A stretch of DNA of 64,000 nt from positions 4,248,501 through 4,312,500 of the forward strand of contig CP051234.1 of assembly GCA_017792465.1 (NCBI GenBank), read 5' to 3'. A model generated the notes under the pieces. That model ran no database searches. It was not told the origin of the DNA and worked only from the letters and a program-made list of their open reading frames with translations. This DNA is from Filomicrobium sp. Its GTDB lineage: Bacteria > Pseudomonadota > Alphaproteobacteria > Rhizobiales > Hyphomicrobiaceae. The translations under genes and the position numbers were made by a program. This document shows, piece after piece, positions 1 through 64,000 of the stretch (the first letter of the stretch is position 1; the number at the start of each line of letters is the position of its first letter).

Positions 1-1015
1 CCGGCTTCACCTCGTAAAGCTCCAGGTCCCCTTCGAGGGCTGCGGTTGGGTCAACCTCATAACGGCTGACCCAGGTTCGCGCGAATTCGATCACCGGATC
101 CACAACCCGAGAGTTGTTCGGGCCTTGGATCTGGATGATCTGGTATCCGCCGGGCTTACGGCTTGGCCGGATCTCCATCGTCGCGACGCGAAGCGAGTTG
201 TTGCGGATCGAAAAGATCTGGCAGTCACCGTTTGCGACCAGGTGGATGTAGTCCGCAACGCAGTGGCACATATATGCCCCCTCGTCGCGAAGCTGCATTC
301 CTGTGCGCAGCGGAACCATCGTGAGCCCCGAGGCCGGACGCCGCTTGTAGCGACCCGGACCACGGCGCGGACGCTTGGCGAGGAACGACTTGGCAATCTG
401 GTCAATCCATTGCTGCGTGAGCCAAGCGGCTGTTTCGAAGTTCATGGACGGCTGCCATGGCTTCGAGATCAGGTCGCGGGCCCCGCCTGCAGGTTGACGG
501 GAATACCAAGCGTAGGCGGCCAGGGGACGCAGTGGGATCTGCTGCATTGGTCGCCGTCCGTGAGCGATAGGCTTACGGGCAGCAATCCACAATGCGAAGT
601 CCTCATGGGCGGCCTGTCCGGCAAAGCAGACCCAGTTCAGCCATCCCTCGGCCTGTGCAGGATATCGGGGGATGCGGTTGGCAATCTGCTTTGCGAACTT
701 CTCGCTGTTTGGGATCTCGCCCAGAGCGCCGGTCAAGGCTTCGGGCGGAACCCAGCGGAGCCACAAAGGCAGCTTCAGTGGATCAGCGACCTCACGCAGC
801 GACCGTCCATCCTTGACACGTCGCACGGCTTCGCCGGCGGCGTCGGGTGGAATGGCATCCGTTGCCAGAACGTAGGCCGCAGCCGGGAAGCTGATGACCA
901 AGTCGGCAAGACGCGGCGAGAGGTGAGCAAGCCGGCGAATACGACGGCGGGCACTTCGCTGAAAACGCTGGATCTGCGCTTCGAGCTCCTTCTCCTTTTC
1001 TGCATCAGCGGTCAT
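1..1015 (-). CDS. PcfJ-like protein, C-terminus cut by window edge
   Basis: An open frame of 338 codons runs from an ATG at 1015 (preceded by AGGTGG) to the left edge with no stop, so the 3' end lies outside the window. The N-terminus is charged (MTADAEKEKELEAQIQRFQR). A central Trp-rich helical part is followed, around residues 245-310, by the PcfJ-type block: a Cys-His-Cys centre (YMCHCVADY), then GDCQIFSIRN, RVATMEI and QIQGPNNSRV. PcfJ-like proteins are known mostly from conjugative plasmids and integrated elements; their biochemical role is not settled. No conjugation genes are visible here. Family call is from motif memory only; start choice is fairly secure because no good upstream start is present. 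Confidence 0.72.
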   Translation of the reverse strand, partial: MTADAEKEKELEAQIQRFQRSARRRIRRLAHLSPRLADLVISFPAAAYVLATDAIPPDAAGEAVRRVKDGRSLREVADPLKLPLWLRWVPPEALTGALGEIPNSEKFAKQIANRIPRYPAQAEGWLNWVCFAGQAAHEDFALWIAARKPIAHGRRPMQQIPLRPLAAYAWYSRQPAGGARDLISKPWQPSMNFETAAWLTQQWIDQIAKSFLAKRPRRGPGRYKRRPASGLTMVPLRTGMQLRDEGAYMCHCVADYIHLVANGDCQIFSIRNNSLRVATMEIRPSRKPGGYQIIQIQGPNNSRVVDPVIEFARTWVSRYEVDPTAALEGDLELYEVKP

Positions 1016-1512
1016 GATTGCCACCTGAAATGGATATTTCAAAAGGTTGGCGGCAGGGCGCAAAAAACCGTTTTCCGGAAGTGCATTTGCATTTCGCGGA
1101 ATTGCATCATTGAGCGCATTGGCAATCGCATCGGCAGGGGCGTTTCAGGTGCGCCTGCTGAAGTGAATTGCCAGGTGGTTTTTTATTCTGCCGTCAGTTC
1201 AAGTTCAGGTTGCCCAGAACCCAAACGCGCGTCCGCTCTCCCAGCCGGGACGGCTGAGTTTATTAGGCTTAAGCGGTGTCGCTCGTTGTTCTGCCTGGAT
1301 TAGGTGTGGCAGGTGGGAGATGGGGAACCGTCATCGCCGCCGCGCGCAACCAGCCACGCGACACGCAATGGTGTGTCGGGTCTATTGCTGGATGGTTTGC
1401 GCATTCGGTTCCCTTCAAAAAAGATCTAAGCCGTAGCTTATCAAACAGCGTCGAGATAAGGGGGAATTGCGACGATTCAAGGGAGGTTTGCTGAAAAAAT
1501 TCGGTTGCGAAT
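1016..1512. other. Intergenic, no gene seen
   Basis: About 500 bp between the divergent start of the PcfJ-like gene and the 3' end of the next gene. Only short frames without ribosome-binding sites are found. I see no tRNA, clear direct repeat or integrase remnant that would mark an element boundary. Confidence 0.5.
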
Positions 1513-2007
1513 TTATTTATCGATTTCTTTTTGAAGTTTCTCGAACATGTATTGCCATTTGGCGGTTTGAGCCTCGACGAGAACGCGCATACGTTCGCGC
1601 AGTTTTTCCAGGAGGCTGCAGTCGGGATTGGCGGCGTTGCTGCCGGCTTCTCCGAGGTTGGCGATTTCGCTCAAGAGTTCTTGTGAGCGTTGATTGTAGC
1701 CGTCGATTTTTTCGTCCTGCACGAAGGGTGCGGCTTCACGCAGGAAGGCGTCGTGGTCCCAGTTGTTCTTGACGCGCAAGGTGCGCAGCAGGTTCTGAAA
1801 TTCTGGCTTGTTTTGGCTATTTAGGACGCGCAGCGACTCAGCGGCTTCGTCAACGACGGCTTCGAAGTCGCCGCGTGCGCAGCTTTGCGCCTGAGCCGTG
1901 TTCGTAGTGGTCAGGCCGGCCGCGACGAGTGTGACGCCGGCTGCCAGGACGCCTGGCACGGACGAGCAAGCGGAGCGCGCAGCTTTGGTCCGTCCGTGCC
2001 AATTCAT
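1513..2007 (-). CDS. Hypothetical secreted protein
   Basis: A 164-residue protein when started at the ATG at 2007 (an ATG seven codons upstream, at 2028, is also open; the inner one follows a GGGAGTAAGGGA stretch). It has a basic N-terminus, a hydrophobic run VLAAGVTLVAAGL and an AQAQS cleavage-like site, so it is probably exported. The mature part has two cysteines (SCARGD, PDCSLL) that could form a disulfide, and a helical, charged C-terminus ending in EKLQKEIDK. I do not recognise the family. It lies just downstream of parC on the same strand but about 107 bp away, so co-transcription is possible but not shown. Confidence 0.65.
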   Translation of the reverse strand: MNWHGRTKAARSACSSVPGVLAAGVTLVAAGLTTTNTAQAQSCARGDFEAVVDEAAESLRVLNSQNKPEFQNLLRTLRVKNNWDHDAFLREAAPFVQDEKIDGYNQRSQELLSEIANLGEAGSNAANPDCSLLEKLRERMRVLVEAQTAKWQYMFEKLQKEIDK

Positions 2008-2114
2008 AAGTCCCTTACTCCCTACCATCTCTTGCCAACGGCTCCGTCTCGATCAGCCGCGTTTGCCGTTGGCGTCAGGGCGGCTATCTCGGCGTCCTGC
2101 AACTATTCATTCTG

Positions 2115-4379
<2,265 letters not shown>

Positions 4380-4683
4380 AAGCTTGGGTTAATCGGCGAA
4401 GGCGTCCGGCTCAAGTGCCGCCGCGACACAGGGGGCGGTTATGAGCAGTTTTGCGGGCGGCCGGGAGCCTGCCAGCGTGCCAAACAGATGGAGGTGTGTA
4501 TCATCTGCAACGCTAGGTGGTGGCCCAATCCGTGTGCTGCTGAGGGGCCTGATGTTGCATTGGCGAACAAATTGGCTTAGAAAAACGCTTGACATGCTGG
4601 TCTGACTGCGTCAGCTCCGCACATGAATTGCGGCTTGTAACCGGCTTTGCATTTACCCATCAGCCCCGAAAGGTCATTGCGAC
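4380..4683. other. parC-rpoZ divergent intergenic region
   Basis: Holds the promoters of two divergent genes, but none is convincing. A TTGACA at 4589-4594 points toward rpoZ yet lacks a good -10 box 16-18 bp later. No open frame with a ribosome-binding site is seen. Confidence 0.4.
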
Positions 4684-5109
4684 ATGGCACGCGTCACGGT
4701 CGAAGATTGCGTCGACAAAGTCGAAAACCGTTTCGAACTCGTTCTTTTGGCTGCACATCGCGCCCGCGCCATTTCTGGCGGCAGCGCCGTGACGGTCGAT
4801 CCAGACAAGGACAAGAACCCGGTGATCGCTCTGCGCGAGATCGCTGAGCAGACAGTTCAGGTCGAAGATACCCGCGAAGGGCTTATTCACTCGCTGCAGA
4901 AGAACGTCGAAGTCGACGAGCCGGAAACCGCTGCGGCACCCACCGTACAGACCGAGCGCCGCCTGCCGATGCTTGGCCGCGACGATATGTCGAGCGATAC
5001 CGTCGTCGATGTCCTGACCGAGGAGCAGCTTCTGCGCGGTCTGGAAAGCATGACGCCAACCGAGCCGTCGGCAACGATCGGCAACGGTGCCCGTGATCGC
5101 GGACGCTAA
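4684..5109 (+). CDS. rpoZ: RNA polymerase omega subunit
   Basis: 141 residues. Omega binds the beta-prime subunit and helps its folding and assembly; it also takes part in ppGpp binding in some proteobacteria. The start [20 protein letters not shown] and the following [12 protein letters not shown] and [11 protein letters not shown] are the omega signature. The C-terminal half (from about residue 80) is an acidic, low-complexity extension of the kind seen in alphaproteobacteria and is longer than the 91-residue E. coli protein. A strong terminator follows, so it is a single-gene unit directly before rsh, the usual order in this class. Confidence 0.95.
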
Positions 5110-5169
5110 GGGCGTTTATGGCGGGGCCGTCCTCAAAAAGCGGCTCTGGTCAGTTTCGTACATTCAGCA

Positions 5170-5204
5170 GGGCCGGCGCTTAACCGTGCCGGCCTTGTTT
5201 TTTT
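5170..5204 (+). terminator. Rho-independent terminator after rpoZ
   Basis: A 7-bp perfect stem GGCCGGC/GCCGGCC (5171-5177 with 5188-5194) encloses a 10-nt loop and is followed by TTGTTTTTTT. Confidence 0.85.
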
Positions 5205-5355
5205 GACGCAGATCGGCGGGCCTTGATCTTGGTCACCAAGGCTGCACTAATTATCTCTTAGATATGTTCCCCCGAGCTCCTGAGCGGCTTTGTGCCGTGC
5301 TGGAAGATGTTTATCGCGCGGGGCCTTCCAACTTCGTTTCCAGTGGTTCCAAGCC

Positions 5356-7611
5356 ATGATGCGCCAGTACGAGCTGGTCGAGCGCGTTCTCAGTTACGAT
5401 CCCCAGGCCAACGAGGCCTTGCTCAACCGCGCGTACGTTTACGCGATGAAGGCGCACAAGCACCAAGAGCGTGCCAACGGCGATCCTTATTTCTCGCATC
5501 CGTTGGAAGTCGCGGCGATTCTCACCAATTTGAAGCTCGACGACGCAACGATCACGACGGCATTGCTGCATGATGTCATCGAGGATACCGACGCGACCCG
5601 CACGGAGATTGACCAGCTTTTCGGCAAGGAGATCGGGGCGCTTGTCGATGGTCTGACAAAGATCAAGAAGCTTGATCTCGTTTCGAAAAAGGCCGAACAG
5701 GCGGAGAATTTCCGCAAGCTGCTGATCGCCATTTCGAGCGACATCCGGGTGCTGCTCGTCAAGCTTGCCGACCGGCTGCACAATATGCGGACGATCGAGC
5801 ATAAGCGCGAAGCGAGCCGCAAGCGGACGTGCCAGGAGACGCTCGATATATATGCACCGCTGGCTGGCCGCATGGGCATGCAGGCGATCCGCGACGAGCT
5901 TGAGGATCACGCGTTCCGGTGGCTGCATCCGGAAGCCTACGAGACAGTCACCAAGAAGCTCGAACAGCTGCGGGCCAACAACCAGCGGCTCGTCGAAGAG
6001 ATCCGGCTGGCCTTGGAAGTGAAGCTTGACGATGTCGGCATCGAAGCGCGCGTCATGGGCCGGGAAAAGAAGCCCTATTCGATCTGGCGCAAGATGCAGA
6101 ACAAGCAGATCAGCCTGGAGCAGCTGTCGGATATTTATGGGTTCCGGGTGCTGGTGAAGAACGTGGCGGACTGCTACCGGGTGCTCGGCGTGATTCATAC
6201 GACTTGGCGGCAGGTGCCGGGACGGTTCAAGGACTACATCTCGACGCCGAAAGGCAATAACTACCAGTCGATCCACACGACCGTGCTTGGGCCGCAGAGC
6301 CAGCGCATCGAGCTTCAGATCCGCACCGAAGAGATGCACGAAATTGCCGAATACGGTGTGGCGGCGCATGCGGCCTATAAAGAGATGAGCCCGGTCTCGG
6401 GGCTTTACGGCAGCGGCAACGGAACGACGAAAGAGCTCGATCAGGAGCACGGGCCTTATGCTTGGTTGCGCCAGCTTGTCGAAACGCTGCTTGAAGGCGC
6501 AAATCCGGAAGAATTCCTTGAGCACACCAAGCTCGAATTGTTCCAGGACCAGGTCTTCTGCTTCACGCCCAACGGACGGCTGATTGCGCTGCCTCGCAAC
6601 GCGACGCCCATCGATTTCGCCTATGCGGTGCATACCGACGTCGGGAATTCGGCGCAGTCGGCCTATATCAACGGCCGTCAGGTGCCGATGGATACGCGTT
6701 TGCGCAATGGAGATGAAGTCCGCATACATACCTCCAAATCGGCGACACCGCCGGCGGCCTGGGAGGCGATTGCCGTGACCGGTCGGGCGCGAGGTGCAAT
6801 CCGCCGTGCAGTGCGCGATACGGTGCGGCGGCAATATTCCGAACTGGGCCGGCGGCTGATCAAGGCTGAAGTCGAGAAGGCAGGGTTTGAATATAGCGAA
6901 AAGGTGCTGATCGATGCTTTGCCGCGCTTAGGCGCTGGGCCGAAGGGGCTTGACGATGTTCTGGCCAGCGTCGCGCGCAACGAGCTTCCGGCGACGGATG
7001 TCGTGAAAGCCGCGTTTCCGGACGCAGACCTGAAACTTCCGTTACAGACATATAGACCCAAGAACCGGCATGATCGCGGTCGCGGTCAGGAAGGCTGGTT
7101 CAACCTTTCTAAGGTGATGGGCCTGAAATTCCGCATGTCGGGCGATTCATCTGAGGCTGGACGAGGCGGAACCATTCCGATTCGCGGGCTTCGTAGCGAT
7201 ATCCCCGTTTCGTTCGCAGATGGAGGCGCTGTTCCGGGTGATCGCATCGTCGGTGTCTTGACGAAAGATCATGGAATCCGCATTTTTCAGATTCATTCAC
7301 CGGAGCTGATGGAATTCGAGCATGAGAAATGGATTGACGTCACATGGGACGTCGATCCGCAAAATGCTGAGAGATTTCCAGCCCGCGTCAAGGTTCAGGC
7401 TGTTAATGCTCCTGGAAGCTTGGCCGAAATCGCCAAATTGATTGGAGAAGCCGACGGAAACATCGATCAGGTCAAAATGGTAGACCGAAACCGGGATTTT
7501 ACCGACATGCTGGTCGAAGTTGAGGTGTGGGATCTGGATCACTTGAACCACATTCTTAACGGCTTGAAGTCAAAAGGCGTGGTGAATACCGCTGAACGCG
7601 TTTTTGATTAG
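5356..7611 (+). CDS. rsh: Bifunctional (p)ppGpp synthetase/hydrolase
   Basis: 751 residues from the ATG-ATG pair at 5356; a longer frame from 5290 is open but its extra residues are unlike the family. Rsh makes (p)ppGpp from GTP/GDP and ATP under starvation and hydrolyses it otherwise. Domain order is complete: HD hydrolase with HDVIEDT at 72-78, synthetase domain (YGFRVLVKNVADCYRVLG, then KGNNYQSIHTTV), TGS domain (VFCFTPNGRLIALPRNATPIDFAY), and a C-terminal ACT domain (VQAVNAPGSLAEIAKLIGE). Both catalytic halves look intact, as expected for the single Rsh of alphaproteobacteria. The symbol relA or spoT is also used for it. Confidence 0.95.
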   Translation: MMRQYELVERVLSYDPQANEALLNRAYVYAMKAHKHQERANGDPYFSHPLEVAAILTNLKLDDATITTALLHDVIEDTDATRTEIDQLFGKEIGALVDGLTKIKKLDLVSKKAEQAENFRKLLIAISSDIRVLLVKLADRLHNMRTIEHKREASRKRTCQETLDIYAPLAGRMGMQAIRDELEDHAFRWLHPEAYETVTKKLEQLRANNQRLVEEIRLALEVKLDDVGIEARVMGREKKPYSIWRKMQNKQISLEQLSDIYGFRVLVKNVADCYRVLGVIHTTWRQVPGRFKDYISTPKGNNYQSIHTTVLGPQSQRIELQIRTEEMHEIAEYGVAAHAAYKEMSPVSGLYGSGNGTTKELDQEHGPYAWLRQLVETLLEGANPEEFLEHTKLELFQDQVFCFTPNGRLIALPRNATPIDFAYAVHTDVGNSAQSAYINGRQVPMDTRLRNGDEVRIHTSKSATPPAAWEAIAVTGRARGAIRRAVRDTVRRQYSELGRRLIKAEVEKAGFEYSEKVLIDALPRLGAGPKGLDDVLASVARNELPATDVVKAAFPDADLKLPLQTYRPKNRHDRGRGQEGWFNLSKVMGLKFRMSGDSSEAGRGGTIPIRGLRSDIPVSFADGGAVPGDRIVGVLTKDHGIRIFQIHSPELMEFEHEKWIDVTWDVDPQNAERFPARVKVQAVNAPGSLAEIAKLIGEADGNIDQVKMVDRNRDFTDMLVEVEVWDLDHLNHILNGLKSKGVVNTAERVFD

Positions 7612-7618
7612 GAGAGTC

Positions 7619-7669
7619 ATGAGTTCGTTCAGTGAGCTGCTGAATTTAAGGCTCTGGGGGGCTAACTGA
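7619..7669 (+). CDS. Possible 16-residue upstream peptide
   Basis: A short frame encoding MSSFSELLNLRLWGAN starts 8 bp after the rsh stop, right behind GGAGAG, and its TGA overlaps the ATG of the next gene by one base (TGATG). That placement suggests translational coupling to the DUF2062 gene. There is no homology argument, the spacing to GGAG is short, and the frame could be chance. Confidence 0.25.
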   Translation: MSSFSELLNLRLWGAN

Positions 7670-8295
7670 TGCTATTCGATCGGCGAATTCCGCCGACGTG
7701 GAGCGAACAGCTGCGTGTGCTGGTTTGGCCGCGCACGAGCTGGGAACGCTCGTTGAAGTACACCGTGATGCGGCTGATGCGGCTGCGCGCAAGCCCGCAT
7801 CAGCTGGCGCTCGGCTGCGCAATCGGTGTCTTTGCCTCCATCACCCCTCTGGTCGGTGTTCAGATGGTGCTGGCTGGCATTCTGGCTCTTTTGCTGCGTG
7901 CGAACTTCACGGCCGCCATGCTTGGTACGTTTTTTGGCAATCCGTTTGTCTGGGCGGTGATCTGGCCGGCGACCTACGCGACGGGCAGCTATATGCTGGA
8001 TGTCCACACCGGGCTCGATCAGGCGGCTTTGCAGGCTCAGTTCCTGGTGCTTTGGGATAGTGTGCGCGCGGTGTCATTCGACATGGTGAGTGCGGCCTGG
8101 GCCATTCTCTGGCCGATTGTTAAGCCGATGCTCGTTGGGTCGCTGCCGGTTGGAATTGCCATCGCAGCGGTGTTTTATGCCCTGACGAAGCGTGCCGCCA
8201 CGACCTACCAGGCCCGGCGGCGCAGAAATGGTGCCTATGATTCCCGCTATCCGCTGGGGGCGTTGCTGGCGTCGTATGATCCGGCCCGGTCATGA
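7669..8295 (+). CDS. DUF2062 membrane protein
   Basis: 208 residues with the DUF2062 pattern: a basic N-terminal part, then [22 protein letters not shown], a hydrophobic helix ([17 protein letters not shown]), [10 protein letters not shown], and a final membrane helix before a basic tail. These inner-membrane proteins have no agreed function. It sits between rsh and pdxJ, and its last codons overlap the pdxJ start by 4 bp (ATGA), so it is almost certainly co-transcribed and coupled with pdxJ. Confidence 0.85.
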
Positions 8296-9071
8296 ATAGC
8301 AAACCTGAAACTTTGAAGGTTTCTTCCCCGCGTCTCGGCGTCAATATCGATCACGTTGCGACGATCCGGAACGCGCGCGGTGGGCGGCATCCCGATCCGT
8401 TGCGCGCGGCGCATATCGCCATTGAGGGCGGAGCTGACGGGATTACGGCGCATTTGCGTGAAGACCGCAGGCATATTTCCGACAATGACATTGCCAGGCT
8501 CAAGGCTGAGCTGACGCGCCCGCTCAACCTTGAAATGGCGGCGACCGAAGAGATGGTCGGGATTGCGCTCCGGCATCTCCCTAATGCGTGCTGCCTGGTG
8601 CCGGAGCGTCGCGAAGAACGTACGACCGAAGGGGGGTTGGACGTCGTTTCGGGCAAAGACCAGTTGCGCGGCGTGATCGATCGGCTGAAGACGAAAGGGA
8701 TCCGCGTTTCGCTGTTTATTGAGGCCGATGAGCGGTCTATTGCGGCCTCAGCCGAGCTTGGGGCGGATATCGTCGAGCTGCATACCGGAGCTTATTGCGA
8801 GCGGGCGCTTGAAGATGACGCCGAAAAGCTCGGCCTGGAGCTTGATAAGATCACGCGGGGGGCGAATCTGGCGCAGGCGGCCGGCCTTGAGGTCCATGCC
8901 GGACACGGGCTGACCTATAATACAGTTAAGGCGATTGCCCGCCTGCCTGAAATCGAAGAACTCAATATCGGGCACTTCCTCATCGGCGAAGCGATTTTCG
9001 GTGGGCTTTCCGAGGCGGTCGAACACATGCGGGCGCTCATTGCGCAGGCGCGCCGGGAAACTGTGTCTTAA
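8292..9071 (+). CDS. pdxJ: Pyridoxine 5'-phosphate synthase
   Basis: 259 residues. PdxJ condenses 1-deoxy-D-xylulose 5-phosphate with 3-amino-2-oxopropyl phosphate to give pyridoxine 5'-phosphate, the ring-closing step of DXP-dependent vitamin B6 synthesis. Family motifs are intact: [17 protein letters not shown] at the N-terminus, [49 protein letters not shown], and near the C-terminus [10 protein letters not shown] and [14 protein letters not shown]. Starts inside the end of the DUF2062 gene; a terminator follows, so the unit rsh-DUF2062-pdxJ ends here. In many relatives acpS comes next; it is absent from this spot. Confidence 0.96.
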
Positions 9072-9077
9072 ATCAGG

Positions 9078-9106
9078 CTGAGAGGCCCTTCCGGGCCTCG
9101 GTTTTT
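9078..9106 (+). terminator. Rho-independent terminator after pdxJ
   Basis: Stem GAGGCCC/GGGCCTC (9082-9088 with 9093-9099) with a TTCC tetraloop, followed by a short T run at 9102-9106. Confidence 0.8.
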
Positions 9107-9367
9107 GCGTTCCGCGCGCCGCGGTGGCATCATCTTTTGCCTTGTTCCTGGGCGATCGGCAGCGCGAAATCGCCATACGGCTCGGTTAATGTGACACCGT
9201 CCAAAAGGATCGTGCCGCTTACTGAGATGTAAGACTGTTACCAAGCCGTATGTTTACAGCAAGGTCATAGACCAGTATTAGCGGTCAAGGCTTTGATCGC
9301 GTCAGGCCTTTATTGATGCCGTCGCGAGCCCAAAAGAGTGCTCTAGGGTGGCAGGGAAAACTAGAAA

Positions 9368-10138
9368 ATGAGTGTTGAAACGGACGTGACGAAGCGCAGT
9401 GAAAGCGGCTGGTGGGAGATGGTGAAAATCGTCATCCAGGCGCTTTTGATCGCGATGGTCGTGCGTATTTTTCTCTACCAACCGTTCAATATTCCGTCCG
9501 GCTCGATGAAAGACACGCTCCTCATCGGCGATTACCTGTTCGTTTCCAAGCTGTCTTATGGCTACAGCCGTTACTCGTTTCCGTTCGGGCCGAATATCTT
9601 CAGCGGCCGGGTTTTCGGCGCCGAGCCCAAGCGCGGCGACGTCGTCGTCTTCAAGCTGCCGCGCGATAATTCGACCGACTACATCAAGCGTGTGATCGGT
9701 TTGCCGGGCGACGAAATCAGCGTGCGCCATGGCATCGTTTATCTCAATGGCAAGGCGCTGCCGCGCAAGCCTGCAGGCTTCTACATTCCGCCCGCTAACG
9801 GTGGGCCGACGCGCAAGATCGCGAAGTTTCGCGAAACCTTGCCGAATGGCAAAAGCTATACGGTGCTTGATGCCGAAGAGAACGGGTTCTTCGATAATGT
9901 TGGCCCCTACAAAGTCCCTGACGGGCATTTTTTCATGATGGGGGACAACCGCGACAACTCGACGGACAGCCGGGCGACTTATGACGTCGGCTATGTTCCC
10001 TATGAGAACCTTGTCGGGCGCGCGGAGATTATTTTCTTTTCAGCGGCTGTCGATGAGCGCGATGCGTTGCATTGGTATGCCCCATGGACCTGGCCATTCG
10101 GAATTCGCTGGGGTCGGATTTTCAAGTTGGTGAATTGA
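9368..10138 (+). CDS. lepB: Signal peptidase I
   Basis: 256 residues. LepB removes signal peptides from secreted proteins at the outer face of the inner membrane. One N-terminal membrane helix (VKIVIQALLIAMVVRIFLY, about 19-37) is followed by the box with the catalytic Ser46 (IPSGSMKDTL) and the general-base Lys107 (DYIKRVIGLPGD). The late motif GDNRDNSTDSR is present. The 296 bp between pdxJ and this start holds only the pdxJ terminator and, presumably, the lepB promoter. rnc follows after about 100 bp, the standard lepB-rnc-era order. Confidence 0.96.
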   Translation: MSVETDVTKRSESGWWEMVKIVIQALLIAMVVRIFLYQPFNIPSGSMKDTLLIGDYLFVSKLSYGYSRYSFPFGPNIFSGRVFGAEPKRGDVVVFKLPRDNSTDYIKRVIGLPGDEISVRHGIVYLNGKALPRKPAGFYIPPANGGPTRKIAKFRETLPNGKSYTVLDAEENGFFDNVGPYKVPDGHFFMMGDNRDNSTDSRATYDVGYVPYENLVGRAEIIFFSAAVDERDALHWYAPWTWPFGIRWGRIFKLVN

Positions 10139-10239
10139 TCTATGCCTTGCTGCGGCTGTGCGGCTCGCTTGATTCAGGATTGTTTTGTTTGTCAGCCTGT
10201 TTTCGGAATGGGCGTGCTGGCGTTTGACCGGTCCAGGGC

Positions 10240-10938
10240 ATGAAAACGCGCCCGCTTTCTCAACTGGAAGAACTGATCGGCTATCAGTTCAAGAACCGTG
10301 AGCTTCTCGGGCGGGCGCTGACGCATTCGAGCGCGCGCGGCGCCAGGCTGACGCCGAGCGATAACGAGCGTCTCGAATTCATCGGCGACCGCGTGCTTGG
10401 TTTGGCGGTGGCGGAGATGCTCGGCGAAATGATGCCGAGGGCGCGCGAAGGCGAACTGGCGCGCAAATTCAATCAGCTGGTTAGAGGCGAGACTTGCACT
10501 TTGATCGCGCGTCGCCTGGAACTTGGTACGTTCCTGACGCTTTCGAGCAGTGAAGACGAGAGTGGCGGGCGCGAAAAGGATACAATTCTTGCCGATGCGA
10601 TGGAGGCGCTGTTGGCCGCAGTCTTTCTAGACGGCGGTTTCGATGTGGCGCGCGACCTCGTGCGCGAACTCTGGCAGGATGTGCAGGAAGACTTGCCGGC
10701 GCGCGTGCAAGATCCTAAATCGGCGCTTCAGGAATGGGCGCAAGGGCTTGGCTTGCCGCTGCCGAAGTATCTGGAAATTGGGCGCTCGGGTCCCGATCAC
10801 TCGCCGGTTTTTATTTCCGAAGTGACCGTCCAAGGGCATCGAGGTGCGCGCGGCGAAGGGGCTTCAAAACGCGCGGCAGAACAGGCTGCGGCGCGACTCC
10901 TGTTGGTCCGTGAAGGGGTTTGGAAGGATAAGTCTTGA
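10240..10938 (+). CDS. rnc: Ribonuclease III
   Basis: 232 residues. RNase III cuts double-stranded RNA, notably the rRNA precursor. The catalytic domain carries the signature NERLEFIGDRVLGL at residues 42-55 and the second acidic cluster in DAMEALLAAVFLDGG. A double-stranded RNA-binding domain forms the C-terminus (DPKSALQEWAQGLGLPLP, then GEGASKRAAEQAAARLLL). Its TGA overlaps the ATG of era by one base, so rnc and era are translated in tandem. Confidence 0.96.
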   Translation: MKTRPLSQLEELIGYQFKNRELLGRALTHSSARGARLTPSDNERLEFIGDRVLGLAVAEMLGEMMPRAREGELARKFNQLVRGETCTLIARRLELGTFLTLSSSEDESGGREKDTILADAMEALLAAVFLDGGFDVARDLVRELWQDVQEDLPARVQDPKSALQEWAQGLGLPLPKYLEIGRSGPDHSPVFISEVTVQGHRGARGEGASKRAAEQAAARLLLVREGVWKDKS

Positions 10939-11882
10939 TGGCGAATGGGCCTGAGAGTGGCGATGGGCAGACCGGATCTTCAGAAGAGCCCCGGTGCGGA
11001 TTTGTTGCGATTATCGGTGCGCCGAATGCGGGCAAGTCGACGCTCGTCAATGCGCTTGTCGGCACCAAGGTGACGATTGTTTGCCATAAGGTGCAAACCA
11101 CGCGCATGCCAGTTCGCGGCATTGCGATCGAAGGTGCAAGCCAACTCGTTTTTATTGATACCCCAGGCATCTTCGCGCCGCGCCGTCGGCTTGACAGAGC
11201 GATGGTGGAGTCGGCCTGGTCGGGGGCGGAGGACGGCGATGTCATTGCCCTGATTGTCGATGCGGCCAAGGGCATCGATGACAATGTCTCGCGCATTCTT
11301 TCGAAATTGAAAGGCGTCCGCTCGCGTCTCGTTTTGTTGCTGAACAAGGTCGACAAGGTTCGCGACAAGGAACAGCTCTTGAAGCTGACGCAGGCCCTGA
11401 CTGCCGAAATCGATTTCGAGCGGGTCTTCATGATTTCGGCGCTCAACTCGAACGGTGTCGCGGACTTCAAGTCGTATCTGGCCTCCGCAGTGCCGGTGGG
11501 GCCGTGGCACTATCCTGAAGAGGATGTGTCGGATATCCCGATGCGCGTGCTGGCGGCCGAAATCACGCGGGAGCGCATTTTTCATCTGCTGCATGACGAG
11601 TTGCCCTACTCGATCAGCGTTGAGACGACGGACTGGAAGCAGTTGCGCAACGGTTCTGTTCGCATCGAGCAGACGGTTTTTGTGGAACGAGACAGTCAGA
11701 AGAGCATTGTGCTTGGCAAAGGCGGCAAAACGATCAAGCAGGTTTCCAGCGAAGCACGCCAGGAGTTGCGCGGCATTCTCGAGCATGACGTGCATCTGTT
11801 TATCTTCGTCAAAGTCCGCGAAGGCTGGGGTGATGACCCCGAACGTTACCGGGAAATGGGCCTGAGCTTCCCAAAAGACTGA
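10938..11882 (+). CDS. era: GTPase Era
   Basis: 314 residues from the ATG at 10938 (a TTG one codon earlier is also open). Era is a GTPase that binds the 3' end of 16S rRNA during assembly of the small ribosomal subunit. G1 is GAPNAGKST at 27-35, G3 is DTPG at 74-77, G4 is NKVD at 136-139. The C-terminal KH RNA-binding domain is visible as SIVLGKGGKTIKQVSSEAR. The N-terminus has about 18 extra polar residues before the G domain, common in relatives. Confidence 0.96.
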   Translation: MANGPESGDGQTGSSEEPRCGFVAIIGAPNAGKSTLVNALVGTKVTIVCHKVQTTRMPVRGIAIEGASQLVFIDTPGIFAPRRRLDRAMVESAWSGAEDGDVIALIVDAAKGIDDNVSRILSKLKGVRSRLVLLLNKVDKVRDKEQLLKLTQALTAEIDFERVFMISALNSNGVADFKSYLASAVPVGPWHYPEEDVSDIPMRVLAAEITRERIFHLLHDELPYSISVETTDWKQLRNGSVRIEQTVFVERDSQKSIVLGKGGKTIKQVSSEARQELRGILEHDVHLFIFVKVREGWGDDPERYREMGLSFPKD

Positions 11883-11938
11883 TTGCTAGTCTAATATAGT
11901 GGACGAGGTTTGAGTTCGTCGTTCGGCCGGAGGTTTTG

Positions 11939-12304
11939 ATGCGAACCGGCTTAGGTTTGCTTGTAACAGTTGTTGTGTGGATATTTGGCGCCGCAGTCGG
12001 TGACAGGGCGGTTGGCGCTGTGAGAGTCTGCGGTCCGCATGTGACAAGCAAGGTTACCCGGTCAGAGCGTGAGTTTGTCGCCAAGAGAGCGGCGATCAAG
12101 GATTGGCTCGGTAAGGCGAAATCGGAACTTGTCAAACACCCCAGCTGGCGGTTGGCGAACCTTAGGGTCATCAAATGCGTTAGGTGGAAAGCTGGGTTCG
12201 AGTGTGTGGCTCATGGCGCGCCCTGCATCATCAAGCAGAAGGTGCCAAAGCGCAGGAAAGTTCCGAATAAGCGGGATCTGCAAGCTGCTCCTGAAGGTGT
12301 TTGA
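11939..12304 (+). CDS. Small hypothetical secreted protein
   Basis: 121 residues from an ATG at 11939 with GGAGG 6 bp upstream. The N-terminus is a signal-peptide-like hydrophobic stretch (GLLVTVVVWIFGAAVG). The mature part is basic and has four cysteines (RVCGPH, VIKCVRW, FECVAHG, APCIIK), which could pair as two disulfides. It lies between era and recO on the same strand; its stop falls just before the recO start region. I do not recognise a family, and most relatives have no gene here. Confidence 0.6.
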   Translation: MRTGLGLLVTVVVWIFGAAVGDRAVGAVRVCGPHVTSKVTRSEREFVAKRAAIKDWLGKAKSELVKHPSWRLANLRVIKCVRWKAGFECVAHGAPCIIKQKVPKRRKVPNKRDLQAAPEGV

Positions 12305-12351
12305 GGAGGCGGCGGAGCTCAAAAACTGAAGGTGCGAAATCGTCTGACGCC

Positions 12352-13089
12352 ATGGAGTGGAGTGATGAAGGCATCATCCTTTCGGTTCGTTCGCATGGCG
12401 AAACTTCGGCTATCGCGGAGGTCTTCACGCGCGAGCATGGCAGGCATCTGGGATTAGTGCGCGGAGGTCGGTCGCGGCAAATGCGGCCGGTCTTGCAGAT
12501 TGGCAACCAGGTCCACGTCAAATGGAATGGGCGCCTGTCCGAGCATTTAGGCAATTTTCGCTGCGAGCTTTTGAAAGGCATTGCGGCGGTTGCAATGGAA
12601 AGTTCGGGACGATTGTCGGCAATTTCGACGCTGTGTTCGCATTTGCGAGAATTGCCGGAGCGGGATACGCATGCCAATCTTTTCGAGATAACGATGTTTG
12701 TTTTGAGTTTTATCGATTCAGATGAGGTGTGGCCGGCATTAATGGTGCGATGGGAATTGGCACTTTTGGATGAAATGGGTTTTGGGCTTGATTTGACCCA
12801 ATGTGCGGCCTCCGGGAACAATGATGATCTGATTTACGTTTCTCCAAAGTCCGGCCGAGCGGTTTCTGCTTCGGCTGGTGAACCCTATGCCGACAGGCTT
12901 CTCGCATTACCGCAGTTTTTGGTAAAGGGGCGCGACGCGCATGTGCAATTGCGAGATGTGATTCAGGGTTTCGAATTGACCGGGTACTTTTTGGAGAAAC
13001 ATATGTATCAGTCCGGCAATAGGACACTGCCGGACTCGCGCTTCAGGTTGGTACATTGGATCACACAGCACGGCGCTCCAGGCGTATGA
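12352..13089 (+). CDS. recO: DNA repair protein RecO
   Basis: 245 residues from the ATG at 12352 (the frame stays open back to 12301). RecO anneals single-stranded DNA and, with RecR, loads RecA onto SSB-coated gaps. The N-terminal OB-fold begins MEWSDEGIILSVRSHGETSAIAEVF and continues HGRHLGLVRGGRSR, both family hallmarks. The usual zinc-site cysteines of RecO are largely missing: only one Cys is seen in the later region (LTQCAAS), as in some alphaproteobacterial RecO proteins. Follows era in the normal order, with one small gene interposed. Confidence 0.9.
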   Translation: MEWSDEGIILSVRSHGETSAIAEVFTREHGRHLGLVRGGRSRQMRPVLQIGNQVHVKWNGRLSEHLGNFRCELLKGIAAVAMESSGRLSAISTLCSHLRELPERDTHANLFEITMFVLSFIDSDEVWPALMVRWELALLDEMGFGLDLTQCAASGNNDDLIYVSPKSGRAVSASAGEPYADRLLALPQFLVKGRDAHVQLRDVIQGFELTGYFLEKHMYQSGNRTLPDSRFRLVHWITQHGAPGV

Positions 13090-13544
13090 TAATGCGTGGA
13101 TTTTGCGCTGATGCTCGCGTGTCGCCGATGGCAAGAACAATTCGAGGTTTTTACGGCCAAGTATGTTGAATAAATGGTCTGATATGTCTTGGAAGATATT
13201 GCTCTCGTGAGGTCTATGTGCTCATTATCAAGTCCTGGAGAGTTGGGGGCGATTTCTTCAGATAGATGAGCAAACTCTTTCGGGTTGTGGCAAACCGTCG
13301 CGCGTTTTTTCGGAATATTGTAATTGCGGTGCGGCCTTAGCAAATCTAACCCGATTGGTCCTTTGCCGATGTGATGGGAAACACGAATTGTCTAGGAACC
13401 TTAACGGCATGTAACGTGCTTTATGTTTGACCGTTTCGAGCATGACAGATATGTGACACACTTCCATCTGGTTCCACCCAACGATGCCGAGCACTTCTTT
13501 TAGAAATTTGAATGGCCGGCCCGCTACATGTCCGAGGAAAGTTA
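13090..13544. other. Intergenic, AT-richer, no gene seen
   Basis: About 455 bp between recO and the NYN gene. It is visibly richer in A and T than its surroundings. Short frames on both strands lack ribosome-binding sites and family likeness. It probably holds the promoter for the NYN gene. Confidence 0.4.
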
Positions 13545-14207
13545 ATGGCGGCTAAGAAAACTGAAATCGTTTATCCTGGCGAGCGCGTCGCTCTTTTTAT
13601 TGATGGTGCAAATTTATATGCAACGTCGAAGTCGCTCGGTTTCGATATTGACTATAAACGGCTTCTCGAATTCTTCCGAAAGCAAGGCCGTCTTGTCCGG
13701 GCGCTCTATTACACGGCGCTTGCTGAGGACCAGGAATATTCCTCGATCCGCCCGCTTATCGACTGGTTGGACTACAACGGTTATTCGATGGTGACCAAGC
13801 CGACGAAGGAGTTCACCGACTCCACCGGTCGCCGTAAGGTCAAAGGCAATATGGATATCGAACTGACGGTCGATGCCATGCGCCTGTGTGAGAACCTCGA
13901 TCACATCGTTCTATTTTCTGGCGATGGGGATTTCCGTTCGCTGGTCGCCGCTCTGCAGGAAAAAGGTCGTCGCGTCAGTGTGATTTCGACATTGCAGACG
14001 CAGCCGCCGATGGTCGCCGATGAGCTTCGTCGTCAGGCTGACCAGTTCATCGATTTGGCGGATCTTGAATTTGCCGTTTCGCGCGATGGTGGCCGCGCCG
14101 CTCCGGCTCCTCGTGAACGCGCCTCGCGCAGTTCCAGCAGCCGTTCGATTGCTGAGCCGGTTCCGTTCGACGAGGATGCGGACGATTACGTCGGCGAGGA
14201 CGATTGA
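13545..14207 (+). CDS. NYN domain (LabA/DUF88) protein
   Basis: 220 residues from the ATG at 13545, preceded by GAGGAAAG; an in-frame start at 13512 lacks such a site. The NYN fold is a PIN-like metal-dependent nuclease domain, probably acting on RNA. The acidic positions are kept: RVALFIDGANLY (Asp20), GNMDIELTVDAM (Asp104, Asp110) and LFSGDGDF (Asp127, Asp129). The C-terminus from about 185 is disordered: Ala/Arg/Ser-rich, then acidic. A member of the conserved alphaproteobacterial LabA-like group; the substrate is unknown. Confidence 0.85.
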   Translation: MAAKKTEIVYPGERVALFIDGANLYATSKSLGFDIDYKRLLEFFRKQGRLVRALYYTALAEDQEYSSIRPLIDWLDYNGYSMVTKPTKEFTDSTGRRKVKGNMDIELTVDAMRLCENLDHIVLFSGDGDFRSLVAALQEKGRRVSVISTLQTQPPMVADELRRQADQFIDLADLEFAVSRDGGRAAPAPRERASRSSSSRSIAEPVPFDEDADDYVGEDD

Positions 14208-14214
14208 TTTTCTG

Positions 14215-14250
14215 GCCCGGTGACGTGATCGCCGGGCATCCACCTTTTTT
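14215..14250 (+). terminator. Possible terminator after the NYN gene
   Basis: GCCCGG (14215-14220) pairs with CCGGGC (14232-14237); a run of six T follows at 14245-14250 but is 8 bp away from the stem, so strength is uncertain. Confidence 0.4.
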
Positions 14251-14261
14251 GGATCAGCATT

Positions 14262-14939
14262 TTGGCCTCTGCTCCGTCCGGCTCGGCGCGATCAGCTTCA
14301 CTTTCCGCTGAGCCGTCCGCGGACTGCAGTCTGTGCCCGCGGCTTGTCGCGTTTCGGGATCAAAACAGCGCCGAAGAGCCAGACTGGTTCAACGGGGCTG
14401 TGCCGTCTTTCGGGCCTGCCAATGCGCGGCTTTTAATTGTCGGTCTGGCGCCCGGTCGTGGCGGGGCGAATAAGACAGGCCGCCCGTTCACTGGCGATTA
14501 TGCCGGCGATCTCCTTTACGCGACACTTGGCGAATTCGGGTTTTCACGTGGCCGATATGCAGCGCGTCCAGACGACGGCCTCGAGCTCGTCGATTGCATG
14601 ATCACGAATGCCGTCAGGTGTGTGCCGCCGGCAAACAAACCGACCACGAGTGAAATCAAGCAGTGCCGGACGTTCCTGATAAACCGGATCCAACAGTTGC
14701 CCGAACTAAAAGTCATGTTGGCGCTGGGCCGGATTGCGCATGAGCAAACGTTGTCGGCGCTTGGCGAAAAACGTTCCGCGCATGTGTTCGGGCATGGCGC
14801 CCGCCATGAGCTGACCGGTGGGCTGGTGCTCTACGACAGCTATCATTGTTCGCGCTACAATACGAATACCGGCCGGTTGACGCCGGATATGTTCCGGGAC
14901 GTGTTTTCGATGATCCGCAAGATGCTCGATACCCAATAG
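14262..14939 (+). CDS. Family 5 uracil-DNA glycosylase
   Basis: 225 residues from a TTG at 14262; no ATG or GTG lies upstream of the conserved part. It excises uracil (and in this family also hypoxanthine and other deaminated bases) from DNA. Motif A is GLAPGRGGANKTGRPFTGD (61-79) and motif B is YDSYHCSRYNTNTGRL with His195, both typical of family 5 (UDGb). Four cysteines at about 22, 25, 120 and 135 are placed to hold the 4Fe-4S cluster of this group. The terminator-like hairpin just upstream implies its own promoter or read-through from the NYN gene. Confidence 0.88.
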   Translation: MASAPSGSARSASLSAEPSADCSLCPRLVAFRDQNSAEEPDWFNGAVPSFGPANARLLIVGLAPGRGGANKTGRPFTGDYAGDLLYATLGEFGFSRGRYAARPDDGLELVDCMITNAVRCVPPANKPTTSEIKQCRTFLINRIQQLPELKVMLALGRIAHEQTLSALGEKRSAHVFGHGARHELTGGLVLYDSYHCSRYNTNTGRLTPDMFRDVFSMIRKMLDTQ

Positions 14940-15020
14940 CGCATTCGTGTGATTTGGATATTGCAGTTCGACAAACCCATCATTAGTTTCGGTTCGGCTG
15001 GAAACTTCGGAACAACACGC

Positions 15021-15419
15021 ATGCCGGTAGAGATTGCACCAGAAAAAGTCGCTCACGTTATCATCAAGGCTCGGGAATTCGACGCGAAGACCGGGGCCTG
15101 GGATATGGAGAGCGACGACGATGAGGATGGTTCGGCCATCCTTGAGAATTTCGCCGACGATGCCGTCTATCAGGAGGCGGCTGGTTTCATCGACGCGCTG
15201 AACGACGATGAGCAAGTCAGTCTCGTCGCGATCGCCTGGATCGGGCGGGGCACGTACGAAGTCGACGAGCTGGAAGAGGCGCTGACGACGGCGCGCGATG
15301 AAGCGACCGGGTCGACGGCCGAATACCTTTTGGGAATTCCGTTGCTGGCCGACTACCTTGAAGAGGGCCTTGAGAAGCTCGGCTACGCGGTCGATGACAT
15401 CGAGAACGATCTTCGCTGA
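15021..15419 (+). CDS. DUF3775 protein
   Basis: 132 residues from MPVEIAPEKVAHVIIKAREF; the frame is open further upstream to 14949 but the extra residues look like non-coding sequence. The protein is very acidic and helical, with SDDDEDGSAILENFADD, a middle helix VSLVAIAWIGRGTYE, and a C-terminal LLGIPLLADYLEEGLEKLGY, the DUF3775 pattern known in alphaproteobacteria. Function unknown. It converges with smpB. Confidence 0.75.
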   Translation: MPVEIAPEKVAHVIIKAREFDAKTGAWDMESDDDEDGSAILENFADDAVYQEAAGFIDALNDDEQVSLVAIAWIGRGTYEVDELEEALTTARDEATGSTAEYLLGIPLLADYLEEGLEKLGYAVDDIENDLR

Positions 15420-15454
15420 CGGTTCAGCCGACCGCAGATGAGGCGGTCGAGCCG
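15420..15454. terminator. Imperfect hairpin between convergent genes
   Basis: GACCGC (15430-15435) pairs with GCGGTC (15443-15448), extended outward by CGG/CCG after an internal bulge. It lies between the stops of the DUF3775 gene and smpB and may end both; only TTGCTGTTT follows. Confidence 0.4.
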
Positions 15455-15465
15455 GTTGCTGTTTA

Positions 15466-15942
15466 TCAGCCCTTCTCGCGCATCAATCTTGCTTTCTGCC
15501 GGTTCCAGTCGCGCTTAGCTTCGTCGGCGCGTTTGTCGTGGAGCTTCTTGCCCTCTGCCAAAGCCAGCTTGAGTTTGGCCAGTCCGCGGCTGTTGAAATA
15601 GAGCTGCAGCGGGACAATCGTCATGCCTTGGCGATCTTTTGCAATCGCGAGCTTATGGATTTCGCGAGCGTGCATCAGCAGGCGGCGTTTGCGCCGCGGT
15701 TCGTGCTGGAAGAAATTTCCCGCGCCTTTGTATTCTGGGATGTAGGCGTTGATCAGCCAGATGCCGCCATCCTCGATCGAGGCATAGCTTTCGGCGATAT
15801 TGGCCTGGCCCGTGCGCAACGATTTGACTTCGGTGCCGGTCAAAGAGATTCCGGCCTCGAAGGTGTCGTCGATTGAAAATTCGTGGCGGGCCTTGCGGTT
15901 TTCTGCAACGAGCTTGCGGCCGCCATCTGTTTTGGCTGCCAT
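15466..15942 (-). CDS. smpB: SsrA-binding protein SmpB
   Basis: 158 residues. SmpB binds tmRNA and brings it to stalled ribosomes for trans-translation. Family sequence is clear: [40 protein letters not shown], and [18 protein letters not shown], followed by KLLM-type RNA-binding residues and a basic tail ([18 protein letters not shown]). The tmRNA gene itself is not in this window. dapA lies upstream on the same strand about 100 bp away, the common dapA-smpB order. Confidence 0.96.
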
Positions 15943-16043
15943 GGTTAGCCGATGCCTTCACAAAATGGGTTTCGTCGATGTCAGGCAGTCCGGCGGAAAG
16001 CGCATCAACTGCGCTCGGCCGGACCGCCCGTATCATTCAATTT

Positions 16044-16934
16044 TCATTCTGCCGCGCGTGCGGAAATCAATCCGGTTTTGATCATCGCGCCTTCGACGGC
16101 TTTCTTGGTCGAGTCGCTGATCGGAACGAGCGGCAGGCGGGCGTCAGGTTCACAGAACCCGAGGCGCCAGAGTGCATATTTAGCGGGCGACGGGTTCGTT
16201 TCAAGGAACAGGGTTTCGTGTAGCGGCAGCAACTGATCCTGCAGCTTGAGCGCCTGGGTGTAGTCGCCGGCCAGACAGGCGTTCTGGAATTCGGCGCACA
16301 GGCGCGGCGCGACGTTGGATGTCACCGAAATGCAGCCGTGTCCGCCATGAGCCATGAAGCCAAGAGCGGTTGCGTCTTCGCCCGAGAGCTGAATGAAGTC
16401 CGGCCCCATCGCGGCGCGCTGCTGGGAGACACGGGCGAGGTTGGCTGTCGCGTCCTTGACGCCGGCAATGTTCTTCAGCTCGTAAAGACGCGTCATGGTT
16501 GCGACGCTCATATCGATCACCGAACGGCCGGGAATATTATAGATGATAATCGGGATGCCGACGGCGTCGTTGACTGCCTTGTAGTGCTGGTAGAGGCCTT
16601 CCTGCGTTGGCTTATTGTAGTACGGCGTCACAACGAGCAGGCCGCTTGCGCCGGCCTTTTCAGCGTGCTTGGCGAAGTCGACAGCTTCGCTTGTCGAATT
16701 GGAGCCTGCGCCGGCGATGACAGGAACGCGGCCGTTTGCGGCCTTGATCGTCAGTTCGACAACGCTTTTGTGCTCTTCGTGGGTCAGCGTTGGGCTTTCG
16801 CCGGTCGTGCCCACCGGCACCAGGCCGTGTGTCCCTTCGCTGATCTGCCAGTCGACGAGACGCGCATAGGCTTCTTCATCAACCGCGTCATCGCGAAAAG
16901 GCGTGATCAGAGCTGTATATGACCCCTTAAACAT
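16044..16934 (-). CDS. dapA: 4-hydroxy-tetrahydrodipicolinate synthase
   Basis: 296 residues. DapA condenses pyruvate with aspartate semialdehyde, the first step specific to lysine and diaminopimelate synthesis. Catalytic features are intact: GTTGESPTL (42-50), the Tyr132 of [10 protein letters not shown], and the Schiff-base Lys160 in [11 protein letters not shown]. Length is normal for the family. Divergent from the transglycosylase gene, with about 390 bp between the two start codons. Confidence 0.95.
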
Positions 16935-17321
16935 CGGGTAGCGTTCCTTCCTTGGCCGGGTGTTGCCGGCAGCGTCATCGAAGCCGCAGTCTTATAGTCT
17001 GCGCCGTTCACCATTTCTGTGACACGTTTTCCTGCTCTTGAAAGCATCTGACGTGTATTTGTGCGATATTCGGCAGGCGTGTCACGTGGTCGCTTTGAAA
17101 GATCCCCAACCTGGTTCCTTCGCGGCCAGCGAGCCCCTCCTGCCCAATCCTTGTTGCAACGCAAAAGCGTTGATAGGCTCCGCGCGCATCGCCGTAGTCA
17201 GCGCCCGGCCTTGAAAAGCGGGCATTTGCTGTCGTTGCGGGGCGGAACTTGCGCAGACATTAGGCGTTTCGCGGGGGCCTCGCAAGCGAGGCGCGTCCGG
17301 CCGGCCGGGAGGGGCTCAGTC

Positions 17322-19331
17322 ATGAGGAATGAACCGATTTTCGAGGGTTTCCAATCCATGCGGAGATTTTCGCTGTCCGCCTGCGGGTCGTTGATCGCGT
17401 GCTGCGTGGCATTTTCTGCACCGGTATCTGCACAAAAGGCGCCCGCGCCGCCAGGGGTCAATCCGCAACGGGATGTCGAGGCGATCAAGGCTGCGCTGCG
17501 CAAAAAAGGCGTGCGGCAGGTGCCTGAGGCGACCTCGGAAGAGGAAAAGCGCTTCTACCGCGATATGGATAAGGCAATCGCACCGGTTCGGGCGACGCCG
17601 GTCAGTGTCGCGGATGCCGAGCGGCTTTTGAATATCAAGAAGGCGGTTGCGAAAAAGGACTACATTCACGCGATCGAGCAGCGGTCGGCGCTGACCGATA
17701 AGCTTGCCAAAAAGCTTGCGACCTGGATGGTGCTAAGAACCGGCGAGGGCAGCCTTGAGGACTATCGCCGGTTTCTCGATGAAAATCCGGATTGGCCCAA
17801 TCGCTGGCTGCTGACGGAGCATCTGGAAGAGCGCCTTCTGACGAAGAACGATGCGCAATTGACGCTGGCGACCTTCAAGACGATCGAGCCCAACTCAGGG
17901 CTCGGCAGAGCCGTGCTGGCGATGGCGCTTCACGCGACCGGCAAAACGAAAAAAGCCAAAGAGCTTGCCAGCGCTGCGTGGCGCAAGGGCGATATTCCGA
18001 AGAAGTTCCGCAAAACCGTTCAGGAGCGCATCGGCAAATTCGTCGACGCATCTGACAAGGCCTTCGATAGTGCTGGCAAACCTGCGGATGCAAAGTGGGG
18101 CAAGACCAGAAGCCGCGCCTACGATGCCATGAAGAAAAAGCACTTCAAGAAAGCCTATGACATCGTCGGTGGGATCAAAGGGCTGAGCGTCAATCCGGCC
18201 AAGGATCAAGCCTTCCTGAAGGGCTGGCTGTCGCTGCGCTATTTGGGCGACAGCAAGGGTGCGATCGCGCATTTCAAGACCATGCATAAAATGGCCGATG
18301 GGCCGTTGAGCCGGTCGAAGTCCGCTTATTGGCTGGGCCGCGCTTATGAGGCAGCGGGGAATGCTGCTGAGGCGAAGAAGTTCTACAAAGAGGCCTATTC
18401 GGAACAGATCGATACCTTCCACGCGCACTTGGCGCGTCACAAGGTTGGCGGACGGGCGCTCGATATAGAGATCAAGCCTCCGACGCGGCCGACACCGGAA
18501 CAGATTGCAGACTTTCAAGCGCTCGATGCGGCAAAGGCGGTCGTGATTGCCGACAAAGCTGGGCTGGGGCGATCGATCACTCGGCCGTTTCTTGCCAACC
18601 TGGGTAATATCTATGAGGTCAAGTCCGATGGCGAGGGCGAGGTCGCTCTAGCGGCGCATCTGGCCAAGGAACTTGGCGATGCACAGCAATCGTTGCGGAT
18701 TGCGAAGTCGGCCATCGCGCGGGGGATGAACCTCATCTACTACGGCTACCCGCTGCACGCGTTTCCCGATTACAAGCCGTTGCGCAAGCCCCCTGAGACG
18801 GCGTTCTTGCTGGCGGTGGCGCGACAAGAGAGCGAGTTCAATTCCTCGATCATTTCCAGTGCCGGAGCCAGAGGCATTTTGCAGGTCATGCCGATTACGG
18901 CGCGTCATGTTTGTCGCGACTACAAGATCAAGTGCGACATCGGGCGGTTGTTGATCGATGAGTCCTACAACACCAAGATTTCTTCGGCTTATATTGCTGA
19001 CAGGATGGCCGAATTCGACGGCTCGTATGTTCTGGGAATTGCGGGGTATAACGCGGGTCCGGGTCGGGCGCGTCAGTGGATCCGGCAGTTCGGCGATCCG
19101 CGCGATGGGCGGATTGACGAGGTCGATTGGATCGAGCGCATGCCGTATCGCGAGACGCGGAAGTATGTTGCTAAGGTGCTCTCGAACATACAGATGTACC
19201 GGGCGCGTCTGGGTGAAAAGACGCCCTTGCGGTTGCAAGATGATCTGGAGCGGGCGAAACGGACGAAGAAGGCTGCCGCAAAGCGTTATGCGCCAGGTTC
19301 GAAGTGGCTGAAACTGAGTTCGGGAAGGTAG
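17322..19331 (+). CDS. Soluble lytic murein transglycosylase
   Basis: 669 residues from the ATG at 17322, which has GGAGGGG 7 bp upstream; an inner ATG at 17358 (MRRFSLSACGSLIACC) gives a cleaner signal peptide and is a real alternative. The enzyme cleaves the MurNAc-GlcNAc bond of peptidoglycan in the periplasm. The long middle part is an alpha-helical superhelix. The C-terminal catalytic domain shows the Glu of ARQESEFNSSIISSAGARG, then ILQVMPITARHV and IAGYNAGPGRARQW, the Slt family motifs. The tail is basic. Sits alone between dapA and a hydrolase gene. Confidence 0.92.
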   Translation: MRNEPIFEGFQSMRRFSLSACGSLIACCVAFSAPVSAQKAPAPPGVNPQRDVEAIKAALRKKGVRQVPEATSEEEKRFYRDMDKAIAPVRATPVSVADAERLLNIKKAVAKKDYIHAIEQRSALTDKLAKKLATWMVLRTGEGSLEDYRRFLDENPDWPNRWLLTEHLEERLLTKNDAQLTLATFKTIEPNSGLGRAVLAMALHATGKTKKAKELASAAWRKGDIPKKFRKTVQERIGKFVDASDKAFDSAGKPADAKWGKTRSRAYDAMKKKHFKKAYDIVGGIKGLSVNPAKDQAFLKGWLSLRYLGDSKGAIAHFKTMHKMADGPLSRSKSAYWLGRAYEAAGNAAEAKKFYKEAYSEQIDTFHAHLARHKVGGRALDIEIKPPTRPTPEQIADFQALDAAKAVVIADKAGLGRSITRPFLANLGNIYEVKSDGEGEVALAAHLAKELGDAQQSLRIAKSAIARGMNLIYYGYPLHAFPDYKPLRKPPETAFLLAVARQESEFNSSIISSAGARGILQVMPITARHVCRDYKIKCDIGRLLIDESYNTKISSAYIADRMAEFDGSYVLGIAGYNAGPGRARQWIRQFGDPRDGRIDEVDWIERMPYRETRKYVAKVLSNIQMYRARLGEKTPLRLQDDLERAKRTKKAAAKRYAPGSKWLKLSSGR

Positions 19332-19382
19332 ACTGGGCGCAATCGATTCGAAGTTGAGGCCATAAAATAGAGGACGGAACTG

Positions 19383-20282
19383 ATGGCGGCAGGTGATACG
19401 TTCCAGGAATTGAGCTTTCGCGTCAGGGACGGGTTGCGCCTCTATGGCCGCCGGTATCCGGTTCCTGGTTCGCGGCGGACGCCGGTTCTTTGCTTGGCTG
19501 GGCTCACCCGCAATAGCCGCGATTTTCATGATGTGGCGCAGTATCTCTCAAGCGGGCCGCGGGCGCGCGAAGTCTATACGCTCGACTATCGAGGCCGCGG
19601 CAAATCCGATTGGGATCGGAACTGGAAGAACTATGCGGTTCCGATCGAAGCGGCCGATGTCATCGACTATCTGACCTATGCGGGGCTTAAGGAAGTGGCG
19701 GTCATCGGGACGTCGCGCGGCGGTCTGGTGACGATGATCATGGCTGCGATGCAACCCTCGTCGATCAAGCTTGCCATCATGAATGACATTGGTCCGGTGA
19801 TTGAGCGGGACGGTTTGATGCGGATTGCGAGTTACGTCGGTCGCGTGCCGCTACCGCGAGACTGGCAGGAAGCGACAACCATCGCGCGCGATGTCAACAA
19901 ACGCAGCTTCCCTGGTGTCGACGACGAGACCTGGGGCGAGGTTGCGCGGCAGTGGTACAATGAAAAACGCGGAAAGCCGGCTCCGGGCTATGACCCAAGC
20001 CTGAAGAATGCACTGTCGGTACTCGATGGGCCGGTGCCTGAGCTTTGGCCGCAATTCGAGGCGCTGGCGAAAGTCCCGCTCTTGGTTCTGCGCGGTGAGA
20101 ATTCCGACATTCTTTCGCAGGCCACCGTCGATTTGATGGCCGAGCGGCATGCCGGTCTGGAGCAGTTCACGGTTCCCAAGCAAGGGCACGCGCCACTGAT
20201 GAAAGATTTGCCGACGCAGGAGGCGATCGCCACGTTCATAGCGCGCGCTGATGAAGAAGCGTGCGTCCTTGCAGCTGAATAA
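19383..20282 (+). CDS. Alpha/beta hydrolase
   Basis: 299 residues, about 50 bp after the transglycosylase gene. The catalytic triad is visible: Ser111 in the nucleophile elbow VIGTSRGGL, Asp241 in LVLRGENSDIL and His268 in KQGHAPLM. An oxyanion-type LCLAGLTRNSRDFHDVAQ and DYRGRGKSDWD precede them, typical of the lipase/esterase-like branch. No signal peptide, so cytoplasmic. The substrate cannot be inferred. A strong terminator shared with the convergent neighbour follows. Confidence 0.85.
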   Translation: MAAGDTFQELSFRVRDGLRLYGRRYPVPGSRRTPVLCLAGLTRNSRDFHDVAQYLSSGPRAREVYTLDYRGRGKSDWDRNWKNYAVPIEAADVIDYLTYAGLKEVAVIGTSRGGLVTMIMAAMQPSSIKLAIMNDIGPVIERDGLMRIASYVGRVPLPRDWQEATTIARDVNKRSFPGVDDETWGEVARQWYNEKRGKPAPGYDPSLKNALSVLDGPVPELWPQFEALAKVPLLVLRGENSDILSQATVDLMAERHAGLEQFTVPKQGHAPLMKDLPTQEAIATFIARADEEACVLAAE

Positions 20283-20322
20283 GCTGGAGCAGCTGGGCTT
20301 CAGCCCAAAAGACGAGAGAAAG

Positions 20323-20361
20323 AAAACCCCTCGGAGGCTGTGTGCCACGAGGGGTTTTTTT
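20323..20361. terminator. Bidirectional terminator
   Basis: AAAACCCCTCG (about 20323-20333) pairs with CGAGGGGTTTT (20349 on) and runs into seven T; the A run on the other side gives T on the minus strand. It separates the convergent hydrolase and helix-hairpin-helix genes. Confidence 0.85.
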
Positions 20362-20443
20362 GACGATGATCGTCGGGTCGCCGGGTCGAAGAATAAAAGC
20401 CCGGGCAAGCCTTGCGGGTGTCGGTTTGAAAGCGAACCCGGTT

Positions 20444-22957
20444 TCAGCTTAAGCGTTTGGAAAATTCGGTCTGGCCGCCGGAGGCCAGGATCCGCGCCTG
20501 CTGCACCCAGCCTTCGCGTTCGATGCGGCCTTTGAAATCAAGCGCGTTGCTGATGCGCTCAATTTCCCCGGCTGACCAATTGGCGATCTGCTCGTATGCG
20601 AAGACGCCCATCGCGTTGAGCTTCTTTTCGATAAGGACGCCAATGCCGCGGATCTTTTTCAGATCGTCGACGATCTCTGGCGCCTTGTTGGGGCCGGACA
20701 AGAGTTCGGAACGAACCGACCGCATTCCCGCGACACTCGAAACCGAGCCGGCGCTTCCGGCGTTTTGCCGGATCGCATCCGCAAGCCGCGCGGGGCGGGC
20801 TGACGTTGAAGGGGCGGTTTCTGCGACCGGAGGCGGCGCAGACTGAGCTGCCGTCGGATCTTTGCCTTCAGCTAGCAGGCGCGCCTGTTCGACCCAGTTC
20901 TCACGCTCGACGCGTCCGGTGTCGTTGAGCAGGCTATCGACCTTATTGACGTGTGCAGCGGTCCATTTGGAGATCTGGCTGTAGGAGCGCACGCCTTTGG
21001 AGTGCAGCATGGCTTCGATCTCAGGATCGATGCCGGAGATGCGCTTCAGGTCGTCGGGTTCTGAAGCGGTGGCGCTCGATGCTGCGACGGCTGCTGCTGC
21101 GGCGACGGTTGCTGCCGCTGCCGCTGCGGTTGCCGTGCTGGCAGCGCTGCTTGCAGGTTCGCTCGCAGGCGATGCTGGCGCAGGTGTCGCCGCTTCGGGC
21201 ATAGGTGCCCCGGTCGCCAAGGCCAGTGCCTGTCCGATCCAATTCTCCCGGCTTACACGGCCTGGCTCGCCCAGAATGCTGTCGACTTTCTCGACGTGGG
21301 CGGGTGTCCATTTGGAGATCTGAGCGAAGCTCTTGACACCCTTTGAGTTCAGCATGTCGCGAACGCCGGCGTCGATGCCCTGGATACGCATTAGGTCGTC
21401 GGGTTCATTGGAAGCGGCAGGGGCAGCGGCGGCTGATGCGGCAGCGACTTCGCTTGCCGGCCAGTTAGTCTCGCGGCCGGAGGTGAAGGCAGTTTCCTTG
21501 CCGTCGGCGAGGATCTTTGCCTGTTCGATCCAATTTTCTTTGGAAATGCGGCCAGGCTGCTGCAGGAGGCCGTCGAACTTTTGCACATCGCTCGATGTCC
21601 ATTTTGCGATCTGCGAATAGGACTGGATGCCGTTGGACTTCAGAAGGGTTTCGGCGGCAGCGTCGATGCCTTCGATCCGCTTCAGGTCATTGTCGGCGAG
21701 CGGTTCTGCTTCAGGTGCGGTGCTGGCTGTGGCTGATACGGCAGCTGTTGCGGCGGCGGCGACTGCTGTCACGGCCGCAGCGGCTCCGGCTTGCGATGTC
21801 GGCAGCGGTTCGGGATCCGGCAGCCCAGCCGCGGGCGGCGTGACGGCGACGGCGGCGGTCTTGTGCTGTGTGAAATGCGTGGTCTTGCCATCATCAAGCA
21901 TGCGCGCCTGCTCGATCCAGTTTTCGCGCGAGATGCGTCCGGGTTCGCCCAGAACCTGATCCATCTGGGCGACGTCTTCACGTTTCCAGAAGGCGATCTG
22001 CTTGAAGTTGGTGATGCCGTTTTGAACGAGGATCGCGTTGGTCTTGTCATCGATGCCTTCGATGAGGCGGAGATCGACCGGGCCTGTGGCGGCGGCCGGC
22101 TTTGTCGCTGCGACGGCTGCTGCGGCTGCCACTGGAGCCGCGGCTGCCGCCAGCGTAGCCCACGGGCTGGAGGGGCCCTTGCCGGCGAGGCGGCGGAGAT
22201 GTCCGGTTTCCTTGCCGTCTGCAAGCATGCGGGCCTGCTCGACCCAGCCGCCTGCGGTCGCCCGATTGTCGCCGAAGGCCTCGTTGACGCGTTTGATGTC
22301 GGCCATTTTCCAATCGGCGATCTGGGCGAAACGGGTGTAGCCCAACTGGTTCAGACTGGTTGCGGTTTCTGCATCGACACCCTCGATCTGGCGCAGGTCG
22401 TCGGCTGGTGGGCCCGGTTCGGCGATTGGAGCGGAGACGCTCGACATGCCGACGGTCCCGCCAACGCTGGGGTAGCGGGCCGCAGGCTGGGCCGGAGTTG
22501 CTGGCGTTTCGGTTTTTTCTGAGGTCAGCGCTGTGGCTGCTGCGGCTCCAGCAGCGATAGCTGCAGCAGCAGCTGCCGCTGCCGCCGAACTTTCTTCGGC
22601 TGCGGAGGCTTCGGACGTCTCCTCGGATTGAGCCGTGGCTTCCCCTTCGGCTTCTGCGGGAGCGGCGGTCAGGACGCGCTCGAAACGCGCGGATTCGGCG
22701 ACACCGGAATCTTCTGGCGGGGTGGCTTCGGCGACCGTCTCAATTTTGGGCTGGACAGGTTCTGGCGCGTCGCGCAGCTGGGTTGCGGCCGCTGCCGCTG
22801 TTCCGGCTGCCGTTGCAGTTGCGGCTGCGGTATCTCCGCCGATGTCTTTCCTGGGACGGCGAGGCGTGAACAGGCGACGCAGCAGGCAGCCGAGAATCGC
22901 GCCAACAAAATAGGCCGCGAGCATCAGCAGTGCGGATTCCAACAAGAAGTATTCCAT
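20444..22957 (-). CDS. Membrane-anchored six-module HhH-like protein
   Basis: 837 residues. One N-terminal membrane helix (about 5-27, LLMLAAYFVGAILGCLLRR) is followed by a long Ala/Glu/Pro-rich linker and then six copies of a module of about 65 residues, near 186, 294, 423, 520, 650 and 770. Each reads DL(K/R)xIxGID, then G(V/I)xxxxQIxxW, a helix, GRxxxENWxxQAxxLAxGK. The first half resembles the helix-hairpin-helix repeat used by many DNA-binding proteins and by alphaproteobacterial L21-linked proteins. Linkers between modules are nearly pure Ala/Thr/Pro/Val. No catalytic site is seen. It lies downstream of a 32-residue membrane peptide and a BON/OmpA gene, probably one operon. Binding to DNA is inference. 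Confidence 0.8.
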   Translation of the reverse strand: MEYFLLESALLMLAAYFVGAILGCLLRRLFTPRRPRKDIGGDTAAATATAAGTAAAAATQLRDAPEPVQPKIETVAEATPPEDSGVAESARFERVLTAAPAEAEGEATAQSEETSEASAAEESSAAAAAAAAAIAAGAAAATALTSEKTETPATPAQPAARYPSVGGTVGMSSVSAPIAEPGPPADDLRQIEGVDAETATSLNQLGYTRFAQIADWKMADIKRVNEAFGDNRATAGGWVEQARMLADGKETGHLRRLAGKGPSSPWATLAAAAAPVAAAAAVAATKPAAATGPVDLRLIEGIDDKTNAILVQNGITNFKQIAFWKREDVAQMDQVLGEPGRISRENWIEQARMLDDGKTTHFTQHKTAAVAVTPPAAGLPDPEPLPTSQAGAAAAVTAVAAAATAAVSATASTAPEAEPLADNDLKRIEGIDAAAETLLKSNGIQSYSQIAKWTSSDVQKFDGLLQQPGRISKENWIEQAKILADGKETAFTSGRETNWPASEVAAASAAAAPAASNEPDDLMRIQGIDAGVRDMLNSKGVKSFAQISKWTPAHVEKVDSILGEPGRVSRENWIGQALALATGAPMPEAATPAPASPASEPASSAASTATAAAAAATVAAAAAVAASSATASEPDDLKRISGIDPEIEAMLHSKGVRSYSQISKWTAAHVNKVDSLLNDTGRVERENWVEQARLLAEGKDPTAAQSAPPPVAETAPSTSARPARLADAIRQNAGSAGSVSSVAGMRSVRSELLSGPNKAPEIVDDLKKIRGIGVLIEKKLNAMGVFAYEQIANWSAGEIERISNALDFKGRIEREGWVQQARILASGGQTEFSKRLS

Positions 22958-23001
22958 GTTCTTTTACCCCCCGATCTTTGCGATCTTACCTGGTCGAGCC
23001 A

Positions 23002-23100
23002 TCAATCATTCGAACGGCTGCAGGAAACCCAGCCAACAAGCAGGCCGATTGCAAAGGCAGTTGCGAGATACCAGAACAGTTTGACGAACAGATAATCCAC
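23002..23100 (-). CDS. 32-residue membrane peptide
   Basis: A GTG-started frame behind AAGGAG (spacing about 9) encodes a 32-residue peptide: a basic-aromatic start (YLFVKLFWYLA), one membrane helix (ATAFAIGLLVGWVSC), and a short polar end SRSND. It begins 151 bp after the OmpA gene and ends 44 bp before the six-module gene. Its helix resembles the N-terminal anchor of that neighbour (AAYFVGAILGC). Too short for ordinary gene finders. The strong ribosome-binding site and membrane-helix composition support it; no homology check was possible. Confidence 0.6.
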   Translation of the reverse strand: MDYLFVKLFWYLATAFAIGLLVGWVSCSRSND

Positions 23101-23251
23101 TTTGTTCTACTCCTTGTTCGGATTACGAGATCCGATTTCCTCTTGGAAGCCTGTTTTTATTCAATCATCCATACGCGAAAGGCTTTGCCATATCGATTGC
23201 ATTTTGGTTGCAAAGCGTCGCTTGCGCTTGATTTCAATCTGCCAGGCTTCG

Positions 23252-26017
23252 TCAACTACTTAGTCGGACCGTAAACTCGATACGTCTGTTTTTAGCGCGA
23301 TTTTCATCGGAATTGTTTGGTGCGACGGGTTTCTCTTCGCCAAAGCCGACGGCATCCAGCTTGTCGCGGGGGACGCCGGCAGACACCAGATAGTTGATGA
23401 CGGACGCGGCGCGGCGCAGCGACAGATCTTCGTTGTCGGCGCGCTGGCCGATGGAATCGGTGTGGCCCTGGACGATGAGACGTATGTCGTTGCAGCGATT
23501 TGCGATGGAAGCCAGCCTGTCGAGCGTCGGGTAGCTGGACGGCGTGAGGTTGTCCTTGCCGTATTCGAAGTGGATGACACCTGATTTGGCCGCCTCGCTC
23601 AGTTTTTGTTGGCAGGCTTCGGCCTTCGGCGGCAGCGGGCGGCTTTCGAGAAGTTTGCGCAGGGCGTTTTCTTTTGCCTTGAGATCAGCGACCTGCTTTT
23701 CCATTGCTTGGCGCCGGGCGGCCTCTTCGGCTTCGGCTTTTTGGCGGTTGGCTTCGGCTGCAGCGCGCTTGCGTTCAGCGGCGTCTGCCTCGGCTTTGCG
23801 TTTGGCCTCTTCTGCGGCCTGTTGGCGCGCGGCGGTTGCCGCCGCCGCGGCTTCGGCTTGGCGGCGCGCCTCTTCTTCTGCCTGGGCTTTTCTGCGGTCG
23901 GCGGCCTGAGCTTCGGCTTCCTTGCGCTCAGCCGCTGCGGCTTCTTCGGCCTGGCGGCGGGTCTCTTCTTCTGCTTGAGCTTTTTTGCGCTCAGTGGCCA
24001 CGGCTTCTGCCTCTTGACGGGCAGCTTCGTCAGCTTCGGTCTTCAGCCGGGCTTCCTCGTCGGCGGCCGCTTTCTTGCGCGCGGCTTCTTCTTCGGCAGC
24101 CTTCTTCCTAGCGGCTTCGTCTTCCTCGGCTTTGCGTCGTGCTTCCTCGGCAGCCTTTGCAGCTTCGAGCTTTTCGGCTTCGGCCTTTTGACGCTCGGCT
24201 TCGGCGGCCTCGGCTGCTTTGCGCTTTGCTTCCATCTCAGCCCAGATCATGGCGTCGGATTTCACTTCGACGAGGCTGCGGCCGGAGTATTTCTTAGCCA
24301 GGTTATGGTCGAGCCGATCCTTGATTGCGGTTGCGACGGCGGTGTCGGCTGCTTCGCCACTGATGACGAGTTCCTGGCCTGTCAATTTTGCTTCGCCACG
24401 GCGCAACAGGCTCAACAGATTGATCCCGGTTGCGGCGACCTTCTGCCATTTGGCGGAATATCCGGATGCCACCGTCATCTTGTTGTCGATCTTGGCTTTG
24501 GGAAATTGTTTGCGCGTGACCGAAAGCAAATTGGTCAGCGTTTCGATATCGGGGACTTCGCCATCGAGATGGATCGTGTCGCCGCCATCGAAATCAGCGC
24601 GCCAGGTGAGATAAGGCTCATCGGGCAGATCAAGGTCGAGATCGATATTGGCATCGCAGGCGCGTGTCGTTGCAGCGCGCAATTCTCCAGGGACTTCTTC
24701 GGCGAGTTGTTCGCTTTGCGTTTTCGCCGTCAGCGTCAGGTTGCGATCGACAAGGTTGAGCTTGCCGCTGCCCAATCTGGCGACGGATTTGATGCCGGCA
24801 AACAGGCAACGTCGCCAGCCTTCCGGCGCGCCCGATCCAAGCGTCAGATTGTCGACGATCCGCTTCTTCGGGAAGGCCTTGCGGGTGTGGTCGAGCAACT
24901 GGGTGCGTGCGTCTTCATCGGGCACATAGCCTGTCAGCTGCAGATCCTCGCCTTGGACGTCGATTGACGTCGTGAAGGGCGTGACGACCGGAGGCTTGGG
25001 TTCGGGGAAGGTGATGTTATGGGTGAAGGCGAAGGCTTTCGGCAGCGCGTCTTTCAGTTCCGCAACGATGGCGTTGGCGGTGTCCTCATCGGGGGCCTCG
25101 CCGGAGACGTCGAGTGAGGCGTCTTTCAATTTGGCGCTGCCGTTTTTCAGCTTGGAGAGCTGGGCGAGGGCGTTGTTTGCGGCCGTGCTCCAGTCGACGG
25201 GCGCACCGGCTGCCGTTTCCATACGATCGATGATGACTAGGCTTGGGAAAGCAGCTTTGGCAGCGGCGAAGAGCTTCTCGCGCTGTTGCTCGCCGGGGAC
25301 GTGTCCGGCCAGAACGAGCTGCGTTGCGGCTTTTTCCGCGCTCCAGGTATAAGGCGAGACAATCGGCGGGCGGATTTCGTTTTTGGCGAGCGTTACGCCG
25401 TCCGGCATTGCGCCGGTGAGAGCGGCCTTGGCGCTCTTGAAGGCTGCAAAGTCGCGCGCTTCGCCAGCAATCGAGAAATCAAGCTGAGAAAGCGTGAAGC
25501 TGCCCGAGCTGAGCTGCGTCAGGCGGTCGAGACCGAAGTTAAAGCCTTTGAGCCAGACTTCCGTCTTGGGGGCACCACGGGCGAGTTTAGTTTGGTCGTC
25601 GATGTCGAATTTCGGGAAACGCGTCTTGACGGACTTCAGGAGGGTTTTGCGGATTTCTTCGTTTGGAACATAACCGGTGAGCGTAATTTTCGAGCCGTCG
25701 ATGGCTGCCGATAGAGCGTACTTCTCGACCAGATCGATCAAATCAACGTGTTCGTCGACGACGCGGACACCCCACACTTTGCGGACGATATCCAAGGCGG
25801 CATCGGGGTGTTCTTCGCGGAAGGCAAGCCCCTTCAGCAACCCGTCGCGACCGTCAAAACCGGTTCCGGCCCATGACAGTCCGGCTGCCGTCAACGCGCT
25901 TTGCGATCTCTCGCGCAGGTCTTCTTGAATGGGATCCTTCTCCCAGACGACCGTGAGCCAGAGCAGTGCCAGAACGGGGAGCAAGCCCCAAAGCCAGCGA
26001 ACGGGGTTGCATTTCAT
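23252..26017 (-). CDS. BON-repeat, coiled-coil, OmpA-domain envelope protein
   Basis: 921 residues from the ATG at 26017, preceded by AGGAGC; the frame is open to 26197 but those residues look non-coding. A membrane anchor (WLWGLLPVLALLWLTVVWE) comes first. Then one BON-like unit and about four tandem repeats of roughly 140 residues, each with L(T/S)GYVPDEEAR, KAFPK, a hydrophobic-D pair and LxISGEAxD. Next is a coiled coil of about 170 residues made of Ala/Glu/Lys/Arg repeats, and last an OmpA peptidoglycan-binding domain (HFEYGKDNLTPSSYPTLD, VQGHTDSIG, LSLRRAASVINYLV, NRRIEFTV). It probably spans the periplasm from inner membrane to cell wall. Confidence 0.85.
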   Translation of the reverse strand: MKCNPVRWLWGLLPVLALLWLTVVWEKDPIQEDLRERSQSALTAAGLSWAGTGFDGRDGLLKGLAFREEHPDAALDIVRKVWGVRVVDEHVDLIDLVEKYALSAAIDGSKITLTGYVPNEEIRKTLLKSVKTRFPKFDIDDQTKLARGAPKTEVWLKGFNFGLDRLTQLSSGSFTLSQLDFSIAGEARDFAAFKSAKAALTGAMPDGVTLAKNEIRPPIVSPYTWSAEKAATQLVLAGHVPGEQQREKLFAAAKAAFPSLVIIDRMETAAGAPVDWSTAANNALAQLSKLKNGSAKLKDASLDVSGEAPDEDTANAIVAELKDALPKAFAFTHNITFPEPKPPVVTPFTTSIDVQGEDLQLTGYVPDEDARTQLLDHTRKAFPKKRIVDNLTLGSGAPEGWRRCLFAGIKSVARLGSGKLNLVDRNLTLTAKTQSEQLAEEVPGELRAATTRACDANIDLDLDLPDEPYLTWRADFDGGDTIHLDGEVPDIETLTNLLSVTRKQFPKAKIDNKMTVASGYSAKWQKVAATGINLLSLLRRGEAKLTGQELVISGEAADTAVATAIKDRLDHNLAKKYSGRSLVEVKSDAMIWAEMEAKRKAAEAAEAERQKAEAEKLEAAKAAEEARRKAEEDEAARKKAAEEEAARKKAAADEEARLKTEADEAARQEAEAVATERKKAQAEEETRRQAEEAAAAERKEAEAQAADRRKAQAEEEARRQAEAAAAATAARQQAAEEAKRKAEADAAERKRAAAEANRQKAEAEEAARRQAMEKQVADLKAKENALRKLLESRPLPPKAEACQQKLSEAAKSGVIHFEYGKDNLTPSSYPTLDRLASIANRCNDIRLIVQGHTDSIGQRADNEDLSLRRAASVINYLVSAGVPRDKLDAVGFGEEKPVAPNNSDENRAKNRRIEFTVRLSS

Positions 26018-26698
26018 CGAGATTAAGCTCCTGACCTTCTTCGCACGGAATAAACCGCGCCAAGAAATCGTTCTAAGGGCTGTGGCGGGCGGTAAGAAGC
26101 ACCGCTTGGGAAGAAAACGGTTTTCTATCCGGGCGATGCCAAAGTGCCACGTTCGAGATTCTTGCAATATACCCACGCGGAGTCGCGGTTCAAGCAAGCG
26201 GGGGCCGTGAAGGGATTTCGACCTCAGCCATGCGGCGGACAGATTGACGCAGAAGTGGCATGCCTGAGGAAGCTCAGGAATTTTTGGAAAGAACTGCTGA
26301 TTTTCTTTGATGAGAGATGGATCGAAAGTTGCCGAAATTCGTTCTCAACTCAGCCTGCGTCGGCGTGCATCAAGAGGCCTGGGTTGCGACTGGCGTGAGG
26401 ATGCTTCAGTTGATCTTGAGGTGGAGACCTGAGGCCGGGGTGTGTGCGGCTGTGGCTGGCCAAGAGTTAGAAAAGTCTGAGCGCCGATCTCGCAAGGTCG
26501 ATTGAAAATTTGTTCGCAACGCAAAATATGCTCACGCCGGATGGTTTTAGGGTTTTGGAAATTGCGCTGAGGAATTCCTTAACAATTGACCCAAAATGTT
26601 TATCGGGCTTGTTTGGGTTTCGCGTTTAGGAGATCGTCACTAAATTCAGTTATCTTTTTCGCCAACTGTGTTTTTTGGGCGTAAACCTGGAGTTGAGT
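26018..26698. other. Divergent intergenic region, no gene seen
   Basis: 680 bp between the OmpA gene and a plus-strand secreted-protein gene. Short frames exist on both strands but none has a ribosome-binding site and likeness to a protein. The last 150 bp is AT-rich and probably carries the promoter of the downstream gene. Confidence 0.45.
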
Positions 26699-27091
26699 AT
26701 GCGTATTGTTAAGTTTGCGCTGGCGCTTTGCGTGCTGGCTGCGACGATGGTGGTCGCAGGGCCGCAAGAGAGCCAAGCCGGTGGATGGCGCGACCGTGCG
26801 CCGGAGGGCTGGGGCCGCAGCCGCGAGATCCGGCACTACGTCTATCGTCCGCGCTATCGTCATGTCTATCGCTTCCGTGCGGAGACCGACCCTTACGCTT
26901 ATCGTTATGAGCCGCGCGGGTATTACCCTTATTACAACTCGGGCTATTGGCGTCCGGCCCATGTCATTCGCAAGCGTCGCTATCTGCGCCGTCCGCCGTA
27001 TTACAAAGCCTGGGGCGAAAATCGCAGACGGTATCGCCACCGCGAATGGCATTATCGCCATCATGGCCGCCATCACCGTGGCCACTGGTGA
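26699..27091 (+). CDS. Basic Tyr/Arg/His-rich secreted protein
   Basis: 130 residues from the ATG at 26699 with TGGAG upstream. A signal peptide (MRIVKFALALCVLAATMVVAG, cleaved near ESQAGG) precedes a mature part that is almost only Arg, Tyr, His, Pro and Trp, with repeated YR, RYRH and PYY units and a last stretch HYRHHGRHHRGHW. No domain is recognised; similar low-complexity basic periplasmic proteins are frequent in Hyphomicrobiales. The His-rich end could bind metal, but that is a guess. A terminator follows. Confidence 0.7.
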   Translation: MRIVKFALALCVLAATMVVAGPQESQAGGWRDRAPEGWGRSREIRHYVYRPRYRHVYRFRAETDPYAYRYEPRGYYPYYNSGYWRPAHVIRKRRYLRRPPYYKAWGENRRRYRHREWHYRHHGRHHRGHW

Positions 27092-27136
27092 GTTGACCGC
27101 CGGTTCGGTTTGAGCTGGAGAGATAAGAGTTTGATT

Positions 27137-27175
27137 GCCGCCGGCCTTTCGATCAGGGCTGGCGGTTTTCGTTTG
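27137..27175 (+). terminator. Terminator after the basic secreted protein
   Basis: GCCGCCGGCC (27137-27146) folds onto GGGCTGGCGG (about 27156-27165) with a 9-nt loop, followed by TTTTCGTTT. One or two mismatches are present. Confidence 0.65.
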
Positions 27176-27227
27176 GGCGTGGTTCGGGAACTAGAAGCGG
27201 CCGCGGATCTGCGGTCGCCCCGCCGCT

Positions 27228-28031
27228 CTAGGATCGCTGCATCGAGAACAGGTGCAGAGCAATCGCGGCGGCGTTCGAGACATTGAGGCTGGCGAGCGCG
27301 CCGCTGGTTTCGATGCGGCAAAGCTTTTCGCAGGTCTCCATCGTGAGTTGGCGCAGGCCCTTGCCTTCGGCGCCCAGCACGATCGCGGTTGGCCTGTCAG
27401 CTTCAATTGCTTCGTGAAGTGCGGTTTCGGCTGTTCCCTCAAGGCCGATGGTCAGCACGCCGGCTTCGTTCAGTTCGCTTAGTGTTCGGGCGAGGTTTAT
27501 GGCCAGATGAACGGGGACGTATTCCAGACCGCCTGAAGCGGATTTGGCGAGTACGCCCGAAAGCGGCGGGCTATGGCGGCGGGTCATGATGAGGCCACCA
27601 CAGCCGAAGACGGCGCCTGATCGCAGGATGGCGCCGACGTTGTGCGGATCGGTGACCTGGTCGAGGAGAATGATCGGCCGGCCGTCGCGGGCTGCGTCGA
27701 TGAGGTCCTCAAGGGTTAGCTCCGGGAGCGGGTCGCATTCCAAATAGACGCCCTGGTGGACGGTATCGCTGCCGAGAAGCTTGTCCAGATTGCGCGGGGT
27801 GGTCTTTTCGGGCTCGATGCCACGCTGATTGAGCCCTTCGGCCAGTTTGTTGGCGGCGTTTTCGGTCATCGTTGCCGACTTGATGCGGCGGGCGGGGTTA
27901 TTGAGGGCGGCTTCGGCGGAGTGCAGGCCGAAAATCTGGATTTCGTCGGGCCGCTCTTTTATGAACGCAGGCTTTTGCCGGTCGCGCGGGCGGTTGTGCT
28001 TCTTATTGGCTTTGGGGCGGTCGGCGGACAT
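27228..28031 (-). CDS. rlmB: TrmH-family 23S rRNA 2'-O-methyltransferase
   Basis: 267 residues from MSADRPKANKK at 28031; the frame is open to 28181 but the earlier residues look non-coding. RlmB methylates the 2'-OH of G2251 in 23S rRNA. After a basic disordered start comes the substrate-binding domain (FGLHSAEAALNNPARRI), then the SpoU knot motifs: DQVTDPHNVGAILRSG (124-139), VLGAEGKGLRQLT, and LNVSNAAAIALH. Assignment to RlmB rather than another TrmH relative rests on the domain layout. Two tRNA genes follow on the opposite strand. Confidence 0.88.
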   Translation of the reverse strand: MSADRPKANKKHNRPRDRQKPAFIKERPDEIQIFGLHSAEAALNNPARRIKSATMTENAANKLAEGLNQRGIEPEKTTPRNLDKLLGSDTVHQGVYLECDPLPELTLEDLIDAARDGRPIILLDQVTDPHNVGAILRSGAVFGCGGLIMTRRHSPPLSGVLAKSASGGLEYVPVHLAINLARTLSELNEAGVLTIGLEGTAETALHEAIEADRPTAIVLGAEGKGLRQLTMETCEKLCRIETSGALASLNVSNAAAIALHLFSMQRS

Positions 28032-28278
28032 CTGTTTTACGGTTTCCAGGTTGGAGCCTAACGATTTTGGAGGGCTGACAGGCCAGGTTCGGTGGGACAA
28101 TGGCTGGCTTTTCAGCTGGCGGCAATGTGTTGGAAGCATCGTTGCTGGAGTGCGGAATTCGTAAGGATTGGCTTTAGGCACGGTGTTCCTGGTTCGGCTA
28201 AGGGTCCGATGGTCGCATTGTCCGTTGGGTTGCCTTCGGTGTTAGCTGCAACCTGAGTTAAAATCCGGGTCAAAGACG

Positions 28279-28307
28279 TTGACATCGGGCGGCGAGCTAA
28301 CCATAAC
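28279..28307 (+). promoter_or_regulatory. Sigma-70-type promoter upstream of tRNA-Tyr
   Basis: TTGACA at 28279-28284, a 17-bp spacer and CATAAC at 28302-28307. Transcription would begin near 28314, about 60 bp before the tRNA. Confidence 0.6.
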
Positions 28308-28317
28308 AATGCGAATT

Positions 28318-28349
28318 GCCCCGCTGTCGTTTGCGGGGCGCTTTTGTTT
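28318..28349 (+). terminator. Terminator-like hairpin before tRNA-Tyr
   Basis: GCCCCGC (28318-28324) pairs perfectly with GCGGGGC (28333-28339) and is followed by CTTTTGTTT. It lies between the promoter at 28279 and the tRNA at 28375. Confidence 0.6.
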
Positions 28350-28374
28350 GTGCCATCCGACTGGGTGGCCGGAT

Positions 28375-28459
28375 GGAGGGGTGCCCGAGTGGCTAAAGGG
28401 GGCGGACTGTAAATCCGCTGGCTTCGCCTACGTTGGTTCGAATCCAACCCCCTCCACCA
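28375..28459 (+). tRNA. tRNA-Tyr (GTA)
   Basis: Acceptor stem GGAGGGG (28375-28381) pairs with CCCCTCC (28449-28455), and ACCA is encoded at the end. The anticodon loop CTGTAAA gives GTA. A long variable arm, as in bacterial class II tRNAs, and the T arm GGTTCGAATCC are present. Confidence 0.95.
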
Positions 28460-28470
28460 TATTCTTTTTT

Positions 28471-28609
28471 GGGTCCACACTGCCTAAAGTTGTGTGGAGC
28501 TCTAGTGGCCCTTCCGTTGCCCACATGGCAACCGGGCCATGACAACCAACCTTAGGCGGACCAGAAGTCCACGGGTGATTGGGCCCACACTTCCCAAGGT
28601 TGTGTGGGA
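28471..28609 (+). ncRNA. Highly structured stretch between two tRNAs
   Basis: Two similar hairpins flank it: CCACAC/GTGTGG (28475-28480 with 28492-28497) and CCCACAC/GTGTGGG (28584-28590 with 28602-28608). Between them GTTGCC/GGCAAC (28516-28521 with 28527-28532) is nested inside GGCCC/GGGCC (28507-28511 with 28534-28538). CAACCTTAGGC at 28547-28557 can pair, with one mismatch, to GCCTAAAGTTG at 28482-28492, and its first seven bases also pair to AAGGTTG at 28596-28602, so two alternative folds exist. It could be an RNA, a processing signal or a tRNA spacer; expression is unknown. Confidence 0.35.
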
Positions 28610-28729
28610 CTGCGCGGCATTCGGCGCATGGCGATCCGCCAGTCAGTCTCTTTCATGGATTGGCAGTGGATCGCGGCTAAGGTAAAAGGTCGGGCGCGAG
28701 GCGCTCTTTGGAGCGAACTAGGAAGTTTC

Positions 28730-28803
28730 GCGGGTATAGCACAATGGTAGTGCAGCAGCCTTCCAAGCTGAATACGCGGGTTCGATTCCCGCTACCCGCT
28801 CCA
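28730..28803 (+). tRNA. tRNA-Gly (TCC)
   Basis: GCGGGTA (28730-28736) pairs with TACCCGC (28793-28799); the discriminator T and CCA follow. The anticodon loop CTTCCAA gives TCC, and the T arm GGGTTCGATTCCC is standard. Confidence 0.95.
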
Positions 28804-28849
28804 TCCTTTCTGTTACGCTGATCAATCGCAGATGCAGTGAGATCACGCG

Positions 28850-29560
28850 ATGCCTGACCTTCCCACCACCATTATCGTCGCGCATGGCTCGCCGAGCGAT
28901 CCCGATACGTTGGACAGTGCCGTGCAGGCGCTAGCCGCGCGTGTGCAGGAGCATGTGCGCGAAGGGCTCGTCATCGGTGCGACGTTGGCCAAAGCCGGCT
29001 CATTAGAGAGTGCATTGGCTCGGGCGAGCTCGTCTCAGGCCCCGGCAATCTATCCCTTTTTCATGAGCGAAGGCTGGTTTGTGAGGCGCGAGCTGCGCCG
29101 CCGCGTTGAACTCGTGTTCGATGGGCCGGTGACCTACTTCGGCGCCTTTGGGCTTGATGCCAAGGTCCCTGATCTTTGTGTGACGAACGCGATGGCTGCC
29201 GCTGAGGAAATGGGAGCCAGGGGCGAAGATACGGTGCTCGTGATGGCGGCGCATGGTTCGCAGAAAGGGCCGGCGGCGGCCGAAGCGGCTGAAGCGATTG
29301 CGCAGGCGGTGCGGGTGCGGGAGAAATTTGCAGACGTTCGGCTGGGCTTCGTCGAGCAGACGCCGACAATCACTGAGGCTGCCCGCGATCTCGAAGGGCG
29401 CAAGGCCATTTGTCTGCCGTTGTTTGCGACAAGCGCCGGGCATGTGTTGCAGGACGTGCCAGAGCAGCTCGATGCTGCTGGATTTACCGGTAAACTTCTG
29501 CAGCCGGTTGGCGAAGATCAAAGCGTACCTCATCTGATCGCGGCTACAATTCGCGCTTAG
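28850..29560 (+). CDS. CbiX-like chelatase family protein
   Basis: 236 residues. Two half-domains each contain a His box: TIIVAHGSPSDPDT at the N-terminus and VLVMAAHGSQKGPAA in the middle, the pattern of the CbiX/SirB group that inserts Co or Fe into tetrapyrroles. The C-terminal half has LPLFATSAGHVLQDVPEQL, where GH provides a metal-side His. Whether it truly chelates is not shown; no other cobalamin or siroheme gene is nearby. The next gene, 21 bp downstream, encodes a small diheme protein, so a role in heme or metal supply is possible. Confidence 0.75.
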   Translation: MPDLPTTIIVAHGSPSDPDTLDSAVQALAARVQEHVREGLVIGATLAKAGSLESALARASSSQAPAIYPFFMSEGWFVRRELRRRVELVFDGPVTYFGAFGLDAKVPDLCVTNAMAAAEEMGARGEDTVLVMAAHGSQKGPAAAEAAEAIAQAVRVREKFADVRLGFVEQTPTITEAARDLEGRKAICLPLFATSAGHVLQDVPEQLDAAGFTGKLLQPVGEDQSVPHLIAATIRA

Positions 29561-29581
29561 GCAGATTTTCGAGGTGCGAAG

Positions 29582-30103
29582 ATGCTTAGGCTCCTCAGGG
29601 TGCAGCTTGTGCCGCTGGGTTTTGTCCTGGCTCTGGCCGCAGGGCTATCTACCATAGCCAGGGCCCAGGACGCCGATGTTCACGAAATCTACGAGCGATC
29701 CTGTGGCGGCTGCCACGCGCCGCATGCCGGCGAATTTGCCAGGGCAACCTTGAGCGTCAGAGACGGGCGGGTTGTTAGTCAAAAATCGGGGCGCGACGTG
29801 GAGGCGTTTCTTGGCCAAGGTCACGGTGGTGTTTCGCCAAGCGAGGCGAGCGCTCTTGTTCGGCAGTTTCGCAGTATCCTGAGCACCGGCGGGGTCTTCG
29901 AGGCCAAGTGCCGGATTTGTCATGACCGGGCGGTTGTTCTGGCGCGCGCCAACCTGATCGTTTGCGATGGCAAGTTACGCGGGCGGTATTCCGGCAAGGA
30001 TACGGCAGAGTTCCTGAGCCACCATGGCCGGCTGGAACCGGCTGAAATTCAGACCATGCTCGCTATGTTCAAGCGGCAATTGACAACCGAGGTCAGTCCT
30101 TGA
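29582..30103 (+). CDS. Small diheme c-type protein with internal repeat
   Basis: 173 residues with a signal peptide (VPLGFVLALAAGLSTIARAQ). Two heme-binding motifs, CGGCH and CRICH, begin two halves that align: each continues with ARAxLxVxDG, SG(R/K)DxxxFLxxH, PxE and a terminal FxxxL helix. The protein therefore arose by tandem duplication of one heme unit of about 60 residues. A His in each FLxxxHG segment could be the second heme ligand; no conserved Met is seen there. It fits no named cytochrome family I know. It is 21 bp behind the CbiX-like gene. Confidence 0.7.
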   Translation: MLRLLRVQLVPLGFVLALAAGLSTIARAQDADVHEIYERSCGGCHAPHAGEFARATLSVRDGRVVSQKSGRDVEAFLGQGHGGVSPSEASALVRQFRSILSTGGVFEAKCRICHDRAVVLARANLIVCDGKLRGRYSGKDTAEFLSHHGRLEPAEIQTMLAMFKRQLTTEVSP

Positions 30104-30247
30104 GACGGGCTAAAAATCGTTGGTGTGTGTTGCCTTATGGGGCAAGTCTGGCAATGTGCCAGTCCGTCGGGGCGGAATACCTCGTCGCGCCTGCCTCCTG
30201 ACAACTCCTTTCTTGAGCCCGCCCCCGATGTGTACGACTAGACGGTC

Positions 30248-31186
30248 ATGATCCTTTCGCTGCTCCTGATCGTCGCTCCCATCTTTATCCTGATCGTGCT
30301 CGGCCACGGCTTGCGCCGCGGGGGAATTCCTAGTTTCGAGTTCTGGAACCTCAACGACAAGCTCGTCTATTGGCTGCTGTTTCCAGCGCTCTTGTTCGAC
30401 AAGACATCAACGATGAACGTCTCGGGGCAGTTGCTCGGCGACTTCTTCACGGTGATCTATCCGGGGTTCGCGGCGGCTTTCATTTTCGCGCTGCTGGCGG
30501 GCAAGTTCATGAACTTTGACCGGCCGATCCTGACGTCGATCCTGCAAGGTTCGGCACGGCACAATACCTTTATTGCGCTGGCGATCGCGGAACGCGTCTA
30601 CGGCACTCAGGGTCTGGCGGATGCAACTCTGATTGTCGCCATTCTGGTGCCGATCACGAATGTCGCCGTCGTGACATCACTGGTGACGCTGTTGCGCAAA
30701 GAGGAAGAGGGCGGGCTTTACGGGGCTATCGTGCGGGATGTTTCGCGCAATCCGTTTTTGATCGCGATTGCCCTCGGCTTGTCGGTAAACTTTTTAAGAA
30801 TCGGGCCGTTGCCGGTCATCAATGAAGTCTGCCAGATCCTTGGCGCTGCGGCGTTGCCAATCGTCCTGTTGTGCGTTGGGGCCAATATCCGCGTGCGGGC
30901 GATGGTTGTTTCGGCGTCGGCGACTGTGGTTGCGATCATCGGGAAGATGGTCATCTTTCCGTTGGTCATCATCTTGTCAGCGCGCATGATTGGAATGGAG
31001 CCGGCGCAGGCGTTGATCGCGGTCGTATTTGGAGCGGTTCCAACGGCGGCCGGGTCCTACACGCTGGCGAGGGCCATGGGCGGAGATGCTCCCGCTATGG
31101 CTGCGATCGTGACCTTGCAGACAGCTTTGGCGTTTCTCTCGCTGCCGGCGACGCTGCTGCTCGCTGAATACATCCTGCGGCTTTGA
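30248..31186 (+). CDS. AEC family transporter
   Basis: 312 residues, nearly all hydrophobic, with about ten membrane helices in two halves and a polar break near 140-165 (LLRKEEEGGLYGAIVRD), the layout of the auxin efflux carrier family. Typical pieces are PIFILIVLGHGLRR at the start, a first half ending near VTSLVTLL, and VVFGAVPTAAGSYTLARAMGGD near the C-terminus. Family members move organic acids such as malate or malonate, but the substrate here is unknown. It converges on the Crp-family gene with only 17 bp between stops. Confidence 0.85.
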   Translation: MILSLLLIVAPIFILIVLGHGLRRGGIPSFEFWNLNDKLVYWLLFPALLFDKTSTMNVSGQLLGDFFTVIYPGFAAAFIFALLAGKFMNFDRPILTSILQGSARHNTFIALAIAERVYGTQGLADATLIVAILVPITNVAVVTSLVTLLRKEEEGGLYGAIVRDVSRNPFLIAIALGLSVNFLRIGPLPVINEVCQILGAAALPIVLLCVGANIRVRAMVVSASATVVAIIGKMVIFPLVIILSARMIGMEPAQALIAVVFGAVPTAAGSYTLARAMGGDAPAMAAIVTLQTALAFLSLPATLLLAEYILRL

Positions 31187-31203
31187 CGCCTCCGGGCAGA
31201 CAT

Positions 31204-31989
31204 CTAGCTTTGCAGGCGCAGGTCATCGGGATCGTTGATGATGATGGTGTTGCGGTCGATCGAGATGCTACCGGAGCGCTGGAACCGTGACAGGGTGCTG
31301 GTCACCCATTGGCGCGTCGATCCGACGATGTTGGCAAGCTGCTCGCGGGTAATGCGACGGTCGACGATCATTTTGGAATCGTCCGATCGGCCATCGACGG
31401 ATGCCAGGATCAACAGAAGTTGGGCGAGGCGTTCGGTGACTGAACGGGTCCCGAGCATTTGCACCAGGGCCGAATAGCATTTGCCTTTGGCGACCGCTCC
31501 GTCGATCAGTGCGAGTGCAATCTTGGGAACGGTTTCTGCCAGATGGCGCAGCTTGTTGCCGGGCAGGTAGGATAGCTTTGTGCGTTCCACGGCCGTTGCC
31601 GACCAGATATGCAGGCCGCCGCCGAACACGTCAGGGCCGCCGCAGAAATGTCCGGGCGTCCAGTAGGCCAGCGTGATTTCCTTACCCGACGGACCGGCGT
31701 AGTAGGTTCTGACGCGGCCGCTTTCGATCAGGAAGATGCCGCTGTGTAAATCCCCTTGCATGAAGATCGTTTCGCCTTCCTCAACCGTGAGGCGGGAGGA
31801 GATCGCGCGCAGGCGTTCGATTTCATCGAGGCTTAAGCGGTCGAGAAACGTTGCACCTTCGTTGATCTGGCTGAGGGCTTCGGACAAGAAAACCGCAGAG
31901 GCTTTCGCTTCCGGTGGAGGGCGACCTTTGCCAGTGCGCTTTGCCGGGTGAGGGATGATTTTCGCGCTGTTGCTTGCGTGCGTTGTCAT
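31204..31989 (-). CDS. Crp/Fnr-family transcription regulator
   Basis: 261 residues. A polar N-terminal extension of about 45 residues precedes a cyclic-nucleotide-type beta-roll (EEGETIFMQGDLHSGIFLIESGRV) and a C-terminal winged helix (RITREQLANIVGSTRQWVTSTLSRFQRSGSI). Only two cysteines occur (GHFCGG, GKCYS), so it lacks the N-terminal Fe-S cysteine cluster of Fnr; it may sense another signal. Its ATG overlaps the stop of the cytochrome gene upstream by 4 bp, so it is translationally coupled and is the last gene of the cluster that begins at 38228. Possibly it regulates this operon. Confidence 0.85.
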   Translation of the reverse strand: MTTHASNSAKIIPHPAKRTGKGRPPPEAKASAVFLSEALSQINEGATFLDRLSLDEIERLRAISSRLTVEEGETIFMQGDLHSGIFLIESGRVRTYYAGPSGKEITLAYWTPGHFCGGPDVFGGGLHIWSATAVERTKLSYLPGNKLRHLAETVPKIALALIDGAVAKGKCYSALVQMLGTRSVTERLAQLLLILASVDGRSDDSKMIVDRRITREQLANIVGSTRQWVTSTLSRFQRSGSISIDRNTIIINDPDDLRLQS

Positions 31990-32708
31990 GGTTTCGACCT
32001 CGCGCGTGGAGTGGCGGCCAAGTAGGTTGCCAGGATTTCAATTTCGGATTCGTCGAGGGCGGCGGCGATCTTGTGCATCGTGCCCGTCGTGTCATTTTCG
32101 CGGTTCTTTTCGCGGAAATCGGTGAGCTGTTTTTGCAGATAATCGCGATGCTGGGCGGTGATGCGGGGCGCATACGGAGCCGCTGTGTTGGTCTCAAGAT
32201 GGCAGGTGGCGCAGGCGGGAATGCCTTTCTCGGGTTTCCCCTTCTCGATAATGTTGCGCGCCAGGGACTTTGCTTCGTCAGATAGCGGGTTATCGCCAGC
32301 ATCGGCTGGCGGCGGTGTCAGGCCCGAAAAGTAAGTGGCGACAACTGCAAATTTCTCCGGTGGAATTTCGGTGACAATGCTGGCCATCTGGCCGCCGTCG
32401 TTGCTTCTTCTGCCGGCCAGAAAATCACTGAGCTGCTTTTCGATATAGGCTTTCTTCTGGCCGGCCAGTTTGGGGAACTTGGCAGTTGCGCTAATGCCGT
32501 TGAGGCCGTGACACAATCCGCAGAGCTCTTGCGGTGGCAGGTTGTCGTAACCCAAGCCATCGGCCCAAACGGGAAGCGGCAGCAGGCCGAGCGCAATTGA
32601 CAGTGATAGTGCATAAGCGGTGGCGTGCTGGGCGTTTGGGCCCGAGTGTGCCACCGGTTGGCGTTTCTTGCCCTTATGACCGGTGATGATGTTTGTGGTT
32701 GCGCTCAT
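31986..32708 (-). CDS. Diheme cytochrome c4-like protein
   Basis: 240 residues from the ATG at 32708; a TTG at 32726 overlapping the previous stop is an alternative. A signal-like segment (AYALSLSIALGLLPLPVWA) exports it. Two heme motifs, CGLCHG and CATCHL, lie in two cytochrome c halves, each with a repeat KAYIEKQLSDF / RDYLQKQLTDF and a final helix ATYFSGL / ATYLAAT, as in cytochrome c4. It would carry electrons in the periplasm, plausibly to a terminal oxidase. Neighbours are copper-delivery proteins and a Crp-type regulator. Confidence 0.85.
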   Translation of the reverse strand: MSATTNIITGHKGKKRQPVAHSGPNAQHATAYALSLSIALGLLPLPVWADGLGYDNLPPQELCGLCHGLNGISATAKFPKLAGQKKAYIEKQLSDFLAGRRSNDGGQMASIVTEIPPEKFAVVATYFSGLTPPPADAGDNPLSDEAKSLARNIIEKGKPEKGIPACATCHLETNTAAPYAPRITAQHRDYLQKQLTDFREKNRENDTTGTMHKIAAALDESEIEILATYLAATPRARSKP

Positions 32709-32722
32709 GAGGGCCGTTTGAA

Positions 32723-33289
32723 TCAACCGCTGTGGTGCATCTTGCTGTGGTCCATCGGGCCATGGTGCATTTTGTGATCCATCTTAGGCATGGCTCCGCC
32801 TTTCTTGACTTCGGCGTCGATGGTCAGCGACGAGCCGTCGGAGAAGGTCAGCTCGATTGGCACCTTCTGTCCTAGCTTGATTGCGGATTTCGGCTTGATC
32901 ATCATCAGGTGGAGGCCACCTGGTTTGAAGGTGACGGTCTTGCCCGGAGGAACGGTAATCTGGGCGACCTTCTGCATCGTGGCGATGCCGTCGACGACCT
33001 TCGAAATATGCAATTCGACCTGTTCGTAGGCCGGGCTTGAGGCATCCGTGAGCGCGATGTCTGCCGAGCCATTATTGACAAGCGCCATGTATCCGGCGTG
33101 GACCGTCATGCCTGGAGGAGCTTCGCGGATCCAGGGTTTGGAGACAGTCACGCTTGAAGACGCAGACGCTGCAAGGATGGTTGCAAGTAAGGCAGCTGCG
33201 ACCATCAACGTGATTGTTGCAAGGCGCCATTGCGGGCTTGCGGTATCATCTGCAATCCTCGCCTTCAATCGCTGAGATGCTATTTTCAT
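32723..33289 (-). CDS. PCu(A)C copper chaperone
   Basis: 188 residues. PCu(A)C proteins carry Cu(I) in the periplasm to cytochrome oxidase. An N-terminal helix (ATITLMVAAALLATILAAS) exports or anchors it. The copper motif is present with His94, Met105, His127 and Met129 (VELHIS, ATMQKV, GGLHLMMIKPK). A second potential copper site is the Met/His-rich tail KMDHKMHHGPMDHSKMHHSG. It lies next to a SCO1-type gene, the usual partner in assembling the CuA centre. Confidence 0.9.
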   Translation of the reverse strand: MKIASQRLKARIADDTASPQWRLATITLMVAAALLATILAASASSSVTVSKPWIREAPPGMTVHAGYMALVNNGSADIALTDASSPAYEQVELHISKVVDGIATMQKVAQITVPPGKTVTFKPGGLHLMMIKPKSAIKLGQKVPIELTFSDGSSLTIDAEVKKGGAMPKMDHKMHHGPMDHSKMHHSG

Positions 33290-33324
33290 TAGCGTGAAAC
33301 TCCTTCAACTGGACTGCTTGATTG

Positions 33325-34017
33325 TTAGTTCTTGGCGGCTGCTTCGCGGGCGCTCTTGGCGATCAACGCGGCGATGAAATCGGCGGCTTCGGCTGGCTGC
33401 AAGGGGGGATTGACGCTGCCAACCCGACGCCCTTGCGGATCGATGATGGCGATGTTGGCGCTGTGGAAGACCTTGTAGCCTTCGGGGTCTTTGTCTTTGC
33501 CTTCATAGCGGACAAAGCCACCGAGGGTTTCAACGGCTTTGGAGATCTCGCTCCACTCTCCGGTTGCTCCAAGAAAATCGTCGCTGAAGTATTTGACGTA
33601 CTCTCCGATGATCTTGTGGTCCCGGTCGGGATCGACGCCGATAAAGACGACCTGCGGCTTGCGGGCAGGCGAAACACGTAGCGACAATTCCTCTTCGACG
33701 GCTGCGAGGTTCTGCAATGTGAAGGGGCAGACGTCGGGACAGTGCGTGTAACCCAGGACGATGAGAGACCATTTACCCTTGAGGTTTTCCAGGCCGAAAG
33801 CTGCTCCAGAGGCCTGCTGGAGTTTGAATTCGGATAACGACTTCGGGGTCGAATAGATGTTGGAATCGACGCGAGCCTGAGCCGGTTGAATTTGCGTTGC
33901 GCCGAAAACCGCGGCCAGCCCCAGGGCACACAAGCCGAGATTTAGGAATCGGCGTCGTGGCTGACTTGCTGGCGTTCGGCGTTTGGATGGGCCGGCATTC
34001 GGCAGAGCCTTCGACAT
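33325..34017 (-). CDS. SCO1/SenC-family protein
   Basis: 230 residues. A basic start with a twin-arginine-like RRRFLNLGL and one hydrophobic helix place it in or beyond the inner membrane. The thioredoxin-fold copper/disulfide motif is YTHCPDVCP with Cys93 and Cys97, and the distal His185 is in GYKVFHSANIAII, completing the SCO copper site. SCO proteins help load copper into cytochrome oxidase or reduce its cysteines. Tightly placed between an ABC ATPase gene (31 bp) and the PCu(A)C gene (35 bp). Confidence 0.92.
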   Translation of the reverse strand: MSKALPNAGPSKRRTPASQPRRRFLNLGLCALGLAAVFGATQIQPAQARVDSNIYSTPKSLSEFKLQQASGAAFGLENLKGKWSLIVLGYTHCPDVCPFTLQNLAAVEEELSLRVSPARKPQVVFIGVDPDRDHKIIGEYVKYFSDDFLGATGEWSEISKAVETLGGFVRYEGKDKDPEGYKVFHSANIAIIDPQGRRVGSVNPPLQPAEAADFIAALIAKSAREAAAKN

Positions 34018-34048
34018 GCGTTGTCTCCTTAGGTGACGGCTTCCTACT

Positions 34049-34906
34049 TCAGGCGTTTTGCTGTTCGAAGGCCTTAAGGCTCTCTGCCCTGATCTTGTCG
34101 TGACAGAGTTTCTTGAGGCGCATGAAGTCGTCGTCCAATGCGATATCAGGGCTGCGCGGTCGCGGGAGGTCGATCTTGATGTCGGCGATGATCTTGCCGG
34201 GGCCGGCGCTCATGACGAGCACGCGGTCGCCCAGGAAGACGGCTTCGTCGATATCGTGGGTGACGAACAGCACCGTGATGCCGAACTCGGTCCAGATCTT
34301 GAGCAGGCTTTCCTGCATCATGAGGCGGGTTTGGGAATCGAGGGCGCCGAAGGGTTCGTCCATCAAAAGAACGCGTGGGTAATTGGCGAGCGCCCGCGCG
34401 ATGCCGACGCGCTGCTGCATGCCGCCGGAGAGTTCGGCAGGATAGCGGTTGGCGAATTTGGCGAGGCCGACCATCTCGATGAATGTCTGGGCGGTGGAAT
34501 CGGCGACCGTCTTGCCACGACCGAGAATGTTGGGCCCGAAAGCGACGTTCTCTTTCACGGTTTTCCAGGGAAACAGGGAATATTGCTGGAAGACCATGCC
34601 GCGGTCGGGACCGGGGCTTTTGATCTCTTCACCGTCGATCGTGACAGAGCCGGTCGTTGGCGTGACGTAGCCGGCAACGGAGTTGAGAAGCGTTGATTTC
34701 CCGCAGCCGGACGGGCCCAGGATACAGACGAATTCTCCAGGTGGGATGTCGAGAGACGTCTCGGTGACGGCTGTGTGTTGCTTGGAGCCTTTGCCGAAGG
34801 TGATCGAGACGTTCTGGATCTCGACATGGCCTTCGGAGGCGCGATGGTTCCGGGCTCGCGGTGTCTCTTCAGTCGGTTGAGGCATCGGTTTGACTAGTCC
34901 CAGCAT
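34049..34906 (-). CDS. ABC transporter ATPase, nitrate/sulfonate type
   Basis: 285 residues. It powers the importer whose permease and binding protein are encoded upstream. Walker A is GPSGCGKST, the Q-loop region is MVFQQYSLFPW, the signature is LSGGMQQRVGIARAL, Walker B is VLLMDEPFGALD, and the switch is FVTHDIDEA. These are the sequences of the SsuB/TauB/NrtD group. The ribosome-binding site GGGAGA fixes the start at 34906. About 110 bp separates it from the unknown membrane protein gene. Substrate cannot be predicted from the ATPase. Confidence 0.93.
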   Translation of the reverse strand: MLGLVKPMPQPTEETPRARNHRASEGHVEIQNVSITFGKGSKQHTAVTETSLDIPPGEFVCILGPSGCGKSTLLNSVAGYVTPTTGSVTIDGEEIKSPGPDRGMVFQQYSLFPWKTVKENVAFGPNILGRGKTVADSTAQTFIEMVGLAKFANRYPAELSGGMQQRVGIARALANYPRVLLMDEPFGALDSQTRLMMQESLLKIWTEFGITVLFVTHDIDEAVFLGDRVLVMSAGPGKIIADIKIDLPRPRSPDIALDDDFMRLKKLCHDKIRAESLKAFEQQNA

Positions 34907-35016
34907 ATTGTTTCTCCCAGCCTCAGATGGTTGTGAGTTTGTAAAGTTGGCCGCGGCACGCGTGCGATGGGTTCAGTGCTCGGCGGCGCGGATTGTCGCT
35001 GCGCGTAGCGTGCATT

Positions 35017-35748
35017 TCAGTGCCCTGCCGTCAGCGGTGCGTGGCTTGAATTTGCACCGCCGGCGGGCATGAGGCTTGTCGGAGTGCGTACTGTTGTCGA
35101 ACCCGAACTGCCGGAGGTTTTTGGGTCGCGGGCGAGCATCAGGATGGCGAACGTTAGCGCCGCAAAACCGCCAAGTGCGATCCATGTTCCAAACGGCTGC
35201 AGCCAGTTGGCCATCGACACACTCATCCCGAGCATCGACAAGCCGACAATCCAGGAGGGGGTCGCACAGCAGACAACCCAGGTCATGGTCGCTCCGGTCA
35301 AAGCGACCAGACCGGTGCCGAGGCCGGATGCTGCCAGAGCCGGAGCATCGAGGCGCTGGCAGGCACGGGTGCGCTCTTTCTGGAGCGCCCACACGGTGCC
35401 GACCATGAACGCCATCAGAATGGTGACAACCATGCGCGAGGGGATGAGCTCCAGGCTCCATTCGGAAATGCCATGGCCGAAGCTCATGTTCATGTAACCG
35501 ATTTCAAGGAGCCATTCCTCAAGGATGATCGGGATCATATCCGACCATGATGGCGTCGACTTGATGATGGTGGCGACATTGCCGAACCAATTGTAGCCGG
35601 TCATGTAGTTCGGCCAGTTGCCGAAGCGATAAACCATGCTTAGGAGCAGCGCGATGTAGTAGAAGACGGTGAAGCCGACAGTTATGGCAAGCACCCCGCG
35701 CCAATGCCGCGAAATTGCATCGCTGATGCGTGTTCGAATTCCTGTCAT
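35017..35748 (-). CDS. Unknown membrane protein inside ABC operon
   Basis: 243 residues from the ATG at 35748, which follows GGAGAAAGC and overlaps the permease stop by 4 bp; the frame is open to 35832. About four or five membrane helices are seen: VLAITVGFTVFYYIALLLSM, a mid segment MVVTILMAFMVGTVWAL, LGTGLVALTGATMTWVVCC, and LGGFAALTFAILMLA. It is not a second transporter permease: the EAA loop is missing. A Cys-Cys pair in TWVVCCATPSW stands out. The C-terminal tail is Ser/Thr/Gly-rich. I do not recognise the family. Coupling to the permease implies it belongs to the transporter. Confidence 0.7.
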   Translation of the reverse strand: MTGIRTRISDAISRHWRGVLAITVGFTVFYYIALLLSMVYRFGNWPNYMTGYNWFGNVATIIKSTPSWSDMIPIILEEWLLEIGYMNMSFGHGISEWSLELIPSRMVVTILMAFMVGTVWALQKERTRACQRLDAPALAASGLGTGLVALTGATMTWVVCCATPSWIVGLSMLGMSVSMANWLQPFGTWIALGGFAALTFAILMLARDPKTSGSSGSTTVRTPTSLMPAGGANSSHAPLTAGH

Positions 35749-36710
35749 CGAGCTTTCTCCTGCCATTTCAGGAAGGGTCTGGTTGCAAGGCGCACGGCGT
35801 AAGTCGAGCCGGTGCCGAGCAGGCCGATGCACAACATGCCGACGACGATGTCGGGGTAGTTGATGAGCGAGTAGGCGTTCCAGGTGAAGTAACCGATGCC
35901 GTACTGGCCGGAGATGATTTCACCCGCGAGCAGCGAGAACCACGAGACGCCCATGCCGACGGCGAGACCGGTTGCGATACTCGGCAGGGCTGCCGGCAGG
36001 ACGACATGGCGGAAGATCTGGGTTTGGCGTGCGCCAAGTGATCGCGCGGCCCGGATCAGGACCTCAGGGGTCTGCTCGACGCCGTGCATCGTGTTGAGAA
36101 TGATCGGGAAGAGTGCCCCCAAGAACGTGATGTAGATGATGGAGGCTTCTTCGGTGGGCCACATCAAAATGGCGAGCGGGATCCATGCGACGGCCGGGAT
36201 CGGGCGCAGGATCTCGATGTAGGGCATCAAGATGTCGTTCGCGAGCTTGGATCGGCCCATGATAAGGCCCAATCCGATGCCGATGGCGACGGCAAATGCG
36301 TAGCCGATAATGATGCGCTGCATGCTCACCAGGATATGGATGTAGAATTCCGTGCCCGAGATTTGCGCAACAAACGCGTTCCAGACCTTGAGCGGTTCGG
36401 GAACGTTTTCGAAGTTGATGTAGAAGTTGAGGTTTGCGGTCGTTGCCCAGTGCCAGGCCAGGACGCCAACTGCGAGTGCTGCAATTCGGATCGACCATCT
36501 GACGAGATGTTCCGATTGAAGCAGGTTCGCGAGTTGGAAGGATTTAGCGGTTTCTGCGGGTTGATCTGTGTTGCCGGGATGATCGGAGCTTTCCGCGGAC
36601 GCCGGTTGCAGACCCTGGGCTGTTGTCTCCTCGCCGTCTCCTCGGGCCTCTTGGGAAGGATCGAGATTGCCGGATTTTGGCATTTCAATGATTGCGCCTT
36701 GGGCCGCCAT
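35745..36710 (-). CDS. ABC transporter permease, nitrate/sulfonate type
   Basis: 321 residues from the ATG at 36710 with GGAG upstream (the frame is open to 36806). A polar N-terminal tail of about 90 residues, rich in Glu, Pro and Ser, precedes six membrane helices. The cytoplasmic EAA-type loop that contacts the ATPase is EVLIRAARSLGARQTQIFRHVVLP. RPIPAVAWIPLAILMW is typical of the SsuC/TauC/NrtB group. It would form the channel for the solute captured by the 36852-38228 protein. Confidence 0.9.
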   Translation of the reverse strand: MAAQGAIIEMPKSGNLDPSQEARGDGEETTAQGLQPASAESSDHPGNTDQPAETAKSFQLANLLQSEHLVRWSIRIAALAVGVLAWHWATTANLNFYINFENVPEPLKVWNAFVAQISGTEFYIHILVSMQRIIIGYAFAVAIGIGLGLIMGRSKLANDILMPYIEILRPIPAVAWIPLAILMWPTEEASIIYITFLGALFPIILNTMHGVEQTPEVLIRAARSLGARQTQIFRHVVLPAALPSIATGLAVGMGVSWFSLLAGEIISGQYGIGYFTWNAYSLINYPDIVVGMLCIGLLGTGSTYAVRLATRPFLKWQEKAR

Positions 36711-36851
36711 GGAGCACTCCAGGATGTTGCGGTCGGTATTTGGACTTGTGAAGTTCGTGGGATTTAGGTCCGGTGCCGGACCAGCGATGAAATCGCGGCC
36801 CGGCACCTGATGACGTTCCCGCTTGCTGGTTTGCGGGTGAGGCTCAAGAGA

Positions 36852-38228
36852 TCAGCTTGCGACGGAAGCCAATGCGCCTTCGAAGTCGATGACCTTGCCT
36901 TTTACACTGGCAGCGTACTTTTCGGCTTCTTTCTTGCGAAGGAAGGCGGCGTACTTGCCGTCAGGAGCCTGCACGTAGACGGCGGTCTTGCCGAAGAGCT
37001 TCAGGCCTGTCTCTTTGTCGTAGACGTAGGTGGCGTTGAGCTTCTGGCCGACAGCGTTGAACTCGGCGACAGCTTTGAGGAATTCGCCCAAGCTTGGATA
37101 GGTCGAGATGCCTTCGCGGGCATGCCAGATTTCCATCGGAAGTTTGGCGTTGGCTTCGACAGGATCGACGATCGTTGCCTTCGCTTTTTCGTAGTCTGCG
37201 CCGAGTTCCTTGAAGGCTGCTTTGACATACTTCTCGGTGATCCAGGCGTCGAAATCGAGCGGTGGAATGGCTTTCTCGCGGACCAGGACGCCGTGGTTGA
37301 ATTTGAGAGCTTCAACCCATTTGTCCTTGATGCTTGGTTCGAGCGTGAGGTGACCGCCTTTGGAGAAGTAGAGGTAGAGAACTTCTTTCTCGACGCCGGT
37401 CCATTTCTCCATCATTTCGGTTGCTTTGATCGGATCGGCTTCGATCCATTTTCCGGCTTCGTAGACCGCCTTGATGAAAGCCGTTACGACCTCTGGGTAT
37501 TTTTCTGCAAAGTCCTGGCGGACGACGACGCCGTGCAAGTAAGGAACGCCGGCTTCGCTGCCGTCATAGATCTTACGGCCAGTGCCGCGGAATTCCATGA
37601 GTTCCGACCAGGGGCAGAAGTCGGAGTGAGCGTCGATCTTGCCGGCTGCGATGTTCGCTGCACCGACAGCAGGGCTCTGGTTCTTGAGCTGGATTTTGGA
37701 AACCGGCAGTTTTTCGTCTTGCAGGGCTTTGAGAAGCATGCCCCATGCGGCGCTGCCAACAGGGGTTGAAACCGATTTGCCTTCGAGTTGCGAGAATTCG
37801 TAGATGTCGGACTTGACTGGTACGACGATCGCGTTGCCGGAGCCCTTAAGGTTATAGCCGGTGCCTGCGACGTAGAGTGTGCGCAGAGAGTCGGTTGCCT
37901 GGAATTTGGCGCCGTTGACGATCAGCGGGTAGTCACCCATGACGCCGAAGTTCAGTTTGTTGGCCAGCATCTGGTTGGTGATGGGGCCGCCGGAGGAATA
38001 GTCACTCCAGCTGATGTCGTATTTGACGTCTTTGTATTTGCCGTCTTTGGGAAGGTGCTTTTCGAGAAGCTTCAGCTCCTTGATCACGATCCCGGCGGTA
38101 TAGGTGTCGGTACACATACTTTGGTGACCAACAGCGATCCTGATTGTTTCGGCGGCTTGGAGGGTAGTTGCCGAGGCTGCGGTGAGGATCGCGGCGGCTG
38201 CGAGGGTGGACCTCAATTTGTTGCGCAT
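36852..38228 (-). CDS. ABC substrate-binding protein with NosL-like tail
   Basis: 458 residues, longer than the roughly 320 of SsuA/TauA. A signal peptide (STLAAAAILTAASATTLQAA) is followed by an NMT1/NrtA-like binding domain: IRIAVGHQSMCTDTYTAG, SGGPITNQMLANKLNFGVMG, GSAAWGMLLKAL. The last 80 or so residues are different: YVYDKETGLKLFGKTAVYV, then GKYAAFLRKKEAEKYAASV and GKVIDFEGAL, which resemble the C-terminus of NosL, a periplasmic copper protein of nitrous oxide reductase maturation. The tail match is from pattern memory. A sigma-54 promoter lies upstream. Confidence 0.85.
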   Translation of the reverse strand: MRNKLRSTLAAAAILTAASATTLQAAETIRIAVGHQSMCTDTYTAGIVIKELKLLEKHLPKDGKYKDVKYDISWSDYSSGGPITNQMLANKLNFGVMGDYPLIVNGAKFQATDSLRTLYVAGTGYNLKGSGNAIVVPVKSDIYEFSQLEGKSVSTPVGSAAWGMLLKALQDEKLPVSKIQLKNQSPAVGAANIAAGKIDAHSDFCPWSELMEFRGTGRKIYDGSEAGVPYLHGVVVRQDFAEKYPEVVTAFIKAVYEAGKWIEADPIKATEMMEKWTGVEKEVLYLYFSKGGHLTLEPSIKDKWVEALKFNHGVLVREKAIPPLDFDAWITEKYVKAAFKELGADYEKAKATIVDPVEANAKLPMEIWHAREGISTYPSLGEFLKAVAEFNAVGQKLNATYVYDKETGLKLFGKTAVYVQAPDGKYAAFLRKKEAEKYAASVKGKVIDFEGALASVAS

Positions 38229-38281
38229 TGACTGCTCCCTTGGCTCAATGGCTTCTTGTCTTAAAGGACGTTAAGGAAGCG

Positions 38282-38296
38282 GCAATGGCCGTGCCA
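38282..38296 (-). promoter_or_regulatory. Sigma-54 promoter
   Basis: On the minus strand the sequence is TGGCACGGCCATTGC, matching the RpoN consensus TGGCACG-N4-TTGC with the invariant GG and GC ten bases apart. The predicted start of transcription is near 38271, giving a leader of about 43 nt before the ATG at 38228. Confidence 0.7.
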
Positions 38297-38488
38297 AATC
38301 AGTAGTCAGTGTCTCGGATTTTTCATAAGGCATTGGTTTTGAATGTTTAATCTATGTCGCTTTGCAATATTAATTCGATGACTGATGTCGAGTTTAAGGT
38401 TGTTGGCTGGGCGCAATGATTAGCTTTTAGGCAGCGCTTTTCAGGTGCGCAAAATTGAGATAGGACAAGGTGGTAAGGTAACTTTTGG

Positions 38489-38505
38489 CCTAATCACCGA
38501 TTAGG
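38489..38505. promoter_or_regulatory. Inverted repeat, possible operator or enhancer site
   Basis: CCTAATC-ACC-GATTAGG, a perfect 7-bp inverted repeat with a 3-bp centre. It lies about 190 bp upstream of the sigma-54 site, the usual distance for an activator site, and about 130 bp after the GntR gene. No T run follows, so a terminator is less likely. Confidence 0.45.
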
Positions 38506-38634
38506 TCGAAAGGCGCGTTCGGCTGGCTTTCGCAAAGGCAAAACCACGTCCGAAATCTAGCGCTCCAGCCGCGGAGAATTCCAGGCAGAGATCGCCAGCC
38601 AATCAGGTTGTTTCGTGAGAGAATGGGTCGGGGT

Positions 38635-39390
38635 TCACCACCGACCGAGGCGGGCTTTGAAGGCCATTGCGTCAAGACGCGAATAGATGAGCTCGAAGGC
38701 CAACGGGCGGCCGTTGTTGTCGAACGTTAGGCGGCGCAGGCGCAACAAAGGCTTGCCGGGTTCGGCGCCTAGAAATTTGGCATGTTCGGGTGACGCGTCG
38801 TCGACATCCAGAACAACGTCGGCATAGCCAAGCTCCAATCCCATGCGCTGTTCCATCAGCAAGAAGACGTCTTCCTGACCGAGGTTGAGCACCATCAGCT
38901 TGCGGCCGATGTCGATGGGGTAATAGCTGATGTCGAGAGATATGGAGGTTCCGCCGGCCATGCGCGTGCGGCCGATGCGGGTGACAAGAGAGCCGTTGTC
39001 GACTTGCAGCGCTTCGGTGACGAGCGGTTCGGGGACGACCTCGATGAGCTCCACGACATTCGAGTGTGTCTCGACGCCGAGAGGGGCCATCATTTCGCCG
39101 AAGCTCTGCAACCGTTCGAGACTTGCCGTGGCGCGGAAATGGCTGACGAAATAACCCTTGCCTCGGCGGGCTTCGACGATGCCGGTGCGGCGCAGTTCGT
39201 CGAAGGCTTGGCGCGCGGTGACGCGGCTGACACCAAACAGCTCCATGACTTCGTGTTCGCTGGGGAGCTGCTGGCCGGAGCCGAATTCACCACTCGCGAT
39301 GCGTTCCGTCAGCCAATTGCGAATGGTGATGTATTTGAGCGTGCGGCCGGGAGAGCTGACATTTTTCGCGCCTGGTTTTGGATTTGCCAT
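38635..39390 (-). CDS. GntR-family regulator, HutC/UTRA type
   Basis: 251 residues from the ATG at 39390; the frame is open to 39681 but the earlier residues do not look like protein. The N-terminal winged helix is LTERIASGEFGSGQQLPSEHEVMELFGVSRVTARQAFDELRRTG. The C-terminal effector domain is of UTRA type (RLQSFGEMMAPLG, VTRIGRTRMAGGTSISLDISYYP, LRRLTFDNNGRPLAFELIYSR). Such proteins repress catabolic or uptake genes until a small ligand binds. It is between the HEAT gene and the transporter genes, so it may control one or both. Confidence 0.9.
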   Translation of the reverse strand: MANPKPGAKNVSSPGRTLKYITIRNWLTERIASGEFGSGQQLPSEHEVMELFGVSRVTARQAFDELRRTGIVEARRGKGYFVSHFRATASLERLQSFGEMMAPLGVETHSNVVELIEVVPEPLVTEALQVDNGSLVTRIGRTRMAGGTSISLDISYYPIDIGRKLMVLNLGQEDVFLLMEQRMGLELGYADVVLDVDDASPEHAKFLGAEPGKPLLRLRRLTFDNNGRPLAFELIYSRLDAMAFKARLGRW

Positions 39391-39442
39391 CGGCGATATT
39401 GAACCTCTCTCGTCCGTCAGATCCGAGTTGCAGTTCGGGCGA

Positions 39443-40432
39443 TCAGCTGGTTGCCGCCGGGTCGCTGTCCTTATTGGCAGCGATGCGATCGAGTGCCCAA
39501 CGGACGTTCTTGCGGACGTCGGGATCGGGATCGTCGGCGTGCGGTTCGAGGTATTTTGCGCCTTCGGGCGATGCGATCTCGCCGAGTGCTGCGGCGGCTT
39601 CCTTGCGCAGGTTAGGGGCTTGATCGTGGTTGAGGCCCGGAGCGATGAGGTCGACGGCGTCGGTGACGTGGAGTTGGCCAAGGCTGCGGGTGGCTTTCCA
39701 GCGGACCTGCCAGAACTCGTCGGTCATGATGTCCATCAGCGCTTTGGCCGCCTCTGGTTTCTCTTCGCCCTTGCCGAGCGTTTCGGCGGCGATCTCGCGA
39801 ACCTGCCAATCCTTGTCGCCGGTGGCCTGGATGATCGTATCCTGTGCCGTCTTGAGTTGTGAGAACGACAACGCACTGACTGCGGCGCGGCGAACGGATG
39901 CGTCGTCGTCCTGGGTTGCCGATTTCAGTGCCGGAATGGCTTCTTCCATTTTCAGGAAGCCGATGACACCGACGGCTTCGGCTCGAACCTGGGCTTCCTT
40001 ATCGCCGAGTGCGCCGAGTGCGACTTTGAGTGTATCGGGGCGGCGCAGCTCTTTCAGGGCCCGCAAGGCTGAAGCGCGGACGAATGCGTTTTCGTTGGCG
40101 ACCAGTGGCAGGAGCGGATCGGCGGATGCGGGGTCTTTGAGTTCGGCAGCGGAGATCGAGGCGGCCTTGGCAACTTCGACTTCCGGATCGAGAAGTGCTT
40201 TGGCGAGCGCTGCGGCTGCCTCAGGTCCATCGTATTCACCCAGCGAAACAGCGACCTGAGTGCGCACGCCGGCATCGGTGTCGTCGAGGCTCTTCAAAAG
40301 CAGGGCGATGGCGCCAGCTTCACCAAAATCGCCAAGCTCCATGACGGCGACCCGGCGTTCGCCCGGATCCGCGGAGGCAAGGCGATCCTCGAAATCTTCA
40401 AGTTCGCCATAAGCTTCAAATAATTCTGACAT
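39443..40432 (-). CDS. HEAT-repeat (PBS-lyase type) protein
   Basis: 329 residues from MSELFEAYGELEDFEDRL at 40432. The whole protein is a string of about nine HEAT-like repeats of roughly 31 residues, for example VRASALRALKELRRPDTLKV, VRAEAVGVIGFLKMEEAIPA, VRRAAVSALSFSQLK and VRWKATRSLGQL. Such solenoids act as protein-binding scaffolds, and close relatives attach or protect bilins or metal centres. No signal peptide is seen, so it is cytoplasmic. It follows the ferredoxin gene by 35 bp and is likely made with it and the flavoprotein. A scaffold or maturation role is inference. Confidence 0.85.
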   Translation of the reverse strand: MSELFEAYGELEDFEDRLASADPGERRVAVMELGDFGEAGAIALLLKSLDDTDAGVRTQVAVSLGEYDGPEAAAALAKALLDPEVEVAKAASISAAELKDPASADPLLPLVANENAFVRASALRALKELRRPDTLKVALGALGDKEAQVRAEAVGVIGFLKMEEAIPALKSATQDDDASVRRAAVSALSFSQLKTAQDTIIQATGDKDWQVREIAAETLGKGEEKPEAAKALMDIMTDEFWQVRWKATRSLGQLHVTDAVDLIAPGLNHDQAPNLRKEAAAALGEIASPEGAKYLEPHADDPDPDVRKNVRWALDRIAANKDSDPAATS

Positions 40433-40467
40433 TGGGTGCGCCCTCGCGGATCTGAGCCTTGTTGGTC

Positions 40468-40701
40468 TTATTTCAACAAATAGGGAATGTTGACGGTGAC
40501 TGCTTGCGTCGGGCAGTCGGCCGCGCAAGGCATGCAGTACCAGCATTCATCATAGGCCATATAGGCTTTGTTGGTCATTTCGCTAATGCGCAGGACGTCG
40601 AGAGGGCACACATCGACACAGACGCGGCAGCCTTTTTCGGCAATGCACTTGTCGTTGTCGACGACAACAGGGACGGTACTTGGTTGGGTTGCTAGAGGCA
40701 T
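40468..40701 (-). CDS. AprB-like 2x[4Fe-4S] ferredoxin
   Basis: 77 residues. Eight cysteines form two cluster motifs: Cys19-X5-Cys25-X2-Cys28-X3-Cys32-Pro and Cys53-X2-Cys56-X2-Cys59-X3-Cys63-Pro. The segment MAYDECWYCMPCAADCP resembles AprB, the electron-carrying subunit of APS reductase. The long C-terminal tail by which AprB wraps around AprA is missing, and the protein is about half the usual length. It probably passes electrons to or from the flavoprotein encoded upstream, with 147 bp of non-coding DNA between the genes. Confidence 0.88.
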   Translation of the reverse strand: MPLATQPSTVPVVVDNDKCIAEKGCRVCVDVCPLDVLRISEMTNKAYMAYDECWYCMPCAADCPTQAVTVNIPYLLK

Positions 40702-40848
40702 ACGGGCTTCTCCGTTTTCCTTGTCATATGTTTATCACGACCGCGTTCGGGCAAGGACATTGGAAATCGCTTGCGATGGCTCTTGCGGTCCTGGTGCGCC
40801 GGGGAGGTTGCGCCGTTCCCCGAGCGCTCTTGATCGTGAAGGCTGCTG

Positions 40849-42591
40849 TTACTCGCCGGCGGCGACGCGCTGTTTGTCGTAGAGATCTTTTTCGTCCTCT
40901 GCGATCGGCACGACGTAATCCTCGATGGCCTTCTTTTCGGACGCCATCTTGCCGTCGACCTTGCCAAGGAGCGTGTGGCAGAACCAGTTCTCGTTGTCCT
41001 TTTCAGGATAGTCGGTGCGCAGGTGGTAAAGGCCCCAGCGGCTTTCGGTTCGGTAGAGCGAAGCGTGGGCGGCCATGTCGGCGCAGTCGAGGATCGAGGC
41101 GGCTTCCAGTGAACGCATCAGTTCGTGAGCGTTGCGGACCATCATGCCCTGTTCGAGATCCTCGCGGACTTCTGCGAAACGCGCCTGACCGAGTTCGAAC
41201 TTCTTGGTGACTTTCGGCGGCTGCAGGTAGTCGTTCACGAGGCGGCGTGTCTTATACTCGATCTGGTTTGGCGGGATGCCGTCTTCGCGTTTCGTCGGCG
41301 CCATGACGCGTTCTTTTTCGACAGCGACGTCCGCGGCGTCGAAGTCGGCCCAGTCGACTTCATTGCAATACTCGGCGGCGTGTTCGCCGGCGACTGCGCC
41401 GTTGGTGAAGGCACCGAGCATGTAGTTGTGCGGAACGCTTGCCATATCGCCGGCTGCGTATAGGCCAGGGACGGTGGTTCGCGCGAAGTCATCGACGAAG
41501 ACGCCCGAAGCACTGTGGCCGGAACAGAAACCGATTTCGGAGATGTGCATCTCGACCATGTCTTTGGCGTAGTCGGTCTTGCGGTTTTCGTGGAAGTCAC
41601 CGCGGGTTGGACGCTCGACGTTGTGCAAGGTCTTCGCGATTTCTGCGACGGTCTTTTCGTGCAGGTGGTTCATCTTGAGGAAGACCGGGCCCTTGCCGGA
41701 CTGCAGCTCGTTGAAGAACTCCAGCATCATCTGGCCGGACCAGTAATCGCATTCGATAAAGCGCTCGCCCTTGTTGTTGGCGGTGTAGGCTCCGAACGGT
41801 CCGGCGACGTAGGCGCAGGCCGGTCCGTTGTAATCCTTGATGAGCGGGTTGATCTGGAAGCACTCGAGGTTCGCGAGCTTGGCGCCGGCGTGATAGGCCA
41901 TGGCGTAGCCGTCGCCCGAGTTGGCGGCGTTTTCATAGGTGCCGTAGAGGTAGCCGGACGTTGGCAGGCCGAGGCGGCCGGCAGCCCCCATACACAAGAT
42001 CACAGCCTTGGCGCGGATGACGAGAAATTCGCCGTTGCGCGTGTTGACGCCGATGGCGCCGGCAACGCGACCGTCTTTGGCGGTGAGGAGCCGGGTCGCC
42101 ATGTAGCGGTTGGAAATCAGCAGGCGGGCGCGGCGCAGCTGACGGTAAAGCGCGCGCTTGACGGTTTCGCCGTTGGGCATCGGCAGAACGTAGGTACCGA
42201 TGTGGTGCACCTTCTTGACGTCGAAGTCGCCGTTTTCGTTTTTCAGAAAGCGGATGCCGAAGCTGTCGAGTTCCTGGATGATGTCGTAGCAGTTCTCGGC
42301 ATACTTCAAGACCGGCTTCTGATCGACGATGCCGTCGTTGGCGATGGTGATTTCCTTGACGTATTGCTCGGGCGTCGCATAGCCGGGGATGACCGCGTTG
42401 TTGAGGCCGTCCATACCCATCGAAATAGCGCCGGACCGTTTGACGTTGGCCTTTTCGAGAAGAATGACCTTGGCGTCAGGGTTCTTCTGCTTGGCCTTCA
42501 GCGCCGCCATCGGCCCTGCCGTGCCGCCTCCGATGACGAGCACATCGCATTTGACTTCAGACATATCGTCAAGGATCGCATCCATAGTCAT
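40849..42591 (-). CDS. AprA/fumarate-reductase-like flavoprotein
   Basis: 580 residues. The FAD-binding start is VKCDVLVIGGGTAGPMAA, and the active-site-side segment KRSGAISMGMDGLNN carries RSGA, the AprA form, where succinate dehydrogenase has RSHT with covalent FAD. Later come VPGLYAAGDMASVPHNYMLG and, in the C-terminal helical domain, ESRWGLYHLRTDYPEKDNENW, again AprA-like. It is shorter than true AprA (usually above 600). The start lies 3 bp after the DUF971 stop, so the two are coupled. The reaction is unknown; annotation as APS reductase would be over-reading. Confidence 0.88.
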   Translation of the reverse strand: MTMDAILDDMSEVKCDVLVIGGGTAGPMAALKAKQKNPDAKVILLEKANVKRSGAISMGMDGLNNAVIPGYATPEQYVKEITIANDGIVDQKPVLKYAENCYDIIQELDSFGIRFLKNENGDFDVKKVHHIGTYVLPMPNGETVKRALYRQLRRARLLISNRYMATRLLTAKDGRVAGAIGVNTRNGEFLVIRAKAVILCMGAAGRLGLPTSGYLYGTYENAANSGDGYAMAYHAGAKLANLECFQINPLIKDYNGPACAYVAGPFGAYTANNKGERFIECDYWSGQMMLEFFNELQSGKGPVFLKMNHLHEKTVAEIAKTLHNVERPTRGDFHENRKTDYAKDMVEMHISEIGFCSGHSASGVFVDDFARTTVPGLYAAGDMASVPHNYMLGAFTNGAVAGEHAAEYCNEVDWADFDAADVAVEKERVMAPTKREDGIPPNQIEYKTRRLVNDYLQPPKVTKKFELGQARFAEVREDLEQGMMVRNAHELMRSLEAASILDCADMAAHASLYRTESRWGLYHLRTDYPEKDNENWFCHTLLGKVDGKMASEKKAIEDYVVPIAEDEKDLYDKQRVAAGE

Positions 42592-42594
42592 CTC

Positions 42595-42987
42595 TTAGTG
42601 TCCTTCTTGGTGGAATTCGTTCGCGCGGTCGGTCTCGTCGACGCGGGGTGTCAGAAAGGCTTCGAGGGTCGGACGTGCGGCAAGCTTCGCGAGGTAGCCC
42701 CAGGGATAGACGCCGCGGTCGTGACCGTCGGAAAATGCAAGGTTCAAGGCGTAATTCCCGATTGGGAACGCGTTCGTGAGGGACAGCGCGGGATCGCCGG
42801 AAGACGTTCTTCCATCGAGCCGACGACGCCGTCCTGCCGCAGAGGGGCAGTTGCTCCATAAGGTCTCGGCATCGACTTTCGTTGAGCTGCCGTCCTGCCA
42901 GTCGAGCACGAGCCAGCGTCCATTCGACGAAAGGCTGAACGATCGTGGTGGCTTGGCCGCAAAATCTGGGGTGTCTGGTATACTCAT
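42595..42987 (-). CDS. DUF971 protein
   Basis: 130 residues from MSIPDTPDFAAKPP at 42987; the frame is open to 43026. The DUF971 fold is recognised by SLSSNGRWLVLDWQDGSS, a CP near the first helix (TLWSNCPSAAGRRRR), FPIGNYALNLAFSDGHDRG and VYPWGYL. The same fold forms the N-terminal domain of gamma-butyrobetaine hydroxylases, and stand-alone copies often lie beside Fe-S maturation or redox genes. Its coupling to the flavoprotein points to a helper role in this redox unit. It is the first gene of the minus-strand cluster. Confidence 0.85.
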   Translation of the reverse strand: MSIPDTPDFAAKPPRSFSLSSNGRWLVLDWQDGSSTKVDAETLWSNCPSAAGRRRRLDGRTSSGDPALSLTNAFPIGNYALNLAFSDGHDRGVYPWGYLAKLAARPTLEAFLTPRVDETDRANEFHQEGH

Positions 42988-43099
42988 GCCGGCAGCATCG
43001 CGACCTAGACGGAAGGGCGAAAGCAACTAATTGTCATTCGTCATTCGCAACACGGAATTGCTGTGAAATTGTCTCCCGTAGTGGAAGTCTTTTTGGTTG

Positions 43100-43115
43100 C
43101 GTCAATTTGTTGACG
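43100..43115. promoter_or_regulatory. Palindrome in divergent promoter region
   Basis: CGTCAA-TTTG-TTGACG, 6-bp arms and a 4-bp centre, between the DUF971 and ferredoxin-NADP reductase genes. It is placed to control both, but the arms are in the opposite order to a Crp/Fnr box. Confidence 0.4.
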
Positions 43116-43189
43116 GACAGCCCCAGAGCGTTTGTGGGAATAACGCGCAACAGCAATACTTATCCTTACGTCCACCGGGAAATTCGATC

Positions 43190-43972
43190 ATGAGCAGCTT
43201 CAACGGTTTTAACGAAGAGACAGTCCTCGACATTAAGCACTGGACCGACACGCTATTCAGTTTCCGAACGACGCGTGCCGATTCATTCAGGTATGAGAAC
43301 GGTCAGTTCACGATGATCGGGCTGGAAGTCGAAGGTAAACCGTTGGTGCGGGCTTACTCCATGGTTAGCCCGAACTACGATGAGACGCTTGAATGGTTTT
43401 CGATCAAGGTACCGGACGGGCCTTTGACGTCGCGTTTGCAGCACATCAAGGAAGGCGACCGGATACTCATCAGCAAAAAGCCTGTTGGCACGCTGATTAT
43501 TGATAACCTGGAGCCGGGCAAGACTTTGTATCTTCTCAGCACCGGGACGGGGCTAGCGCCGTTCATGTCGATTATTCGCGACCCCAACACCTACGAGCGC
43601 TTCGAGCGGGTCGTTTTGGTGCACGGTTGCCGGACGGTTGCCGAACTCGCCTATGGAGAGCTCATTACCAAGGAATTGCCGGAGCATGAGTACATCGGCG
43701 AGGATGTGCGTGAGAAACTGATCTATTATCCGACGGTGACGCGCGAGCCGTTCGTCAACAGAGGGCGGGTCACCGATCTCATCGAATCGGGGAAAATTTT
43801 CAGCGATCTCGGGTTGCCGGAGCTGTCGGTCGAGAACGACCGCGTGATGCTGTGCGGCAATCCCGACCTGATCACCGACATGCGCAAAATTCTCGAGGAT
43901 CGCGGCTTTGTCGAGGGCACCAGTGGGAAGCCTGCGACTTATGTCATCGAGAAGGCGTTTGTTGAGAAATAA
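43190..43972 (+). CDS. fpr: Ferredoxin-NADP reductase
   Basis: 260 residues from the ATG at 43190 (the frame is open to 43097). Fpr moves electrons between NADPH and ferredoxin or flavodoxin. The FAD motif is RAYSMVSPNY, preceded by FRYENGQFTMIGL; the NADP-binding part shows LLSTGTGLAPFMSIIRDP, VLVHGCRTVAELAY and MLCGNPDLITDM. The C-terminus YVIEKAFVEK matches the bacterial subclass. It is divergent from the flavoprotein/ferredoxin cluster and is a natural electron source for that ferredoxin, although Fpr is also widespread in general metabolism. Confidence 0.95.
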   Translation: MSSFNGFNEETVLDIKHWTDTLFSFRTTRADSFRYENGQFTMIGLEVEGKPLVRAYSMVSPNYDETLEWFSIKVPDGPLTSRLQHIKEGDRILISKKPVGTLIIDNLEPGKTLYLLSTGTGLAPFMSIIRDPNTYERFERVVLVHGCRTVAELAYGELITKELPEHEYIGEDVREKLIYYPTVTREPFVNRGRVTDLIESGKIFSDLGLPELSVENDRVMLCGNPDLITDMRKILEDRGFVEGTSGKPATYVIEKAFVEK

Positions 43973-44127
43973 GCTGCTCTCAGCCGCTTGAATTGGGACG
44001 TGGTTGAGCGATTCTATGCAGTAATCATGCACAGCTTCAGCTTGCGGTCATTCGCCGGCCCAGTTGTCTTCTTCCGTGCACCTAAGTATTCCCGAGTCGT
44101 GAATCATTTGGCTCGGGAGGGGCGATT

Positions 44128-44781
44128 ATGGCGCGCGGCCAAATTAGGCGCCCACTGGCTGGGTTTGGCCTTCTTATTCTCATCAGCGTTCTGGTGGGCT
44201 GTGCGGGATTACCCAAGCCGCAGATCTCCGCAGGTTTAAGAGATCAGTATCACATCGCTTCGATCGTAGCGGAAACGCCTACCAATGCCGAACTCTGGTG
44301 GGGGGACGCGGAGCGGGAACTGGCCGCCAAAGAAGGCGTGATCTTCAATGACAACGGCGACGGAAAGGCAATTTCGCAGGAAGAATTTGCTGCGCTGCCG
44401 AAAACACGCGCCTATGTGGGACAAAAGATTGCCGGGATCGTCAAAGATGGCGTGAAGCCGAAGGTCGATGGGGCGCTGCACGGGGCGAAATCGGCAAATC
44501 TGAAGTTCCAGGTGCGCAAGCTATTCATCGCCTCCGCAGCTCAGCGGGTGATCGTTGGCGGCGTGCATCAGCTCATCGTCGATGCCTGGCTCGCCGATGC
44601 TGCGACCGGCCAGGAACTGACGCCGCGACAAATGTTCTCTGTTGCTGTTGGCGGCGGCGGTGGCGTGGTTGGCGTGCTGACCGATCAGGTTATCAACTCG
44701 GTGATGAACGATCCTGTCTACCGGCTTGCAGACCAGGTCGGCCTGAAAACACGGGCCTGGCTGGTCCCAGACGCGACCTGA
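44128..44781 (+). CDS. Hypothetical lipoprotein with EF-hand-like loop
   Basis: 217 residues with GGGAGGGG upstream. The signal sequence ends in a lipobox with Cys25 (ISVLVGCAG). A single EF-hand-like loop is seen at 74-85 (NDNGDGKAISQE, then EF), with acidic or amide residues at positions 1, 3, 5 and 12. The C-terminal half is helical with a Gly run (AVGGGGGVVGVLTDQVIN). I do not know the family. It stands between the fpr and tuf genes and seems a separate unit. Confidence 0.7.
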   Translation: MARGQIRRPLAGFGLLILISVLVGCAGLPKPQISAGLRDQYHIASIVAETPTNAELWWGDAERELAAKEGVIFNDNGDGKAISQEEFAALPKTRAYVGQKIAGIVKDGVKPKVDGALHGAKSANLKFQVRKLFIASAAQRVIVGGVHQLIVDAWLADAATGQELTPRQMFSVAVGGGGGVVGVLTDQVINSVMNDPVYRLADQVGLKTRAWLVPDAT

Positions 44782-44997
44782 ATGAGCAAGCACGTTGCCG
44801 TCTCGATTTTCGCGTCGCGGCAACTTACATGTCTCTTACATGTCCCCACCGGTCGTCGACGGCCAAGAGGATGAGCCTCCAACAGGCAAACCCACTTGAA
44901 TATGGCGCGCGTAGCCCTTAGAGGAACGGGCTGACTGGGCTAAGCCGTCCGCGCGTCGGAAATGCCCTTCCACGACCACTCGCTAAGGATTGAGAGA

Positions 44998-46188
44998 ATG
45001 GCCAAAGCAAAATTCGAGCGGACGAAGCCGCACTGCAACATCGGTACGATCGGTCACGTTGACCACGGCAAGACGTCGTTGACGGCTGCGATCACGAAAA
45101 TCCTGGCTGAAGCCGGCGGTGCGAACTACACGTCTTACGACAACATCGACAAGGCTCCAGAAGAGCGCGCCCGCGGTATCACGATCTCGACGTCGCACGT
45201 CGAGTACGAAACCGAAAACCGGCACTATGCGCACGTCGACTGCCCCGGCCACGCCGATTACGTGAAGAACATGATCACGGGTGCGGCGCAGATGGACGGC
45301 GCGATCCTGGTTGTTTCGGCTGCTGACGGCCCAATGCCGCAGACGCGCGAGCACATCCTTCTGGCCCGTCAGGTCGGTGTTCCTGCCCTTGTCGTGTTCT
45401 TGAACAAGTGCGACCAGGTTGACGACGAAGAGCTGCTCGAACTCGTCGAGATGGAAGTTCGCGAACTTCTGTCCTCGTATGAATTCCCCGGCGACGACAT
45501 CCCCATCACCAAGGGTTCGGCGCTTGTGGCGCTCGAAGACGGCGATCCGAAGCTCGGCAAGGAAGCCGTTCTTGAGCTGATGAAGACGGTTGACGAATAC
45601 ATCCCGACGCCGGAGCGTCCGATCGACCAGCCGTTCCTGATGCCGATCGAAGACGTGTTCTCGATCTCGGGCCGCGGTACGGTTGTTACGGGCCGTGTCG
45701 AGCGCGGTATCGTGAAGGTCGGTGAAGAAATCGAAATCGTCGGCATCCGCGACACGCAGAAGACGACGGTTACGGGTGTTGAAATGTTCCGCAAGCTTCT
45801 CGACGAAGGCCGTGCGGGCGACAACATCGGTGCGCTGCTTCGCGGTGTCGGCCGTGAGGACGTCGAGCGTGGCCAGGTTCTTTGCAAGCCAGGTTCGATC
45901 ACGCCGCACAAGAAGTTCAAGGCTGAAGCCTACATCCTGACGAAGGAAGAAGGTGGCCGTCATACGCCGTTCTTCACGAACTACCGTCCGCAGTTCTACT
46001 TCCGTACGACGGACGTGACGGGCGTTTGCACGCTTCCTGAAGGCACGGAAATGGTTATGCCGGGCGACAACGTTGCGATGGACGTTGAGCTCATCCAGCC
46101 GATCGCGATGGAAGAGAAGCTTCGCTTCGCTATCCGTGAAGGTGGCCGTACCGTCGGCGCCGGCGTCGTGTCGAGCATTACGGAGTAA
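44998..46188 (+). CDS. tuf: Elongation factor Tu, first copy
   Basis: 396 residues from [22 protein letters not shown]-Tu brings aminoacyl-tRNA to the ribosome. P-loop GHVDHGKT, switch [14 protein letters not shown] and NKCDQVDD are intact, and domains 2 and 3 are complete. The last codons are duplicated downstream (see the repeat at 46154). A second copy starts at 63888, the standard two-tuf arrangement of many proteobacteria. Confidence 0.98.
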
Positions 46189-46411
46189 CGCCTAGATTGG
46201 CGGCTTTCTCCGGCGTCGGCGCCGACGCTTCTTTAGACTTGAAACGCGGCAGGCCGCGTTTCAGATCGGCTCCGTCGTTGTGTCGAGCATTACGGAGTAA
46301 CGCCTAGATTGGCGGCTTTCTCCGGCGGTTGGCGCCGACGCTTGTTTAGACTTGAAACGCGGCAGGCCGCGTTTCAGATCAGCGCCGGCGTCTCCTCAAG
46401 CATTACGGAGT
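46154..46411 (+). repeat. Tandem duplication of the tuf 3' end
   Basis: Unit 1 (46154-46265) holds the last 12 or so tuf codons, the TAA and about 80 bp downstream. Unit 2 (46266-46378) repeats it with a few changes and keeps the sequence GTGTCGAGCATTACGGAGTAA. Unit 3 (46379-46411) is partial and its TAA has become TCA. Units 1 and 2 each include a perfect hairpin GAAACGCGG/CCGCGTTTC (46241-46262; 46354-46375); unit 1 also has the 16-bp palindrome GCGTCGGCGCCGACGC. Confidence 0.9.
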
Positions 46412-46468
46412 CATCCGAAGGGCTGCAGCCTTGATTGCACTGCGGCGCCAAAGGCCTAGTTCCATAAG

Positions 46469-46504
46469 AAAAGGCTGCAACTCTGTTGGGTTGCGGCCTT
46501 TTTG
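46469..46504 (+). terminator. Terminator after the tuf repeat region
   Basis: AAAAGGC-T-GCAAC pairs with GTTGC-G-GCCTTTTT across a loop of about 8 nt, a stem with one internal mismatch and a T5 end. Confidence 0.75.
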
Positions 46505-46646
46505 CTGCCTGCTGATCATTGCTTAGTCTGGCGTAGATTGGCTTTGTTGTCGGATCCGGTGTGGATTGTGCCCAGCCTTGATTGGCTGGATCGGGTTCCG
46601 CAGGAGCCGCTGATCAAGCCTTTAATTGCTATGGGGATCGTTCCAA

Positions 46647-47204
46647 ATGCGCTTTTTCGCACTTTTATTGTGTTGCCTAGCCGTCGCGGCTTCGAGTGTT
46701 CCGCTCCAACAAGCACGTGCCGAGCCGCAGACGGACGCTGAATTTATCGTAGATAAGTTCATGACCGAGGAGAGCGTCAATGCGATGTTCAACTCGATGG
46801 AGCCGCTGCTGCGAACTTCGATGACGGGGAGTCTTTCAAGGGGACCGGCTCAGCGGCTGACCGCGCGGGCCCGAGAAGCCGTCATTACCGAGTTTGTCAC
46901 CCAATTTCGAGAGCGATTTGCGTCGAAGCTCAAGGACAAGGTCGTCAGTGTCTATCTGGAGACTTACACGCAAGATGAACTCGCAGGACTAAAAGCATTT
47001 CTGGAGACGCCTGCGGGGCAGAGTTATTCCTCCAAGCAGCACCTGGTGATTCAGCGTTCAAGCGCCATGGGACGGACGATTGGAGCCCATATCGGCGTTG
47101 ATATCGCGCTTGACATCGGAACCCGGCTCAAGGAAGAGGGTTCAGCCTTTTCGAGTAACGAAGAGGATCTGGCGATCCTGCGGGGGATCTTTCCTTCCCC
47201 ATGA
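46647..47204 (+). CDS. DUF2059 exported protein
   Basis: 185 residues from MRFFALLLCCLAVAASSVP at 46647. A signal peptide ends near QQARAEP. The mature part is alpha-helical with the DUF2059 pattern: VDKFMTEESVNAMFNSMEPLL, REAVITEFVTQFRERF, and VSVYLETYTQDELAGLKAFLETPAGQSYSSK, the last being the best conserved segment of the family. Function unknown. The following YbjQ-type gene starts 27 bp later on the same strand. Confidence 0.8.
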   Translation: MRFFALLLCCLAVAASSVPLQQARAEPQTDAEFIVDKFMTEESVNAMFNSMEPLLRTSMTGSLSRGPAQRLTARAREAVITEFVTQFRERFASKLKDKVVSVYLETYTQDELAGLKAFLETPAGQSYSSKQHLVIQRSSAMGRTIGAHIGVDIALDIGTRLKEEGSAFSSNEEDLAILRGIFPSP

Positions 47205-47231
47205 CCTGGAATTGCGAGTGGGGCACCCTAT

Positions 47232-47555
47232 ATGATCGTAGTTACAACCAATGAAATCCCGGGCCAGCGGGTCGTCAAGACGATCGGAATGGTTCGCGGA
47301 CTTTCTGTGCGTTCGCGCAGTCTTGCGGGAAATATCGGGGCGTCCATCCAGATCCTGTTCGGTGGTAACATCTCCGTTTATACAAGATTGGCCGAGCAGG
47401 CGCGTCAGGAAGCCTTTGACAACTTGATCGAACATGCTGAAAAGAAAGGTGCAAATGCCATTGTGGCGATGCGCTACGATGCCAACGAAATGGCCTCTGC
47501 GGTGACGGAAGTCCTGGCCTACGGAACGGCCGTCGTGATTGAAGAAATTCGATAA
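47232..47555 (+). CDS. YbjQ/UPF0145 family protein
   Basis: 107 residues. The family pattern is clear: MIVVTTNEIPGQRVVKTIGMVRG at the start, a middle LAEQARQEAFDNLIEHAEKKGANAIVAMRYD, and a beta-strand end VLAYGTAVVI. YbjQ proteins are small, pentamer-forming and of unknown role, some linked to metal or stress response. Probably one unit with the DUF2059 gene before it. Confidence 0.9.
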   Translation: MIVVTTNEIPGQRVVKTIGMVRGLSVRSRSLAGNIGASIQILFGGNISVYTRLAEQARQEAFDNLIEHAEKKGANAIVAMRYDANEMASAVTEVLAYGTAVVIEEIR

Positions 47556-47683
47556 CTGTTGCAATTTAGCAACATTCAAGCAAAAAATATTCTTTGGGGG
47601 TGACAAGGGCTGTGGCGTCGGCTAAGGACTGCCTTCCTCCAACCGAAGCAGTGACGGCGGGCGATATCGCTTGCCTGGACTTT

Positions 47684-47759
47684 AGGGGTGTAGCTCAATT
47701 GGTAGAGCGTCGGTCTCCAAAACCGAAGGTCGGGGGTTCGAGACCCTCCGCCCCTGCCA
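47684..47759 (+). tRNA. tRNA-Trp (CCA)
   Basis: AGGGGTG (47684-47690) pairs with CGCCCCT (47749-47755), G and CCA follow. The anticodon loop CTCCAAA gives CCA. It precedes secE, as in most proteobacteria. Confidence 0.96.
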
Positions 47760-47894
47760 ACTGATCGGAAAAGAGATGCGGAAGTCGCGAAGAGGGCAGC
47801 GTCTTCCTATATGACTGCAATGGGCATCCGGCGGGGTCGTTTGGTGCGTATTTGTAGAATGTCCTCCTGAAATATCAGTTTCGAGAAGGCTGCC

Positions 47895-48083
47895 TTGAAC
47901 CCATTTCAATTCTTGCAGGAGGTCCGTCAAGAGACCGCGAAGGTGACGTGGCCGACCTGGAAAGAGGTTTGGATCACGACTGTGATGGTTCTCATCATGG
48001 TGACGATGGCCTCGCTGTTCTTTTTGGTGGCCGACCAAATTCTAGGGATGATCGTGAATTTTGTGCTGCGCCTCGGGCGCTGA
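47895..48083 (+). CDS. secE: Preprotein translocase subunit SecE
   Basis: 62 residues, started by TTG at 47895 since no ATG is available. SecE clamps SecY in the inner-membrane channel. The amphipathic FLQEVRQETAKVTWPTWKEV is the family hallmark, followed by one membrane helix (TTVMVLIMVTMASLFFLVA). This is the short one-helix form, not the three-helix E. coli type. nusG follows 62 bp later. Confidence 0.93.
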   Translation: MNPFQFLQEVRQETAKVTWPTWKEVWITTVMVLIMVTMASLFFLVADQILGMIVNFVLRLGR

Positions 48084-48145
48084 TGCGCTCGTTGCCACTT
48101 GTTGGCAGGGCCGCTGGCTAGCACACCTTAAGTCAGGAACGGATT

Positions 48146-48682
48146 ATGGCGAAGCGCTGGTACATCGTACACGCGTACACCAACTTCGAACGAAAGGTCG
48201 CTGACGCTATTCGAGAGCGCGCGAAGGCCGCAAACCTTGACGAGCTGTTCGAAGAGATCGTCGTGCCGACCGAAGAGGTCGTTGAGGTCAAACGTGGCCG
48301 CAAGGTGCAGGCGGTGCGGAACTTCCTGCCCGGTTACGTTCTGGTCAAGATGGATATGACGGACCCCGCGTTCCTCCTGATCAAGAACACGCCGAAGGTG
48401 ACGGGATTCCTCGGCGCTGACAACAAGCCGATGCCGATTTCTGAGGATGAAGCGATGCGCATCCTCAATCAGGTCAAGGACGGGGTCGAGCGCCCGAAGG
48501 CGACGATCACGTTCGAGGTCGGCGAATCCGTCAAGGTTTCGGATGGCCCGTTCGCCTCCTTCCAGGGGCATGTCGAAGAGGTCGACGAGGAACGCGAGCG
48601 CATCAAGGTTGCCGTCTCCATTTTCGGGCGTCCGACGCCGGTGGAGCTGGAATTCAATCAGGTCGAGAAGGTGCCGAGCTAA
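48146..48682 (+). CDS. nusG: Transcription termination/antitermination factor NusG
   Basis: 178 residues. NusG binds RNA polymerase, reduces pausing and links to Rho or the ribosome. The NGN domain begins MAKRWYIVHAYTNFERKVAD and has FLPGYVLVKMDM; the C-terminal KOW domain is VGESVKVSDGPFASFQGHVE with ELEFNQVEKV at the end. Downstream 200 bp leads to rplK. Confidence 0.97.
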   Translation: MAKRWYIVHAYTNFERKVADAIRERAKAANLDELFEEIVVPTEEVVEVKRGRKVQAVRNFLPGYVLVKMDMTDPAFLLIKNTPKVTGFLGADNKPMPISEDEAMRILNQVKDGVERPKATITFEVGESVKVSDGPFASFQGHVEEVDEERERIKVAVSIFGRPTPVELEFNQVEKVPS

Positions 48683-48879
48683 GCGCGGCGCCTTTATGAC
48701 CGTTTCGGGTTTTGGCGCGGAGGCTTTGTTTCCCCGCGTCATTCGCGAAACCGGTGGCCCGAAAGGGATGTCGGTTTCAATTCGTGCGGGAGGAAGTCGG
48801 GCCTTAGCCCTCAAGGCTTCCGTCTTACCGCTAACCCTGGGAGAGCCCGTGCGCTTCTCCCGTGTTTACAGGGGATAGA

Positions 48880-49326
48880 ATGGCCAAGAAGATCGATGGC
48901 TATATCAACCTGCAGGTGCCTGCAGGCAAAGCCAACCCGTCACCGCCGATCGGCCCAGCCTTGGGTCAGCGCGGTGTCAACATCATGGAATTCTGCAAGG
49001 CGTTCAACGCCAAGTCGAAGGACATTGAACCCGATACGCCGGTGCCGGTGAAGATCACGGTTTATTCCGACCGCTCGTTCACCTTCGAAATGAAGACACC
49101 GCCTGCCAGCTTCTACATCAAGAAGGCGGCTGGCCTGCGTCCAACCGGTAAGCCGGGCTCGGGTTCCAAAGAACCTGGCCGCGCAGTTGCTGCGACGGTG
49201 ACGATGGATCAGATGCGCGAAATCGCAAAGATGAAGCTGGCTGATCTCAACACCGATGACGTTGAGCAGGCTGCCCGTACGATTGCCGGTTCTGCGCGTT
49301 CGATGGGCATCGAGGTCAAGGGGTGA
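48880..49326 (+). CDS. rplK: 50S ribosomal protein L11
   Basis: 148 residues from [20 protein letters not shown] at 48880. L11 binds the GTPase-associated region of 23S rRNA and is needed for ribosome-dependent ppGpp synthesis. [20 protein letters not shown] and the C-terminal RNA-binding end ([20 protein letters not shown], then RSMGIEV) are canonical. rplA follows with only a few bases between. Confidence 0.98.
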
Positions 49327-49331
49327 GCGGC

Positions 49332-50075
49332 ATGGCAAACGTATCTGCAGAAGTCGCGAAAGAAACGCGCAAGGCTGGCGGTAAGCGCATGGTTGCCGTC
49401 CGCAAGGATATCGATCCGAATGCGGCCTACGCCATCGATGAGGCCGTCGACATGATCAAGTCGCGCGCCAAGGCGAAGTTCGATGAGACGATCGAGATCG
49501 CCATGAACCTCGGCGTCGATCCGAAGCACGCCGACCAGCTCGTTCGCGGCGTATGCATGCTGCCGAACGGTTCGGGCCGGACGGCTCGCGTTGCGGTTTT
49601 CGCGCGCGGTCCGAAGGCTGACGAAGCCAAGGAAGCTGGTGCTGACGTCGTTGGCGCCGAAGAGCTCGTTCAGGAAGTCCAGGGCGGCACGATCAACTTC
49701 GATCGCTGCATCGCGACCCCGGACATGATGGGTCTCGTCGGACGTCTGGGTAAGATTCTGGGTCCACGCGGCCTGATGCCGAACCCACGCGTCGGCACGG
49801 TGACGATGGATGTCGGTGAAGCCGTGAAAGCTGCCAAGGGCGGTGCGGTCGAGTTCCGCGTCGAGAAGGCCGGCATCATTCATGGCGGGGTTGGCAAGGC
49901 CAGCTTCTCGAAGGAAGCGCTCGTCGAAAACATTCGCGCCTACGTCGATGCCGTTGTGAAGGCTCGTCCGGCAGGCGCCAAGGGGACCTACGTGAAGAAG
50001 GTTTCGATCTCTTCGTCGATGGGTCCTGGGATCAAGGTCGATGCGGCAAGCGTGTTGCCGGCGGCTGCGTCCTGA
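49332..50075 (+). CDS. rplA: 50S ribosomal protein L1
   Basis: 247 residues from the ATG at 49332; a GTG at 49323 overlaps the rplK stop. L1 forms the L1 stalk and in many bacteria represses its own operon by binding the messenger. [39 protein letters not shown] and [16 protein letters not shown] are standard L1 sequence. Confidence 0.97.
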
Positions 50076-50546
50076 TGAATTCAGGTGGCATGGGACTCCG
50101 AGAAGTCTCCGTGCTGCTGAGCTAGGGCCATCGATCGGGGATTTTCCCGGGACAGGTTCTAGGCAACAAGATTTCGGGCGATGAGCCCGAAAGACCCCGT
50201 CCTGGGGCGCGGTTCGTGAGAGCCATTTTCCAGGGCGGACCTGTCCGAGACTGCAGGTGTCGCTTGGTCAAGCGGCCGGGCGGCCTAAGTGCTGTCAAAG
50301 GCCGGCAAGCTTGAGTGGTTTGTCGGTGCGGCCTGCATGAGATGGGAGAACAGCCGGGAAGGATGCCTCAAGGCAGGTGGATCTTCCGGTTCAAATCTTC
50401 TCGGTCGATTCCTGAGGGCGTTCGCGTCCGATGGGGACAGGTGCAAAGAGCGTTGCTGATCAGGTTGGGCGACCAGCACTGAGGGCAACAAATAGCAACC
50501 CGCAAGGCCGCAATTATGACGCTGCCTTGCTGACCAGGAGAGAGCA
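50076..50546 (+). promoter_or_regulatory. Leader region of rplJL, structured
   Basis: 470 bp without a gene before rplJ, far longer than needed for spacing. It includes a perfect 8-bp hairpin TTTCGGGC/GCCCGAAA (50172-50179 with 50185-50192), then CCCC/GGGG close behind. Autoregulation of rplJL by the L10-L12 complex through such a leader is well known in other bacteria; the exact L10 site is not identified here. A promoter is probably also inside. Confidence 0.45.
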
Positions 50547-51062
50547 GTGGATAGAGCCGCGAAACGTGAGCTCGTCGCAAACCTCCACGACGTGTTTGGT
50601 GACACGGGCGTGGTGGTCGTTGCCCACTACACCGGTTTGACCGTCGCTGAGATGACGACCTACCGCCAGCGCATGAAGCAGGCGGGCGGTCACGTCAAAG
50701 TGGCGAAAAACCGGTTGGCTAAGCTCGCTCTCCAGGACACCCCAGCGGCGGGGATTGCCGACCTGTTCACGGGACCGACCTGCATTGCCTACTCGCAGGA
50801 TCCGATCGCCGCGGCCAAGGTTGCAGTCGCCTACGCCAAGGAGAACGACAAGCTCGTCATTCTCGGCGGCACCATGGGGCCGAACGTTCTGGATGCGAAG
50901 GGCGTGAAAGCGCTCGCCGAGCTGCCATCGCTCGATGAACTGCGGGCCAAGCTGATCGGCCTCCTGAACGCGCCGGCGACGAAGATCGCCCGCACGATCA
51001 AGGAACCGAGCGCCAAGCTGACCCGTGTCATCAGCGCGAAGGCTTCGCAAGACGCGGCTTAA
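50547..51062 (+). CDS. rplJ: 50S ribosomal protein L10
   Basis: 171 residues with a GTG start at 50547 behind GGAGAG. L10 anchors the L7/L12 dimers. [39 protein letters not shown] and [12 protein letters not shown] are family sequence, and the C-terminal helix that carries L12 is present. rplL follows after 93 bp. Confidence 0.97.
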
Positions 51063-51155
51063 GGCGCGTCTTGGGCAACACGATGAGATGGCGGCAGGCC
51101 TTTGAGCCAATGCCGCAAACCGCTGAAATGATTTGAACCTGAAGGACAAAGTAAA

Positions 51156-51533
51156 ATGGCTGATCTGTCTAAAATCGTTGACGACCTGTCGTCGCTGACC
51201 GTTCTGGAAGCCGCTGAACTGGCGACCATGCTTGAAGAAAAGTGGGGCGTTTCGGCTGCTGCTGCTGTTGCAGTTGCCGGTCCTGCTGCTGGTGGTGGCG
51301 AAGCTGCTGCTGCTGAAGAGAAAACCGAGTTTGACGTGATCCTCGTTGCCGCTGGCGACAAGAAGATCAACGTCATTAAGGAAGTTCGCGGCATCACCGG
51401 TCTTGGCCTGAAAGAAGCCAAGGACTTGGTCGAAGCCGGCGGCAAGGCTGTCAAGGAACAAGTCGGCAAAGACGAAGCCGAAGAGATCAAGAAGAAACTG
51501 GAAGAGGCCGGCGCAAAAGTCGAACTCAAGTAA
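51156..51533 (+). CDS. rplL: 50S ribosomal protein L7/L12
   Basis: 125 residues. Stalk protein that recruits translation GTPases. The N-terminal dimer domain ([20 protein letters not shown]), an Ala/Gly hinge (residues 36-55), and the C-terminal [20 protein letters not shown] with [12 protein letters not shown] are all present. Confidence 0.98.
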
Positions 51534-51544
51534 CCAGCACAGTT

Positions 51545-51571
51545 CCTCCTCCCGGTTTTGCCGGGGGGAGG
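51545..51571 (+). terminator. Hairpin between rplL and rpoB (attenuator)
   Basis: CCTCCTCCCGG folds onto CCGGGGGGAGG with a TTTTG loop; there is only a weak T run, so it is probably a partial terminator that lowers rpoBC expression relative to rplL. Confidence 0.5.
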
Positions 51572-51828
51572 TTCCTCGTGGCGACGGTTCCCCGAAATTT
51601 CCCATGCGCATTCACGGTGCATGCTGGAAATTTCGGCGAGCCGTTTTCGAGCTTCTGGCCCCGGGCTGCTGATTTAGCGGATTTGGGGCCGGCAAGAATG
51701 GTCGGGTTGACGGTGCCTGGCCGAGACGAAAGCGGATTTCTTGAGCGGGTTTGGCTGACCTGTTCAAGCGTATTTTGAATTCCAGCGCGGGCCGGTCACC
51801 TGCGCGGCGCACTATCGAAGGAGCGGTC

Positions 51829-56010
<4,182 letters not shown>

Positions 56011-56124
56011 CAGACGCTCAAGAAGCCTGGCCCCAGCGACCGCGGGGCCAGGTGATCGCGATACCCGCGAAATTGACGCCCATGAATTCAGGGCCTTTCA
56101 GCCAAGGCCCACAGGAGACTGCCC

Positions 56125-59100
56125 ATGAACGAGATCAGTAATTTCTTCAAGAGCCAGCAGCCGCTCCAAACCTTCGACCAGATCAAGATCTCGTTGGCGA
56201 GCCCCGACGATATCCTCTCGTGGTCGTTTGGTGAGATCAAGAAGCCTGAGACCATCAACTACCGTACGTTCAAGCCGGAACGCGACGGCCTCTTCTGCGC
56301 GCGCATCTTCGGTCCGATCAAGGACTACGAATGCTTGTGCGGCAAATACAAGCGGATGAAGTACAAAGGCATCATCTGCGAAAAGTGCGGTGTCGAAGTC
56401 ACGCTGACGAAAGTGCGCCGCGAGCGCATGGGCCACATTGAGCTCGCCGCACCGGTTGCGCACATCTGGTTCCTGAAGTCGCTGCCGTCGCGTATCGGCC
56501 TGCTGCTCGATATGACGCTGAAAGACCTTGAGCGGGTCTTGTACTTTGAGAACTACGTGGTCGTTGACCCGGGTATCTCGCCGTTCAAGGAAAAGCAGCT
56601 CCTGACCGAGGACGAGTATCTGCAGGCGCAGGAAGAGCATGGCTCGGACAGCTTCACGGCCGGCATCGGTGCGGAAGCGATCCGTGAAATCCTGATCAAC
56701 ATGGATCTGCATCAGATCCGTGAAGACCTGCGTCAGGAAATCGCCGAAGCCACGACCGAACTGAAACCAAAGAAGCTCGGTAAGCGTCTCAAGGTCATCG
56801 AAGCGTTCATCGAATCGGGCAACCGTCCGGAGTGGATGATCCTGACGGTCGTGCCAGTTATTCCGCCGGAACTGCGTCCGCTGGTTCCGCTTGATGGCGG
56901 CCGCTTTGCGACGTCCGACCTCAACGATCTCTATCGTCGCGTCATCAACCGTAACAACCGCTTGAAGCGGCTGATGGAGCTGCGCGCGCCGGACATCATC
57001 ATCCGCAACGAAAAGCGCATGCTGCAGGAATCGGTCGATGCGCTCTTCGATAACGGCCGCCGCGGCCGCGTCATCACGGGCGCCAACAAGCGTCCGCTGA
57101 AGTCGCTCGCCGACATGCTGAAGGGTAAGCAGGGTCGCTTCCGTCAGAACCTTCTCGGAAAGCGCGTCGACTACTCGGGCCGTTCGGTCATCGTGGTCGG
57201 TCCGGAGCTGAAACTGCACCAGTGCGGTCTGCCTAAGAAGATGGCGCTTGAGCTCTTCAAGCCGTTCATCTACGCGCGCCTTCAGGCTCTCGGACAGGCG
57301 GCGACCGTCAAGCAGGCCAAGAAGCTTGTCGAAAAGGAAAAGCCGGAAGTCTGGGACGTTCTCGACGAAGTGATCCGCGAGCACCCGGTGATGCTGAACC
57401 GTGCGCCGACGCTGCACCGTCTCGGCATTCAGGCGTTCGAGCCGGTCCTCATCGAAGGCAAGGCGATCCAGCTGCACCCGCTCGTCTGCGCGGCGTTCAA
57501 CGCTGACTTCGACGGCGACCAAATGGCCGTTCACGTGCCGTTGTCGCTGGAAGCCCAGCTCGAAGCGCGCGTCTTGATGATGTCGACGAACAACATTCTG
57601 CACCCGGCCAGCGGGCAGCCGATTATCGTTCCGTCTCAGGACATCGTCCTGGGTCTCTATTACCTGTCGCTGATCTCCGACAATGAGCCGGGCGAAGGTA
57701 TGATGCTCGGTTCGACGGCGGAAGTTTATCACGCGCTCGATTCAGGGGCGGTGACGCTGCACGCGAAGGTCAAGGGCCGGTTCATCGCCATCGACGACGA
57801 AGGCAACGAGACGGTTGAGATCCACGACACGACGCCGGGCCGTATCCTGCTTGGCGATCTGTTGCCGCGGCGTCCTGGCATCAAGTTCGATCTGGTCAAC
57901 CAACTGCTGACCAAGAAGAACATTTCGAAGATGATCGACGCCGTTTATCGCGGCTGCGGTCAGAAAGAGACGGTCATCTTCTGCGACCGGACCATGCAGC
58001 TTGGTTTCCACCACGCCTTCAAGGCCGGCATTTCGTTCGGCAAGGACGACATGCTCATCCCCGACACGAAGTCGGCGATCATGGGAGAGACCGAAGACCT
58101 CGTGCGCGAGTTCGAGCAGCAGTACAACGACGGTCTCATCACGCAGCTTGAGAAGTACAACAAGGTCGTCGATGCCTGGTCGAAGTGCACCGACAAGATC
58201 GCCAAGGAGATGATGGATCGCATTTCGGCGACCGAGTTCCTGGACAACGGCCGTCAGAAGCCGATCAACTCGATCTATATGATGAGCCATTCGGGTGCGC
58301 GTGGTTCGCCGACCCAGATGCGTCAGCTTGCTGCCATGCGCGGTCTCATGACCAAGCCGTCGGGTGAGATCATCGAGACGCCGATTAAGGCGAACTTCAA
58401 GGAAGGTCTGTCGGTTCTCGAGTACTTTAACTCGACGCACGGCGCTCGTAAGGGTCTGGCCGATACGGCGTTGAAGACGGCCAACTCGGGTTACCTGACA
58501 CGTCGTCTCGTTGACGTGGCGCAGGATTCCATCATCTCGGAACCCGATTGCGGCACCGATGGCGGGATTTCGATCCAGGCGGTTGTCGATGCGGGACAGG
58601 TTATCGTTCCGCTGTCGCAGCGGGCGCTGGGCCGAACGGCTGCCGAAGACATCGTCAGCCCAGAGACTGGCGAAGTCATCATCGAGAGAAACACGCTGAT
58701 CGAAGAAAGCGATGCTGAGCGGATCGCCGAAGCCGAAATCCAGGAGCTCAAGATCCGTTCGGTGCTGACGTGCGAAACCCAGACCGGGGTTTGCGCGGCC
58801 TGCTACGGACGCGACTTGGCTCGCGGTACGCCGGTCAACATCGGTGAAGCTGTCGGCGTTATCGCCGCGCAGTCCATCGGTGAGCCGGGTACGCAGTTGA
58901 CGATGCGTACCTTCCACATCGGTGGTACGGCGCAGGTGGTCGACACGTCGTTCATCGAATCGAGCTTCAACGGCACGGTGAAGGTGAAGAACCGCGCGCT
59001 GGTGAAAGACAGCCAGGGCCGTCTCATCGCCATGACCCGAAACGTGACGCTCGTGATCGAGGACCAGTCCGGCAAGGAGCTTGCCGTTCACAAGATCCCG

Positions 59101-60303
59101 TACGGTGCGCGCCTGCTGGTCGATGAAGGCGATACCGTCAAGCGCGGAACCCGTATGGCGCAGTGGGATCCTTACACCCGTCCGATCCTGACGGAAGTGG
59201 ACGGTGTCGTTGGGTTCGAGGATGTTGTCGACGGCGCTTCGGTCCGCGAACAGACCGACGAGGTCAAGGGGACGACCAACCGAGTCGTCATCGACTGGCG
59301 CGCGTCTCCGCGTGGAGCCGAGCTGAAACCAGCGATCGTCGTCAACGACGACAAAGGATCGCCGATCAAGGCGCCGCGTGGCGGGGATGCCCGTTACCTG
59401 CTTTCGGTCGACGCGATTTTGTCGGTCGAACCTGGCGATGAAGTCAAAGCTGGCGACGTTCTGGCCCGTAGCCCGATGGCATCGGCGAAATCCGGTGACA
59501 TCACCGGTGGTTTGCCGCGTGTTGCGGAACTCTTCGAAGCCCGGCGTCCGAAGGATCACGCGATCATCTCGGAAGCCTCAGGTACAGTCGAGTTCGGCAA
59601 GGACTACAAGAACAAGCAGCGCATCATCGTTCGTCCGGACGACGAGAACGAAGACGCGGTCGAGTACCTCATTCCGCGCGGCAAATCGCTTGCCGTTCAG
59701 AACGGGGACCGGATCGAGCGTGGCGACTATGTCTACGACGGCCACCCGGCGCCGCACGACATCCTGGCGATCAAGGGCGTTGAGGAGCTTGCCAACTACC
59801 TCATTAACGAGATCCAGGACGTCTACCGTCTGCAGGGTGTGACCATCAACGACAAGCATATCGAGGTGATTGTCCGCCAGATGCTGCAGAAGGTGGAGAT
59901 CACCGATGCGGGCGAGACGGACATGATCAAGGGCGAGCAGCTCGACCGGATCGAGTACGAGGAACGCAACCTGGCTGCGGAGAAGGAGGGTCTGCGTCCT
60001 GCGGCTGCCATTCCGGTTCTGCTGGGGATCACCAAAGCCTCGCTGCAGACGCGTTCGTTCATCTCGGCGGCGTCCTTCCAGGAGACGACGCGCGTTCTCA
60101 CCGAGGCCTCCGTCAACGGCAAGATCGATACGCTCGATGGCCTGAAGGAGAACGTCATCGTTGGTCGCCTGATTCCGGCCGGTACGGGCGGGATGTTGCG
60201 GCGCCTGCGTCGTATTGCCTCCAAGCGTGATCTGCTCATTGCCAAGGAGCAGGAGAAGGCTGGCGCAGTCGAAGAACCGCAGAGCGAAGAAGCGGCTGAG
60301 TAA
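56125..60303 (+). CDS. rpoC: RNA polymerase beta-prime subunit
   Basis: 1392 residues. The zinc-binding start has [20 protein letters not shown]. The active-site loop is [12 protein letters not shown], where the three Asp hold the catalytic magnesium. The trigger-loop/bridge-helix part ([19 protein letters not shown]) and a second Cys set ([20 protein letters not shown]) are complete. Follows rpoB by 114 bp; a terminator comes after. Confidence 0.98.
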
Positions 60304-60333
60304 GCTCGCTTCGTGACTCATACAACTGTTAAG

Positions 60334-60358
60334 AACGGCCGAATTTTGCGGCCGTTTT
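60334..60358 (+). terminator. Terminator after rpoC
   Basis: AACGGCCG (60334-60341) pairs with CGGCCGTT (60349-60356) and ends in TTTT. The 420 bp from here to rpsL otherwise holds only a promoter. Confidence 0.75.
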
Positions 60359-60466
60359 GCTGCGGCCTTGATCGGGCCTTTGGGCCTCCCGGATTTGCGG
60401 TCTTGCCGTTAGCGTTCAAAGCGGCGCTGTGCGACGAAAATATTTCGCTTTTTTGGCCGTTCGGTG

Positions 60467-60495
60467 TTGACCGTTGACCACTTGCCGATTATACG
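60467..60495 (+). promoter_or_regulatory. Sigma-70-type promoter for the rpsL operon
   Basis: TTGACC at 60467-60472, exactly 17 bp, then TATACG at 60490-60495. The -35 is repeated (TTGACCGTTGACC). Predicted transcript start near 60502 gives a leader of about 225 nt before rpsL. Confidence 0.6.
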
Positions 60496-60727
60496 AACCG
60501 AACTCTCGCGACTGGCCGTAGTTGGCGCAGTGATTTTTGCGCCTGCAGAGCCTGAATGGCTCGACTAAACGCTGTCGTATTTACGCAGAGGACAATTCGC
60601 TTGCCATGATCTGCAGCCCTTGAGGCTGAAGATCCTATGGCGTTTCTCGTTGGGTCCGTTATTTTTAACGGGTCCGGCGCATGGGTTTTTGGCGCATGCT
60701 TCAAAGCGCGCCTTGGGGTGAGGCCTA

Positions 60728-61099
60728 ATGCCGACGATTCAACAGCTCATTCGTAAGCCGCGTTCGCGCAAGGTCGTTCGTGGCAAATCGCGTCACATGG
60801 AATCCTGTCCGCAAAAGCGCGGGGTTTGCACGCGTGTTTATACGACGACGCCAAAGAAGCCGAACTCGGCTCTGCGTAAGGTTGCGAAGATCCGCCTGAC
60901 GAACGGTTACGAAGTGATCGGTTACATCCCCGGTGAAGGCCATAACCTGCAGGAGCACTCGGTCGTGATGATCCGTGGTGGCCGCGTTAAGGACCTTCCG
61001 GGTGTTCGCTATCACATCATCCGTGGTGTCCTTGATACGCAGGGCGTCGCCGACCGTAAGCAGCGCCGCTCCAAGTACGGCGCCAAGCGGCCGAAGTAA
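60728..61099 (+). CDS. rpsL: 30S ribosomal protein S12
   Basis: 123 residues. [20 protein letters not shown] and [19 protein letters not shown] are canonical; Lys at the streptomycin position (TPKKPN) is the sensitive wild-type form. [17 protein letters not shown] is also intact. First gene of the str operon rpsL-rpsG-fusA-tuf. Confidence 0.98.
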
Positions 61100-61156
61100 G
61101 CTCAGGTTCAACGGTATCTGCCGCCTTCCGGGCGGCCTAATCGAAAACAGAATTAG

Positions 61157-61636
<480 letters not shown>

Positions 61637-61677
61637 CGGCTGATCTCGAACAACCAAGTTTTACGCAGAGGCTGATC

Positions 61678-63771
61678 ATGGCTCGCGAATACGCAATCGA
61701 AGACTACCGGAATTTCGGCATCATGGCCCACATCGATGCCGGTAAGACCACGACGACGGAACGTATCCTGTTCTATACCGGTATTTCGCATAAAATCGGC
61801 GAAGTGCACGATGGCGCTGCGACCATGGACTTCATGGATCAGGAAGCTGAGCGCGGGATTACGATTACCTCGGCTGCGACGACGACGACGTGGCCGGGCC
61901 GCGACGGCAAAATGCGCCGCCTGAATATCATCGACACCCCAGGCCACGTTGACTTCACCATCGAAGTCGAGCGTTCGCTGCGCGTGCTCGACGGTGCCGT
62001 GACGGTTCTCGACTCGAACGCCGGTGTTGAGCCGCAGACCGAAACCGTCTGGCGTCAGGGCGACAAGTACAAGGTTCCGCGGATCATCTTTGCCAACAAG
62101 ATGGATAAGACCGGCGCCGACTTCTACATGTGCGTCGAAGACATCAAGGAAAAGCTTGGTGCGCGCCCCGTGCCGATCCAGCTGCCGATCGGCGCTGAAA
62201 GCGACTTCGCAGGCGTTGTCGACCTCATCACGATGAAGGCTTACGTCTGGAGCGACGTCGAGAGCAAAGGCGCGAAGTTCGAGACCATCGAAATTCCCGA
62301 CGATCTCAAAGAAAAAGCCGAGCAGTTCCGCGGCGAGATGATTGAAGCCGCCGTCGAAATGGACGACGACGCGATGGCTGAATACCTCGAAGGCAACGAG
62401 CCTGACGAGGACACCATCCGCAAGCTTCTGCGCAAAGGCACCTGTACGGTTCAGTTCTTCCCGATGCTTTGCGGCTCGGCGTTCAAGAACAAAGGCGTTC
62501 AGACCCTTCTTGATGCGGTTGTCGATCTGCTGCCGAGCCCGGTCGATGTTCCGCCGATCAAAGGTATCAACCCGAAGGACGAGTCGCCGATGGAGCGCAA
62601 GTCGTCTGACGACGAGCCGCTTGCGCTGTTGGCCTTCAAGATCATGAACTTCGAGCACGTCGGTTCGCTGACGTTCTGCCGGATCTACTCGGGCAAACTC
62701 GAGCAGGGCATGCAGCTCCTGCAGTCGACGCGCGACAAGAAAGAGCGTGTCGGGCGCGCCTACATGATGCATGCTGACGACCGCAAGGAAATCAAGACCG
62801 CCTATGCTGGCGACATCATCGCTCTGCAGGGTCTGAAAGACACCCGCACCGGTGAAACGCTTTGCGATCCGGCTAAGCCCGTCATTCTTGAAAAGATGGA
62901 ATTCCCGGATCCGGTCATCGAGATGAAGATCGAGCCGAAGACGAAAGCCGACCAGGAAAAGATGGCTCTGGCGCTCAACGAAATGGCGCTTGAAGATCCT
63001 TCCTTCCGCGTTTCGGTCGATCCGGAATCGGGTGAGACGATCCTCAAGGGGATGGGTGAACTTCACCTCGACATCAAGGTCGACATCCTGAAGCGCACGC
63101 ACAAGGTCGAAGCCGACACCGGTGCGCCGCAGGTTGCCTATCGTGAGAGCCTCGCCAAGGTTGCCGAAGTCGATTACACGCACAAGAAGCAGACCGGTGG
63201 TACGGGTCAGTTCGCGCGCGTCAAGATGCGTCTTGAGCCGAACGAAATCGGCAAGGGCAACGAGTTCGAATCTGTGATCGTCGGCGGTTCGGTTCCGAAG
63301 GAATACATCCCGGGCGTCGAAAAGGGCGTCAAATCGGTTTGGGACACGGGCATGCTGATCGGCTTCCCGATGGTCGACATGAAGGTCACCCTTACCGACG
63401 GTGCGTTCCACGAAGTCGACTCCTCGGTCATCGCGTTCGAAATCGCTGCGCGTGCGGCGATGAAGGAAGGCTGCGAGAAGGGCGGCATCAAGCTGCTTGA
63501 GCCGGTCATGGACGTTGAGATCGTTTCGCCGCAGGAATTCGTCGGTGGCATCATCGGCGACGTCAACTCGCGGCGCGGTCAAGTTCGTTCGCAGGATTTG
63601 CGCGGCAATGCCGTTCTCATCAAGGCGTTCGTGCCGCTGGCCAACATGTTTGGCTACATCAATACGCTGCGTTCGATGTCCACGGGACGTGCACAGTACT
63701 CGATGCAGTTCGCGCACTACGCGGAAGTTCCGCGCAACGTGGCAGACGAGGTCAAGGCGAAATACGCCTAA
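61678..63771 (+). CDS. fusA: Elongation factor G
   Basis: 697 residues. EF-G translocates the ribosome. P-loop [13 protein letters not shown], switch [10 protein letters not shown] and NKMDKTGAD are present, and domains III-V are complete through [21 protein letters not shown]. 41 bp after rpsG; the second tuf copy begins about 116 bp downstream. Confidence 0.98.
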
Positions 63772-63887
63772 GCCTTTGATCGGTCCAATACCTGGTCGTC
63801 GGCGTGAATGTCGGCGGGAGCTTTAAGATTTACTAGCGATGTCCAGCTGAAAGAAGCGGACACCGAAAACTGAGACGGAGAGCCGGA

Positions 63888-64000
63888 ATGGCCAAAGCAA
63901 AATTTGAACGTACGAAGCCGCACTGCAACATCGGTACGATCGGTCACGTTGACCACGGCAAGACGTCGTTGACGGCTGCGATCACGAAAATCCTGGCTGA
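63888..64000 (+). CDS. tuf: Elongation factor Tu, second copy, cut by window edge
   Basis: The first 37 codons only. The sequence equals the first tuf copy except for three silent changes (codons for Phe6, Glu7 and Arg8), all within the first 27 bases; from there to the edge the two are identical base for base. This is the sign of recent gene conversion between the copies. Confidence 0.97.

Follow-up and report, generated by a model that had tools for sequence, protein, structure and literature searches.

A probable sigma-54 promoter of an importer/copper operon in Filomicrobium sp. and its association with a GntR/UTRA gene and paired operator-like half-sites

Within the 64-kb stretch of Filomicrobium sp. 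DNA that we analysed (the window), the element TGGCACGGCCATTGC is, judged from its sequence and conservation, very probably the sigma-54 promoter of an operon for a solute importer and copper proteins. Across Proteobacteria the site recurs almost exclusively in clusters that include a gene for a GntR-family regulator. We propose that NtrC drives sigma-54 transcription of the operon and that the local GntR protein blocks it until an inducer arrives, in a manner similar to hut control, and we assign this reading as a whole a probability of about 0.7. The sequence-only reading that had singled out the promoter mentioned neither the link between the site and the GntR gene of the cluster nor the two operator-like sites. 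What is new here is this conserved pairing with GntR, together with the two half-sites.

The element TGGCACGGCCATTGC has the GG of the -24 region and the GC of the -12 region separated by exactly ten bases and is oriented toward the downstream open reading frame. It is an exact match to TGGCACN5TTGC, and the only one in the window, which bears out the spacing and extended consensus described by the sequence-only reading. The 53 nt counted between the element and the ATG of the binding-protein gene at 38228 on the minus strand agree within one base with the 54 bp given there, where no strand was named. Transcription would start at about 38270, some 12 nt past the GC. Exact matches numbered 15 in the 4.47-Mb genome (one contig), compared to 6 for a reversed control pattern. 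Some of these precede nifH and the genes for the [NiFe] hydrogenase small subunit and a hydrogenase maturation protease, and others precede genes for an NrtA-like binding protein, two DctP binding proteins and a symporter, all of which are typical sigma-54 targets; the remaining matches lie within genes. The genome encodes one RpoN and eight strong AAA+ sigma-54 activators, among which NtrC and NifA score above curated cut-offs. When two mismatches were allowed, the window contained 70 matches against 70.6 expected. Since such matches are no commoner than chance, the motif alone is modest evidence, and it is conservation that decides.

In a second genome of the same genus (G005), the ortholog is 87% identical and TGGCACGCGCATTGC is present at the aligned place inside a largely diverged upstream region. 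Scanning some 85,000 species yielded 80 related loci, making 82 with the window and G005. In 49 of the 82, a site that agrees with the consensus in 8 or more of its 10 bases lies no more than 200 bp before the start; the opposite strand gave 2 and shuffled sequences 1.7. With at least 9 of 10 bases, the count was 41, compared to 0 on the opposite strand and 0.2 in shuffles. The distance from site to start was 43-78 bp in most loci, and none of the 21 Rhodobacteraceae loci had a sigma-54 site. The features of the promoter region and operon are listed in Table 1.

Table 1. Positions of the promoter region, operon and regulator features in the window
Feature	Position	Strand	Family, match or remark
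Sigma-54 -24/-12 promoter element TGGCACGGCCATTGC (predicted)	38282..38296	minus (38296→38282)	Exact consensus; conserved in G005 and 49/82 related loci
Operator-like half-site TCTTGTCTTA, downstream copy	38254..38263	plus	8/10 to ACTTGTATTA; about +8 to +17 from predicted start; place and orientation conserved; putative GntR site
Operator-like half-site CCTTGTCCTA, upstream copy	38461..38470	minus	7/10 to ACTTGTATTA, 9/10 in G005; 174 bp above -24; position and orientation conserved; putative GntR site
NtrC-like activator dyad CGCACCTGAAAAGCGCT, candidate enhancer	38433..38449	minus	7 of 8 core bases of GCAC-N7-GTGC; enriched in relatives; alone not significant in the window
Inverted repeat CCTAATC-ACC-GATTAGG	38489..38505	.	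192 bp from the promoter element; not conserved in G005; probably not an enhancer
GntR/UTRA regulator, proposed ligand-responsive repressor	38635..39390	minus	PF00392 + PF07702; co-occurs with the sigma-54 site; start chosen at 39390
SsuA/TauA-like solute-binding protein with C-terminal extension, first operon gene	36852..38228	minus	
Importer permease	35745..36806	minus	PF00528
Conserved membrane protein of no known family	35017..35754	minus	No match in Pfam, NCBIfam or PDB; conserved across 33 aligned loci
Importer ATPase	34049..34906	minus	PF00005
SCO1/SenC copper chaperone	33325..34017	minus	PF02630
PCuAC copper chaperone	32723..33289	minus	PF04314
Cytochrome c with two haem domains	31986..32726	minus	
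Crp/Fnr-type regulator, last operon gene	31204..31989	minus	

The association of the site with the GntR gene was tabulated from the gene order, which was read in all loci and counted only where the flavoprotein gene was visible. Both traits were present in 43 loci and neither in 26, and 3 loci were discordant (Fisher test, 3.5e-16, with kinship among loci left uncorrected). One discordant locus (L109) has GntR without the site, and its upstream DNA ends at 84 bp; the other two (L063, with a weak site at -187, and L105) have the site without GntR. On a tree of the binding protein, the traits shift jointly in about 4 of 5 independent contrasts, and in no contrast do they shift oppositely (sign test, p 0.125), a result short of significance because shared ancestry leaves only about five such contrasts. 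Extra genomes of the same order contributed nine further loci plus G247, which is the same as L030 and was already in the set. Among these loci, 2 of the 3 with GntR have perfect sites and the third a degenerate one (TGGCATGAATATTGA), and no site was found in any of the 7 with a Crp/Fnr gene and no GntR. All seven of these site-less genomes encode RpoN; therefore, the site is not absent for lack of the sigma factor, and loss of RpoN was ruled out as the cause. A Crp/Fnr-linked form of the cluster, with neither GntR nor the sigma-54 site, was observed in L113, L114, L115 and L138-L144 (rhizobial and Methylobacterium plasmids and other Hyphomicrobiales). This form has the flavoprotein, ferredoxin, HEAT and importer genes in common with the window cluster but differs in that a Crp/Fnr gene within the cluster replaces GntR and the sigma-54 site is absent.

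An unprompted search for dyads covered the 200 bp preceding the promoter in each of 40 de-duplicated loci. The leading signals were ACAAGT/ACTTGT, which occurred in 31 of the 40 loci compared to 4.0 expected, and TGC-N11-GCA (16 loci, 1.8 expected). Sites resembling ACTTGTATTA in at least 8 of 10 bases were found upstream in 37/40 loci (6.9 expected) and no more than 60 bp past the -12 in 31/40 (2.8 expected). Loci without a sigma-54 site had them at the chance level (6/27, 5.9 expected). The upstream half-site has a single orientation in 37 of 37 loci, at a median of 174 bp above the -24, and the downstream half-site has the opposite orientation in 30 of 31; in the Stappiaceae (Roseibium) loci the downstream copy is poor. 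With one mismatch allowed, ACTTGTMYTA matched the window only twice, at the two half-sites in Table 1. The GntR protein is likely to act at these half-sites. Helical phasing between the two half-sites was tested across loci and was not significant, and looping of the DNA between them enters our model as a conjecture for this reason. An apparent phasing of the downstream half-site was traced to two related groups, at +19 (mostly Alphaproteobacteria) and +29 (mostly Gammaproteobacteria), and was rejected.

The NtrC consensus is TGCAC-N7-GTGCA. A GCAC-N7-GTGC dyad matching at least 7 of 8 bases was found above the promoter in 24 of the 40 de-duplicated loci compared to 2.6 expected, and in 3 of the 27 loci without a sigma-54 site. 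The same dyad with a spacing of 6 occurred in 7 loci (3.1 expected) and with a spacing of 8 in 2 (2.5 expected); spacings of 9 and 3 were moderately raised. This enriched dyad agrees with the NtrC consensus, making it a candidate NtrC site, and an NtrC-like signal (TGC-N11-GCA) also came out of the unprompted search. Because the dyad is enriched in relatives, the window copy is imperfect and the half-sites in G005 and L097 are spaced 8 rather than 7, we regard NtrC as the best candidate for the activator, with the balance tilting slightly toward it. The nitrogen or other RpoN-linked control anticipated by the sequence-only reading divides into two parts: sigma-54 control is strongly supported by the conservation and position of the site, by the RpoN and activators of the genome and by its nifH and hydrogenase sites, while nitrogen control of the operon is plausible, given the enriched NtrC-like dyad and the encoded NtrC. 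The perfect inverted repeat that had been noted about 190 bp upstream does exist, but its proposed role as an enhancer was rejected because the repeat is not conserved in G005.

As we infer from the DNA and its relatives, RNA polymerase with RpoN would wait at the -24/-12 element until an AAA+ activator acts; the most likely one is NtrC, bound to the GCAC-N7-GTGC dyad about 100-155 bp above the -24. The GntR/UTRA protein from the adjacent gene would bind both inverted half-sites, the upstream one at about 174 bp from the -24 and the downstream one directly past the start, and would block, and perhaps loop, the promoter until its ligand arrives. The operon would then be on only when nitrogen shortage (or another NtrC-type signal) coincides with its own inducer. 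A bolder version, which we consider speculative and rather unlikely as a whole, would place the activator site between two inverted operators, both belonging to a co-inherited GntR/UTRA protein that loops out the enhancer, with regulator and promoter type gained or lost jointly across Proteobacteria. A conserved uptake and redox cluster would in this way be switched between sigma-54/GntR control and other, Crp/Fnr-linked control.

In Pseudomonas, the GntR/UTRA protein HutC binds TGTA-N2-TACA over the hutU sigma-54 site, and NtrC activates the hut genes (PMC12977541). The hutU and hutF promoters (PMC12977541) are like the promoter proposed here in having a sigma-54 site, a GntR/UTRA regulator with a TGTA-type operator and NtrC-type activation, the operator and the activation being putative in the window. 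They differ in that hut has one palindrome over the promoter, whereas the window has two separated inverted half-sites. Since HutC is also of the GntR/UTRA class and has its operator at a sigma-54 promoter, the assignment of the half-sites to GntR fits the regulator class. By analogy, the mechanism probably works like hut control; the operon and regulator are not themselves hut members, as the regulator scores far below the HutC cut-off (84 vs 220 bits) and the operon and cluster genes examined include no hut genes. NtrC-regulated nitrate/urea importers of Proteobacteria (PMC5343134) likewise combine an importer of the nitrate/sulfonate class with a sigma-54 promoter and an NtrC-like dyad. In contrast to these, the window has a binding protein closer to SsuA/TauA, copper chaperones, a flavoprotein-ferredoxin-HEAT module and an extra GntR layer. 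A motif guess becomes a testable two-signal switch on a cluster widespread in Alpha-, Beta- and Gammaproteobacteria. The paired sites tell exactly where to footprint and mutate, and the ligand of GntR would be a clue to which compound is transported. The cluster is also a case from nature in which promoter type and local regulator appear to be exchanged as a pair.

Other explanations bear on different parts of this model. It is very improbable that TGGCACGGCCATTGC is a chance match and that the operon uses another promoter: exact matches do occur inside genes and two-mismatch matches show no excess in the window, but G005 and 49 of the 82 loci have the site in the corresponding position, and a search of 38100-38700 found no sigma-70-like promoter. 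A more serious contender, though not the one we favour, is a sigma-54 promoter served by an activator other than NtrC (NifA, NtrX or another of the eight) that senses sulfur, carbon, redox or copper, with a solute unlinked to nitrogen. The number of activators encoded, the imperfect NtrC-like site of the window and a binding-protein fold that points to sulfonates are consistent with such an activator. Against it, the sole enriched activator-like dyad is the NtrC-like one with a spacing of 7, the NifA pattern was not enriched and was rejected as the activator site, and a BLAST search with six of the genome's own eight activators detected no activator gene within 9 kb of the cluster in related loci.

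The role of the local GntR protein could also be read differently, with the half-sites bound by another protein or with GntR acting as an activator and not a repressor. The half-sites and the sigma-54 site are found together, so that co-occurrence by itself cannot assign the half-sites to GntR. We nevertheless consider this alternative unlikely, as the ACTTGTATTA half-sites track the presence of the cluster's GntR gene, strong matches are confined almost entirely to this promoter in the loci checked, the half-site resembles the HutC operator and the copy directly past the transcription start fits a repressor.

The eight genes from 38228 down to 31204 on the minus strand would form one transcript. 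In structure, the binding-protein model best matched SsuA and TauA, known binders of sulfonates and taurine; the sequence of the protein scored below the curated cut-offs for both (120 vs 163.5 bits for SsuA and 81.7 vs 304 bits for TauA). The suggestion that the imported solute is a nitrogen source is unproven; because SsuA/TauA are the nearest matches to the binding-protein fold, a solute containing sulfur, or both nitrogen and sulfur, is at least as likely. A solute with both elements would reconcile NtrC-type control with the fold. Beyond the SsuA-like fold, the C-terminus of the binding protein (36852-37121, minus) has a weak resemblance to NosL (Pfam E 0.13; 0.037 in L033). A NosL-like extension would fit the downstream copper genes, but the match is too weak for us to assign such a domain. 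The membrane protein of no known family (region 35017-35832, minus) has conserved MNYDYGxGISEW and WVVCCATPSW motifs and a model with a mean pLDDT of 89, and a structure search against PDB folds returned no match. This protein may handle copper, since it is found mostly in loci that also have SCO1/PCuAC.

Upstream of the operon, positions 39443-43972 encode a DUF971-like protein, a flavoprotein resembling adenylylsulfate/fumarate reductases, a 4Fe-4S ferredoxin, HEAT repeats and a ferredoxin-NADP reductase. The DUF971-like, flavoprotein, ferredoxin, HEAT-repeat and GntR genes are on the same strand as the operon and are conserved as a unit; the loci of many relatives add a further ferredoxin, a ferredoxin-NADP reductase and a YeiH-like transporter. 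The make-up of this redox module suggests that an imported compound, perhaps one with sulfur, is reduced. Our literature search found no paper naming the cluster and no functional study of the cluster or the redox module. Sulfonate transporters respond in the RpoN/NifA transcriptomes of Paraburkholderia phymatum, and none of these could be tied to this cluster. Elsewhere in the Filomicrobium genome, at about 1.3229 Mb (L016 with L004), the gene of another binding protein, NMT1/NrtA-like, has an exact sigma-54 site 70 nt ahead of the start codon and adjoins an activator gene (open frame of 677 aa). This makes a second sigma-54 importer whose activator is encoded locally.
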